Part shown: one piece after another, positions 1 to 64,000 of the stretch
Layout: each line of letters opens with the position of its first letter
How positions within the stretch are numbered: the stretch's first letter is position 1
NCBI GenBank assembly: GCA_963402885.1
Contig: OY727096.1
Coordinates: forward strand, 15,171,820-15,235,819
Source of the DNA: Antedon bifida
Taxonomy: Eukaryota; Echinodermata; Crinoidea; Comatulida; Antedonidae
Direction of reading: 5' to 3'
DNA length: 64,000 bases
The notes under the pieces: model-generated
What the model was told of the DNA's origin: nothing
Database searches by the model: none
Seen by the model: the letters and a program-made list of their open reading frames with translations, nothing else
Program-made: the position numbers and the translations under genes

Positions 1-531
1 CATTATCACAAAAATCTAAAAAATGGAATGAAAATATTCTTATAATGTTATTTAAATGTTTAAAAGGAATCGCTTCAACATATTTAACAATATTATTTAA
101 TTTACTGTAGATATCCATAATAAATGCACTCGCTCTCAAATTAATAATGATTTATCTATTCCGTTATGGAATAACTCTCAAGATGTACAAAACTATGGAA
201 TTCTCTACCAAATAACATAAAATAACATTATGTCTGTCTTCACTCTAGGAAACATATTATGTATTAACCTTTTTACCTTTACAATTGTGAATAGTCTTAT
301 ATTTCTTTTCTTTCCTTTTAATTTGAATATTTGATTTTGTTATATGTTGTGTTTACTGAACCACTTTGGAAATCAGTACACTTGTATTGAAAGTGTATTT
401 CAGTTTAAAGAAAGAACAAATACATAATAAATAAATACTTCCAAGTGTATTGTTTCCATAATAATAATAATACAGTTATATTTCACAAAACTGAATTGAA
501 AAAAATTTTTTTTTTCTGCGGTTTTACTTGC
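1..531. other. TSC2 intron sequence, nothing further recognised
   Basis: AT-rich sequence with no exon resembling the next part of the GAP domain (human AVFHIATLMP region). It is presumed to be the intron following the GC donor at 530-531. No repeat family was recognised. Confidence 0.5.
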
Positions 532-2043
532 CTTGCATAACGTCATCTTGCCAACTATATGCAAACTTTCCGTCAGAGCCGCTATGATCTAAACCACCCG
601 TGTACACCTCATTTGGATTTACATCCGTCAATGAAATTAGAGTTCCAAGTCGTCGAAGAAAGTCAACGTACCTAGGTGACCCATAGACATTGGATAGTAT
701 TGCAGTTTCATTGTCAACCTGTGATTAATAATGACAATCTATTTTACAGTAACAATGTAAACAAACTTTGATTTAATTAAATATTCCTATATAACACTGT
801 CATACAAATAGTGAGTGCAGATCCATATTTTAAACCTCTTTTAAACCTCTGTTAAACCTCCATATAAATCAACTTTATACTAATATTGTATACCTAGACT
901 TGCTCTAAGTTTCTGGTTTGCTTATTTTTACACAGATAGTGTTCTATTACACGTATCACCAGAGGGCGCTTTGAGTTTTGTCCAGTTGAAGTATGGGTAT
1001 ATGCCATGTTTTCTTTCTATGAATATTAAGCCAAATTGTCATCTAGAATCACTAGAGCTTACTTAATATGTAAAACAATATGTACCTGATTATGACCAAC
1101 ATATACCACACCTATTTTATGAGCGTCATAAGGTGGTATACGATCCAAAACCTTAATCGCTCTTTGAACAACCTATAAAAAAAGGAACGCAAATATTTTC
1201 AAGTATTTATAATATCTATATAAATATAGTCATTTTGAAAAATACAGTAACACTGTAAGTAAGAAATATGAAAACTGTCTAAAGAAATGTCTTGTTTAAA
1301 TATACCAAAAAAATTCAATCTAGAAAATGGACCAACTTTATCAAAAAAATGTTGTCTTTCAATATCCCTTAAACGTAACTTAAACTTATTTATAAAACTA
1401 TATTTATCATAAACAATTTGTGCAACCCAAATATAACCATAACCCATTGAAAAAAGAAGATTTTTGACTTGCAAAAACCAACAGTTTTTATTTCAGTATT
1501 ATAATATCAGCCGAGATTGACAGTCAAATAGGAGTCATTGTAAATACCAGCCTATATAGCCAAAAGTTTTGATTATTTGACAGTGAATCATTAAAATACC
1601 AGCCTAGGTTGGCAGCAAGAATAGAGTCATTATTCATTGAACAAGATTTTACAGATTACTGTCATTCACATGCATCTCAGTAATACTGTATTTATCAGAA
1701 AATGTTTTCAGACTCTCTTCTCTCAGACGTGCTTTGGGGTTTGTAATTTGAGCATGACCCGTCCTAGTTCACAAAATACCAAAAATGTCAGCCTCTAGAA
1801 CTATAGCTTCCGCTTGATATAGCTTCTGAATGAGTAGTCCTCTGGGGATATAGCTGGCTAAAGCCGCGACGCGAAAACCATGTTAAAAGTAATACACAGC
1901 CATGCACAAATAATGTGTGATATCAGTGAACCATAAAGAATATATTTTTGGGCTGAATACATACCTGACCAGCATGTAATGTCAAAGGTCGGCCTTGCTG
2001 ATCTCCAAAGAACGCTGATTGATAGAGTTGCAGAAAAACAAAG
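532..2043 (-). other. TSC2: TSC2 RapGAP-domain exons (start of domain)
   Basis: Three exons (1965-2043, 1086-1172, 532-718) encode [33 protein letters not shown] and [18 protein letters not shown], then [19 protein letters not shown], matching the start of the tuberin RapGAP domain. The 532-718 exon ends one base into a codon, just after DDVMQ, the same place as the human exon. The splice donor there is AAG|GCAAGT, a GC-AG type donor. The remaining GAP exons are outside the window. Confidence 0.88.
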
Positions 2044-5000
2044 CTATTATCAAAAGAAACAAAACAATTCATTAAACAATTAACATGTACTTTTGAAGTT
2101 TTGAAGTAAATACTGTAATAATAAAACAGAACAATTTTTGCATAATTAAAAAATTTAACTATTGAGAAATGAAAATCATTAATTTTACCTAGGGTTTAAA
2201 CCTTGTTTGTCAGACTCTCTACCTACAAAGGAACCAGTACGCTTAGATCGATCTGCCTCTTGATTGAAACCCAAACCAGTCTCCTGTGGATTACCAGATG
2301 AGATTGTGTGTCCTCGAGGCCTTCTCATTGGTGCAAAGTTATCATCCAGGGACTGCTGGTGCTGGTAAATGCCTCTCTGCAAGGATGTTTCTCTCACTAC
2401 AGGTCTGGTAAAGCGACCAACATCTTTCACAGTCTGTGAGAGCAGCTTAGCTGTCGGTGACTGACTCATATTTACTTGCACTGTCTGATCACTATGTGTA
2501 GGGATTTGTTGCGACTTGGAAACGCCATCTTCCGTAACATCACCAATTTGGCCGTCATCTTTGCTTAAATCCACCAAATCAGTCTTACTGTCGCTTAATT
2601 TTGGCATGGATTCTTTCGAAAGATGTGAATCTTTTTCTATTGTTTCATCAACATTATCATCATCTTTTTCAAACAACTCTTCCAACATGCATGTGTTACT
2701 GTAAGAGTGTGGTTGTTTGTATTCTACATCAAGTGACCCAATCTGAGCCTCATCTTCCATATATGCGTTGACCTCATCAAGGTCATTGTCTATTTCACTC
2801 AGAATGGCTGGTGAGGAATCAGACTTGTGTAAAGGATAGAAATCATGTATATTGTATTTACTGATGTTTTGGATGTCTGATTGCACCAGATTTAAAAACA
2901 ATTCCATCTTGGTAAACTGTAAAAATAATAAAATAATTTGTATATTTTTAAAGAAGTTACCTTCAATTTATTTATTTGTTATACATTTTTAAACGTAACA
3001 TATTTGTAGATGCATGTATGTCAGGATTGAACTTATGATTGGAAGGTAAGCATGTCTAACTGCCAAGCTACAGCTCTACTTTTGAACAAAAATATTACCT
3101 TGGGTTTTTTATTTAGTTGATCATCAAGCTTGGACATGACTGGTTGAATTGGCGACACACCAAGTTCTGGTTTCTCAAAATCCATTTCTTGACCTTTGTC
3201 CTCAAATGACACTAAATATATTACAATAACAATGGTTTATTAACAAAGAAATTTAAATTAATTATTATTTTTTCAGAACAAACATTTTTAATTAATTTAT
3301 TTGGATTTTGCTGACATCAGACATCACATTATAGGAATTCTTATCAAATCATTTTTCGTTTTGCTATTAAATTATTGCAAATTAATATTCAAGCTTATTA
3401 GTAAATGAAATATAAATGGCTACAAATTTAAAAGAAATATGTATAATGTATTAAAGTTAGTATACAAAGATGAAACAATAAATAATATATCATAATTATT
3501 AATATTATACAATAATAATAATAATTGATTATTTAAATAGTCATTTTATGTTAATATTAGGGAGCTTTCAATTCGTGAAGACCAACCTAGGTCAGGTCAA
3601 TTGACGTGTCGTCACATGGACCTAGAAATCATCATCAAAACTGTGTCTAGGTGGGGAGCGAAGAAACATGTCCCAATATCTCTGCATGCGCAGAATGAAT
3701 TAACATATGCTATAGGCAGTGTTTATGTTGTAAGTGAAATTAACATTTCAACTTATCAGTAGTTTGAAGGAATGTATTCTTGAAATTATATTTATTTAAA
3801 AGGTACACACTATATTTCAGAAATATAATTTAAATGCTAACCATCCAGGAATTCATGTTGCAATTGTGGAGGATCAATTGTCACTGAAGGAGCAAGAATT
3901 TTAACAATTGGTTGATTGTCATCTGAAGGTTGATCTGTTTCAGAAATACTGGGTATTGGTACATTCTTATCTAGTTAACAGAAATAAATATAAATATAAA
4001 CAACACAATACCATGCATTACTTGTACATAATGTACTATCCCCAAAACAGACAACACTTACTGGATTGGTTTGGGAATAGATTTTTTTTTATCAATTTAA
4101 ATTTATTTTAGTTAAATTATTTTTGTGTTTATATTAGTATAGTAGGAATGTGTGTGGTATGTATGTTACTTAAAGATATATTGTCTCCCTGAATAAATAA
4201 TTGTTTTAAATGTTTTTGTTGATTATGCCATTTTAATGTCACATTTGACCACAAATTGGATAAATAAAATGATTTACCTGAAAAAACTGTACTTTAAAGC
4301 AAAAAGTAGTTAAATTGACTGGAAGTCAATAGGTTTTTGGTTGAATTTAACTGTTTATTTTGTCTTTTTATAAGTGTAAACATTATTTATTTAGTTTTTT
4401 TTCTATGGAAGTGAACATATTTATAAAGATTTTTTTTAAACTACTCACTACTACTACTTAGCATGCAAAAGCAACAATAAAATGTTAAATGCAATAGCAA
4501 GAAATAATACAACATTATGTAAATATTATAATATGGGTTGATTAACCCAAGTCATAGTAAATATTGAAAATATCAAGAAAATAAATAAATCTAATTTGAT
4601 AAAAATGTAAATACTGTAGATTTAAATTTTTTCAACAAAATAATACACTACTTGATAAACAAATACTGAAAAATAACACAAACGTTGTATTGGCTTGCCT
4701 GTTTGTGTTGTGACATTTAAACTGTCATCTTCATCCCCCTCATCTTTTGAAGTATCAGAGCTTTTCCAACCACTAGACTTCAGTTTCAAATTGGCAAGTA
4801 AAAGCGTTGAAATATCCCTCATTGGTAACTCAGCTTCAAACGGTACAAGTTTGCCGTGATTTTGAATTCTCATAGTCCATGCTACATTACCAGTAGGCCG
4901 ACGGATGTATATCTCAGCCCAGCCCTGACACCAACATGTGCAGTTATATTTTACCACAGATCGCGGGGAGGTAAAAGCTGCTGTATAAGCATTTGCATTA

Positions 5001-8000
5001 CCACGGCCGGAATCACTGGAAGATTTCCGTAAAGTATATCTACTTCTTGCAGAGGAAGTAGAGGGCACCATCAGTGAAGACTCAGATTGGCTTCCTGTTG
5101 TTTTTGGATTCACTTTATCAACAGAGGTAGCCGCTGGTAAACTTGTATCTACTTTCTGGTGGTTACTTGCATCAGACTCACCAGTAGATTGTATGGACAC
5201 ATTCAATATATCACTACTTTCTGATTTCAGTACTCCACCTAATTGCGTCAGTCTGAAACCACTCATTGTGTCTACCATTTTTGCAGAAAATGTATCATCA
5301 TCTTTTGTAGCCTCATGCTGCTGGAATAAGCCGTAACATTTCTCACACACGCCACCATTCCTAGCCATCCTAGAGCTTCCACCACTAGTTGTGATCGTAA
5401 TAACTTTGTTCCCTACTAACCAGCTTCGAGTCTGACCTCCGGAAAACAAAAATTCTTCAACTGGCAGTCTGATAAAATAAATAATAATAATATATAGAGT
5501 GCTTTTAACTTAAAGTACTAAAAAATTAAATGAATAAAAAGGAAAAAAATTATAAAAATAAGTGATAAAAGGGCATTGAAAATACTATTTTTATATCAGA
5601 ACTGGTAACTATTGATCAAGTAAATTTAAGTATTTCACTTAAAGATATATTGTCCCCCTGAACAAATAACTTTGTTGGTGGAATATGTCATTTTGATATT
5701 CTATAATAGTTATTCACTTTACCTGAAAAAACTGTAATTTAAAGCGAAAAATAGTCAAATTGGCTGCCAGTCAATGGGTTTTTGGTTGAATTTAACCATT
5801 TGTTTTATTAATCTTCCTTTTTCATGTCTTTGGGGGACAATACATCTTTAAATATTTAAGACAATTAGATAAGAGACAGTAGATTAAGCACCTCATTTAA
5901 TCATTTACAAGCCATGGGACCCCTATTTCAAAATCCTAGATTCGCCATTGATAGCGTAGTGAATATGCATTAGAAAGCTACAACTCTGAATTTATAATTG
6001 TTTATTTCCCACCTTTTTGGTTGAGTTGTACAAGATGAGAAGGTAAACCTAGCCATCATATCCATGCAAGTTTCTGTAAGAAGTGAGTTCAATTCTTCTA
6101 GAATCTCATCATTAGGACACGACACAGGTTCCTCTGTAAAATTCTCTTTTTTGCTTCCTTTCAAAACAAAGTGACCCCTGAAATGATATTTAAAAAATAA
6201 AGTGAAAAATCTAAAATACAACTATACTCACATTTGACATAATGCTAAAGCTCTACACTCTACACTATCAAACTAGTTTGCATTGCATACACAATTTGAC
6301 AAATCATAAACAATTTGGAACAACCTTCATTTGTGATTGCTTAAATTACTTGTGTTGAGTAAAGCTTTGTCTACACTATCAAACTTTATGTGACAAAAAA
6401 TTGTGATGTCCCTATATATGGACATGATGATGTCATCATCATCACTACCATATTTTGCCATATCACTACCATATTTAGGCACATCACACTTTTTTTGTTA
6501 GTGTAGACAGAGCTTAACATCATTGCGTGGGAACCAAGCTTTATTATATAATATGTAAATATACTTTTTTTTTTCATTGAGGCTACTACTTCTTTTTAGT
6601 TGAAATCGATGCCTATCTTCACTTGCTGCTGCGTTGGCTTGCAAACCCTGAAAATAAACAAAGTGACGATGTGATTTCAAATATACTTTATGAATAAGGG
6701 AAACGGATTAGCATAACAAATTGTCTTTTTGTCTATGTTGAAATGATGCAATGCAATAAAATGGGAAAAGATAAAAAAGCTTATGTGTATATTTACCTTT
6801 GTAATGAATCTTACAAACTCTCTTCTGAATGGCAAGCGGCATTTGATGAACCACATGCTAATAACATGATGAGCCAACGAAACAACATATACACTAAACC
6901 TATAAAAAAAAAGATAAATTATTAAAGCATTTGAAATTTTTGACAAAACGACAAAATAACTCTTTAATATACAGATTTACTATTTATTAATTTTTTTAAA
7001 TAAAATTTAATCTATTATTTATATTTTAAAATATGAATTCAAAACTTACTTGCGTGGATTTGTGTAGTGCAAGGCAATAGCAAATATAGCCATGTATTGT
7101 TCCTCAACAAAATTCTTGTACAGATATGGTGACCAAATAATACCTATTAAATTTAATAGCACAATAAGGATCAGGTTTGTTTTGTATTCCTTGGAAGAGA
7201 ATTTGATGAAACTAAGCTTGACTGTCTTCACCTTATTGTATAGAACAGACATTTTTCACTAAGGTGAACATTTAGTGAAGGATGGGACCAACAGGTGGTA
7301 AACACCTTTAAAATGGTCTAGTCCCAATTGAACAGTGGCTGTGTGTGACAGTGGCTGTGTACTAGTACACCAGGGTAACCCCCTACTCGTCTAGAAAGAT
7401 GTACTAGGTTTTTTAAAGTACACAAGAGCTAGATGTATACACTGAACCTACGGTTTATAGTCCTTATTCGAGAAGACTTGTTTTACCACCAAAACCATGG
7501 AGCGTGTGAGCCTCAAACCCTTGCCGAGTTTAATGGCTAGGTTTTACGGTTCCACTGTCTTAACCACTCAGCCACTCACTCAATCTCATACAACTCATGA
7601 AAATATTCTCCCTATTTAACTCATACATTTAAGTATTTAAGTATACAAGCCTATACGTATTAACATTTTATTATAAGCAAGATTGCGGTATTGTGAAATC
7701 ATAAAAAAATGGAAATATATAAAAAAAAATATGAAAGTAGGAGATAACCAAGTGACCTCTTGACCTACGTACCATAGAGAAACTCCAGTACTGGTATAGC
7801 CATAGGTTTCGTTGCTGACAGTGTTGATAAACGTTGCAGTATTCCTGGTAATACTCTTAGCATTAGGTCTTGTATTTCAAGGGTGCATATTGTAAGACCA
7901 TCTACACACTGTTGCGCACACTTCAACTTTAACCCCATCTCTAAGCAATGAACAATAGCATTCTACAGAAGAAAACAACTATTTAACATAATACAAACAG

Positions 8001-11000
8001 GAATTTTAAGATTATACCAGGGCAAAAATGAAGAGTAGCTAGCCCTTTTCAGAAAGCAAGACTTATTATTAAAGGAAATTTCTATTCTATTTATATTCAA
8101 CTAAAACCTGTTTTGCTTTTTTACATTTTTTTTAGAAAGCAATTTTATGTTTGTACAATGTAATGTCTTTTGGAAACTCATCCTTAGCCTTTTTGGCTTA
8201 CTTGAGATTCCACACATAAACAAAGACTTTTCTTGATCTTTTATTTTTTGTCTTACTTTATGTGGAACAATGAAGGGAGAGAGAGGAAGAGAGAAATGGT
8301 AATAATTATTCTATAATGATAATATTGTTTCCCATTAAAATAAAGCAAGACATTACAAAATCCCATTGTGTACAAATACCTTTGATTGTATGTTAAGCAG
8401 ACTATGGTAAGATATTGTTGCTGTAATCACATCAAACACCCGATTGAAATAATCATTACGAGTAAAGTTAGTTGGTTTATTCTTCAGGTTATGAAGGTGT
8501 GTTCGCTCATTGATCTGAAACAAAATAAAAAACAAAATGTAACAGAATAAAATTAAACTGAAATGTGTATTTATATTACTGTTATCTTACAATTAAGCCT
8601 TAAGCCACATTGCCACTGGACCAAGTAGCCAAGTAACCGGCCAAAGTGTCAAAGAAAACTTTATGAAAATATCCAAGTGCGAACATTGGTCAAATCTTCT
8701 GATGACATTGGGTAAAGCTGTGAAGGTTAAATTTACCATTTTTCAAGTCCAGTGCGAAGAAGGCTTTGAGAATCTTAAATCTTTATTGAGAATTCTTGAA
8801 AATTGTTGTGTTGTAAGAAGCAGTACTATTGTTTTACAGAGGGAATCAACACTGCAAGTAAGTTTGTGATACAACATCCAAAAAGTTTTGGTTGTTACAC
8901 TACAACCATCTTCTTCACATTTTTTAATATTTACAAAAGACCTGGAAAAATAATTTCATAATTAAAATTGATTTATTTTGCTTTCTTTACCAATGCACTG
9001 ACAGCTTCACAGAAAACATCTAGGTCACCATTAGCAGCAATTATTAATGTCTTGTTCTGCAATGCTTTTGTAAGATCACTCAAAACCTGCTCAAGAACTC
9101 GCCAATCGGTTTCCTGTATGAAATATAACATTTAATGATTGTCAATGAAAATGTTTCGCTTTTTAGTCGCATGCAACGTGACTCTACAGCTCACTATGTC
9201 GGTTGGTCGGTCGGTTAACACTAACTTGAGCACGCGACTGAAGCCTTGTTTATTTTGTAATAGGCCAATACAATGAACATCCTTTCACTCAATAATGAAC
9301 ACAAAGTCCAAGCAACTAAATTATTGATCCATATGTCAGGCTAATTGTCGGAAAAATAATGATCAAAATGAAAGGTAACCTTACATATTTCAAACAGAGT
9401 GTGATGGTTTTGAAAGCCTCTAGGAATGGGATAACAGTTATCTGACTATTCTTATCAGAAGTTGGAGACGTAGGCAGGCTTGGGGGTGATGCTTTACCCA
9501 ACGATTCATCATACCTAGTGATTATATAAAATAATTAATAAATGGTAAGTAAAATTAAAATATATATCTCTTTGGGTCAAGATAAAGATATTTGAACCAA
9601 AATTAACTACAAAATAATTAGATCCCAAATATGGGGGTGTTTTATATAAGTCTCAATTTGAATAAAAAAGTAGTTACCTATGATCACATAATATATACGG
9701 ACTGAATTGCATAACATTTTCTTTATTTGGAAATCCAAGTCTGAAATTTGTATCAGCTCTTAACTGCATTAGGCACTGGAATTGCTGTATAATAATATAT
9801 AATTTAGGAAAAATGTATTTAAAGAAGTATTGTCCGCCAAAAACATGACAAATCAGACTTTGAATAGGTTATTTTGTAGTTTTAATAAAGTTAATTCCTT
9901 AAAGATGTATTGTCCCTTTAAACACAAAAAATGAAGGTCAAAATATTCTAAATTTAAATTGGCCATATCAAAGTAATATTAAAGTTATTCACTTTAAGTC
10001 AAAAATTTGAGCAAAAAACAATAAGTTTACGTAATTAACAGGTAAATTAATTTGATTACATTTCGTCTGGAAAATCGTCGCGAGCGAAAGTAAACAAAGA
10101 TTTCAAACCACGAGTATGCATTATGCATGATGCTAATTATGATTGTTTACAACTCGTCACATTTGAGAAGGTGTTTTCACACAGATCGCGAGGAAGTTTT
10201 TTGATTATGCATACAGAGTAGCCAAACAAGCGCGTTGCATTATGAGATATGTTTTGATCGAAAACTTTGACTGGAAGAAAAAGCTATTTTGGAATTAGTC
10301 AAAGGGACAATACATCTTTAAATTAATAAAAAGAATGTTTTCTCATATAAAATGACAAAATAAATGGTCAACCAAAAACCCATTGGCTAGCAGCCAATTT
10401 GACTATTTTTTGCTTTAAATTGCATTTTTTTCAGGTAAATACATTTTTTCTCGATGACATATTTTGTCAAAGTGGATATGTGACATTAAAATGCCATATT
10501 CAACAAAAAAAAATTATTTTTCAAGAAAAAAATAAAAATAAAATAAATTCATATAACCATGGAGCCCAGTCAGTAAGAACATTATAATTTGTTGGTTGTT
10601 GTAGATACTCATAGAGGGCTTAATCTAAATTTCCTTAGTTTTATTCATAATCATTGTTTTATATAAGTTACTGTGTTAGTACTTACCCTGCACCGTATTT
10701 CACCAGCTTGTTTGGATGTATAGTGATTTGTATAGTGGCTCTGCATGTGTTTCACTAAAATATCAAATGCAAGCACCGCATGACTTGACGGAAGCTTCAT
10801 CAGTTTGCTCTACAATAAACGTACATTCACTTCTAAAGCTCTGTCTAAACTATCCAATTAGGTTGACAAAAAAGTGCACTGTGGCCAAATATGGTAGTGA
10901 TATGCCCAAATATGGTAGTGATATGACATCATCATGTTCATATATGTGCACATCACATTTTTTTGTCAGTTTGATAGTGTAGACAGAGCTGGTATGATGG

Positions 11001-14000
11001 TATCATATACCTGATATATTACAAAACTAATTTCATTTGTTAATTATTATCAAATAGCACTAGTTAAAAGTTTTAATATAAACGTTTTAATGTAGTCTTT
11101 GACTAGTCTACATGGAAAGCGAGAACTCTAGCCATCAAGTGCTCCTGGACATTACAAGCAACAAATAAAGTACTGTTGGACATGTAGGCTTTGGTACCAT
11201 CTACATTTATATATTGGACAGCATAAAATTACTCTTGTGTTTCAATCTTATTTTATAGCGCCATGAGCAATGGTCAATGCAATGGCAATTGATTGCTTCT
11301 CCAAACTTTTTTTAAACGCTTCCAATCAATTATTTTGTAATTATTAAATATACTCACAGTAAACAAGTCAAGCAGACCTAACACAGCTGTCCTGATGTCC
11401 ATGAGTTCTTCATCTTGAAAATTGCTCTCCACCTGTCTACCTGCCATTGGCTTCATCACCACCTGTTAATTAGCATATAACAATACAAAGATGTGATAAT
11501 TATGTTGTGATAAAGATGAGATATGCATAGCTTGTACTATTTAAAATGACTACAATGTCCATAATAGCTTGTGTCGAATTGTTAATTTGGTAATCAATTG
11601 ATTGTAAATCCATTCACAACATTTTAGTTGTTGCTATGCATGTGTTTAAATTTATTGTGGTGTGGTAGAACCCGTTTCTCGGATAAGGACTGAAAGTAAT
11701 AGGTCCAGTGTGCACTTTAGAGAACCCAGTTCATCTTTTGGAAGAGTAGCAGGCCCGGTGTGATCAGCTCATTGGAGACAGACATTGCTGCCTGTGTTCA
11801 CACCTGTGTGCAATTAAGCCCAATATGCTGCGTGTAACAGATTATCTCCAAAATTTTACCTTTTCCAGGATGACAAGGATGTCAATACACTGAGGTATCT
11901 GGCAATCCATAGCTACATCAACCAGTAACTCAACTGCTGCATTCCTTACTTTAGTGTCTGAATCCTCATATATATGTCTTAAATATGGTAATACTAATGC
12001 TTCAATCAACTCTTCCTGTAACATAGAAAATAGTTCAGTAAGTAAGGTTTTCATTTTCACTTGAAAACAACTCACACACAAGTCACACACACAAGTCACA
12101 AATAAGTTTATTTGTACCTGTATATATTTTTCTCTAGTATCTTTTTTTGTGAAATTAAAAGACGTTTACTATATAACTTTAAAATAAAATTTAATCACAA
12201 AAAACGTTTCGTAACCATCATACCATTCTCAAGAACAAATGAGTAAAATTAACAACTAACAAATAAACAAAAAAAGCACGAAAGGGTGACAGGAAATACT
12301 TAAACCATTAGTAACAAAGACTGAAAAGCCTAAAACGATAGGCTCCTCCTCTTGTTAATTTTTAAACAATTCATTTTGTTTAGCTGTTAATTTAACTCAT
12401 TTGTTCTTGAGAATGGTTCCACAATGTCAACCTTTTTCGTCATTAAATTTTATTTTAAAGTATCTTTTTTGTATATAAGCTTTTGTTTAAAAGTTTGCAT
12501 AGCAAATATACACTAGCAAAGTTAAGTTTGCAGTGCACAATATGTTTAAAAAAAAGTATGGTTGAGAATGTGTAAATGTTTTGGCTGTTATGATTATTCT
12601 TAACTGACCTCATATAAATGACTGGTTGAGCTAAGAACGTACGACAGGACCTTAAGTATGCGTTCCCTGATTACCGTTCGCTTCTCATTTTTGAAATATT
12701 TTTCCATCAAGTGTTTCATATTGTGGATCCATTCCTCTCTAGTTGGGTGTATGGCTTGGGCTCTGTAGCCAACCAATAACAATACAGAGCTCTCCTGTAT
12801 CAATTTTAAGTTTATTTAATAAGTTACTTTTTATTTTTTGATACATGATATTTTAATTATATTGTAATTAGTAAATGGTGATATAGATAGGAAGGCTATT
12901 AAATAAGAATAAAAGATATAGTACTTAAATGCAGTTTTAATTACAAACACTCTCTTACAGTATAGAGTATCACGGTGCTGACGTCACGACGGTAGGTGGC
13001 GCTGCATGGTTGCTAGCGCAACCAAAAATGCATTCAGTCTGCCTGAGTGACTCCAAGATCACCAATGGTTTGGAATAGGCTTATTGAGGTAGTCATTTTA
13101 AAACTTAATAATTTTCAATAAAAACAAACTAAAATTTCAAAAGATCACTAAATATTTGTTTTTAATAATCTATTTATTTTTCAACTACAGTTTAAGTTAA
13201 AAAAAATCAAGCTAAGATACATAATTTGATAGAAATACAGATCTTTAATGTTTATCAACATAGTAGCATTGAACGCATTTTTTGGTTGGCTAGCAACCAT
13301 GCAGCGCCCTCTATTGTCGTGACTTTACACCGTGATACTCTATAGTTAAATATTTTATATAATTTTAATAAAATATGATTAGCATGTATTTTTCATTGTA
13401 GTTTTATTGTCTTAATTATGCCAAGCAAAATGAATTTCCATTTTAAGTGGACCAATAAAATTTCTTGAATCTTACCCAGTAGTTGGAAATAGAACAATTA
13501 GTATTTTAAAATCAAAGAATTTACGTACCGGTCTGATATGTGAAAACCTCTCAATAACATCAAAGAGGTCAGTAGATGATCCGTTAAACATACTCTTTTC
13601 ATACAGCTCCTCAACCGATGTGAGCAACTCTTGAACCGTGTTCTGTGATGTTGCCTCCTGATGGCTGTTTCCTTGTGTCTGTGTCTAAGTTGAACAAGTT
13701 TACATTGATATTAAGATATTTGTGATATCCTATTTTGGGGTGTCCCCTGAATGGGAGTTGGCTTTGGACATAAATTGTTCTTTGTTCAATTCACAGGAGG
13801 TGTACCCTTAATAGGGGTATCCCAAAGGAGGGGATCTATTGTAACTTCACTTGTCCATTTAATCACTTAAATGGTTCCTACAGTTTTCAAATATCTATAT
13901 TGAATATAAAATATAAACCTTAAAAAACATTTATGTAAATACAATATTCACACAAGTGTTTATAATATAAATGTATGCAAACCTGCATGTTTTCAAATAA

Positions 14001-17000
14001 TTGTGCAATTATTTCCAGAATACTATCCCAGGTAACCAGTTGCAGATGGCGGCCATACTTTTTAACAAGACGGTGAATGGTGAGTCCAACCTCATAGTCT
14101 ACTGACGCATTCTTGCAATATAGTGCCTAAGACAAAATAATCTATAAAATCAACTTTTTTTAAGAATACATAAAACCCTATAGGGACAAAACAAAGAGTT
14201 CATTATTAGGAATATCCCTTCAATAGGGATTGGCTGTATCTTTAAACCATATATTGCCCTAATTTGTTTCAAGTAAAGTGTCCCTTTAATAGCAGTGTCC
14301 CTTGTTGGTTGTAGTTAAAATATTCGCTGGCATTCATTCATTTAACATCCCCTATATATGAGTGTCCCCTTAATAAAAGTTTCCCCTTATTGGGAGTGTT
14401 CCCTTAATAAAAAGGTTCCACTTATTAGGAATGTCCCTAAATAGTGATGTCTTAAAGGAGGGGTTTCTACTGTAGTAGAACAAAAATTGTGACCACCTTA
14501 AAGAAAATCTGGTTTCAGGGAATATGATTTCAAAAGTTGACTATAAGTTATGAACTAAAAATATAAACTATATATTTTAAATCTAAAGGCAAGTTACTGA
14601 AAAAATGACAATTCTGTGGGTATCAGTGGCTGGATCTCAATGGAGATACAAATAAGAAAGTTATGACAAAACGGTAAATAAACTTAATGTTGTTACCTGT
14701 TTGAAAGAAGGCAGAATAGATGTTGGGTTGTGTTTAAGTGAAGATACCCGTCTTGCACCCCATAATGCCATGCCAATAAAAAACACCGCTCCTTTCAGCA
14801 ACATTGGATCATGAAGGTTTTGTCTGAAAAAGAAAAAGTAAACAAAAACATATTTTATATTACTATAAAAATAACTATTTAGTGCAACAGTACACATATG
14901 AATATTTATTGTTTGATTCCAAAATGTATTTTAAGTGGAGAGAGGCACTATATGTCAACTGGTAATTCTTAGTCCTCTCTCGATGATGGTTGTCTCATAA
15001 TTATATTTTTTTTCTGTTTTTTATTGTATGTATATATGTTTCATATTGACAGTTTGTCTGAAATAAAGTTGAATTTAATTTAATTTAATTATAACCTGAC
15101 CTTTGCTAACCAATTGAGATTGTCTGGTGTTATAGTTCCAGATATAACCAGAAGTGTCATACTTTTCAGAATAAAAACAATGTATTTACCTATCTTCAAG
15201 AATACAACACATCTTGTAAATGCCTCCATGTCCCAAGTGGGTCCCCAACATTTTTCTCATTAGCTGTAAATTAGGATGAATTATATCAACACTTTAAAAT
15301 ATAATATTTTTGAATTAAAAATATCATAATTAATAATAATTTAGCACCACATTAAGCTACTGTGATTGGTCAATCTCATCATAAGGAAGGGAACACTGGA
15401 ATATTTTAGAATTTTAGTTGCAAGAGTTCGATCAAACCAAAGCAATCTAACAACATGATGCTGAGCTCCGGAGATCAAATGGTTTACCTGTGGCTGCAAC
15501 ACGATCAGTTCCACACCCCTTAACAGACACCACGCCACAAAGATGTACATAGTACTGGTATTTCCTATATTGGCAAGCCGAGCTCAGTGTCCTGTTTCAC
15601 AAGTTCCTTCTACAAAATTTTCTTATGATATGGCCTTATTATTTTTTAAAACAAAATCATGAAATACCTCCCAGCTAGCTTCACAATATTTCTTGACACT
15701 GAGCAAACGGCAGAGTGTAATAATGAAGCGTTGTAGTGATTCAGTTGGTAGGTTTCTGTAGCAGACGACAGCATCAAGAACAGATAGAGCTTGATCTATG
15801 TCTACTTCTGTCTGAGGAAGTCTACAAACTAAGCATGTGTGTCTAAAAAGTAAAAAATGTATGTATTAGGACGGTAAGAATTGCCTCCTACCATTCATAA
15901 ATCTCCATAACTTGCACTTTTTAAAAGTCAATTTAAGATCTACCTACAAGGAGAGTATAAAGCGTATGCCCGATGATGTTAGTGCCCATGGCAGAGCTGA
16001 TTGTTTGTTAAATTTGGAATTGTTTGATGTATTGCTTTTGTGATGTGAGGTGCTTTTGTGATGTGAGGCGCTTTGTTAAAAGTGTCATATCATAATCATC
16101 TTTATTCCAATCAATATATAAAAAAAAATAAATCTATAAAATATAACCAAAAATATATATATAAACACATTAGGCATAGAACATTAATTCTAAACCATCC
16201 GGTGATATACTGCCATTGAATTAATTAATTTGAAACGATAAAGATGAGGAAATCTGTGAGAATATATATATATATAAATGAAATAACAATTTTAAAAATA
16301 AAACAAATTATGTAAAACCTAAAATTGTAAGATATTCAAATATTTATTTCCGTTCCAGATTGAAACATAAAAACACATACTTGACCAGCCCTTCAACGAT
16401 GTCATCGTCAAGGTAACAGCTATTGTATTTGATTACATTTATAAGTACAGGTAAAAACTCGGAAGTCCTAGGAAAAAAAAAAGATATGAACACTTTTCAT
16501 TTTTGCCACATAATTGGAAAATCAATATTTGAAAACACTAAATACAATCAAAATTTGTGGTTTGACTGTTTGTCCATTTGTTTAAGTGTACTAATGCAAT
16601 GATAAGTTCTCATATATCAATGTGTTCTGTAATAGGTGTTACTGTTTGTTATGTCTTAATTTGTACTGTATTTGAAATTTGCCGAAATAAATAATATGTT
16701 TACATTCTGTTATTTTTTACAAACGGATGAAAAAACAAAGTAGTCCTCAATACCTTCCATAACTGATGATATCCGGCATCCATACCAGCAGAAAAGGCCC
16801 GGCATCTTCCTCAAAATACAACAGATTTTTACCACTGTCAGATAACGCCTTGAATACTTGTAATCTATATTTAATACAAACAATATTATTCCATTGACAT
16901 GACGGACTCTCCTTCAAAATGAAATATCCTATATGTATACTTGTATTGTTTAAGTACATATTGATTGTACTATTATTTACATTTACTGTGGAAAAAATAT

Positions 17001-18749
17001 ATAATTATAGGGCAGTGTTCATCAATTGATGACCTTTCACCATGCTTTTGAGTCTAGTTCGCCATTTAACTTTGATTTGTATGATGGGTGTCTTACCTCA
17101 TTGGCAGATCCTCAAACACGGAGTGATTGGCAATCACGGTAAAGAAGTGAGCCCTCATCATGTTCAGATGCTTGAACTAAAAAATATTTACATTTTGAGA
17201 AAACAAAAGTGGGTGGATACACCTTTAACAACCTTAATCACTGACTCACTAAGTATGACAAACTCAAGAATTTGTGAATATGTGACAATTCTGAGTTTGT
17301 CATATTCAGTGAATATTCATCACCTTTTCAATTCAAATCTCTCCTGAAAACTCACCTATTTCAATAGCTATTCTGTTCATGGTGCGCTGTGAGACTCTGG
17401 TAAAGAGCGCTTTATAAATGTTCATTATTATTATTAATAAGAAGGAAGAGAACTTTACCTGGCCATTAATAGTAGCCTTCATGAATGCTAAAACAAGTTG
17501 ACGGCATTCTGCTGGGGCCTGTGGTTCAAGTAAGTCTGCTATCTTAACCCACAATGACTCCACAGCATGCTAATAAAAAAACATTGAAAACAAATTTCAT
17601 CTTTGATACTAATATTGTTAAAAACTGTACTACCTTTGAAACCTTTGCTTAAATTAGAATCTTCTGATTAAAGTGTGGGGGGGGAGGGGTCAAATTCATG
17701 ACAGTCACCCTCTCCTCTTGGCTGGTTTTTGAAAAGTCGGTTATTCCAAAAATTGTAAAAAAGAATTTGGGACCCTTCAGACCTCAACAAAAGTCTAGTT
17801 ATGTGAAAGTTTCTCGTTTTCAGACATTCCCGAAGGGACAGTTGACTACAGGTACTGTAATTTCTATAGCTCATGACATTGTTTGTTTTTTTTTTATGAA
17901 TTATTTTGAGCCTGAAATTACTTCTGCCATAAATTATCATTTCATTTCTTTACTTACATCTTCCAATCTGGTTGTTGTAACTACATCACAAAGATCTTTG
18001 ATTGCTTTGATCCTTTGACTTAAATGTGACTCAGAAGAAACATTCTATTTAACAAAATCAGAAAATATGTCACAATATTAACATTTAATCCAAAAAGATA
18101 AACACTATTGATATAGTGAAGTTTCTAAATGTTATTGTATGAAAACAATATTGCATACTTCCATAATCCAACCTACATCAGCGTTGGTGCAAATTAGTAT
18201 TTTAGGATATTGTAAGTTGGTTTTGTGGAAGTTGTTCATATTTCCTGGTGAAATTTTTGTTCTTTTTGTTTTTTGTATGATTTGTATATGAATGTACTAT
18301 CCGAAATAAAGGAAATGAATGAATATTCTATGTATATTAATTTATAATGCTAAGTATGGAATATAACATTATGTATTATTGATTTATATGTTTCACCAAT
18401 ACAATGCTAGTGTATGCTAAATTTCACTATATTTTGCTATAAAAATATTTTGAATACTAACACAAAACATGCTATATTAATCTACGATATTATGCTAAAG
18501 TAGCTATGCAATGTTGTTTTATGTATGAGTAACTGTTTATTAATTACTATACTAATGATAATCCTACAAACTAATACAAAAAAAAAGAAGTAAGGATACC
18601 ACTGTACATACTCTGAGTATTTCTTCTGTTATAATAAACTCTTCAGATTTTGATTGGCCAGGTGTGCTGGCGATGTTTGCTGCCCTCGAACCTTTAAAAA
18701 GATGAAAGAACTTTTGCCGAAAGCCTCCATCTTTTGGTTGCTTTGCCAT
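532..18749 (-). CDS. TSC2: TSC2 (tuberin), 31 coding exons, 3' end beyond window
   Basis: Tuberin is the GTPase-activating subunit of the TSC complex; it acts on Rheb at the lysosome and so restrains mTORC1. Start MAKQPKDGG resembles human MAKPTSKDSG, and EFIIT-EILR follows as in human. Coding exons read from splice sites and homology (5' to 3'): 18612-18749, 17958-18044, 17459-17569, 17097-17176, 16754-16864, 16381-16467, 15668-15842, 15190-15263, 14697-14823, 13983-14126, 13529-13684, 12609-12794, 11860-12015, 11358-11462, 10687-10809, 9678-9784, 9385-9514, 8991-9113, 8380-8514, 7773-7962, 7050-7143, 6797-6899, 6565-6647, 6013-6177, 4684-5468, 3842-3970, 3099-3211, 2189-2916, 1965-2043, 1086-1172, 532-718. 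All phases join, giving 5,098 nt or 1,699 codons (human about 1,807 aa in total). The end of the GAP domain, with the catalytic asparagine, is missing because it lies before base 1. A likely acceptor at 18773-18774 implies a non-coding upstream exon that I did not locate. Confidence 0.95.
3010..3090 (-). repeat. tRNA-derived SINE fragment (SINE-1)
   Basis: Read on the minus strand it has an A-box-like stretch (GTAGCTTGGCAGTTAGACATGC, shown here only in part as its core 'GCTTGGCAGTTAG') and a B-box-like AGTTCAATCC about 30 bases later. The same arrangement is seen at 26115-26345 and in the interrupted copy at 54190/55690. It lies in a TSC2 intron. Confidence 0.55.
4174..4430 (+). mobile_element. 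TTAA-MITE family 2, partial copy
   Basis: Begins TTAA then AGATATATTGTCTCCCTGAA, as in the copies at 5643-5847 and 51622-51964. The interior (ACTGTACTTTAAAGCAAAAA, then a GACTGGAAGTCAATAGG-like stretch) also matches. No clear right terminus is present, so the copy is probably decayed. It lies in the TSC2 intron. Confidence 0.6.
5643..5847 (+). mobile_element. TTAA-MITE family 2
   Basis: Terminal inverted repeats AGATATATTGTCCCCC and GGGGGACAATACATCT, flanked on both sides by TTAA (5639-5642 and 5848-5851). A TTAA target duplication is typical of piggyBac and Kolobok-type elements. 205 bp, non-coding, in a TSC2 intron. Confidence 0.8.
6240..6516. mobile_element. MITE family 3 (AGCTCTGTCTACAC termini)
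   Basis: Core 6363-6516 starts AAGCTTTGTCTACACTATCA and ends TAGTGTAGACAGAGCTT, an inverted pair. A decayed start of another copy precedes it (6245-6270). The interior has repeated 'CACTACCATATTTxGxCAxATCAC' blocks, seen also at 10832-10990 and 59250-59387. Confidence 0.7.
7490..7600 (-). repeat. tRNA-like SINE fragment
   Basis: Minus strand reads GAGTGGCTGAGTGGTTAAGA (A-box-like, Ser/Leu-tRNA-like) and, about 50 bases on, a GGGTTTGAGGCTC stretch in the B-box position. No foldable full tRNA is apparent. Intronic in TSC2. Confidence 0.45.
9823..10530 (-). mobile_element. TTAA-MITE family 2, split by a family 1 MITE
   Basis: Starts after TTAA (9819-9822) with AGAAGTATTGTCCGCC. The order of blocks (ACTTTGAATAGG, CCAAAAACCCATTGG, TTTTTTGCTTTAAATTGCAT, GTGACATTAAAATGCCATAT) matches the reverse complement of the copy at 51622-51964. 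Bases 9903-10317 are a separate element inserted within it. Right terminus is decayed. Intronic in TSC2. Confidence 0.65.
9903..10317 (+). mobile_element. TTAA-MITE family 1, nested in family 2
   Basis: Ends are AGATGTATTGTCCC and GGGACAATACATCT, flanked by TTAA at 9899-9902 and 10318-10321. The interior is shared almost block for block with 52125-52672, for example GGCCATATCAAAGTAATATT and CGTCTGGAAAATCGTCGCGA. 415 bp; no coding capacity. Confidence 0.85.
10832..10990 (+). mobile_element. MITE family 3
   Basis: TAAAGCTCTGTCTAAACTAT at the left and TTGATAGTGTAGACAGAGCT at the right, with the internal CATATCACTACCATATTTGG-type blocks inverted relative to 59250-59387. Intronic in TSC2. Confidence 0.7.
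12175..12466. mobile_element. Foldback MITE, ~290 bp
   Basis: Left arm CTTTAAAATAAAATTTAATC leads to CCATTCTCAAGAACAAATGA. The right arm is the inverse (TCATTTGTTCTTGAGAATGG ... TTAAATTTTATTTTAAAG). The two arms span nearly the whole element with a short AT-rich loop. It lies in the TSC2 intron between exons 11860-12015 and 12609-12794. Confidence 0.7.
12961..13344. mobile_element. TIR MITE, TATAGAGTATCACGGTG family
   Basis: Left end TATAGAGTATCACGGTG and right end CACCGTGATACTCTATA are exact inverse copies. Subterminal blocks GGCGCTGCATGGTTGCTAGC and GCTAGCAACCATGCAGCGCC are also inverse. 384 bp with a possible TA target. Intronic in TSC2. Confidence 0.75.
13730..14480. repeat. Degenerate 'tgtcccttaatag' repeats in TSC2 introns
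   Basis: Short phrases such as GGGGTGTCCCCTGAATGGGA, GGTGTACCCTTAATAGGGG and AGTGTCCCCTTAATAAAAG recur irregularly through two introns around exon 13983-14126. They look like decayed tandem or dispersed repeats; their origin is not recognised. Confidence 0.45.
14560..14655. repeat. Dispersed repeat shared with a CCP110 intron
   Basis: The block GGGTATCAGTGGCTGGATCT, with about 70 bases around it, recurs at 30555-30640 in CCP110. Both copies end in 'ATGGAGATACAAA', suggesting a common retroposed 3' tail. Confidence 0.5.
15010..15095 (+). repeat. LINE-like 3' tail
   Basis: A TTGACAGTTTGTCTGAAATAA stretch is followed by a (TTTAA)n tail. Similar ends with AATAAA-like signals and short terminal repeats appear at 18240-18330 ((AATG)n) and 44840-44905 ((AATC)n). 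This is typical of 5'-truncated CR1/L2-type LINEs. No coding part is left. Confidence 0.4.
18240..18330 (+). repeat. LINE-like 3' tail
   Basis: Ends ATCCGAAATAAAGGAAATGA with a short (AATG)n tail. Same style as the tail at 15010-15095. In the first coding intron of TSC2. Confidence 0.35.
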
Positions 18750-18806
18750 ACTTCCATTCTTAGAAACATCTACTAAGGTAAAAATTATTTATAAGTACTG
18801 AGTTAA

Positions 18807-19707
18807 GGGGTGTGTAGAAAGCGACGACCTCGAATTGGACGACCCCAACGACCCGGGCGACCTCGAATTGGACGACCTAGAATTGGACGACCCATAACAC
18901 GAAACCGACGACCCCTATAGCCTAGCCTAGCCTAGGCCTAAGTGTGGTATAACATCCCGAAGGCGAACATAGCCAAAGATCTTTAAACCATACCTTATAT
19001 AATACTCGCAAGCAATTGCAATTGATTGAAAAAAGAAAAATCAAAACAGAAATATCGCCATTTGATACTGAATGTGTCGACACGAACAAACGAACAGATA
19101 TGGAACGCCAGGAGTGCATCATTAAAACTGCATTCGACTCGATTAGCACACGAAATATCATAAACATGGTAAACCAGGTCAAAACGGCCCCTTTTTCAGC
19201 GGCGGGTAAGTTTTGACCGTATACAATGCATATGTGAAATGTATTGTAAAGCTTTCTTATGGCCCTCCCCATGCACATGTTCGCAACACGCTGCTTGGTA
19301 GGCCTATAGTGTTCGTTATAAGAAGACGAGATGTAATTATACGTCCATGGTTTAACCATGTAATGTATAATATTTATTTCTTTTTAATTTATATTTATGT
19401 CGAATGCAGTTTTAATGATGCACTCTTGGCGTTCCATATCTGTTCGTTTGTTCGTGTCGACACATTCAGTATCAAATGGCGATATTTCTGTATTTTTTCA
19501 ATCAATTGCTTGCTTGCGAGTATTATATAAGATGGTTTAAAGATCTTTGGCTATGTTCGGCTTCGGGATGTTATACCACGGCTAGGCTAGGCTAGGCTAG
19601 GCTATAGGGGTCGTCGGTTTCGTGTTAATGGGTCGTCCAATTCTAGGTCGTCCAATTCGAGGTCGCCCGGGTCGTCCAATTCGAGGTCGTCGCTTTCTAC
19701 ACACCCC
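18807..19707. mobile_element. Foldback element FB1, upstream of TSC2
   Basis: A 901-bp near-complete palindrome. Left end GGGGTGTGTAGAAAGCGACG, right end CGTCGCTTTCTACACACCCC. The flanking direct repeat TGAGTTAA is at 18799-18806 and 19708-19715; the exact length (8-10 bp) is ambiguous because the flank letters agree with the ends. Arms contain repeats of GACCTCGAATTGGACGACC, and the inner arms pair through the centre (for example ACACGAACAAACGAACAGAT on both sides). No transposase. It begins 57 bp upstream of the TSC2 ATG. Confidence 0.9.
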
Positions 19708-20025
19708 TGAGTTAAGACATCATACAATGTGTCAATATTTTAAAAGGTATACGGTACAATTATAGAGGGCAGTATTGAATTATGCGAAAACATTTTTAAC
19801 CAACCAATCAGAACTATGTTGACGGAGGTCCTACTAGCAAAATGTGTTAACTTGGCAGCATACTTTAGTAGGCCTTATTATAAGGCTTATAGGCCTGGCC
19901 CTCCTAGTAGCCTAGCTACATTTAAAGACTAAAGTGTTTTAGACCTCAGCTCATAATACTTAATAGCCTACTAACTAGGCCTCCTAGACTAGCCTTCTAC
20001 GTTTATCCTAGAGCTAAGCTAGTAC

Positions 20026-22112
20026 GGATGCTAGTCAAGTCGCCCCATCGCAAAGTCGCCCCTTACACAGTCGCCCCATCGCAAAGTCGCCCCAAAACAA
20101 AGTCGCCCCGACACAGTCGCCCCATCGCAAAGTCGCCCATCGCAAAGTCGCCCCAACGCAAAGTCGCCCCATCGCAAAGTCGCCCCATCACAAAGTCGCC
20201 CTATCGCAAAGTCGCCCCAAAACGTTAAAAAATAGTTTACAAGTGCGTAAAATGTCGCAATGATACACAAAATAACACGGAACGTGTATGCATAAAAGGG
20301 GAAGTCCCGCCATGTAGTCTCAGGTTACACGATCGTCACGCACCCCCATCATCAGAGAGGAAACCCCGACTAATCACTCCGCGGTCGCACTAACGTGCTA
20401 GCTTACCAGAGGGAAACCCCCGTAATTACTCCGCCGTTGTCGCACTACAACGCATCATCTGAAGATGGGGAAACGCCGCCGGAGTTTTACGATGATATCA
20501 GTCGCGTTCGAAATCGGTCGCGTTTAATTTTGGTCGCGATAAAATGATGTTATACGATCTAGATTATTTTTACTTTGGTCGATGAATATTTATTATTATT
20601 AGGCCTATATTAATAATTGATTTTTGTTTTTATTTTACAGGTCAGTATGATGAGAAAGATGTGTGCCTTAAAAAATGACAATTTGTAAACATAGTTTAAG
20701 ATTATAGTATTATCCAGCATAATGTAATGTCATTTAACAGTACATAATTATTTAAATGTGAAATATTTTATAGGAAACGTAGGCTGCGTCTGTGTCTTTT
20801 ATTTTATATGCAACAAATTACGTAAAACAATTTATTTATAAACATTCAGTTTACTATTATATACATATATTACAATGAACATTGATTGTAAGCCTGGAAA
20901 GGCAATCCCATCATTATATCCATTATAAAATTGCATCATATCACCACTATATGTCGTAAATGATGACGTGCGTGTGTGTATTCGTCGTACGTCCGTGTAC
21001 GTATTACTCCGTGCCTCTGTCTTGTTTAATTTAAAATTAAATAAACACCCGATATGAGGATATTTATTAGGCATGATAATTAGAATGTTCTATAACCAAA
21101 AGGGTTGAAAAGAATTTCTTCAGTAAAATGATCATTGTGCTGTTGAATAAAAGGCGACTCGCCATCTGAAACATTCTCTGAAACCAATCGGAGCTGCGCC
21201 TTCTGGTATCTGTTTCCTCACAGCTGCTACGTCTTTCTGCTGACCGTCGGGGATTCCCCTTTTTAAAAAACACGCACACGATACTGTACGATGGTTTTTC
21301 CATGGTCAATATGTAGCGTTTTAAATTTTACTAAAATACCTGCATGTAAAACAATCATATCGACGATTTTTTTTCCATTTTGAAAAGTCATAAAATTAAG
21401 ACACATAACTTGTCAATAAATGCAAAATGATCAAGTAGCCTATAACACTCATTGTCTTACAACACTGTTATTGTTTTAACTACTGTAAATCTATACGAAG
21501 GCCTACTACACATTTATACATTTATTATATTATCCTAAAAAATGAGCTGGTATCCACGCGTAGGTTGAAGAAAGATTCGTAATTGTGGCTCTGGTAACTA
21601 ATTTTAAAATCATATTAAATTAACATTTTCGAAACTATAAATCAGGGATAATCTTTTTAGAACTTTCAAACAAGGGAGTATTTTTTTAATGATTTTTAAA
21701 AGCACATCACTCCATTAAAACCTGTAAAATAAAAATTAAAACACAAATTATGTATATAATAGGATAAACATTATAATGTATGCGACATTTAGCGCGACCA
21801 AAGTAACAACGCAATCGATATCAAACGCAACCGATATGATTAAAACAGCGTACTACTAGCGGCGGCGCTTCATAATCATACAGAAATAAAACCGTGGGCG
21901 ACTTTGCGATGGGGCGACTTTGCGTTGGGGCGACTTTGCGTTGGGGCGACTTTGCGTTGGGGCGACTTTGCGTTGGGGCGACTTTGTAATGGGGCGACTT
22001 TGCGATGGGGCGACTGTGCCGGGGCGACTTTGTTTTGGGGCGACTTAGCGATGGGGCGACTTCCCGACTTTGTATTGGGCGACTTTGCGATGGGGCGACT
22101 TGACTGGATCCC
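20026..22112. mobile_element. Foldback element FB2 with 'GTCGCCCC' tandem arms
   Basis: 2,087 bp. Outer arms are tandem copies of a ~17-bp unit (GTCGCCCCATCGCAAA) at 20037-20222 and inverted at 21897-22105. An inner tier uses TCGGTCGCGTT-type repeats (20500-20545 and 21785-21840). Ends GGATGCTAGTCAAGTCGCCCC-like and GGGGCGACTTGACTGGATCCC-like, bounded by the 8-bp duplication GCTAGTAC at 20018-20025 and 22113-22120. The AT-rich centre holds no recognisable protein. Confidence 0.9.
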
Positions 22113-23294
22113 GCTAGTACTAGGCCCTAGACTAGTCTAGCCTAGTAGGCCTAGCTTAGTAGTAGTAGAGTAGTAGTGTAGGGTAGGCCTACTAGTAGTA
22201 GGCCGCTAGGTCCTAGGACCCCTCTCTCTCTCTAGCTGCCTAGACTGTAGTTAGGCCTAGCCTCTAGGCCTAGCTTAAATTAAGTCTTAGGCCAGTCTCC
22301 TAGCTACCTTAGCTAGCCTAGGTCTAGTGATAGGGCAGTCCTAACCGGTTCCTAGTAGACTACCTATTTATTATTTTATTAATGAAATGCTGTAAGTGTA
22401 CCAATAATTTTAATTTAAAAACCACAACAAACTCACATGACATCCATCATCATGCCCTTCTTACCAGTGTACTCTGCCGCCCTCTCCCCGTTGGTGTTTT
22501 TATTTTACAACAACGCATATGCAGCACCTGATTCTTCTGCAGCTCCTGTCACTAGATAGTGCCTAGCTGACTATCGCAAATTAGAAACGTACCAACCAAC
22601 CAACCTCTCGCTTACAGGTCGAGTATCATACCACTAGACCACAGAGCCATATATGGTATTATCACCCACCAGATACATTCTCTCATCAGTGAAGGCCTAA
22701 CAAGTCAGAATAAATTCCAACTTTAATACGCAACGGTTAAAACGGTTCGAATCCCGCCAGAGACATTTTTTCATACAACTAAAAAATACGGAACTTTAGC
22801 CAATGAGCTATGCTCGAACGATTATGAGATCATGTTCCGAATATGAGCACTGTTTCTATAATTTACAGTATGATTTATATATAATTTACAAAGTGCTACG
22901 CAACACATTGATTTATATATATAATTAATAGTGTGACCTCTTCCCCACCCTTCGTACCCTTGCTGTTGGTATCGCCAATTAAAATTAAAAACCTTTCAAT
23001 TCAACGTTGATTGACATGGAGCAAAATTAGTTTTCGAATTTAGTATTTCTTTATTGTTCAAAAAAGGTGATTCCGCCCTAAACCCGCAAAAAAATTAATT
23101 CCAGAATATTCTATGGGCATCAATTGAAACGATCTTGTAAGGCCATTAAACACGTCGAAAGCACAGTTACCAATTTTGGTAATATTCTAAGTTTTTTAAT
23201 ATTCTAATATACCGTATTTATTATTTGGGGAGGAGTTTTGCAATATAAGCACACACACAGTTTAACCAGAGCCGCCATTTAGGCTTGTGATTTG
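22113..23294. other. Intergenic, aggcct-rich, tRNA-like fragments
   Basis: 22113-22360 is dominated by CTAG/AGGCCT simple sequence. At 22600-22655 the minus strand reads like the 5' half of a tRNA (TGGTCTAGTGGTATGATACTC ending near an anticodon-like CCTGTAA loop), but no T-arm follows. At 22740-22765 an isolated GGTTCGAATCCCGCC looks like a B box. No gene was recognised. Confidence 0.4.
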
Positions 23295-23385
23295 TGCTAA
23301 GAAAACGTCCTTTCTCAAGACCAATGTCTCAGCATCAACCGGACATAGTCCTACATCGTTGAAATCGAAATAGAATCAAAATGGC
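23295..23385 (+). pseudogene. Relic of the last CCP110 exon
   Basis: The plus strand contains TCTCAAGACCAATGTCT, then CAGCATCAA, CATCGTTGAAATC and TAGAATCAAAATGG. These match in the same order the end of the last CCP110 exon (29384-29540, minus) including its stop region. No other CCP110 exon is nearby. It lies about 300 bp beyond the 3' end of the left P450, as the intact CCP110 end lies about 550 bp beyond the right P450, so it was probably carried along in the P450 inverted duplication. Confidence 0.8.
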
Positions 23386-23679
23386 TACGGAAAACAGTTA
23401 ATACAATATTTTTCAATGATATTTTATTGATGAAAAGACAGAATCATACTAAGTGTTAACACTGAACTATAGAAATACCTACACAACACAATAAACAAAA
23501 TGCAATGCAATTAGGATATATTTCAATATAATGATACAAACGAATCATACAACTTACTAATTTAAATTAATTTGTTTTTTGGGGGACAAAAGTTTCAATA
23601 TAGGAATCGAATTAGTCTGTAATTTACTGTCCAAAAGTAAAAGCCTATTTAATATTATTAGGATCCTTCACTGTTAATT

Positions 23680-25227
23680 TCATTCTCTTTTCTCAAATCC
23701 CAATTGGCAACCAGATGCTGGCATTATCCTTCCATTCTCATTGCAGGTCAGAGGAATAGGTGTTGTAGACACAGGCACAGGTCGATAATTTCTCAAAACA
23801 TACACTAATGCGAATTTCACCGTCATTAGTGCATATCTCATACCCACACAGTTCCGAGGCCCGTGACCAAATGGGATCCACGCCATCGGATGCCGCTTCT
23901 CCTTGTTTTCTTTGGTGAATCTATCTGGATCAAATTTCTCTGGATCCGGCCATATTTTTGGATCGTGATGTATTGCCCAGATTGGTATAGTAACATTGGT
24001 TCCCTTCTCAATAGTTAATCCATCATAAGTCCATGTCTCGTTACAAACTCTGTCTGTAAACACAGCTGGTGGATACATCCGTAAGGTTTCTTGTATGACT
24101 TGGTCAAGATAACATAGTTTAAATACAGTGTCATATGTTAGGTCACCTTCTTTCTTAATATTCTTTTCGATTTCTTCATATAATTTCTTTTCTACATCGG
24201 TATTAATCGCTAAAGCATATGAGGTAAGTGACAGGAGTGTGCTCGTGGCGTCATATCCGGCTAAGATGAAAGTTACAGCTTGCGCCATTAGTTCATCAGT
24301 TGTAAGACCTCGCTTGGTCGACTTATCTGGTTCTGCATCATCAAATTGAGTTATAAGACCATCGTCCTCTTCTTCTACGTCCATTTTATGAGAGTCAACC
24401 ATTAAGCTGATAAAATCTTTGCGATCAACTGAAGGATTGTCGTTAATACTTTTGACGATCTTTTCAGTTACATCTACAAAGAACTTCCTAGGTTCCATTG
24501 GCATAACATCAATCCCAATAGCCTCAAATATTTTTACTGATTTAGGGAACATCATGCCCAGGGCGAAAAGCCACATTCGTCCTCCGTTAATTAATGTATT
24601 CATATGTTTTATAAATGGACTATTTGGATCGTTCTGCGAATCTAACTTGAGTCCAAAATGTGTAATAGCTACTATGTCCATCATCGTACATCCGTATAAT
24701 TCCCTTACATTAGTCTCACTCTTTGAAGATGCTATTGCTTCAATCCTGTCAGACAATACCCGACATGCAGTATTTATAAGCGGTACCATACGTTTCATCA
24801 TCCCAGAACTAAAGGCAGGCGTAACCGTGCTCCGAATACGCTTCCATTCTTTCCCAGTCACAGCAAGTATACCTTTATCCAATGGCTTCATGTTGATATC
24901 TTCGAACACCCGGTGATCATGGAATGATGAGAAATCCTTGATTAGAATCTGTCGTAATTTATCAAGATCACCAACTATTAGCTGCGGCTTTCTCCCTTCA
25001 TACATACCCACGATTGGACCATACTCTGACATATATCTACTCTGTCCTTGATCCTTCCCATACTTAAAAAACATATCATAGCCGTTACCTATAAAAGGTA
25101 GAGGTTTAGGTCCAGGTATACCTCGAGTCTTCCAATAAGAGTAGTTCCACACGCCGTAAATGTACAGTAAGACCACGACTAACACAACAAGTATCAAAGT
25201 GGTTACATTAAGTCCAAGAAAGAACAT
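23680..25227 (-). CDS. CYP3A-like cytochrome P450, single exon (left copy)
   Basis: A 515-residue haem-thiolate monooxygenase expected in the ER membrane, oxidising lipophilic substrates with electrons from P450 reductase. N-terminal membrane anchor at about residues 7-27 (LNVTTLILVVLVVVLLYIYG), then the proline-rich hinge IPGPKPLPFIGN. I-helix AGYDATS has the oxygen-activating Thr. K-helix ETLR gives the ExxR motif, then FDPDRF and the haem loop FGHGPRNCVG with its Cys ligand near residue 460. Length and motifs fit CYP3/CYP4-like clan members, best CYP3A/thromboxane-synthase-like. There are no introns, unlike vertebrate CYP3A genes. Divergent from the copy at 27291-28838, to which it is nearly identical in the middle. 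Substrate unknown. Confidence 0.93.
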   Translation of the reverse strand: MFFLGLNVTTLILVVLVVVLLYIYGVWNYSYWKTRGIPGPKPLPFIGNGYDMFFKYGKDQGQSRYMSEYGPIVGMYEGRKPQLIVGDLDKLRQILIKDFSSFHDHRVFEDINMKPLDKGILAVTGKEWKRIRSTVTPAFSSGMMKRMVPLINTACRVLSDRIEAIASSKSETNVRELYGCTMMDIVAITHFGLKLDSQNDPNSPFIKHMNTLINGGRMWLFALGMMFPKSVKIFEAIGIDVMPMEPRKFFVDVTEKIVKSINDNPSVDRKDFISLMVDSHKMDVEEEDDGLITQFDDAEPDKSTKRGLTTDELMAQAVTFILAGYDATSTLLSLTSYALAINTDVEKKLYEEIEKNIKKEGDLTYDTVFKLCYLDQVIQETLRMYPPAVFTDRVCNETWTYDGLTIEKGTNVTIPIWAIHHDPKIWPDPEKFDPDRFTKENKEKRHPMAWIPFGHGPRNCVGMRYALMTVKFALVYVLRNYRPVPVSTTPIPLTCNENGRIMPASGCQLGFEKRE

Positions 25228-26114
25228 GTTGGTTTTTAATACTTTACGAGTATAGGCCTAAGTGGATGAGCTAGTGCGCCTGTAAAAAATGTCCAATCTT
25301 TAGCAGCAGGTCGACACTGCGAAAATCAATAACTACATGTATTGTATTACACAAAGGCATTATAATTATGTTTACAAACGGCACCAACCGTCTTTTCAAG
25401 TGATGCCCATAATCAAAGTTTAAACTTAACCTATAGATTCAGTGCTACATTATACATACATTATATTAATAAGAATAGACCAATACACAAACAATGCTAA
25501 ACAAATAGCTTTTACATACCGTACACGAAGTTTGAGCATTTAAAAGTTTAATTATTATTCTAGTAGATATATCATTACGAAAAAGTACCTTTTACAAAAA
25601 AGTATACATTGTTCACAAGTTAGTAATGCAATGGCGATACGGAAGATAAACAATTAAACAAGTCTGTTATTACACCCCCAGCCCCTCCCAACCTCACCCT
25701 TCTCTTTCAATTTATTTAATACAGTACAGCAATGTATGATTCAAACATTAAATTAGAAACAAATTCCATGTGTAGGTCTACATGAGTTATTGACATGGGT
25801 TTCAAATACGAAATTGTCAATGCTCGAGTCGGCGTTTAAGTACATAATATTATAAAACCATCCAAAAATGTTCACTCTCCATCAAATATTGCATTTAAAA
25901 ATATATTTAACTCAGAACTCATAGGCCTACATGTAAAAGCAAATTCGATTGCTTCATCTATGAAATGTTATATAGGCTAGACAATAAACACCATGTCTGA
26001 ATAACATTGTACTCTGTAAAAGCTAGCTGTTTGCTTATCATAGTTAGGATAATCACAAAGTCTATATATATTTTTGTTCATATCCACGAACGGGGGTAAG
26101 TCACATGTTTTTGA

Positions 26115-26345
26115 CCATATTTAATGAGGGTGATCCATCCAGAAATTGCTGATCATTAGGGTTCACAAGACAAACATAATTATACACAAGATGCTCTACA
26201 TAAACAAAGTCTTATTACAAGTCTTTGGGAGTGGAGTTGTAATTTTGTCCTTAGAAAAAATCCTGACATGTGATGGGACTTGAACCCAGGACCCGTGAAG
26301 TGGTAGCCAAGCATCATAACCACCAAGCCACAACTCCACTCCAAT
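26115..26345 (-). repeat. tRNA-derived SINE-1, best full copy
   Basis: Minus strand starts GGAGTGGAGTTGTGGCTTGG (A box in TGGCTTGGTGG), with B-box GGGTTCAAGTCCC about 45 bases on. The body includes AACTCCACTCCCAAAGACTT and the tail TGATCACCCTCATTAAATAT-like. Body or tail pieces recur at 33690-33765 and 55600-55690, and the head at 54190. Confidence 0.7.
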
Positions 26346-27164
26346 CTGTTGATCTATCCTTATATGGGCATCAGTGACGTATACATTAAACCGTTCGGTA
26401 ATTTCTATTAATAAATCATGTGTTGTAATAATAAACTAGGCCTATGCACGGGCACCACGTGTCAGAGTAGACCTCCCTTATATGGTCACCATCGGTTGAA
26501 ACGGCGTTCGTGATATCGAACAATTATAATATTAACTAAAAATAAATCATTAAATACCCAAAGTCCATTCGATCTCTTTTGTGTAAGTTATAATAATGGC
26601 TAAAAAGGCATAGATCTACATCGATAGCCCTTCAGCCATCTTTAATGTCGGATGGCACTCACACAATTGGCATTGAATTAATGAGGTTATAAAATCCTTG
26701 TTCAATCTTTGAATATTTGTGTCAAATTAGGTTTAGTCGAACTTATAGATATTACAATATGGTCAGGAATAGGCCTACAATTCATATTTAAGGCCTATAG
26801 AATTAATAGCATAGAAGGTCCTGATTACACTTTTCATAGCTAAATACTACAACAATTATAATTAATGAGTCAATCTTTCAATTTTCAAACGGAACAAGGT
26901 ACACGTCACAAGTTACAGGATAATACAACGTACATAATTGCGACATAGCATTGTTTTAGTTTCCGTAGCAATGTTATCTAATTATAGCTGTGATTTTTCT
27001 AAAAATTGTTTTTTGGAATTATATCATGTAATCTAGGGTCCTCTATTTACACATTTAGATTATTAATGCTGCTTCCTTATATGGGCATTGAAACGACGAT
27101 TAGTTCCGTTTGTGTAAACAATTACAATAACACAACGAGTTACTAGTCATCGAGATAACACCAA

Positions 27165-27182
27165 TGCCTATATATATACCCT
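27165..27182 (+). promoter_or_regulatory. Putative TATA box of the right P450
   Basis: CCTATATATATACCC lies about 110 bp upstream of the ATG at 27291, with ACCAATG shortly before it. Spacing suits a TATA promoter with a short 5' UTR. No equally clear TATA box was seen for the left copy. Confidence 0.5.
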
Positions 27183-27290
27183 TGCTGCAGGTTGAATGCA
27201 TTTATATTATTGGGTATAATTTAGCACAACATAAACGCGTCTCTAAATGCTATTACTATAGCTTAAATCAGTAACATATTAAAGACCAAA

Positions 27291-28838
27291 ATGTTCTTTC
27301 TTGGACTTAATGTAACCACTTTGATACTTGTTCTGTTAGTCGTGGTCTTACTGTACATTTACGGCGTGTGGAACTACTCTTATTGGAAGACTCGAGGTAT
27401 ACCTGGACCTAAACCTCTACCTTTTATAGGTAATGGTTATGATACGTTTGTCAAGTATGGAATGCATCAAGGACAAGGTAGATATATGTCAGAGTATGGT
27501 CCAATCGTGGGTATGTATGAAGGGAGAAAGCCGCAGCTAATAGTTGGTGATCTTGATAAATTACGACAGATTCTAATCAAGGATTTCTCATCCTTCCATA
27601 ATCACCGGGTGTTTGAAGATGTCAACATGAAGCCATTGGATAAAGGTTTAACTACTGTAACTGGGAAAGAATGGAAGCGTATTCGGAGCACGGTTACGCC
27701 TGCCTTTAGTTCTGGGATGATGAAACGTATGGTACCGCTTATAAATACTGCATGTCGAGTATTGTCTGACAGGATTGAAGCAATAGCGTCTTCAAAGAGT
27801 GAGACTAATGTAAGGGAATTGTACGGATGTACGATGATGGACATAGTAGCTATTACACATTTTGGACTCAAGTTAGATTCGCAGAACGATCCAAATAGTC
27901 CCTTTATAAAACATATGAATACATTCCTTAACGGAGGACGAGTGTGGCTTTTCGCCATTATTATGATGTTCCCAAAATCAGCAAAATTCTTTGAAGCTAT
28001 TGGGTTTAACATTCTGCCAATGGAACCCGTTAAGTTCTTTGTAGATGTAACTGAACAGATTATCCAAAGTATTAAGGACAATCCTTCAGTTGATCGCAAA
28101 GATTTTATCAGCTTAATGGTTGACTCTCATAAAATGGACGTAGAAGAAGAGGACGATGGTCTTATAACTCAATTTGATGATGCAGAACCAGATAAGTCGA
28201 CCAAGCGAGGTCTTACAACTGATGAACTAATGGCGCAAGCTGTAACTTTCATCTTAGCCGGATATGACGCCACGAGCACACTCCTGTCACTTACCTCATA
28301 TGCTTTAGCGATTAATACCGATGTAGAAAAGAAATTATATGAAGAAATCGAAAAGAATATTGAGAAAGAAGGTGACCTAACATATGACACTGTATTTAAA
28401 CTATGTTATCTTGACCAAGTCATACAAGAAACCTTACGGATGTATCCACCAGCTGTGTTTACAGACAGAGTTTGTAACGAGACATGGACTTATGATGGAT
28501 TAACTATTGAAAAGGGAACCAATGTTACTATACCAATCTGGGCAATACATCACGATACAAAAATATGGCCGGATCCAGAGAAATTTGACCCAGATAGATT
28601 CACCAAAGAAAACAAGGAGAAGCGGCATCCGATGGCGTGGATCCCATTTGGTCACGGGCCTCGGAACTGTGTGGGTATGAGATATGTACTAATGACGGTG
28701 AAATTCTCTTTAGTGCATATTTTGAGAAATTATCGCCCCGTGCCTGTGTCTACAACACCTATTCCTCTGACCTCCAAGGAACTTGGAAGGATAATGCCCA
28801 TATCTGGTTTCCAATTGGGATTTGAGAAAAGAGAATAA
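27291..28838 (+). CDS. CYP3A-like cytochrome P450, single exon (right copy)
   Basis: 515 residues, same length as the left copy, with all P450 signatures: N-terminal anchor, IPGPKPLPFIGN, AGYDATS, ETLR, FDPDRF and FGHGPRNCVG. Differences from the left copy cluster near residues 50-60 (DTFVKYGMHQ versus DMFFKYGKDQ), 110-122, 212-270 and the C-terminus. Long stretches between are identical at protein level with only a few silent base changes. That pattern fits recent duplication with gene conversion or unequal selection. Both copies look intact. Its 3' end faces CCP110 tail-to-tail across about 545 bp. Confidence 0.93.
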   Translation: MFFLGLNVTTLILVLLVVVLLYIYGVWNYSYWKTRGIPGPKPLPFIGNGYDTFVKYGMHQGQGRYMSEYGPIVGMYEGRKPQLIVGDLDKLRQILIKDFSSFHNHRVFEDVNMKPLDKGLTTVTGKEWKRIRSTVTPAFSSGMMKRMVPLINTACRVLSDRIEAIASSKSETNVRELYGCTMMDIVAITHFGLKLDSQNDPNSPFIKHMNTFLNGGRVWLFAIIMMFPKSAKFFEAIGFNILPMEPVKFFVDVTEQIIQSIKDNPSVDRKDFISLMVDSHKMDVEEEDDGLITQFDDAEPDKSTKRGLTTDELMAQAVTFILAGYDATSTLLSLTSYALAINTDVEKKLYEEIEKNIEKEGDLTYDTVFKLCYLDQVIQETLRMYPPAVFTDRVCNETWTYDGLTIEKGTNVTIPIWAIHHDTKIWPDPEKFDPDRFTKENKEKRHPMAWIPFGHGPRNCVGMRYVLMTVKFSLVHILRNYRPVPVSTTPIPLTSKELGRIMPISGFQLGFEKRE

Positions 28839-29383
28839 CAATAATAATTCATAGTTAAGGATAAAATACTAAAATAAATTGATTAATAATGTACTGTATT
28901 ACAATTTCTCTACGGACAGTAAATTACAGACATACACATAAAATCGGACTTTGTCCAAAACAAAAGAAATTGTATGTTTTATTAAACTAAAAAATATTTT
29001 TAATTAGTTTGATATAATTTGTTTAATAATTACTAATTTGAATGCCTAAATTAATTACATTCATAATTTTATTGCCATTTTGATTTAAATAAAGCATTAC
29101 ATTTGGATCACTCATTCAGTATTGAAAAATAATGTCAACAAAACATTTTGTTTAACAGTTTCAGTGCCTTTGCCGTGACATCAAATAACTCAATCATGAT
29201 GGAGATAGGTACTATTGTACAATTTTGTTTTTGTTAAAAATAATAAATAAATAAAGCATTGATATGATTGTGTTTGTTTTTCTTTATGACACCAATAATA
29301 AATACAGAAATGGAAACATTTCAATTCTATGATTTAAACAATGTATGTTTGTTTTGATTATGACTAATGTAACCATTTTGATT
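28839..29383. other. Convergent 3' region between P450 and CCP110
   Basis: AT-rich. An AATAAA-like signal lies shortly after the P450 stop (about 28875) and others at 29085-29095 and 29245-29260. No gene or named repeat was recognised. Confidence 0.4.
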
Positions 29384-32300
29384 CTATGATTTCAACGATG
29401 TCTGTGTTGACCTCCTTGATGCTGCAGACATTGGTCTTGAGAATGGGTGTGCGGTCTTTCTAACATTCCTTGATGGAGACCTTGTCTTGGAGACGACACC
29501 AGATTTCACTTTTACTGACTTGTTTAGGCTCCTTAACTTTCTGAAATTTAATTAAATAAAAAATAGTTTAAATACTTTTAATATATTTCTGCGCAGCATA
29601 TTTTTCTACCCTTGTCACAAACCCTACAACTTAATGGTTTGTCTCATTATTGTGCCTTTTTTTCTTTATTAATATTATAATACTTACTTATCCTCTACAT
29701 TTTCTTTATGGCTAGGTAAATTGCTCTTTCCTTTTATTCCTCTTGTTTGCATGTGTTTATAGTCGGCAGGTGGCGCTGTTTGTGGGCGACCAAATACTTT
29801 CGTTTCTGCAGTTCTACAAAAGAAACCCCGGCAAAACATTTTAATTACTACTACTATTTCAGTCATTTTTTATGTTTTGTTCGTCACAATTTAAAGGTAG
29901 GCAAGTCATGGAGCTCATAGGGTACAATACATTTTATATATAAAAAACAACCACTGCCAAGCACTTATAAGTCAATACAAAAGGAAATGTGTTTGTCCAT
30001 GGGGTGCAGACCAACCACCATTTAATATCTACAAGGTGGCCTTTTATTATCTACTATAAATTGTGTACGAAAAGCTTTTTTATAAATTGCTACCATATGC
30101 GCACGACATAACTCTGAATTCGGCACAGAATATGGTGTATACATAGAATATTTTTCAAAACTATTATATTTGTTCAATGGTTTATTTCAAAATATACCTA
30201 CGTTTCCTAAGATAGTTAGTATTGTGTTTACCTCATTTGCTGTCTTCGTTCCATTGCTTTACGAGTCGCAGTTGATATTTTTTGGCCTTGCTCTTTATTT
30301 GTCTAAAAATTAAATTGAAATTTATTTATTTACCTTATCATCAATTTGTACAATACAGTCATAAAAGAATTTTTGTAGGAAAAACAAACAAATTCCAAGG
30401 GAGACGAAAATAGCAAAGCTTGCATATAAATATAAAAATAAATAAACAAATTAAATGAATAACTAAATAAAAAAGTGCTTATTTTATGTGTAATTTTATA
30501 CTGGTTTTGAAGAGTAGGTAGAACATTCTTTGATCAATATATCATATTTATTGTATATAAATCCAAAGGCAAATTACTGAAAATAATGACAATGCTGTGG
30601 GTATCAGTGGCTGGATCTCAATGGAGATACAAAATAAAATAAACAAAAAGCCAAAGCCAGAAAAATTAGCGGAGCTTTGGGTAACACTAGCCTTCATAAT
30701 ATATTTATTTTATATTATTATATTAAATTTAATGTTATTAAATTAGAATGTAATGTTCTTGATTAATTTTTGTTATACATTTATATTTACTATTACTTAA
30801 GAAAGAAAAGGGTATGATAAATTTCTTAAGGAACAATAAAATCTGTATCCGATACCTTAGATTTGTCCAGATTCAAAAGTCTTTGATGGGCGATGATTGC
30901 CATTCTTTCAGTAACTGACACATCAAAGAAGATGTCATGCAGTTCAAACTGTGCTGCCCGCAACTGCAACATAAAAAAACAGCTTTAAATACATTTGGTT
31001 GCTGCTTGCATACAGTGGTACACCCTTGATTTAAAAGAGGGGTTGCTGGAATAAAGATTGCTAGAAACTTGTTTAAAGTTTAAATTTTAAAATTGTTATT
31101 GAATGCATAGATTTTCTACCAATGATTTTAACTGTCCATAAAATTATTAAGAATTTTTAATATAAACTAACCTGTGAAAAAACTCTATTAGCTAGCACTG
31201 TGTCTGAACTTGATAAAACCCCTCTCTTGACTGGTGTCTCAGTTTGAAATTGCCATATAAATTGCCACATGTCCTACAAATACAAATTGAAAACTACATA
31301 AAAAATCATTTGAAAAAGCAGTATTACTATTACTAGGGAACCAGTTTTTTAAATTTAATTTTGGACAATTTTTTTTTCAACTAATGTTCTCAGTTTTAAC
31401 AGTTTTCCAAGATGAAATTAATGTTGTTACCTTTATTGTTCTAATAATTGATTGCACTTTATCTGTCTTCATCAACTTCCTCGTTAGGTAACCCTTAGAA
31501 ACAGCAGAAACCTTGTTAAAAGGTGTATCATTATGAACCTAAAGAAGATTGAAAATAGCAGATATAGTAGATGTAAATCTGGAGTAATGTAAACAAATAA
31601 CATATACATTAAGGTTATTATTAGGCTAGGACATTACAAGAAGTAAACATGTCAGGACATTACAAGAAGTAAACATGTCCCAAAACATAGACTTACTTTC
31701 ATATTTTGTATTGTTGGTGCCTTCCATTTTGGAATGTGTCTATCATCATCATTAGTAGAAAAGCTTGAATGATCACATGCTTGATAACCTGTGCTATCTG
31801 ATACCAAAGAAGAGCTATGATCAATCACTCTATGTGTTGAAAAAGAAAGTTCTACAAATTTTGCATCAAGTCCTACATGATCAGAACTCTGGTCTTCTGC
31901 AACAGTCATCTGTGATTCTATACGATTTCTATCATGCATTTGTTTTTCCAAATCTGCCATCTCCTCATGCATTTTCTGCTGTTGCAATTGTTGCTGTTCC
32001 ATAAGAGATCGTAGTTGTCTTTGTTGTTCTTCCATCATTGTCTTTTGCATAGTCTCCAGAAGATCCATTTGTTGCTGCAGATAACTCACACTTGTCTCAG
32101 ATTCATGGTCAAATCCTTTCGCATCGAACATTGTTTGTTCACCAACTGCATCAGTACATTGCACTTTGGTCTTGGAGAAGTCATCTTTACTTTCAGTCTT
32201 AGTACTTTTAATTTCCAAATCAATATTGCTCTTAAAGTCATCTCCTTGTCCATCAGGAGACGCTTTCTGGTTTGAAATTCTCTCATCTGGTTCTTGAGAG

Positions 32301-33923
32301 GAATCCCGATAGTCCCGATCAGACAAGTCAAGAACTCTTCGTACTGACTTTGATTGGGTTTGACCTTGAATATGGGGTGCTCGGTTTTGAGCCTGTGCCT
32401 CAAGAAGTGCTGGTGAAGGATGATCCAATGTGTAAGAGTTCCTTCTCACATGTGATGGAGTTGGCGTCGATCCTTCAGTATTTTCTAAATCAGTCTGATA
32501 ATCATGTGGCATGTTCCACGGTTCTGAAACTTCATAGAGGGTTGAGCAGGTGCTTTCAGTTACAAGACTGATTGGGAGAGTACAGGATTGACCCAGGGTG
32601 TCTAAAACGCTACTCTCTGTTGTTGAAACGATCACGCTATCAGCTGTTTTATCTTCGTCCATATCATCATTCAGTTTTGTATGTAATTGGTCTGAATTCA
32701 ATCTGGTATTCTGTGATAATACTGTGGATACATCTGGAGTTGATGATGGCCCAGGAGTCGGTAATGAAGAATATTCACCAAGATAATTCCTTAAAGTTTC
32801 AGAATCGCTAACACTCTCTCTAACTCTTTCAAAATCCAAACTATCTTGTACACTTGGAAAATTCCTTGATAAATTATCAGAACTTTGTGAGTCTCCAGCA
32901 AGAATAGTAATCGAATCAAGCTCTTGACCGACAACACCTCTTGCAGGAACTACTGTCGGTAACAGACAACTGTTGTCAGTGCCGCTACTGCTTGATGAAG
33001 CCACTTCTTTAGGGGTAAGACAGTCACTTGTGATGTTAGGTGGTGATGGTTGCTCTAGGATTTTGCAATCTGGTTTGTCACTAGTTATTCCATCAACTGG
33101 TGAGGTCAGTTCACTTCCACTAGTACTTAGTATGACTATCGATGTATTTGATTCATGAGTGTTGTCTTTTTTCATGACATTAGTGCCATGTTTATCATCT
33201 TCAGTGCTTGATAATATTATCTGCAAAGACTGTTGACCCAATTGCACAATTTCTTTTGGTTTCAAGTTTAGATTAGAAACAGCTTGGGTTTCTTGAGGTG
33301 TTCTTTTATCCTGCAAAGTATGAAATACTTTTTTATTTAAATACAACATGTGAGGATGCAGAAGGAGGTGTACAATGCATTGGAGGTCCACAATGCATTG
33401 CAAAATCTACTTTTTGCATAAAAAATAAATCCTTATGTAATGTCTTACATCTATGTTGTCCACTATAGCCTGTACTTTATCAATCAATTTCTGTTTTCGG
33501 TATTTTTCAATGGCTTCCTGTTTCTGTACTGCTAAATTTCGGTAAGCAACCATCTCTTTTCGTTTTTTATCGGTCATCTGAAAAAAAAAACACCACAAAA
33601 TCACAAATATATTGGTAGTAGCCATATTTTGTACAGTTAAAAAGTTGCACATAAAAAAAAAATAAAATTTGTTGGGATTGAAGAATATTCACAGTTGTAG
33701 TCCTTTCCAGTAAATAAACAGCAAATGCTGGATGGATCACCCTCATTAAATATGGTTAAAATAAAAATAAATAAAATAAATAAATACTTACCAGTGGTGG
33801 TATAATTGGACAGCCATTAATTTTAAATGTAGAAACAAACGTCAAACTTGCTTGTTCAGTTTCATGATCAGATTCAATTGCAAGTCGTTGGTAAAGATCA
33901 AGAAGTCTCTGAATTTCCTCCAT
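29384..33923 (-). CDS. CCP110: CCP110 (centriolar coiled-coil protein CP110), complete, 9 exons
   Basis: CP110 caps the distal end of centrioles, limits their length and blocks premature ciliogenesis, working with CEP97 and calmodulin in vertebrates. Exons (5' to 3'): 33792-33923, 33449-33577, 31697-33310, 31431-31538, 31172-31273, 30856-30963, 30232-30302, 29688-29813, 29384-29540. They total 2,547 nt in one frame, 848 aa plus stop (human about 1,000). N-terminus MEEIQRLL resembles human MEEYEKFC; exon 2 has KRKEM and VQAIVDNID (human VQEILDNVQ). The 1.6-kb exon is Ser/Thr-rich with a Gln/Glu coiled coil (EEQQRQLRSLMEQQQLQQQK). The C-terminal exons hold the best match: VSKGYLTRKLMKTDK, PVKRGVLSSSD and LRAAQFELHDIFFDV. 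Exon calls are by homology and splice signals. Confidence 0.93.
30540..30640. repeat. Dispersed repeat shared with a TSC2 intron
   Basis: The GGGTATCAGTGGCTGGATCT block and flanks match 14560-14655. In the CCP110 intron between exons 30232-30302 and 30856-30963. Confidence 0.5.
33680..33770 (+). repeat. SINE-1 tail fragment in CCP110 intron 1
   Basis: GGATGGATCACCCTCATTAA followed by an AATAAAT-rich tail. The same block is in the SINE at 26115-26345 (opposite orientation there). Confidence 0.5.
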
Positions 33924-34511
33924 TTTCTTTATACAGTATAATAAACAAAAGCAAAAAAAAATAGTTTGATATATTTAATCTATCTGTGGAATTTTGTTTA
34001 AACAAGCACGAATGTGTGATACTCGGGGTACAGCAAAAGAAGCTGTAATGACGTCATAAGACCGGATGTAACGTCAAATACACATCAAATACGGCTATAC
34101 GGTACCATCTTCGAGACGTCATATGGCTGCATTCGGTTTGAAAATTAAAAATCCGGCTCTATAGCTTTGAGGACATGTCCCTGTAGTATATTCATGCCAA
34201 ATCCCAGCTCAATACTACAACGAATAAGGGAGTAGTACTTTTAAAATCGCACTTTTTACTTAATAGTGGAGGAAGAAGAGGAGGAGAAAATGAGTAAGTC
34301 CTAGACTCGGGTACCCAGAGTAAAAAGAAATACCTTTAGATTTGGGTGGCTCTACTACTAAACTCTCATAATAATTACCAACTAAGCAGCCCCATCTATC
34401 TAGGCTAGCCCAACGTAGTCGACTGTCTCATTCAGCCGGGGCTGCCTTGGCTTGGCCCCTACTACGACACTTTACTGGCTGTGTTCTGTTGTTAATGTTA
34501 GACCTGTCCTA
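33924..34511. promoter_or_regulatory. CCP110 upstream region
   Basis: Directly upstream of the CCP110 ATG (minus strand). It contains several TGACGTCA-like sites ('AATGACGTCATAAG', 'GAGACGTCATATGG' near 34048-34125), which resemble CRE motifs, but no clear TATA box. Promoter role is inferred from position only. Confidence 0.35.
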
Positions 34512-34520
34512 CTTTCTAGG

Positions 34521-35189
34521 ATTGACAGACGATCGTGGCCAAGGACAATCGGGGCCAGATCGGTGTTTTTTTAAAGACGATCGGGTACCAACGTGTGTGG
34601 ACGTTCAGGCTCAACTGTGTGGACAATCGGGCCAATATAATTAGACGATCAGGCCCATTATAAAAAAGGGAAGACGATCGGGTCCACGAAAACGAATTGG
34701 ATTTATTATTTATTGTTCACCATAAAATAAATTAAGAAGGGTGTTCTTGCCACGAATTTGTGATACAAATGTAATAAACTATGTACATGAGCGTATTATT
34801 AATAGAGGTGGTCCAGTGTGCAGCACATCAACACGTTAAAATATTCAATGTTGTATATAAAAATTGTTTATTCCAACTTTTTGACGTGTAGCGTTTAGGC
34901 TTAAAGTTATTGCGATATTACGACATTGTTACTGTCCGATATGCTTTAAGTTGTTTATCAGCGTTCTAAACAGGTATAAATTTAATTTTCATTTGATTAT
35001 AGGCATATTTCATTTATTTAACATGTTTTAAGATAAATCCATCCTCACCAATTATAAACTAGCCTAGCCTAGATGGAACGGATTTACAAACGATACACTT
35101 GGCTATCGGCCCCAATGTTAAGACTATCGGGCCCAACGATTAAGACTATCGGGCCCAACGCCTAAGGCGATCGGGCCCGTCTGTTCACC
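34521..35189. mobile_element. Foldback element FB3 with 'GACGATCGGGCCC' repeats
   Basis: 669 bp with several copies of CGATCGGGCCC/GACAATCGGG at both ends in opposite orientation (34525-34690 and 35090-35185). Ends ATTGACAGACGATCG and the inverse of GGTGAACAGACGGGCCC. The 9-bp direct repeat CTTTCTAGG flanks it at 34512-34520 and 35190-35198. AT-rich centre, no coding. Confidence 0.82.
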
Positions 35190-35527
35190 CTTTCTAGGCC
35201 TTTTCTAGGGCCTCTAGCTAGGGGAGGAGATCCCTAGGGGATGAGATCCCTAGGGGATGATTAGCCTACTACGCTAGGCCTAACAGGCTACGGCTTAGTA
35301 TAGATAATAGGCCCTAGTTAGCTGCAATTAATCGAGGTTAGGTTTTTGGATGGAAGAGCTCAGGCTGAGGCTAATCCTACACATGTAACTTTTGTTCCTT
35401 ATTTTACTCTTATACAGTATTTACCTTTATATAAATGTATTTTTACGTTTTAATTCCATTTATATTACTAATTAGCCGCGAGTTGTGTCGTGTCATGATA
35501 AACAACATTCCACTCTCCAACCAACCA

Positions 35528-38500
35528 GAGGTATATTCAGAGCGTCATTTCGACGATCGAGCATTCTCTACTTCTACGGAGCGACATTTATGCCTTTATT
35601 TACTTCCGAATTAGAAATAGTACTACGGTAACTGCTCCAGTGGACCAAATTTAGCACCGGTGGAGCACAGTGATATAAAATAGAAATAAGTCACTAATTT
35701 TAATATCTTTTCGTGTGTTAATACACTGTGCTCAAGTGGACACAATTTGGCGCCAGTGAAGAGCACAGTGATATAAAATAGAAATAAGTCACTGAATTTT
35801 AAAGCTCAGGTATAAGCATGAATTTTAAATATAATATTTGGTTAATTGTACATAAATCAAATATTTGTAACAGAAATCAAGACGATAAAACATGAATTTC
35901 CCTTAATATGGCCAAATACAAAATTTGGCAAAATTCTTCCATAAAAACCAGGAAGACCTTTTTTCAGTAGTTAGGTAGTTAACCTAATGTAATAACATGT
36001 CTGGTGACTCCCTAGAAGGTGAAAAAAGATGGTGGATATACGGTGGATAATTTTTGCTACAGCGTGAAAATAAAAAGCTGAAGTTGAATAAAAATACCAG
36101 AAATGTAATATTCAAGTTATATTACCTATATTTAGTTATCTGATAACATTTTTTACCACACCGTTTATTTTTCATAGCTTTTTAAAATGTCTCTCTATTT
36201 ACAAAATTGGTGTACAAAAGAATAGAGATTTTACTATGTAATTTGAACTATCCCCCCACTGATAAGAAAGTGCTTATTTTCAACAAGCTCGTGTAACACA
36301 AATAAAATCCCAAAAATTATGAAACATAGGGGAAACTATAGATCGATAATTATTGGAATGTATGATCAATAGAAATTTTTTGCCCGCACCTGGCCTTTAA
36401 TATCTTTTCGTATGTTAATAACACTGTTCTCAAGTGGACCCAATTTGGAGCCAGGGGAGCACAGTAATATAAAATAGAAATAAGTCACTGAATTTTAATA
36501 TCTTTTCGTATGTTAATACACTGTGCTCAAGTGGACCCAATTTGGAGCCAGGAGAGTACAGTGATATAAAATAGAAATCACTGAATGTTAATATCTTTTC
36601 GTCGTATGTTAATACACTGTGCTCAAGTGAACCCAATTTGGAGCCAGTGGAGCACAGTGATATAAAATAGAAATAAGTCACTGAATTTTAATATCTTTTC
36701 GTATGTTAATACACTGTGCTCTTGTGGACCCAATTTGGAGCCAGTGGAGCACAGTGATATAAAATAGAAATAAGTCACTGAATTTTAATATCTTTTCGTA
36801 TGTTAATACACTGTGCTCAAGTGGACCCAATTTGGAGCCAGGGGAGCACAAGAGTGATATAAAATAGAAATAAGTCACTGAATTTTAACATCTTTTCGTA
36901 TGTTAATACACTGTGCTCAAGTGGACCCAATTTGGCGTCAGGGGAGCACAGTGATATAAAATAGAAAAAAGTCACTAAATTATAATATCTTTTCGTATGT
37001 TAATACACTGTGCTCAAGTGGACCCAATTTGGCACCAATGGGAGCACAGTGATATAAAATGGAAAAAAGTCACTAAATTATAATATCTTTTCGTATGTTA
37101 ATACACTGTGCTCAAGTGGACCCAATTTGGCGCCAGGGGAGCACAGTGATATAAAATAGAAAAAAGTCACTAAATTATAATATCTTTTCGTATGTTAATA
37201 CACTGTGCTCAAGTGGACCCAATTTGGCACCAATGGGAGCACAGGGAAATAGTCACATACAAAAACATCGAGAAAAAATACTTCTGGAATTTAAAAATAT
37301 TTCAAACTTGGTATATATGTTCAATATCGGTTACTCCATCCGTAAAGCAAAAGAAAAATTAGTTCCAAGCCACATCAGTGATTTTAATAACTTGCGTTTG
37401 TCTAAGATAAATACTTATGAAAGAACATACAATTCCAACATATTTTTTTAAACTTTAGCGATTAAAAAAAAGACATATGTTGAAAATATGAATTATGTAG
37501 TAACATATTGAACGTGTAGTAACCTATTGAACGTATACTACCAAATTTCAAATGTGTAGGACAATTATTTTATGATGATCAAAATTTAAAGTTTAAAAAA
37601 TGTGTTGGAATTCTATGTTCTATCATAAATATACATTTTAAACGAACGAAATTACTAAAATCACTGATATGGCTTGAAACTATTTTTTCTTTTGCTTTAC
37701 GATGTTTTTGTATGAAAAATAGTTTCAAGCCATACCAAGTTTGAAATATTTTTGAATTCGATAAATATTTTTTCTAGAAGTTTTTGTATGTGACTATTTC
37801 CCTGTGCTCCATTGGCGCCAAATTGGGTCCACTTGAGCACAGTGTATTAACATACGAAAATATATTATAATTTAGTGACTTTTTTCTATTTTATATCACT
37901 CTTGTGCTCCCCTGGCTCCAAATTGGGTCCACTTGAGCACAGTGTATTAACATACGAAAAGATATTAACATTCAGTGACTTATTTCTATTTTATATCACT
38001 GTGCGCCCCTGGCTCCAAATTGGGTCCACTTGAGCACAGTGTATTAAATACGAAAAGATATTAAAATTCAGTGACTTATTTCCATTTTATATCACTGTGC
38101 TCCACTGGCGCCAAATTAGGTCCACTTGAGCACAGTGTATTAACATACGAAAATATATTAACATTCAGTGACTTATTTCTATTTTATATCACTGTGCTCC
38201 CCTGGCTCCAAATTGGGTCCACTTGAGCACAGTGTATTAACATACGAAATGATATTAAAATTCAGTGACTTATTTCTATTTTATATCACTGTGCTCCACT
38301 GGCTCCAAATTGGGTCCACTTGAGCACAGTGTATTAACATACGAAAAGATATTAAAATTCAGTGACTTATTTCTATTTTATATCACTGTGCTCCACCGGT
38401 GCTAAATTTGGTCCACTGGAGCAGTTACCGTAGTACTATTTCTAATTAGGAAGTAAATAAAGGCATAATTGGCGCTCCGTAGAAGTAGAGAATGCTCGAT

Positions 38501-38528
38501 CGTCGAAATGACGCTCTGAATATACCTC
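35528..38528. mobile_element. Foldback element FB4, 3 kb palindrome of ~100-bp repeats
   Basis: Begins GAGGTATATTCAGAGCGTCA and ends with its inverse. Flanked by 7-bp direct repeats CCAACCA at 35521-35527 and 38529-38535. The left arm carries about ten ~100-bp units (each with GTGCTCAAGTGGACCCAATT and GCACAGTGATATAAAATAGA). The right arm carries about seven in reverse. The loop region 37250-37800 also folds back on itself (TTTTTGTATGTGACTATTTC at the right pairs with the left). A ~580-bp unique segment (about 35805-36390) sits only in the left arm. No transposase. Confidence 0.9.
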
Positions 38529-38920
38529 CCAACCATCCCCTGACTTTCTCTTAAACTTTGTATATAACACATGTGTCGTTTCAGACCGCTAATATTCCAT
38601 AAGTTAACCACCAAAACAATACTGAAATCTGAAATCATCTGACCGTGAGTCAATACAAAAAGTATCATTTCTAATGCTGTCAATGTCATTGCCTCTTTAT
38701 TAGTCATTCAAATAAGGTAATTATTTATTTAACATACAAGTTATAATTACGGAAAATAAATAAAGCGAGAAAATACCCGACCAGAGCAGTAGGATAGTTT
38801 TATTAATAAATTAGTCTAACTATAAATAAGTAAGACTGGGCCTATACTAGGTGGGCCTATACTAGGTAGGCCTAGATTCAGTTCAGGATGAGTACTGTAG
38901 TGCAGTCACTATAATTATGG
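38529..38920. other. Intergenic, nothing recognised
   Basis: Sequence to the right of FB4. It ends in AGGCCT-type simple sequence (38838-38876) just before the half element. Confidence 0.35.
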
Positions 38921-39605
38921 GATCCAGTCAAGTCGCCCTATCGCAAAGTCGTCCCATACAATGTCGCCCAATACAAATTCGCCCCATCGCAAAGTCGCCC
39001 CAAAACAAAGTCACGCAGACACAGTCGCGCCAACGAAAAGTCGCCCCATCGCAAAGTTGCCCCAACGCAAAGTCGCCTCAACGCAAAGTCGCCCCATTGT
39101 ATAGTCGCCCCATTGAAAAGTCGCCCACGATTTTATTTTGGTATGAAGCCGCCGCTAGTACGCTGTTTTAATCATATGGGTTGTGTTTGATATCGATCGC
39201 TAAATAAATGTTGTATACATTATAATGTTTATCCTATTGTATACAGTAATATAATTAAATTTGTGTTTTGATTTTTATTTTACAAATACAGGTTTTAATG
39301 GTGTAATGTGCTTTTTGAAGATCATTAAAAAAAATAATTCCTTTTTTTAAAATTCTCTAAAAAGATTACCACTGATTTAAAGTTTCGAAAATGTTAATTT
39401 AATATGATTTTAAAATTAGTTACCAAAGCCAAAATTACGAATCTTTCCTTAACTTACAATACAAGTGGATACAGCTCATTTGTTATGATAATATAATAAT
39501 AAATGTATAAAAGTGATATAGTAGGCCTATCGTATAGATTAGTTAAAACAAACAGCGTTATGTAAGACAATGAGGCTACTTATTGATCATTTGCATTAAT
39601 TGACA
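38921..39605 (+). mobile_element. One-armed copy of the FB2 family
   Basis: Starts GGGATCCAGTCAAGTCGCCC, the terminus of FB2, then about a dozen GTCGCCCC-type units. It continues through the same unique interior as FB2 in reverse (blocks CTAGTACGCTGTTTTAATCA and ACCAAAGCCAAAATTACGAA match 21590-21870 inverted). Homology stops near 39605 and no opposite arm is found, so it is truncated. Confidence 0.8.
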
Positions 39606-40157
39606 AGTACAGTATACAGTATGTCTATTGTTATTTAACTCTCTGTGTAGGAGGTTGCAGTAGGGGCCTAGGTGATCTTCTGCCTCCTCTTGGCTGGGGC
39701 CTGGCTGGCTGGCTTGTGGCCCACATAAAATACCCCACATACACTGCATATTTCAAATATGTAACCTAAAAGGACTGTAAATGTTAAAACAAGTTTTAGG
39801 AAGTCTATATAATAAATATGGATGGTCTATTATGCAAATGTTAAATTGAAATTGTGCAAGGAAATCCTTGTGAATAAAAATACTCAATTCAAATCGTGCA
39901 GAAATTTCAAACTGCGCAAAGTATTTTTCATTATTATTTGATAAAACCAAAGCTTTTGTGTTCAGCAGTTCAATAGGTTGTGAAGCAGAACATGTTTTTG
40001 CCCTATTGTGTGGTACATACATTTCTTTAACAATTATGATTAGTATCATTATTATTTTTAATTATTGAACCATGTTATTGAATGATTAAAAATAAACCAA
40101 TCAAATCAATGGTAAAAATACTTTTAAATCATTAATTTCAATGTTCTCAATCTGTTT
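39606..40157. other. FLCN upstream region
   Basis: AT-rich with a short GC-richer stretch (39655-39720, CTCCTCTTGGCTGGGGCCTG). That may hold the non-coding first exon or promoter, but no motif settles this. A 98-codon minus ORF here is not convincing. Confidence 0.3.
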
Positions 40158-40166
40158 AGGTACAAG

Positions 40167-41339
40167 ATGAATGCTGTGATGGCGTTATGCCACTTCTGTG
40201 AGCTTCATGGGCCTAGCATACTCTTCTGCACACAAGCATTTCATGCGGCCGATCCTCAAGATGTACTGGATGGTAAAGTAAAGAAGAACTCTTACTATCC
40301 AAAGAAACGAAGTAGATCTTCCAGTACAGGATCTGCATCATCACAGCCTGGAATTGCCAACAACCCCAAGACAGAACTTTGTGAGGTAAATAAATGCTAA
40401 AATATAATTATATAGAAAAATTGGTATTTTATTTTTGGCAACATTCTGTGGAAATATACATACTACATATTATACATATTATTGCGAAAGTTTCTATGCT
40501 CCTTGGGGTCACAAATTATGTAAGAGGTCAGCAGATATGTAGATTATCTGTATAAATTGCCCATTCAAAATTTGTGTTCACATCCCCATATTAGCCATTA
40601 CAAAAATTTTAAAAATATCTTCACTGTTTTTTTATTCATCCGTTTCTCTGTCTATTATAACCAGCAACCAAATTTGTTGTTATACCAGTTGTTGTCAACA
40701 TAATAAAGATTACTTAAACTTGAACCACTGCTCAAAATTAAAAACCACAAATAAATTATCTTTTTAAAATCTCAATTACCAGTAATTAGGTGTAGTATCC
40801 TACTATTATTAGGTTAACTTATATGCATTATCATGCATATAACCTCTTGATTCTGTCAGAATCTTTATTTATTTCTTTATTTATTCTTTCCTTAGCACTA
40901 TTTTGTCCATCAATTATCTTGATATCAGTTTCATCTAGCTAAATAAATTTTGTAACAAATGTGGTTTATGACATTACGCAGAGGGATCTTTGATCGGATT
41001 GTGATACCGGCTATTGTATTTGCATTAGCAAGATCCTATCATATATTATAAATAATTAAAGATTCTGAGAAAATCAATCAGTCAATATATCTTTTAAAAA
41101 TCAATTATCTTTATTTAAATCAATGCATATAACCTATAATTTGTCATAGTGACGAATTAAATCTAGTTATGTTTTTTTGTCTTTGTATATAGGCATGTCG
41201 GTCATTTCAACCTGGTCAGCCTGGGTTTGTCAGTAGTGACCACGAGGCTCATATTAGCTATGTCAGCATGCAATATCCAGACCAACCACAACTATTCAGT
41301 ATTGTACGTAATGCATGTGTCAGGAGTCTTAGTTGCGAG
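40167..41339 (+). CDS. FLCN: FLCN (folliculin), first two coding exons only
   Basis: Folliculin, with FNIP1/2, is a GTPase-activating protein for RagC/D on the lysosome and controls mTORC1 substrate choice (TFEB/TFE3). Exon 40167-40385 starts [16 protein letters not shown] (human [16 protein letters not shown]) and ends LCE. Exon 41193-41339 reads [14 protein letters not shown], then [15 protein letters not shown] (human [15 protein letters not shown]). Both are phase 0, with an acceptor at 40158-40159 upstream of the ATG implying a non-coding first exon, and a good donor (GAG|GTAAGC) at 41340. This is the start of the longin domain, about 122 of about 580 residues. The next expected exon was not found in the following 22 kb. 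Confidence 0.93.
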
Positions 41340-41340
41340 G

Positions 41341-41822
41341 TAAGCTTGTGAGGTCTCCATACTTTTTCTGTGAGGTCTCCATGCTTTTTCTGTGAGGTCT
41401 CCATACTTTTTCTGTGAGGTCTCCTTACTTTTTCTGTGAGGTCTCCATACGTTTTCTGTGAGGTCTCCATACTTTTTTTGTGAGATCACCATACCTTTTC
41501 TGTGAGGTCTCCATACTTTTTCTGTGAGGTCTCCAGTACTTTTTCTGTGAGGTCTCCATACTTTTTCTGTAAAGTCTCCATACTTTCTATGTGACGTCAC
41601 CATACTTTTTCTGTGAAGGTCTCCATACTTTTTCTGTGAGGTCTCCATACTTTTTCTGTAAAGTCACCATAGATTTTCTGTGAGGTCTCCATACTTTTTC
41701 TGTGAGGTCTCCATACTTTTTCTTTGAGGTCTCAATACTTTTTCTGTGAGGTCTCCATACTTTTTCTGTGAGGTCTCCATACTTTTTCTTTGAGGTCTCA
41801 ATACTTTTTCTGTGAGCTTGAC
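41341..41822 (+). repeat. 22-bp minisatellite (TGAGGTCTCCATACTTTTTC) in FLCN intron
   Basis: About 21 imperfect copies of a 22-bp unit start immediately after the donor of FLCN exon 41193-41339. The same unit recurs at 62885-63025, upstream of the last TRIM copy. Period 22 leaves long open minus frames with a 22-residue cycle; these are artefacts of the repeat. Confidence 0.9.
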
Positions 41823-41959
41823 ATACATAAATGTCTAATATCCTCATAACTGTCAAAATTTGCAGGGGCTTTGCCCTCATATCCCTTTGTTGGCCCCAAC
41901 CAATGACTGTTTGTTTCGCGCGTACAGCCCCGTCTGGGCAAATCCTGGCGCCACCACTG

Positions 41960-42087
41960 ACACAAAGTCATTACATAAATGTTGTATTTAAAATGATGCA
42001 ATAACAATATAACTATCTATCTATGTGTATATTGTACCAATATTACTTCCTAGGAACTTTATTTAATCAATCAATTAAACATAATAA
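41960..42087 (-). repeat. TRIM-unit 3' flank fragment, left of the Helitron
   Basis: CATTACATAAATGTTGTATT, then TTGTACCAATATTACTTC and AACTTTAT, ending TTAAACATAATAA. The same blocks follow the intact TRIM copy at about 59035-59103. The homologous continuation resumes at 46352. Confidence 0.8.
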
Positions 42088-42394
42088 TCTATATATTAAT
42101 GCTACTAAATTTTTCGCGTATTTTACGTATCTCCTCCAAAACCACTGAACGGTACATGCTCACATTTGGCACACTGATGTTTATTGAGGGGCCGCACACT
42201 GATGTTTATTGAAGGGCTGCACACGAATGGCTATGTCAATTTCCTGAATTTTAAGGATAAACACTAAAAAAAGGCAAAAAATATCAGTAATTTGACAATG
42301 ACAATGATAATGAATTCAACCGTATCGACTGATCTCGTCGTTGAGTTTTAATTAATTACACCTATCCTCGGAACAGAATGTACTGTATTTTGTA

Positions 42395-42475
42395 AATCAC
42401 GGTTTGGCTCAGTGAGTAAAACGCTGTGGCCATTGAAACTAATGCTTAGTAGGTTTGAGTTCGAATCCACAATAT
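42395..42475 (+). repeat. tRNA-like segment inside the Helitron
   Basis: TTGGCTCAGTGAGTAAAACG (A-box-like) and GAGTTCGAATCC (B box) about 45 bases later. It is probably a SINE or tRNA relic, since acceptor ends do not pair clearly. Confidence 0.45.
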
Positions 42476-43460
42476 GTGTAAATAATAAGTATCAACGCTT
42501 AAAGCAAAAAATCTAAACCTCAATGTAAAGATACCAAACCTCACCCAAAAAATAGCAATATATAAAAAACCATTGAAATAAAAAAAATAATGTAAATGAA
42601 AAAAAAAAACAAACACACACATAAATAAAATTATTCCAAAGTCGTGTTTCCACAAGATATCAGATAAGTTTGTCTCCGAGCGCATCATCTAATTTCAAGT
42701 AGTGTGTGCACTTTTTCTATTGATTTTGAAGTCCGTTTTATTATTCCAATACTGTTCACATCTTAATTCTATAACTGACTGATTAACAGACTTCAACGTG
42801 CACCTATCATGTACGTTGTCACTTTCTAATGAGCACCCTAGATTAATATTCACACAGCATAAAGTCCCATATCCAGTATTGTGCTTTTATAATACCTAAT
42901 CATCCCATGCGAATTATTATTAAGGCAGAAAATTAAGTAATTAAATTTGTAGTATAGCAATTTCTATACCACAAATTTAATTACAAAAGTAGCAAATAGG
43001 TAACAAATCTCCCACACAAAAAAAAAATATCAAAACCATTCAAATAAAAAAAATGTAATGAAATTAAACACACACAAACAAAGCAATTCCAAATGGTTGA
43101 TACACATGTTGAACATGAAAACAAATTAACAATTCGTGTTTCCGTTTTTCATTCGATTTATGTTCACTTTTTTATTTTATCTGCCGTCTTCAATCCGACG
43201 TTTGGCAATCATGACCCTCCAATAGTCCCTGTCCCCTGCCATCCGTTTAACGTCAGCATAGGTTCCCGGTATCAAAAACAATTAATACACCACGAAAAAC
43301 ACCCATTTTATACTTTCGTTAGTGTTTGCGCTCATCATCTAGGCCTAATTCACACGGCACAATTTTTCTTTAACGTATTTTATTTTCGTAAAGTCTGAAC
43401 AGTCAAAAGTAAAGTCTAAAGTTCCGTATCCAGTATATATTGCTTTCATTTTTTAGCTTA

Positions 43461-46162
43461 CAGTCGGAAAGCCGCGTTGGTAACGCATCACTGATTTCAT
43501 TCATTGTGAGGGCGCGCTTCGTGGAAAATGTTGGAATTTTTGCTATTTTAGTACACTTAGAAAATGGTATAATTTTGATATTAAATGAAATCAATAAACG
43601 TATTTCAATAGTTGAACTACAAGCGTAAATAATGATAAAAACTGTGATCTAAATTCCACAGATTTTTTGTTTCAAGAAATATCATTATTTTATGTATAAA
43701 CTTATTTACTTTAATTTTTTTTTAAATGATGGTAAAAAATCATTAAATTTCATATTTTCTAGATAAGGTTTCAAAGCGAATTTAAAATCCTTTCAAGATA
43801 AACTATTAAGCTATCTATTAAAATAAAAATCTAATTTTAAGCTTTCTTGGGATGCAACTCCCACTAATCAAACCAAACCTACTACATTTCTGTTCTGTTT
43901 CGATCGAAAAATCGCCATTTTGAAACTTTGTTTACGTTTTACGAAGCTGGTACGAATCGTCCCGGACCGAATCGTGTCTGTGTTCAATACGGTTTTCATG
44001 CAGGCGTATTACGTCATAGGCCTAAGATTTCAATTTGCTCCCCGATTATTGTTCTATTTGGTTTCTGAGCTAGGAAAGGCTACCTACTATAATTACTTAC
44101 TTGATTTCTAGCCTAGCTAGGCCTAAAAATAGTATTTTCTAGGCCTAGCTAGGCTGAGTAATTCTGATATATACTAATATTAGATAGGTAGGCCTACCCT
44201 AGTGAGTGTTAATAATAGTAGCTGGGTATTCTATAGTCTAGGCTGGTGGTAGGTCTATCCCAGCTCTGCTCATATACCAAGCAAGAAGAAGCCTGAAGGA
44301 GAAACTAGGCCCAGAACAAATAAAAAACTGTTAAAAAAACAATAAATGGAAAAACAAAAAAAAATAACCCATTTTCAATTTATATATGGGGAATGTTTAT
44401 AAAATCGGGCATGTTTGTTTCAGAGACTCAAACGTGTATTTTTATATGGTCATGTTTTTAAAAAAGATAATTATGGGCCCAGCTGAAACCAAGATATAAA
44501 AATATAAGTCCATCATTTACTTGAGTATTGTTACAGTGATTGGTTGGTACTCAGTATTTCAGTATCTGGCAGTAAATGTCACACTTGTATATAAATATTA
44601 CTTTATTAGATACAACTTGCATTTCACACAAGCAACCAATTTTTTTTTACGTATACAGAATGTGAAAAAGCAGTTTTTAATACAAATATCTTTCAAACAA
44701 TACTGATATAAATAGTAAATACTACTACTGTATATAAAAACTTGCTTTTATTTAAATAGCACCTTGTTCATCAAACATAACAAACTAGCTAGGCCTATAT
44801 CATATTAACTTACGTGAGTCTTACGGTTGTACTGATTTTATTATTGTTTTATATGTTTATATTGTATGTATCTGTGTGACTCTGGTTAATAAAGTAAATC
44901 AATCAATTGCAACTTAATTTATATCTTATCATTGACTGATCTGAAACGCTTCTAAAACTTGAATGCGTATGAATGTATATGTTATATTATTATTAGCGAA
45001 TAAAATGAAAAACTATCAGCTGCAGCAATGATATTGAAATCGAGAAAACCATTACAGCTTCCACCGTCCAACCTCATATTGAAGAACGAGACAGAAAATC
45101 GTCGAGTCTTGATACCAACAAAAAACCTAAAATGAAAATGAATAGCTGAAATGTAATGAATGAAACTATTTAAATAATTGTCACTATGATATGAACAAAA
45201 CATTGCATCGTTATACAGTATAATTATTCAACAACCTGAAAACATTTTCATATATTGGCCTACCATGAAAAAGCAGCAAATACAAAATTTCCTTATGTCT
45301 GTTTATTGTAATAATTATTAATATTATAAATAAATTGTACCCCTCAGTTGTCAATAATTTTACTATAAATATATATTTAACTATATAGAATAGGTAGGCC
45401 TATACCTGTATCAGGCTGCGATTTGCTTAATTATCTTTTTAAAACTTCCCAATGCATCTTCAATATAGAGTAGGATTGTAACGATACTTTAATAATACTA
45501 AATTGTAACTAAAGTATTTAAATTATTAACAGAACATGTTACTAGGCCTAGGCCGATATAATACGACAACGATCCACCAGGTCGTGCATATACTCACCTA
45601 CAACAACCACAATCAACACACCATGCACCACACACGACGGAACTAGTGCCGCGAGACGTAACAATATATGACATGAGGACCTTTTTTAAAATGTTCGCTA
45701 TAGGAAGCTTAAATAGGGTTTCAAGCCAATTTTAACGTAAAACAGACTATTGATACTTACTCTATCCATATACGTCGGTTTTTTGGTAATTCACTGTATG
45801 GGATGCAAATCCCACTAATGGAAAATTTGTAAACAAACACCTGTTAGAAAACTTCAGTTTTGACGGACTCACACGAACTTTGGAAAGAAATTGTCGCTGA
45901 CAACAAATCCAACAAATTATTCAGAAAATTAGGTGACCTGCGACATCTTAAACATATAAGGAACTGACCTTACCATATATGGTTAATTTTTCGCCAACTA
46001 ATGTTTATTAAACAGCTATTAAATGACGTATACTTTATGCTAATGTTTTCGCGCGAAACGTTGATGCTTCTGTGCCGAGAGAGGGCTTCTAAAATTTATG
46101 ACGTCATGCGAAGTCGAAAATTCAGCGATAACGGTCATATTTCCCAACGCGGCTCTCCGACT
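43461..46162. mobile_element. Possible nested element within the Helitron
   Basis: A 20-23 bp inverted pair at its ends (CAGTCGGAAAGCCGCGTTGG and the inverse with one change). Inside, GGGATGCAACTCCCACTAAT at about 43849 and GGGATGCAAATCCCACTAAT at about 45799 form a direct pair. No target duplication was established and no coding recognised. Confidence 0.35.
44840..44905 (+). repeat. LINE-like 3' tail with (AATC)n
   Basis: TGTGACTCTGGTTAATAAAG followed by AATCAATCAATTG. Same tail style as 15010-15095. Confidence 0.35.
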
Positions 46163-46351
46163 GTTACATATATTTCAAAGTGAAGTGATGGTGTATAACA
46201 AAATCAATGGCCGTAAATACAGTAGTTCCGAATTATATTCTTGATACAATTTGTTTTTATTTTATCAGAGTGCGCTTTTATTATACTTGCCCATGCAAAG
46301 TATAACCACATATTAAGGCAGAAAATGACTGTGAGCACGGGTTACTGCTAG

Positions 46352-46714
46352 TAATCATAGTAATTAATATAGTACAATGATGACTTTTTTATGTATAATT
46401 CAATAAAATTATAAACCTAATTTCGTTGTAAATGCCATTTTCTGGATGTACATAATAATCACTGTATTACCAAAACAATGCAATAACACAAAAACTTTTG
46501 TTTTAATAATTAAACATTTAAATAATTTAATCTAAACTAATCACACAGTAGGCTAAATATTGTAAGTTTTGATAATTCAAAGTGAAGTTATATTTTATCA
46601 CTGAATTCAGTGATTACAGTTTAATAATATTAATAAAAATAAATATTGCATTTTTTATCAATTACTGTACATGATTAACAATTATATTCATGTGAAATTA
46701 TTTATTTATCTACT
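46352..46714 (-). other. 3' flank of TRIM copy A
   Basis: Blocks GTACAATGATGACTTTTTTA and AATTCAATAAAATTATAAAC match the flank of copy C (about 59120-59200). AATAAA-like signals on the minus strand could serve the 3' UTR of copy A. Confidence 0.5.
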
Positions 46715-48810
46715 TTAGTAGTTGAATATTTTAATTTTGCTGTCATTGAAATTAGCTATAGCAATTCTACGTGGGTTTGATGAAATGATACATAACTGGT
46801 CAGGATTATTAATCCCATCTTTTTTCTGATCAATTCTTTTGATAAAATGTCCATCACTACTGAATAGTTGTAGTTTGTGTTTACTTGATACAATGATGTT
46901 GTCATCCTCATCAACTACAACTCCACATGGTGAAATCACCATACCATCTTCATCAACTATATTGATAAGTGTTTCAAATGATTTGTCTTCATTATCATAT
47001 ATTACAACTTGTTCATTTTCATTATCTGCTACAAGCACTCTCCCAGTTTTTGCAAGTGTTACATCATAGTAGCCATTTTCTACTTCTTCTTGTGATCCTA
47101 TCTTCATCAGTTCCTTGCCACTATTGATGTCAAACATGAACACACATTCAGTGTTCCATTCTGCTACATAAATAACATTTGTTTCCTCATCTATGTAAAT
47201 ACCTTGTGGATCATTCAATATATCCTTACCAATGGATCTGATCACATGACCATTCATACATTACCACTGAATGCTATGTTGTTATTCTTCATTTTGTGCA
47301 TTCTGTTAACTCTGGCACCTTCTGGTAGTGTAATCTTGCCTATGTGTTTTCCTGATTGTTTGTACTTGTGAATTTCATTTGTGTAAAATGAAACTAGCAA
47401 GCAATCATCATTACACTTTACTACTCCTCTAGGGTTTCCATCAACTTTAAAATCATTTATCAGTCCTTTCTTCTCTACTTTGATAGTAAATGGTGATTGT
47501 TTGATTGGTTTCCCATTGAAATACACATTTAATGTAAAGTTTCCTGGATTCTTGAATATTCCTCTTATAACATACTCATTATCTTCTTTAACAAGATCAA
47601 TGTTGGTTTCTCCTTTTAAATGTGTAAATGTTGCTGTAATAAGGTGATTAGGACCATCTTGATGTTTTTGTCTTATTTTTGCAACAAATGTTTCACCTTG
47701 GATGACATATTCAGGTACCTTTACATTAATTTGAGTTACAATTCCAATTTTGTGTTTGTTTAAACAATCAAGTTGATGTTTGTTTCCAGAAAATGTAATT
47801 TGCCCATTGTCATTTTGTTTAATTTCTTCAGAATTATCCATTTGATCCTTCAGTATGTTCAATGCAATCTCACTTGACATCATAGCAGTTGCTGGCTCAC
47901 TCTGTATTAACTGATTAAGGAAACTTACATTTGTATTTAGTTCAGCAGTGATTGTTCTTAATTTCTCCATTTCTACATCATTTATTTTCTTTTCATCTTC
48001 ATAAATTGTGTCAACTTTTTTTTTCATTTTATCTCCCTTTTTCTGGATTATTTGTATCGTTTCTTGAACTTGATTATCAATATCCTTGGTACTTGTTTCT
48101 TTACTTTCTTTTAGTTTTTCAGCATTCTCTGTGAGTGCCTTGAGTCTATTTTCTAGTTTAGCTTTGTAGTGATGGGCTGCGGATTTCAGTTGTTGTGCAT
48201 ATCCATTAAAAGATGTGAATGCTTTTACAATTTCTATTGGTTTGTGATCTATTGCAGGATGTGTTATTATGGCACATTGCATGCATATTGGTTCTTTACA
48301 TTTTGTACAGTATAGCTCTAGTGGTTTGTTGTGAGAAGAACACAATGGTGGATTTAATGCTGCAAGTTGTTGTGGCGTCATTGATTGCACTTCCTCTGCA
48401 GCAAGTATCGTATGACTTGCTAACATTGGAAATTTGTTATGCTGCTTACTACATGTGAAACACAAGTAATGTCTGCATTCTTTACAGTAATGTATTGCCT
48501 GTTCTGTTGTTCCACAAACACATTTTATGTTATCTTTCTTCTGAAATTTGTCAATGTTTTCTAACATGTTGTTTAGAAATGTATTTGGTGAAAGCTTCTT
48601 AAGCCCGCCATCTGGAATAGGATATGATTTGCAACACATTGGACATGTTAGTTTGCCATTGTTTGTTTTTACCCAGTTCTCTAAACATGACAAGCAAAAG
48701 CTATGTAGACATTGAAGACTTTTAGGATCTTGAAACCTTTCCTGGCAAATGGCACATACTAAGTCCTCATCAACATCTTGAAGAAACTGATTTAATTTGC
48801 TTGTAGCCAT
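46715..48810 (-). pseudogene. TRIM2/3-like RING/B-box/filamin/NHL gene, copy A, frameshifted
   Basis: Start MATSKLNQFL at 48810. RING finger at about residues 18-60 (CAICQERF through CPMCCKSY), B-box 1 (CVCGTTEQAIHYC), B-box 2 (CSSHNKPLELYC), coiled coil about 205-330, then a filamin-type Ig repeat. The first frame stops at 47254 after NNIAFSGNV. The rest of the NHL propeller (180 codons, 46715-47257) is in another frame. Against copy C, 19 bases are missing near 47258-47276, which removes about six residues and shifts the frame. The stop TGA and the next ATG overlap as ATGA. Without re-initiation this copy yields a RING/B-box/filamin protein lacking most NHL repeats. A 5' UTR acceptor lies just upstream (about 48816). 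Confidence 0.88.
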
Positions 48811-48921
48811 TTTATCTGTAAAATAGTAAATCGGGTAATATTATGTGGTCATGTGGTGTAATGGACTGTCCGACAATACTTAACATTCAGTTGTTTTGTT
48901 GAGATGAGACGGTATGAATTA

Positions 48922-49836
48922 GGGTGTCTAGAAAACTCAGATCTCAGTCTGAGTTTTCTAGATCTAGAAAAGTCAGATATCTGAGTTTTCTAGATCTAGA
49001 AAACTCAGATATCAAAATCTGGGTTTTCTAGTTCCAAAATGGAACTAGAAAACTCAGATCATCATGTGATTGGTTGGTAGGTCATTTGGATCATTCCATT
49101 ATTAATCAGAAGGTAGGTCATTTGAAATACTAGTACTAGTAGGGTATTATTAAAACTGATTACTGTGTACGTTTTCTTACTAATATTGTAACATGTAGAA
49201 GCGGCCTACGGCTTAAATAATAAAGAAAATACAGTGCACGTTACCGTTAAAATGTAGGTTTAAAAATTAGGTATGTACGAGTTGGTGTGGGTACGAGTTG
49301 GTTGAGGTACGAGTTAGCCAAGTTGGGAATAGGTACGAGTTATTTTGGGTACGAGTTGACCACTTCTAGCCTAGTAGGGCCAAGCCTACTCTTCGCGATA
49401 CATCACGATAACGCCCACACGTTGAGCCTTGAATTGAGTTTGCTTAGCTAGGCTAGGCCTAAATGCTAAGCCTACATTTTAAAAGGTGTATACTGTATTT
49501 CTTTATGATTTAAGTCGTAGGCTGCTACTACAAGTTACAATAATTATTATTATTAGCATGGAGGTTATACCTCCATGTTATTAGTAAGAAAACGTATAAT
49601 ACTGTAGTATTTCAAACAAGCTACCCTCTATTAATAATGGAACGATCCATTTGATGATCTGGGTTTTCTAGTTCCATTTTGGAACTAGAAAACTCAGATA
49701 TTGATATCTGAGTTTTCTAGATCTAGAAAAGTCAGATATCTGAGTTTTCTAGATCTAGAAAACTCAGATATAAGATCTAGAAAACTCAGATATATCTGAG
49801 ATCTGAGTTTTCTAGATCTGAGTTTTCTAGACACCC
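48922..49836. mobile_element. Foldback element FB5 with 'CTAGAAAACTCAGATAT' arms
   Basis: 915 bp. Ends GGGTGTCTAGAAAACTCAG and its inverse, flanked by TATGAATTA (9 bp) at 48913-48921 and 49837-49845. Arms are repeats of self-complementary units such as CTGAGTTTTCTAGATCTAGA. Inner arm ends TTCCAAAATGGAACTAG pair across the element. The centre carries five or six GGTACGAGTTG repeats (49270-49350). The end resembles FB1 (GGGGTGTGTAGAAA). It lies in the 5' intron of TRIM copy A. Confidence 0.88.
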
Positions 49837-50015
49837 TATGAATTACAGTAAAACTACTGTAGATCATTTAGTTTGTTATTAGAGAGCTTACTATTTGTGA
49901 TGAAAGACGACAGAAGAAGTATGTCATGTTTAATAATAATAATTTTAAGGGAAATACTTAAATATTTATTGAGTTAAGTGAATTATTTAATATTTAAGGG
50001 AAATATCTCACTTAA

Positions 50016-50282
50016 AGCCTGGTTTCCAATTAAATCGCTACAGCGTTTCCATTAAAATCGCTACACGCGCAGATGTCGCCGACGCAATCGGGAAGTCTCC
50101 CCGATTCATCGCAGTCAAATCGGCAAAGTTCAACCATGTTCAACTTTGCCGATTTTGTCGGCGATGAATCGTATACGCGTACCAAAGAATATTTAGCGCT
50201 CGCGTACTAGATCCCCGATATATTCTAGCGTTTCCATAGAATCGCTACGCTCTGTCGTGTAGCGATTTTATGGAAACCAGGC
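50016..50282. mobile_element. TTAA-type MITE, GCCTGGTTTCCA termini
   Basis: Left AGCCTGGTTTCCAATTAAAT and right TGGAAACCAGGC are inverse, flanked by TTAA (50012-50015 and 50283-50286). 267 bp. The interior is locally GC-richer with several ATCGCTAC repeats. Confidence 0.75.
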
Positions 50283-50432
50283 TTAAGTGTGATTGGTGAA
50301 TACGGCTACAAGAAACGACCAACAACACATAGATTGACCTGATCTAGGTAAATGTTTCTTGTTAAAATGGAAACAGATTCAAACAAATCCTGTTGTTGTA
50401 GTAACAACATAGAAACAACAAAATTAAATTAC

Positions 50433-50560
50433 CTTTGGAATTAATAACTCGACATGAATAGAAATTTATTGATTTACAAAATCCTACAGTATACACTATA
50501 ACGATATTCCTGTACACAACACCCAAGTGGGTTTTTCCAATCACTACTACTTCTTGTCAT
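50433..50560 (-). promoter_or_regulatory. Putative 5' UTR exon/promoter of TRIM copy A
   Basis: Conserved upstream block (GAATTAATAACT, CAAAATCCTACAG, CACTACT, TGTCATGTGATCTCTTTTGC) ending in a donor-like CCAAAG|GTAATT at 50431-50432. The same block, with a donor, precedes copies B (57491) and C (62181), and acceptors occur just before the MATSK start codons. The exon's 5' limit is not determined. Confidence 0.5.
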
Positions 50561-51621
50561 GTGATCTCTTTTGCTGGCAAACGTTTAACAACTCTGTAAT
50601 TGTCTTATAATAATAATAATTAGACACTATTTTAGGAATTTGATAAATAAATGTAAAAAAATATATGTAAAATTTAAACATTTTCCAGTAGGAAGCAAAA
50701 GTTGGTTGTAAGTGTGACAAGATCATTATTGAGATATTTGTATAGTAATGAGTCACAACTCACTTTTATTTAAACACAGTAAAGTGGTGCTCATCACAGT
50801 TAAATGGAGCCTCAGTTAACTTTGATTTAATAAACACAGTATAAAAGTGGTGCTCATTACAGTTAAATGGTGCATCAGTTAACTTTTATTTAATAAACAC
50901 AGTGAAGTGGTGCTCATCACAGTTAAATGGTGCCTCCTCAGTAACTTTTATTTAATAAACACAGTAAAGTGGTGCTCATTACAGTTAAATGGTGCCTCAG
51001 GTAACTTTTATTTAATAAACACAGTAAAGTGGTGCTCATCATAGTTAAATGGTGCCTCAGGTAACTTTTATTTAATAAACAGACAGTATAAAAGTGATGC
51101 TCATCACAGTTAAATGGAGCCTCAGTTAACTTTTATTTAATAAACACAGTAAAGTGGTGCTCATCACAGTTAAATGGTGCCTCAGTAACTTTTATTTAAT
51201 AAACACAGTAAAGTGGTGCTCATCACAGTTAAATGGAGCCTCACGTAACTTTTATTTAATAAACACAGTAAAGTGGTGCTCATCATAGTTAAATGGAGCC
51301 TCAGTTAACTTTTATTTAATAAACACAGTATAAAAGTGGTGCTCATCACAGTTAAATGGAGCCTCAGTTAACTTTTATTTAATAAACACAGTAAAGTGGT
51401 GCTCATCACAGTTAAATGGAGCCTCAGTTAACTTTTATTTAATAAACACAGTAAAGTGGTGCTCATCACAGTTAAATGGTGCCTCAGTAACTTTTATTTA
51501 ATAAACACAGTAAAGTGGTGCTCATCACAGTTAAATGGTGCCTCAGATAACTTTTATTTAATAAACACAGTAAAGTGGTGCTCATCACAGTTAAATGGTG
51601 CCTCAGATAACTTTTATTTAA

Positions 51622-51964
51622 AGATATATTTTCCCCCTAAAAAAATATTTTTTTTAATTATTTTGTTGAATATGTTATTTTAATGTCACATAATAGTTAT
51701 TCACTCACAAAAAATTGGGTCTGAAAAAAATTTATTTACCTGAGAAAAATGTAATTTAAAGCAAAAAATTGTCAAATTGTCTGGAAGACAATGAGTTTTT
51801 GGGTAATTTAACTGTTTATTTTGTCTTTTTATAGGTGAAATACATTTTTGCCCCCGTTTTTTTTCTTATGGAAGTGAACAACTTCATTAAAACTGCAAAA
51901 TGGCCTATTCAAAGTCCGATTTTAAATATCTTTATTTTTCATGATTTTGGGGGACAATACATCT
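51622..51964 (+). mobile_element. TTAA-MITE family 2 inserted in the array
   Basis: AGATATATTTTCCCCC to GGGGGACAATACATCT, with TTAA on both sides (51618-51621, 51965-51968). The array unit shows the empty site: TTTATTTAATAAACAC is split exactly at its TTAA. Confidence 0.92.
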
Positions 51965-52124
51965 TTAATAAACACAGTATAAAAGTGGTGCTCATCACAG
52001 TTAAATGGAGCCTCAGTTAACTTTTATTTAATAAACACAGTGAAGTGGTGCTCATCACAGTTAAATGGAGCCTCAGTTAACTTTTATTTAATAAACACAG
52101 TAAAGTGGTGCTCATCATAGTTAA

Positions 52125-52672
52125 AGATGTATTGTCCCTTGAAACACAAAAAAATGAAGGTCAAAATTTTCTAAATTTAAATTGGCCATATCAAAGTAAT
52201 ATTAAAGTTATTCACTTTAAGTCGACAATTCGAGCCAAAAACAACAAATTTACGTAATTAACAGGTAAATTAGTTTGATTACATTTCGTCTGGAAAATCG
52301 TCGCGAGCAAAAGTAAACAAAGATTTCAAACCACGAGTACGCATAAATGCATATGCTAATTAGGATTGTTTACAACTCGTCACGGTTGAGAAGGTATTTT
52401 CACACAGATCGTGAGGAAGTTTTATGATTATGCATACAGAGTAGCCAAACAAGCGCGTTTCACTATGGGGTATGTTTTGATCGAAAACTTTGACTGGAAG
52501 TCAGAGTTATTCTTTTAACAAAAAAAACGTCTGTATTTCAGTTAAATGATTTTTTTTTGGACAAATTTTTGGTGATAGTTAATAACTATTATGATACTTC
52601 AAAATGACCCACCTTTTTTCGAAATCTGTTATTTTTTATTTTTTTGGAATTAGTCAAAGGGACAATACATCT
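52125..52672 (+). mobile_element. TTAA-MITE family 1 inserted in the array
   Basis: AGATGTATTGTCCC to GGGACAATACATCT with TTAA on both sides (52121-52124, 52673-52676). The empty site is CACAGTTAAATGG in neighbouring units. 548 bp, homologous to 9903-10317 but with about 130 extra bases near the right end. Confidence 0.92.
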
Positions 52673-54189
52673 TTAAATGGTGCCTCAGTTAACTTTTATT
52701 TAATAAACACAGTATAAAAGTGATGCTCATCACAGTTAAATGGTGCCTCAGTTAACTTTTATTTAATAAACACAGTGAAGTGGTGCTCATCACAGTTAAA
52801 TGGTGCCTCAGTTAACTTTTATTTAATAAACACAGTAAAGTGGTGCTCATCACAGTTAAATGGAGCCTCAGTTAACTTTTATTTAATAAACACAGTATAA
52901 AAGTGGTGCTCATCACAGTTAAATGGTGCCTCAGTTAACTTTTATTTAATAAACACAGTATAAAAGTGATGCTCATCACAGTTAAATGGAGCCTCAGTTA
53001 ACTTTTATTTAATAAACAGACAGTATAAAAGTGATGCTCATCACAGTTAAATGGAGCCTCAGTTAACTTTTATTTAATAAACACAGTATAAAAGTGGTGC
53101 TCATCACAGTTAAATGGTGCCTCACGTAACTTTTATTTAATAAACACAGTAAAGTGGTGCTCATCACAGTTAAATGGAGCCTCAGTTAACTTTTATTTAA
53201 TAAACACAGTGAAGTGGTGCTCATTACAGTTAAATGGAGCCTCAGTTAACTTTTATTTAATAAACACAGTGAAGTGGTGCTCATCACAGTTAAATGGAGC
53301 CTCAGTTAACTTTTATTTAATAAACACAGTAAAGTGGTGCTCATCACAGTTAAATGGAGCCTCAGTTAACTTTTATTTAATAAACACAGTAAAGTGGTGC
53401 TCATCATAGTTAAATGGTGCATCAGTTAACTTTTATTTAATAAACACAGTGAAGTGGTGCTCATCACAGTTAAATGGAGCCTCAGTTAACTTTTATTTAA
53501 TAAACACAGTGAAGTGGTGCTCATCACAGTTAAATGGAGCCTCAGTTAACTTTTATTTAATAAACACAGTGAAGTGGTGCTCATCACAGTTAAATGGAGC
53601 CTCAGTTAACTTTTATTTAATAAAAACAGTGAAGTGGTGCTCATCACAGATAAATGGAGCCTCAGTTAACTTTTATTTAATAAACACAGTGAAGTAGTGC
53701 TCATCACAGTTAAATGGTGCCTCAGTTAACTTTTATTTAATAAACACAGTGAAGTGGTGCTCATTACAGTTAAATGGAGCCTCAGTTAACTTTTATTTAA
53801 TAAACACAGTGAAGTGGAGCCTCAGTTAACTTTTATTTAATAAACACAGTGAAGTGGTGCTCATCACAGTTAAATGGTAGTAACCTGGTATGCGCGGAGC
53901 GCTGAACATCCAGTGATTTGGCTCGAAGAAGGGCGAATTATTATTTATACGGCCTATCTGATAATATTATTATTATTAATGTAGGCTTATTGATGGAAAT
54001 TCTTCTGTTATTATTTAAACGACCTAAGGCCTAAGTGAATTTTATTGCCAAGGAATCATTAATTAGTTAATTATCTGTATATTATTCTTCGCAAGGTAAG
54101 GTGAATGCAACGCAACTATATACAGGCTTATTACATAAAGGAGGCCTAGCTACATGACCCAGTAGATATTCTACTTGTTGTTGGCTATA

Positions 54190-55695
54190 TAATGGAGTGG
54201 AGCTGTAGCTTGGTGGTTAACGTGCTTATTATTGCTTGATTTCAAAAAGGCTTATGATTTAATTGACCATAATATATTAATTGATAAGTTGTATAATTTA
54301 GGGGTCGAAGACCATCTAATCTCTTGGATCTATGCTTTTCTATGTGATAGAAAACAACGTGTTAAACTAGGCGATGAATTGTCCCCTTGGACAGTCGTTA
54401 AGGGTGGTATCCCCCAAGGATCCTGGTTGGGGCCCATGTTGTTTATCATCTTTGTCGACGATCTTCTGGATGGGGTGCCGTGCATGAAATACATGGACGA
54501 CACCTCCATCCATGAACGCGTCGGCAACGATGGGGCAACTGTACTCCAAACCACTCTTGACGAAACTGTCCAGTGGGCTAAGGATAACAATATGTACCTT
54601 AATATTAAGAAAACGAAAGAGATGAGAATTAGTTGTAAAAGGTCAAAGACTGCTTTTGAGCCACTCCATGTTGGAGATTGTAATCTGGAACGTGTTGACG
54701 AATTTAAACTTCTTGGTGTAATTATTTCTCATAATTTGTCATGGCAACCTCATATTGATCAAATGATTAGTAAATGTAATTCTAGAATGTACTTTCTCAA
54801 ACAGGTGCGGAGGGCAGGCCTGGATGCCCCCGCACTTGTCCAATTTTATACTAGTATCATTAGACCAATATTAGAATATGCGGCCCCAGTTTGGGGATCA
54901 AATATTACGAAGCAACAGAATCAACAACTTGAACAAATTCAGAGAAGGGCCTTTAAATGTATTTTTCCGCATGCTACTTATTCCGATGCCCGCAGCTTCC
55001 TTGGTTTTTCTACCTTAGAAGACCGCCGTGTTCGACTGTGCAAGGATTTTTTTGTTAAAATCAAAGACCCCAGTCACAGATTGAATCATTTGTTACCGGA
55101 GGCTCCTTCTGCTGCTTATAATCTTAGAAGACTCCGTGAGTTCTGTATCCCTAGAGTTAAAACTAACCGTTCAAAAACGTTTATTATTAATCACGGATTA
55201 TTCCAAAAATGGTAAACATTTTGTGTTATGTTTCCGCGACCTTCCGTACCTTTGTGTGTAAATATTATTGAAAATTTTTGAAGTTTTTAACTTTTTTTAA
55301 ATTTGTAAACATTTTTAATACTTTTAAATTTTTATCCTGCAGGCCTATGTCTTTAACTATTTGAATTTTATATTTATTGTTTTTATAATAAGTGATTTTT
55401 TATTGTAATTTTGTTTTAATTTTTTGATTGTAGGTTCTACATTTCTGAATGTCTTTTATATTTGTATATTGCATTTTATTTTTCTGAGTGAAACGCTTTT
55501 GTTAAACTTCAATCTTTCGTTTGATTGCAATAAAGTTCTATTCGTATTCGTATTCGTTGCCTTCCAATCCCAAGGTCCCGGGTTCAATCCTGACCTAGTG
55601 CAGGGTTGTAACTCATGACTCTTTCAACTCCACTCCCTAAGACTCAAATGAGACTTAGTTTATAAGCACGATAAATTATTAAATAGTTTATCCAT
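54190..55695 (+). repeat. SINE-1 copy interrupted by a LINE
   Basis: The head GGAGTGGAGCTGTAGCTTGG with GTGGTTAACGTGCTTA lies at 54193-54230. Its continuation, TTGCCTTCCAATCCCAAGG with the B box GGGTTCAATCCTG and the body AACTCCACTCCCTAAGACT, resumes at about 55557. Intact copies (26115-26345) have these parts contiguous. Confidence 0.75.
54226..55557 (+). mobile_element. 5'-truncated non-LTR retrotransposon (CR1/L2/jockey-like)
   Basis: An open frame (54232-55215, 327 codons) begins inside the reverse transcriptase at motif A (DFKKAYDLIDH). It continues through GGIPQGSWLGPMLF and the catalytic KYMDDTSIH, then the usual C-terminal region (GAAPVWG-like AAPVWGSN, IQRRAFK). The N-terminal endonuclease and first RT motifs are missing. 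The 3' end has AATAAAGTTC and a short TATTCG repeat tail (about 55527-55556), as in CR1/L2-type LINEs. The catalytic box reads YMDD instead of the usual YADD. The frame is undamaged, suggesting recent insertion, but the element is not functional on its own. Confidence 0.85.
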
Positions 55696-56680
55696 CCTGT
55701 AATTGGCGAGGCACTCGCTGTTGGATGAGTATGAACTTGCGAAAATAATTTTTCCTTTAAAAAAAAAAAAACCTTGTCCCCTTAGGCTTCAAATATTAAA
55801 GTTTTATGTAAACCACAACGACTTCGCCGCCGTCCGTTGCCAGCCTATAATAAGTGACAGCGATGTAGCGTTATTTGCCATCAACAACGTTTTTTCGCCT
55901 CACTCGAATAAATTTTTCCGTTAGGATGCTTATTAATTGTAAATCGTAATTTGTAAATGTACACGCGTCCGACTAAGGAGAATTTATTATATGAATAGAC
56001 ATGCGCAGTAATTGTAATTACATACAAACTGCGCACGTGTATAGATGAAAATATCATGCAACAATAACAAACATGCTGCATAGACATTCCGACGCCGTAG
56101 TTCGTTTGTGGTATGTGTTACGATGTTTTCGTGAGTGAATAAGAAGCATATAAAACACAAACGAAAACTATTTATTATTTTATATTGTTTGTGATAAAAA
56201 ACTTTATCCAGACAGGCTGCATATGCTGATAATTGAAAGAGGCCCGACGCCGATCATACATGACTCGGCTGTGGCATATTGTCAACCATTGAATAGGCCT
56301 CCTATAGGCTATGGCCGTGGCGACTGGTATTGCGGTGAGGCTGCAGTAGATAGGCCTAACATATTTTAATGCGGTCATGTTTTATTTGTATTTTAATCAC
56401 AAATTTTGAATGAATAAAGATAAAAACAATGCAAGACAACAACCTATATATTTATTTGATGTACCTACCAACAAATTTAGCCATTTTCATGGTTTTTAAA
56501 ATTTTCTAAAGAATTTTCAATTTTGCGAAAAAAAATTGGCGACCTTTTGCAAATTTTGCGAAAGAAAATTTGACCTTAGCGTGAGCGTAGCCTAACCAAG
56601 AACATAATATAATGTGATCACAACCTTTGTATTTTGTAATGCATTTATTATCTATTTATTTTACCAACAGCAAACATAAA
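55696..56680. other. Intergenic, nothing recognised
   Basis: AT-rich with an (A)n run at about 55760 and GC-richer islands around 55820-56000 and 56200-56340. Short frames here are not supported by any similarity I recognise. Confidence 0.3.
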
Positions 56681-56990
56681 TCTGCCACTTACATTCTAGT
56701 ATAGAAACATGAAACATTCTTAAGAAATAAAACATTTGTATTGCAATTCCACTGTTTTATTATTGTTTTATTCAATAACAATCATTTTTTGTAAAGATAC
56801 AAATAATTTTGAAGATGCATCTGAATAGAATTATTGTAAGAAACACTACAGTTACAAATAAATCTATGTTTAAAATATCTTTTGTTTTGAACTTTGAAAA
56901 GAAAGACAAATTCATTACATAAATGTTGTATTTAAAGTGATGCAATAACAATGTAACTTATACATCTATTTTCTATGAATTATTTATTTG
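56680..56990 (-). repeat. 3' flank of TRIM copy B (duplicated block)
   Basis: GATGCATCTGAATAGAATTA with CACTACAGTTACAAATAAAT recurs at about 58815-58880 (flank of copy C), showing that the duplication unit includes several hundred bases downstream of each gene. Confidence 0.75.
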
Positions 56991-56999
56991 AGGACAAAT

Positions 57000-57290
57000 T
57001 TAGTAGTTAAATATTTTAATGTTGCTGTCATTGTTATTAGCTACAGCAACTCTATGTGGGTTTGATGAAATGATGCATAACTGCTCTGGATTATTAATTC
57101 CATCTTCTTCCTGATCAATTCTTTTGATAAAATGTCCATCACTACTGAATAGTTGTAGTTTGTGGTGACTTGATACAATGATGTTATCATCCTCATCAAC
57201 TACAACTCCACATGGATTCATCACCATACCATCTTCATCACCTTCATTGATGAGTACTGTAAATAACTTTTCTTCATTTGGACGTGTTTC
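57000..57290 (-). pseudogene. TRIM copy B, only the last NHL repeats remain
   Basis: The minus frame reads NEGDEDGMVMNPCGVVVDED through QLFSSDGHFIKRIDQ to DSNIKIFNY, the C-terminus of copies A, C and D. Just upstream (57285-57375) homology jumps to sequence that in copy C lies 5' of the gene (TTTTGATGGTTTAGGTC, CAGACCTAGGCAGGAGGTCG at about 61970-62035). So RING, B-boxes, coiled coil, filamin and the first NHL repeats have been deleted in one step. The 5' UTR-type block (57491-57640) is still present. Confidence 0.88.
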
Positions 57291-57490
57291 CTCTCTCCGT
57301 ACCTACTTTTGATGGTTTAGGTCTAGGTGACGACTAACGACAAATAGATTCACCAGACCTAGGCAGGAGGTCGTCGGTTATTGAAAATAAAAAGTGTTCT
57401 TGTTGAAATGCAAACAAATTCAAACAAATGCCTTTACTTTTACAGTACTATAGAAACAAAATAGAAATGAAAAATGATAATAATTATTAC

Positions 57491-57640
57491 CTTCCTTGAA
57501 ATTAATAACTAGACATGAATAGAAATTTATTGATTAACAAAATCCTACAGGTAGTTATACTTTAACGATAATCCTGTACACAACACCCATGCGTGGGTTT
57601 TTCCATTCACCACTACTTCCTGTCATGTGATCTCTTTTGC
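57491..57640 (-). promoter_or_regulatory. Putative 5' UTR exon/promoter of TRIM copy B
   Basis: Same conserved block and donor (AAGGAAG|GTAATA at 57489-57490) as copies A and C. Confidence 0.45.
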
Positions 57641-57959
57641 TGGCAAACGTACAACAACTCTGTAATTGTCTTATAATAATTGTAATTAAACATTATTGTA
57701 GGAATTTGATAAATAAATGTAAAATATCTTAAACATGTAAACAATTTATTATCTTTTCCAGCAATGAAACAAAAGTTGGTTGTAAGTGTGACAAGATCAG
57801 TATTGAGATATTTGTATACTGTAGTAATGAGTCACATGATGATTTCAAAATCAGTGATGCAGAACACTGCACTTTATGATGTTCCAAATGTATTTCAAAA
57901 TTGGTGATCCAGAAAAAGAAAGGAAGCAATGTTATATTGTTGTTATAATCTCCTGGATG

Positions 57960-58720
57960 TTATCATAATAGATTAAAAGTTATAGAACACTCAATTATTT
58001 TTAAGTTTTTGGCAAAGTGAATTTTGTTAAATGACAATCCTAAATGGCTGGAAATGGTACTCTAGGACGTAAAATTCATGATAAATGACACCTCTAGTTG
58101 GCCGGAAATGTCACTCTAATAATAGTTCGCTCGCAATTGGCAAAACGATCGTAGTCTAACTAACACATTTGTGTTTAATGCTAACGTCAAGGGGTTCTCC
58201 CAAACCATAAAGATTTCCCCTGGCTAGGGCCTGAACAACATCGCTATGAGTGTAATTTGGGAATGGACCTGTTTGTATTGTTCTTTCTATTATTCTAATG
58301 TTCATTGTAAAAGTTCCCACCGCCGGTAAATTAAAGTTCGGAGTTTTTCAGTCAAGTTACACACTCCTTTGTAAACTACAGAAAAATAGCGTCATAGAAC
58401 CAGTTGGTACATGTAGGTTATTAAATCCACGTCTTAAAAGGGGATTCCCCACTTGTATATTAACAACGAACTATACGTCATTCCCCTGTCGTCGATTCCC
58501 AATTGTACACTACGGTACTCGCCGCGGGTCAAACTGTAGATGTAAAATGTCATCAGTGTTGTAGATTCTACAAAACTGAGAACATTTCACACAGATCAGT
58601 GTATAATTGATAAAAAGTTTCAGTATCGGAAACAATTTCGCGACCCATCAATTTTTTTCGTAACTCAATCATTGGGTCGCAACCCATAGGTTGCAAAACG
58701 GCGGTCTAGTTAGTACATAG
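57960..58720. other. Spacer between TRIM copies B and C
   Basis: Sequence not shared with the other TRIM units. An 88-codon plus frame (58298-58564) has no recognisable features. Confidence 0.3.
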
Positions 58721-59249
58721 ATACATGAAACATTCTTAAGAAATATAACATGTATTGCAGTTCCACTGTTTTAGTATTGTTTTATTGGATAACAATAATT
58801 TTTGTAAGGATACAATTATGAAGATGCATCTGAATAGAATTATTGTAAGAAACACTACAGTTACAAATAAATCTATGTTTAAAATATCTTATGTTTTGAA
58901 CTTGAAATACACAAACATTTGAAATTAAAATTAAGTTTTACATTTGAAAAGAAAGACAGTTATTATATAAAGTTGTTATCTGATGCAATAACATAACAAT
59001 GTAACTATATATCTATTTTCTCATCCTTACCTTTCATATCACTATTATATTGTACCAATATTACTTCATGGGAACTTTATTCAATCAATTAAACATAATA
59101 ATAACCATAGTTTTCTTATTGTACAATGATGACTTTTTTAGGCATACGTCTGTCATTTCCTTTGAAGTTACAATAATTCAATAAAATTATAAACCTAATT
59201 TCATTGTAAATAATTTTCTGAATGTACTTAATAATCACTTTATGTCTAA

Positions 59250-59387
59250 AGCTCTGTCTACACCATCAAACTTTATTTGACAACAAAATGTGATGTGCCC
59301 TGATTGGACATGATTATGTCATATCACTACCATATTTGGGCACATCACACTTTTTTTCAAAATAGTTTGATAGTGTAGACAGAGGTT
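59250..59387. mobile_element. MITE family 3
   Basis: TAAAGCTCTGTCTACACCAT to TTTGATAGTGTAGACAGAGG. Same family as 6363-6516 and 10832-10990. It lies in the 3' flank of TRIM copy C. Confidence 0.75.
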
Positions 59388-59613
59388 AAAGCAATGCAAT
59401 AACTCAGACCATTTGTTTTAATAACTAATCACACAGTAAATAAGTTATTAATAATTCAAAGTAAAGTTATATTTATCACTGAATTAGTAACTAAATTGAC
59501 TGTAATATTTATTTTTACAGTTTAATTATTTACAGTATTCAAATTGTATCAATGAATTACTTTGTAAAATGTTAACAATTATATTCATGTGAATTATTTA
59601 TTTGAGGACAACT

Positions 59614-61725
59614 TTAGTAGTTGAATATTTTAATGTTGCTATCACCATAATTAGCTACAGCAATTCTATGTGGATGATATGAAATGATACATAACTGGTC
59701 AGGATTATCAATTCCATCTTCTTCTTGATCAATTCTTTTGATAAAATGTCCATCACTGCTGAATAGTTGTAGTTTTTTGTGACTTGATACAATGATGTTA
59801 TCATCCTCATCAACTACAACTCCTTGTGGCTCCATCACATAACCATCTTCATTACCTCCATCGATGAGTGCTTTAAATGACTTGTCTTCATTATCATACA
59901 TTACAATTTGATTACATTCATAATCTGCTACAAGCACTTTCCCAGTTTTTGTAAGTGTTACATCAGAGTATCCATATTCTACTTCTTCTTTTGATCCTAT
60001 CTTCATCAGTTCCTTACCACTATTGATGTCAAACATAAACACACATTCAGTTTTCCATTCTGTGACATAAATAACATTTGTTGCCTCATCTATGTGAATA
60101 CCACGTGGATCATTCAATACATCCTCCCCAATGGATTTGATCAGATGACCATTCATATCACATATTTGAATGCAGTTTTCATCACTGAATGCTGTGTTGT
60201 TGTTATTCTTCATTCTGCACATTCTGTAAACTCCTACACCTTCTGGTAGTGTAATCTTGCTTATACATTCTCCTGATTGTTTGTACTTGTGAATTTCATT
60301 TGTATAAAATGAAACTAGCAAGCAATCGTCATATTTCACTACTCCTGGAGGCATCATGTCAACATTAAAATCATTTACCAGTCCTTTCTTCTCTATTTTG
60401 ATGTTAATTGGTGATTGTTTGATTGGTTTCCCATTGAAATACACATTTAATGTACAGATTCCTGGATTCTTACATATTCCTCTTATAACATACTCATTAC
60501 CTTCTTTAACAAGATCAATGTTGGTTTCTCCTGTTGCATGTGTCCATGTTGCTGTAAGTTGATTAGGACCAACTTGATCGGTTTTTCTTATTTTGGCAAC
60601 AATTTTTTCACCTTGGATGACATGTTTAGGAACCTTTACATTAATTTGAGTTACAATTCCAATGTCGTGTTGTTTTAACAAATCAATTTGATGTTTGTTT
60701 CCAAAGAAGTTAATTTGTCCATTGTCATTTTGTTTAATTTCTTCAGAATTATCCATTTGATCCTTCAGTGTGTTCAATGCAATCTCACTTGACATCATAG
60801 CAGTTGCTGGTTCACTCTTTAGTGACTGATTAAGGAAACCTACATTTGTATTTAGTTCAGCAGTGATTGCTCTTAATTTCTCCATTTCTACATCATTTTT
60901 TTTCTTTTCATTTTCATAAATTGTGTCAACTTTTTTTTTCATTTCATCTCCCTTTTTCTGGATTATTTGTTTCACTTTTTTAACTTGATTATTGATATCT
61001 TTAATACTTGTTTCTTTACTTTCTTTTAGTTTTTTAGCATTTGCTGTGAGTGCCTTGAGTCTATTTTCAAGTTTAGCTTTGTAGTGATGGGCTGCGGATT
61101 TCAGTTGTTGTGCATATCCATTAAAAGATGTGAATGCTTTTACAATTTCTATTGGTTTGTGATCTATTGCCGGATGTGTTATTATGGCACATTGCATGCA
61201 TATTGGTTCTTTACATTTTGTACAGTATAGCTCTAGTGTTTTGTTGTGAGAAGAACACAATGGTGGATTTAATGCTGCAAGTTGTTGTGGCGTCATTGAT
61301 TGCACTTCCTCTGCAGCAAGTAGTATATGACTTGCAGTTATTGGCAACATTTTGTGATACTTAGTACATGGGGAACACAAGTAATGTCTGCATTCTTTAC
61401 AGTAATGTATTGCCTGTTTTGTTGTTCCACAAACACATTTTATGTTATCTTTCTTCTGAAATTTGTCAATGTTTTCTAACATGTTGTTTAGAAAAGTATT
61501 TGGTGGAAGCTTCTTAAGCCCGCCATCTGGAATAGGATATGATTTGCAACAAATTGGACATGTTAGCTTGCCATTGTTTGTTTTTACCCAGTTCTTTAAA
61601 CATGACAAGCAAAAGCTATGTAGACATTGAAGACTTTTAGGATCTTGAAGCCTTTCCTGGCAAATGGAGCATACTAAGTCCTCATCTACATCTTGAAGAA
61701 ACTGATTTAATTTGCTTGTTGCCAT
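59614..61725 (-). CDS. TRIM2/3-like RING/B-box/filamin/NHL protein, copy C, intact
   Basis: 703 aa from the conserved MATSKLNQFL start at 61725; an upstream in-frame Met at 61812 lies before a likely 5' UTR acceptor (about 61738-61746) and was not chosen. RING C3HC4 (CSICQERLQDP to CPICCKSY, residues ~18-60), B-box 1 (~96-135), B-box 2 (CSSHNKTLELYCTKC, ~155-195), a Lys/Glu coiled coil (~205-330), filamin Ig repeat (~375-465; EYVIRGICKNPG), then a C-terminal NHL propeller (DFNVDMMPPGVVKYDDCL to the end; repeats of GVVVDEDDNIIVSS type). This order is that of TRIM2/TRIM3/TRIM71: probable E3 ubiquitin ligase, with the propeller as substrate- or RNA-binding surface. Single coding exon. Target unknown. 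Confidence 0.92.
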   Translation of the reverse strand: MATSKLNQFLQDVDEDLVCSICQERLQDPKSLQCLHSFCLSCLKNWVKTNNGKLTCPICCKSYPIPDGGLKKLPPNTFLNNMLENIDKFQKKDNIKCVCGTTKQAIHYCKECRHYLCSPCTKYHKMLPITASHILLAAEEVQSMTPQQLAALNPPLCSSHNKTLELYCTKCKEPICMQCAIITHPAIDHKPIEIVKAFTSFNGYAQQLKSAAHHYKAKLENRLKALTANAKKLKESKETSIKDINNQVKKVKQIIQKKGDEMKKKVDTIYENEKKKNDVEMEKLRAITAELNTNVGFLNQSLKSEPATAMMSSEIALNTLKDQMDNSEEIKQNDNGQINFFGNKHQIDLLKQHDIGIVTQINVKVPKHVIQGEKIVAKIRKTDQVGPNQLTATWTHATGETNIDLVKEGNEYVIRGICKNPGICTLNVYFNGKPIKQSPINIKIEKKGLVNDFNVDMMPPGVVKYDDCLLVSFYTNEIHKYKQSGECISKITLPEGVGVYRMCRMKNNNNTAFSDENCIQICDMNGHLIKSIGEDVLNDPRGIHIDEATNVIYVTEWKTECVFMFDINSGKELMKIGSKEEVEYGYSDVTLTKTGKVLVADYECNQIVMYDNEDKSFKALIDGGNEDGYVMEPQGVVVDEDDNIIVSSHKKLQLFSSDGHFIKRIDQEEDGIDNPDQLCIISYHPHRIAVANYGDSNIKIFNY

Positions 61726-62180
61726 ATTAATCAAATGTACTCTGTAACATAGTAAAACTAGTGTTATTATGTGGACGTTTGGTGTAATGGACTGTATGAC
61801 AATATTTAACATTAAGTTGTTTTGTTGAGATGAAACTGTAAGAATTACAGTAAATCTAGATCATTTAGTTTGTTTTTAGGGAGCACGACCAAAGTAAAGT
61901 ATGTCATGTTTATTCACTGCCCATATGTAGATATTCGGATATGTTCCCACTCTCCCTACCTAGTTTTGATGGTTTAGGTCCAGGTGACGACTAGCGACAA
62001 ATAGATTCACCAGACCTAGGCAGGAGGTCGTCGGTCATTGCAAATAAAAATCTCTCTATATATATGGTGGATGGTTGGTCATAAACTGTTCTTGTTAATG
62101 CAAACAAATTCAAACAAATGCCTTTACTTTTACAGTACTATAGAAACAAAATAGAAATGAAAAATGATATTAATTATTAC

Positions 62181-62340
62181 CTTCCTTGGAATTAATAACT
62201 AGACATGAACAGAAATTTATTGATTAACAAAATCCTACAGGTAGTTATACTTTAACGATAATCCTGTACACAACACCCAAGTGGGTTTTTCCATTCACCA
62301 CTACTTCCTGTCATGTGATCTGGCAAACGTACAACAACTC
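62181..62340 (-). promoter_or_regulatory. Putative 5' UTR exon/promoter of TRIM copy C
   Basis: Conserved block (TTCCAAGGAAG before a GTAATA donor at 62179-62180; CAAAATCCTACAGGTAG; CACTACTTCCTGTCATGTGA). Homologous to 50433-50560 and 57491-57640. It would splice to the acceptor just upstream of 61725. Confidence 0.5.
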
Positions 62341-62884
62341 TGTAATTGTCTTATAATAATAGTAATTAAACAATGTTGTAGGAATTTGATAAATAAATGT
62401 AAAATATCTTAAACATGTAAACAATTTATTATCTTTTCCAGCAATGAAACAAAAGTTGGTTGTAAATGTGACAAGATCATTTATATTAAGCTATTTGTAT
62501 AGTAATGAGTCTCATGATAATTTCAAAATCAGTGATGCAGAACACTGCACTTCTATGATATTCCGAATGTATTTCAAAACTGGTGATCCAAAAAAAAAAG
62601 GAAGCAATGTTTATATTGTTGTTATAATCTCCTGGATGTTATAATAGATTAAAAGTTATACACTCAACACTCAATTATTTTAAAGTAAATATATAAATCT
62701 TTTATTGTAAACATTCAAAATATTTGCTAATATTTTTATAATTTTTGGAAAACTAAATTTCATATTCCAGTGAGTGGATGATGGCCTTGACTTAATTATC
62801 AACCATATACTGTACATTGAATAACAATTATGACGTTCTTTTACCTTGTTTATCAAGAAAGTAAAAAATACAAATATTTTGATA

Positions 62885-63025
62885 CTTTTTCTTTAAGGTC
62901 TCCATACTTTATAAGGACTCCATACTTTTCTGTGAGGTCTCCATACTCTTTCTGTGAGGTCTCCATACTTTTTCTGTGATGTCTCCATACTTTTTCTGTG
63001 AGGTCTCCTTACTTTTTCTGTGAAC
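62885..63025 (+). repeat. 22-bp minisatellite, second locus
   Basis: Six or seven copies of TGAGGTCTCCATACTTTTTC-type units, the same unit as in the FLCN intron (41341-41822). It lies between the upstream region of copy C and the 3' flank of copy D. Confidence 0.85.
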
Positions 63026-63280
63026 ATATGAGGAATATTTCATCTTCTTATATTAGTAGAAGAGTACATTAGTGTGTTGGCAGAGATTAAGGCAATGCAA
63101 TAACTCAGACCATTTCTTTGTTTAACTAATCACACAGTAAATAAGTAAGTAAATAATTTTAAGTGAAGGTATATTTTATCACTGAAATAACTAAATTTAC
63201 TTTGTAATGATTCTTTTTACAGTATTCAAATTGTATCAATGTTAACAATTATATTGTGAATTATTTATTTGAGGACAACT

Positions 63281-64000
63281 TTAGTAGTTAAATATTTTAA
63301 TGTTGTTGCCATTGTCATTAGCTACAGCAATTCTACGTGGACGATATGAAATAATGCATAACTGCTCTGTATTATCCAGTCCATCTCCTACCTGATCAAT
63401 TCTTTTGATAAAATTTCCATCACTACTGAATAGTTGTAGTTTGTGTGCACTTGATACGATGATGTTATCATCCTCATCAACTACAACTCCACATGGCCTT
63501 TTCACCATACCATCTTCATTACCTCCATCAATGAGTGCTTTAAATAACTTGTCTTCATTATCATACATTACAATTTGATTACATTCATAATCTGCTACAA
63601 GCACTTTCCCAGTTTTTGTAAGTGTTACAGCAAAGTATCCATATTCTACTTCTTCTTTTGATCCTATCTTCATCAGTTCCTTACCACTATTGATGTCAAA
63701 CATAAACACACATTCAGTTTTCCATTCTGTGACATAAATAACATTTGTTGCCTCATCTATGTGAATACCACGTGGATCATTCAATACATCCTCCCCAATG
63801 GATTTGATCAGATGACCATTCATATCACATATTTTAATGCATTTATCATCACTGAATGCTATGTTGTTATTCTTCATTTTATACATTCTGAAAATTCTCA
63901 CATCTTCTGGTAGTGTAATCTTGCCTATGCATTCTCCTGATTGTTTGTACTTGTGAATTTCATTTGTGTAAAATGAAACCAGCAAGCAATCATCATCACA
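63281..64000 (-). CDS. TRIM2/3-like protein, copy D, C-terminal NHL part (runs off window)
   Basis: The minus frame is open from 64000 to the stop at 63281 and reads DDDCLLVSFYTNEIHKYKQS through GVVVDEDDNIIVSS to NNIKIFNY. It is the NHL propeller of a fourth TRIM unit. The frame continues past base 64000, so the RING to filamin part is outside. In this part there is no frameshift; the segment missing in copy A (CIKICDMNGH) is present. Confidence 0.9.
   Translation of the reverse strand, partial: CDDDCLLVSFYTNEIHKYKQSGECIGKITLPEDVRIFRMYKMKNNNIAFSDDKCIKICDMNGHLIKSIGEDVLNDPRGIHIDEATNVIYVTEWKTECVFMFDINSGKELMKIGSKEEVEYGYFAVTLTKTGKVLVADYECNQIVMYDNEDKLFKALIDGGNEDGMVKRPCGVVVDEDDNIIVSSAHKLQLFSSDGNFIKRIDQVGDGLDNTEQLCIISYRPRRIAVANDNGNNIKIFNY

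Follow-up and report, generated by a model that had tools for sequence, protein, structure and literature searches.

The 4,264-bp insertion at positions 42088–46351 of the window, by which we mean the whole 64,000-nucleotide stretch of DNA that was analysed, is almost certainly a non-autonomous canonical Helitron that inserted once downstream of one copy of a TRIM-type gene (TRIM copy A) and was later split by an inverted-repeat transposon. The matching site beside a second TRIM copy (copy C) is empty. The locus is a clean textbook case, in that an old Helitron insertion, its empty site and the young transposon that later split it can all be read in one place. There is little new to be learned from the Helitron itself, as Helitrons are common and the find is real but ordinary. 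The nested element, on the other hand, leads to a transposon family that is young and includes long copies that are intact, in which transposition could be tested. The features of the locus are as follows.

42088–46351, plus strand: whole insertion, a non-autonomous Helitron copy plus the nested transposon; 4,264 bp, approximately 1,560 bp without the nested part
42088–42120, plus strand: Helitron 5' terminus, TCTATATATTAATGCTACTAAATTTTTCGCGTA; found at 97 places (up to 2 mismatches) versus none for the reversed control
42395–42488, plus strand: tRNA-like segment; 40 scored places (the window one included) of 166 candidates
42529–42933, plus strand: 3' half duplicated in tandem, first copy (the second lies at 42998–43436 plus 46271–46326)
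42937–42984, plus strand: near-perfect palindrome, 48 bp (24-nt arms, 92%), at the place of an internal terminator-like stretch in four other copies
43458–43460, no strand assigned: left TTA target duplication of the nested transposon
43461–46163, no strand assigned: nested transposon, 2,703 bp, with inverted ends CAGTCGGAAAGCCGCGTTGG / CCAACGCGGCTCTCCGACTG
46164–46166, no strand assigned: right TTA target duplication of the nested transposon
46322–46351, plus strand: Helitron 3' terminus, ...GCACGGGTTACTGCTAG; hairpin damaged here (best 3 of 6 pairs)
59040–59250, plus strand: matching site next to TRIM copy C, without the insertion; junction 59101/59102

The insertion and its empty site

The left flank of the insertion ends with the letters CATAATAA at 42087, the element starts with TCTATATATTAATGC at 42088 and ends with GGTTACTGCTAG at 46351 (the last four letters being CTAG), and the right flank then begins with TAATCATAG. 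These flank and end sequences show that the coordinates given in the preliminary description of this DNA, 42088–46351, were exact. In a script alignment of the joined flanks (41991–42087 plus 46352–46480) with 58986–59215, the junction reads CATAATAATAATCATAG against CATAATAATAACCATAG, and the empty form of the site at the TRIM copy A locus would read CATAATAATAA. The segment 42088–46351 is thus inserted precisely between A and T.

The genome that was searched comprises 315.6 Mb in 27 contigs, with the window on contig 9. A search with the copy-C site (59040–59250) yielded 11 matches, including the site itself and the two halves of copy A (query 7–63 and 134–204). Five matches, located on contigs 7 and 1 and 77–84% identical, cross the insertion point (query base 62/63) well, their spans being query 30–102, 17–99, 18–91, 37–101 and 30–102; three further matches pass it by just 8–9 bases. 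The empty site that had been proposed at copy C is therefore supported by the joined flanks, which align through the junction, and also by five other places that span it.

The genes neighbouring the insertion are of TRIM type and lie on the minus strand, which places the insertion downstream of TRIM copy A. RING and B-box domains were identified by Pfam in frames 47254–48840 and 59614–61860, and NHL repeats in frames 46715–47260 and 59614–61860; a filamin match under the Pfam cut-off was obtained in frames 47254–48840 and 59614–61860. To the left of the insertion, a 22-base unit is repeated in tandem in approximately 21 copies (window 41347–41816). The window also contains two oppositely oriented cytochrome P450 frames, one of 525 codons (23680–25257) and one of 523 codons (27267–28838).

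Termini, target and hairpin of the Helitron family

Both termini of the element recur across the genome. The 33-base 5' terminus was found at 97 places (up to 2 mismatches) and the 22-base 3' terminus at 176 places (106 forward and 70 reverse), versus 0 for the reversed control in each case, and this recurrence is not chance. The family ends are TCTATATATTAATG... at the 5' side and ...GTTACTGCTAG at the 3' side. Scoring covered 40 of 352 candidates; of the 39 places other than the window copy, 33 aligned from the very first base of the element, and relatives with the same first bases sit in unrelated flanks across the genome. The best-scored relatives are 75–95% identical, and the distinct copies with two ends range from 1,312 to 4,639 bp.

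Copies in which a 3' end was not found were excluded from the flank counts. Also dropped were L045, the first 5' bases of which do not match; L057 and L062, which duplicate the sites of the window copy and L043; and the internal terminator-like sites in L030, L031, L044 and L053 (position 278), where related internal sequence, rather than a T, comes next. The cut between A and T that had been described at this locus proved to be a property of the family: A is the last base in all 21 distinct 5' flanks, and T is the first base in 16 of the 17 distinct 3' flanks (the exception, L053, starts with C). Among the 24 5' ends used, 22 start with TC, and the other two (L037 and L041) start with TA.

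Eleven distinct two-ended copies were available for analysis of the junctions. No bases are shared at the junction in six of them, two bases in two, three bases in two (one of which is the window copy) and up to five in one. In agreement with the earlier claim that no target was duplicated, there is no repeat of fixed length among the 11 copies, as is the case for canonical Helitrons. Since the target is a TAA run, the window locus by itself cannot exclude a 3-bp TAA duplication, but the junctions in the rest of the family speak against such a duplication at the window copy.

A short hairpin with a 3-base loop is located 11 bases before the Helitron 3' end and is visible only when relatives are compared. 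Among 26 terminators, six of six pairs are formed in 5, five in 10, four in 2 and two or three in 9. At least five pairs are thus present in 15 of the 26 terminators versus approximately 4.5% of shuffles, so that the hairpin can be recognized at the family level, although the 26 terminators are not independent because they include four internal sites (three of them within the 15) and several that share host flanks. The window copy, with only three of six pairs, is among the nine weakest, in which the hairpin is decayed or dispensable. Folding of the last 102 bases as DNA revealed nothing unusual (z −0.31). A longer CCCATGC...GCACGGG pairing was also considered and was dropped because, as read by eye, its left arm is missing from several copies.

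Two sets of Helitron copies share host flanks, namely L034, L038 and L039 on contig 8 and L058, L059 and L060 on contig 7 (the 5' end of L060 was not read). In both sets, the surrounding DNA was probably duplicated after the insertion.

Internal organization of the Helitron

No long frame is present in the whole insertion, and no frame of more than 101 aa overlaps 42088–46351, as anticipated by the preliminary description, which had called the element non-autonomous and lacking Rep and helicase. The same description had noted a foreign-looking, tRNA-like piece. This segment does exist and starts approximately 310 bases into the window copy, but it recurs commonly, though not universally, in the family (the copy in L002 is without it) and is thus no peculiarity of the window copy; several of its places are found a few hundred bases away from a listed 5' terminus. 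It carries what we take to be A-box-like and B-box-like motifs. ARAGORN detected no tRNA in the window, and no Rfam tRNA match to the segment was obtained at E values up to 5, the six weak Rfam matches all being under their gathering scores. On these results, the identification of 42395–42488 as a tRNA gene was rejected.

The 3' half of the Helitron is duplicated in tandem. The two copies correspond in three colinear blocks (42529–42613/42998–43082, 42860–42879/43417–43436 and 42880–42933/46271–46326; 74%, 90% and 70% identical), and internal direct repeats of at least 40 bases are also present in five of the six other Helitron copies tested. Where the window copy has the 48-bp palindrome, four other copies keep an internal terminator-like stretch ending with CTAG or CTAT. 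Passages of the Helraiser paper (PMC4778049) document bypass of the 3' terminator as Helitron behaviour, and, by analogy, such bypass is the likely origin of the duplicated 3' half and of the internal terminator.

The nested transposon

The preliminary description had treated the whole insertion as a 4,264-bp Helitron that possibly contained a nested element. The length of the insertion stands, but the Helitron itself accounts for only approximately 1,560 bp; the rest is the nested transposon, which makes up nearly two-thirds of the insertion (2,703 of 4,264 bp). Its right boundary is also evident from the relatives of the Helitron. Among 40 other matches to 46152–46351 (40 of 358 candidates scored), 27 begin at 46164–46165, precisely at the end of the nested element, and none reaches leftward past 46161.

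The ends of the nested element are highly conserved. At the left end, where the best 40 of 127 candidates were scored, the identity is 99–100% in all 39 other places, and at the right end, where the best 40 of 121 were scored, it is 98–100% in all 39; these identities lean high because they were taken from the best-scored places. With at most one mismatch allowed, a 20-base end of the element was found 116 times on one strand and 117 times on the other. In five other copies that were read over approximately 1.8 kb, the identity is at least 99% throughout in two, whereas L067, L069 and L071 are 95–96% identical in one part and lack approximately 60 bases. The comparison of these ends (98–100%) with the best-scored relatives of the Helitron (75–95%) shows that the Helitron is older and that the nested insertion is more recent.

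The target duplications of the nested family are 4 bp long in 8 of 11 copies and 3 bp long in 3, the window copy included. The interpretation of TTA as a Harbinger-type target or a TA target was rejected, because the ten additional copies gave duplications that vary between 3 and 4 bp.

No long frame is present in the nested element, and the 9,219-bp elements described here are perhaps its autonomous source. At two places (C8:6763859–6773077 and C9:14737850–14747068), ends of the nested type lie 9,219 bp apart, and a 3-kb piece of the latter consists of one open frame. A 1,000-residue part of this long frame matched three places with 100% identity, each of which contains a 1,801-codon frame without stops; among the ends listed, two of these places are within the 9,219-bp elements, and the third is at C12:12907148. 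Two relatives of the 1,801-codon protein, at C8:18051714 and C10:7523430, are 50–51% identical. The 1,000 residues gave no meaningful Pfam match (one at E 0.25) and no relative of solved structure at E values up to 1. A Helitron-family 3' end was also observed at C8:6774080–6774285, approximately 1 kb past one 9,219-bp element, which may therefore also sit in a Helitron.

The transposase encoded by the autonomous partners of AcademX elements carries an XPG-like nuclease. In the 1,801-codon frame, motifs that are presumably those of an XPG-like nuclease were seen by eye only. As for the target, AcademX makes duplications of 3 or 4 bp, according to passages of PMC10045372, a length range shared by the nested element, and on the basis of duplication length we lean towards an AcademX-like candidate assignment. 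The 20-base end counts, the 98–100% identity of the ends and the intact 1,801-codon frame at three places raise the tentative, and on balance doubtful, possibility that the nested element represents a currently active, undescribed family of DNA transposons, either of AcademX type or of a new superfamily.

Search for the enzyme partner

The Rep family (PF14214) was found at 39 places in the genome, and the 20 best of these were fetched. In passages of PMC4067079, RGSPH is given as the motif of Helentron-type and RGLPH as that of Helitron-type Rep proteins; by this rule, 19 of the 20 are of Helentron type and one (L009) is of Helitron type. The Helentron-type proteins include many encoded in very long single frames of up to 3,182 aa (L010–L028), several of which contain repeats such as RQNCKQKLAEKYRSNLKF before the Rep domain.

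The search for an autonomous RepHel partner, which had been suggested in advance, came back empty: none of 38 Rep places comes closer than 47 kb to any of the 93 5' termini used in the comparison. This comparison omits C13:8498954, which lies beside a Rep place that was used, and 4 of the 97 5' termini, located on contig C14, which has no Rep place. For the 3' terminus, the comparison was made by eye and covered 100 of the 176 places. The stretches upstream of three Rep loci matched the element over short lengths only, with a best E value of 0.007 (15 bases). RepHel was thus found neither in the window copy, where its absence is compatible with a non-autonomous element, nor in the partner search. 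The partner may have been lost, its ends may have diverged, or a Rep may have been missed, because the search reads exon by exon.

Proposed history and alternative explanations

We propose that a non-autonomous Helitron (TC...hairpin...CTAG, A/T target) entered downstream of TRIM copy A in one event, after the TRIM copies had been duplicated. From the family features and from passages of the Helraiser work (PMC4778049), we infer that it would have moved by rolling-circle transposition, presumably with RepHel supplied in trans. An inverted-repeat DNA transposon that makes 3–4 bp target duplications would then have jumped in at 43458–43460 and split the Helitron. The original proposal of a Helitron insertion agrees with the TC...CTAG ends, the A/T target, the many copies in unrelated flanks and the empty site. 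The findings named in advance as overturning it, namely a target duplication in other copies, termini that differ among them, or other flanks in which the stretch is contiguous, were all sought and not found.

As that proposal was based on a comparison of only two TRIM flanks, the same difference could have arisen from a deletion in copy C rather than an insertion in copy A. We give this practically no credence, because the stretch recurs with the same ends in unrelated flanks genome-wide and the empty junction is bridged in five other matches. The TAA on both sides of the window copy would be accounted for by a cut-and-paste transposon that makes a 3-bp TAA duplication, with no Helitron involved. 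However, the target here is itself a run of TAA, and the version without duplication is the one that copy C fits; moreover, 6 of the 11 distinct copies share no junction bases, and the TC... and ...CTAG ends are not inverted repeats of each other, which makes this explanation very improbable.

The abundance of Helentron-type Rep proteins in this genome (RGSPH in 19 of 20 loci fetched, of 39 places) would suit a derivative of a Helentron or Helitron2 that was moved by them. The element, however, has TC and CTAG ends and an A/T target, whereas Helentrons prefer a T-T target according to passages of PMC4067079, and we consider such an origin unlikely, if somewhat less so than the cut-and-paste explanation. 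The inverted repeats of Helentrons and Helitron2 elements, subterminal or terminal and asymmetrical, can be short, for example the 13-bp ones mentioned in PMC4067079, which is below the range of our repeat search, with its minimum of 16 bases.

Comparison with known systems

The canonical Helitron reading places the element within a well-known kind. According to passages of PMC4778049, Helraiser has TC and CTAG ends, inserts at an AT target and carries a palindrome at a distance of 11 nt from its end. As far as these passages extend, the present family resembles Helibat/Helraiser (canonical, Helitron1 type) in its 5' TC, its 3' CTAG, the hairpin 11 nt upstream of the end, the A/T target and the absence of target duplication. 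It differs from Helibat/Helraiser in being a sequence family of its own, in its tRNA-like internal piece, in the duplicated 3' half and internal terminator relic of some members, and, in the window copy, in the damaged hairpin.
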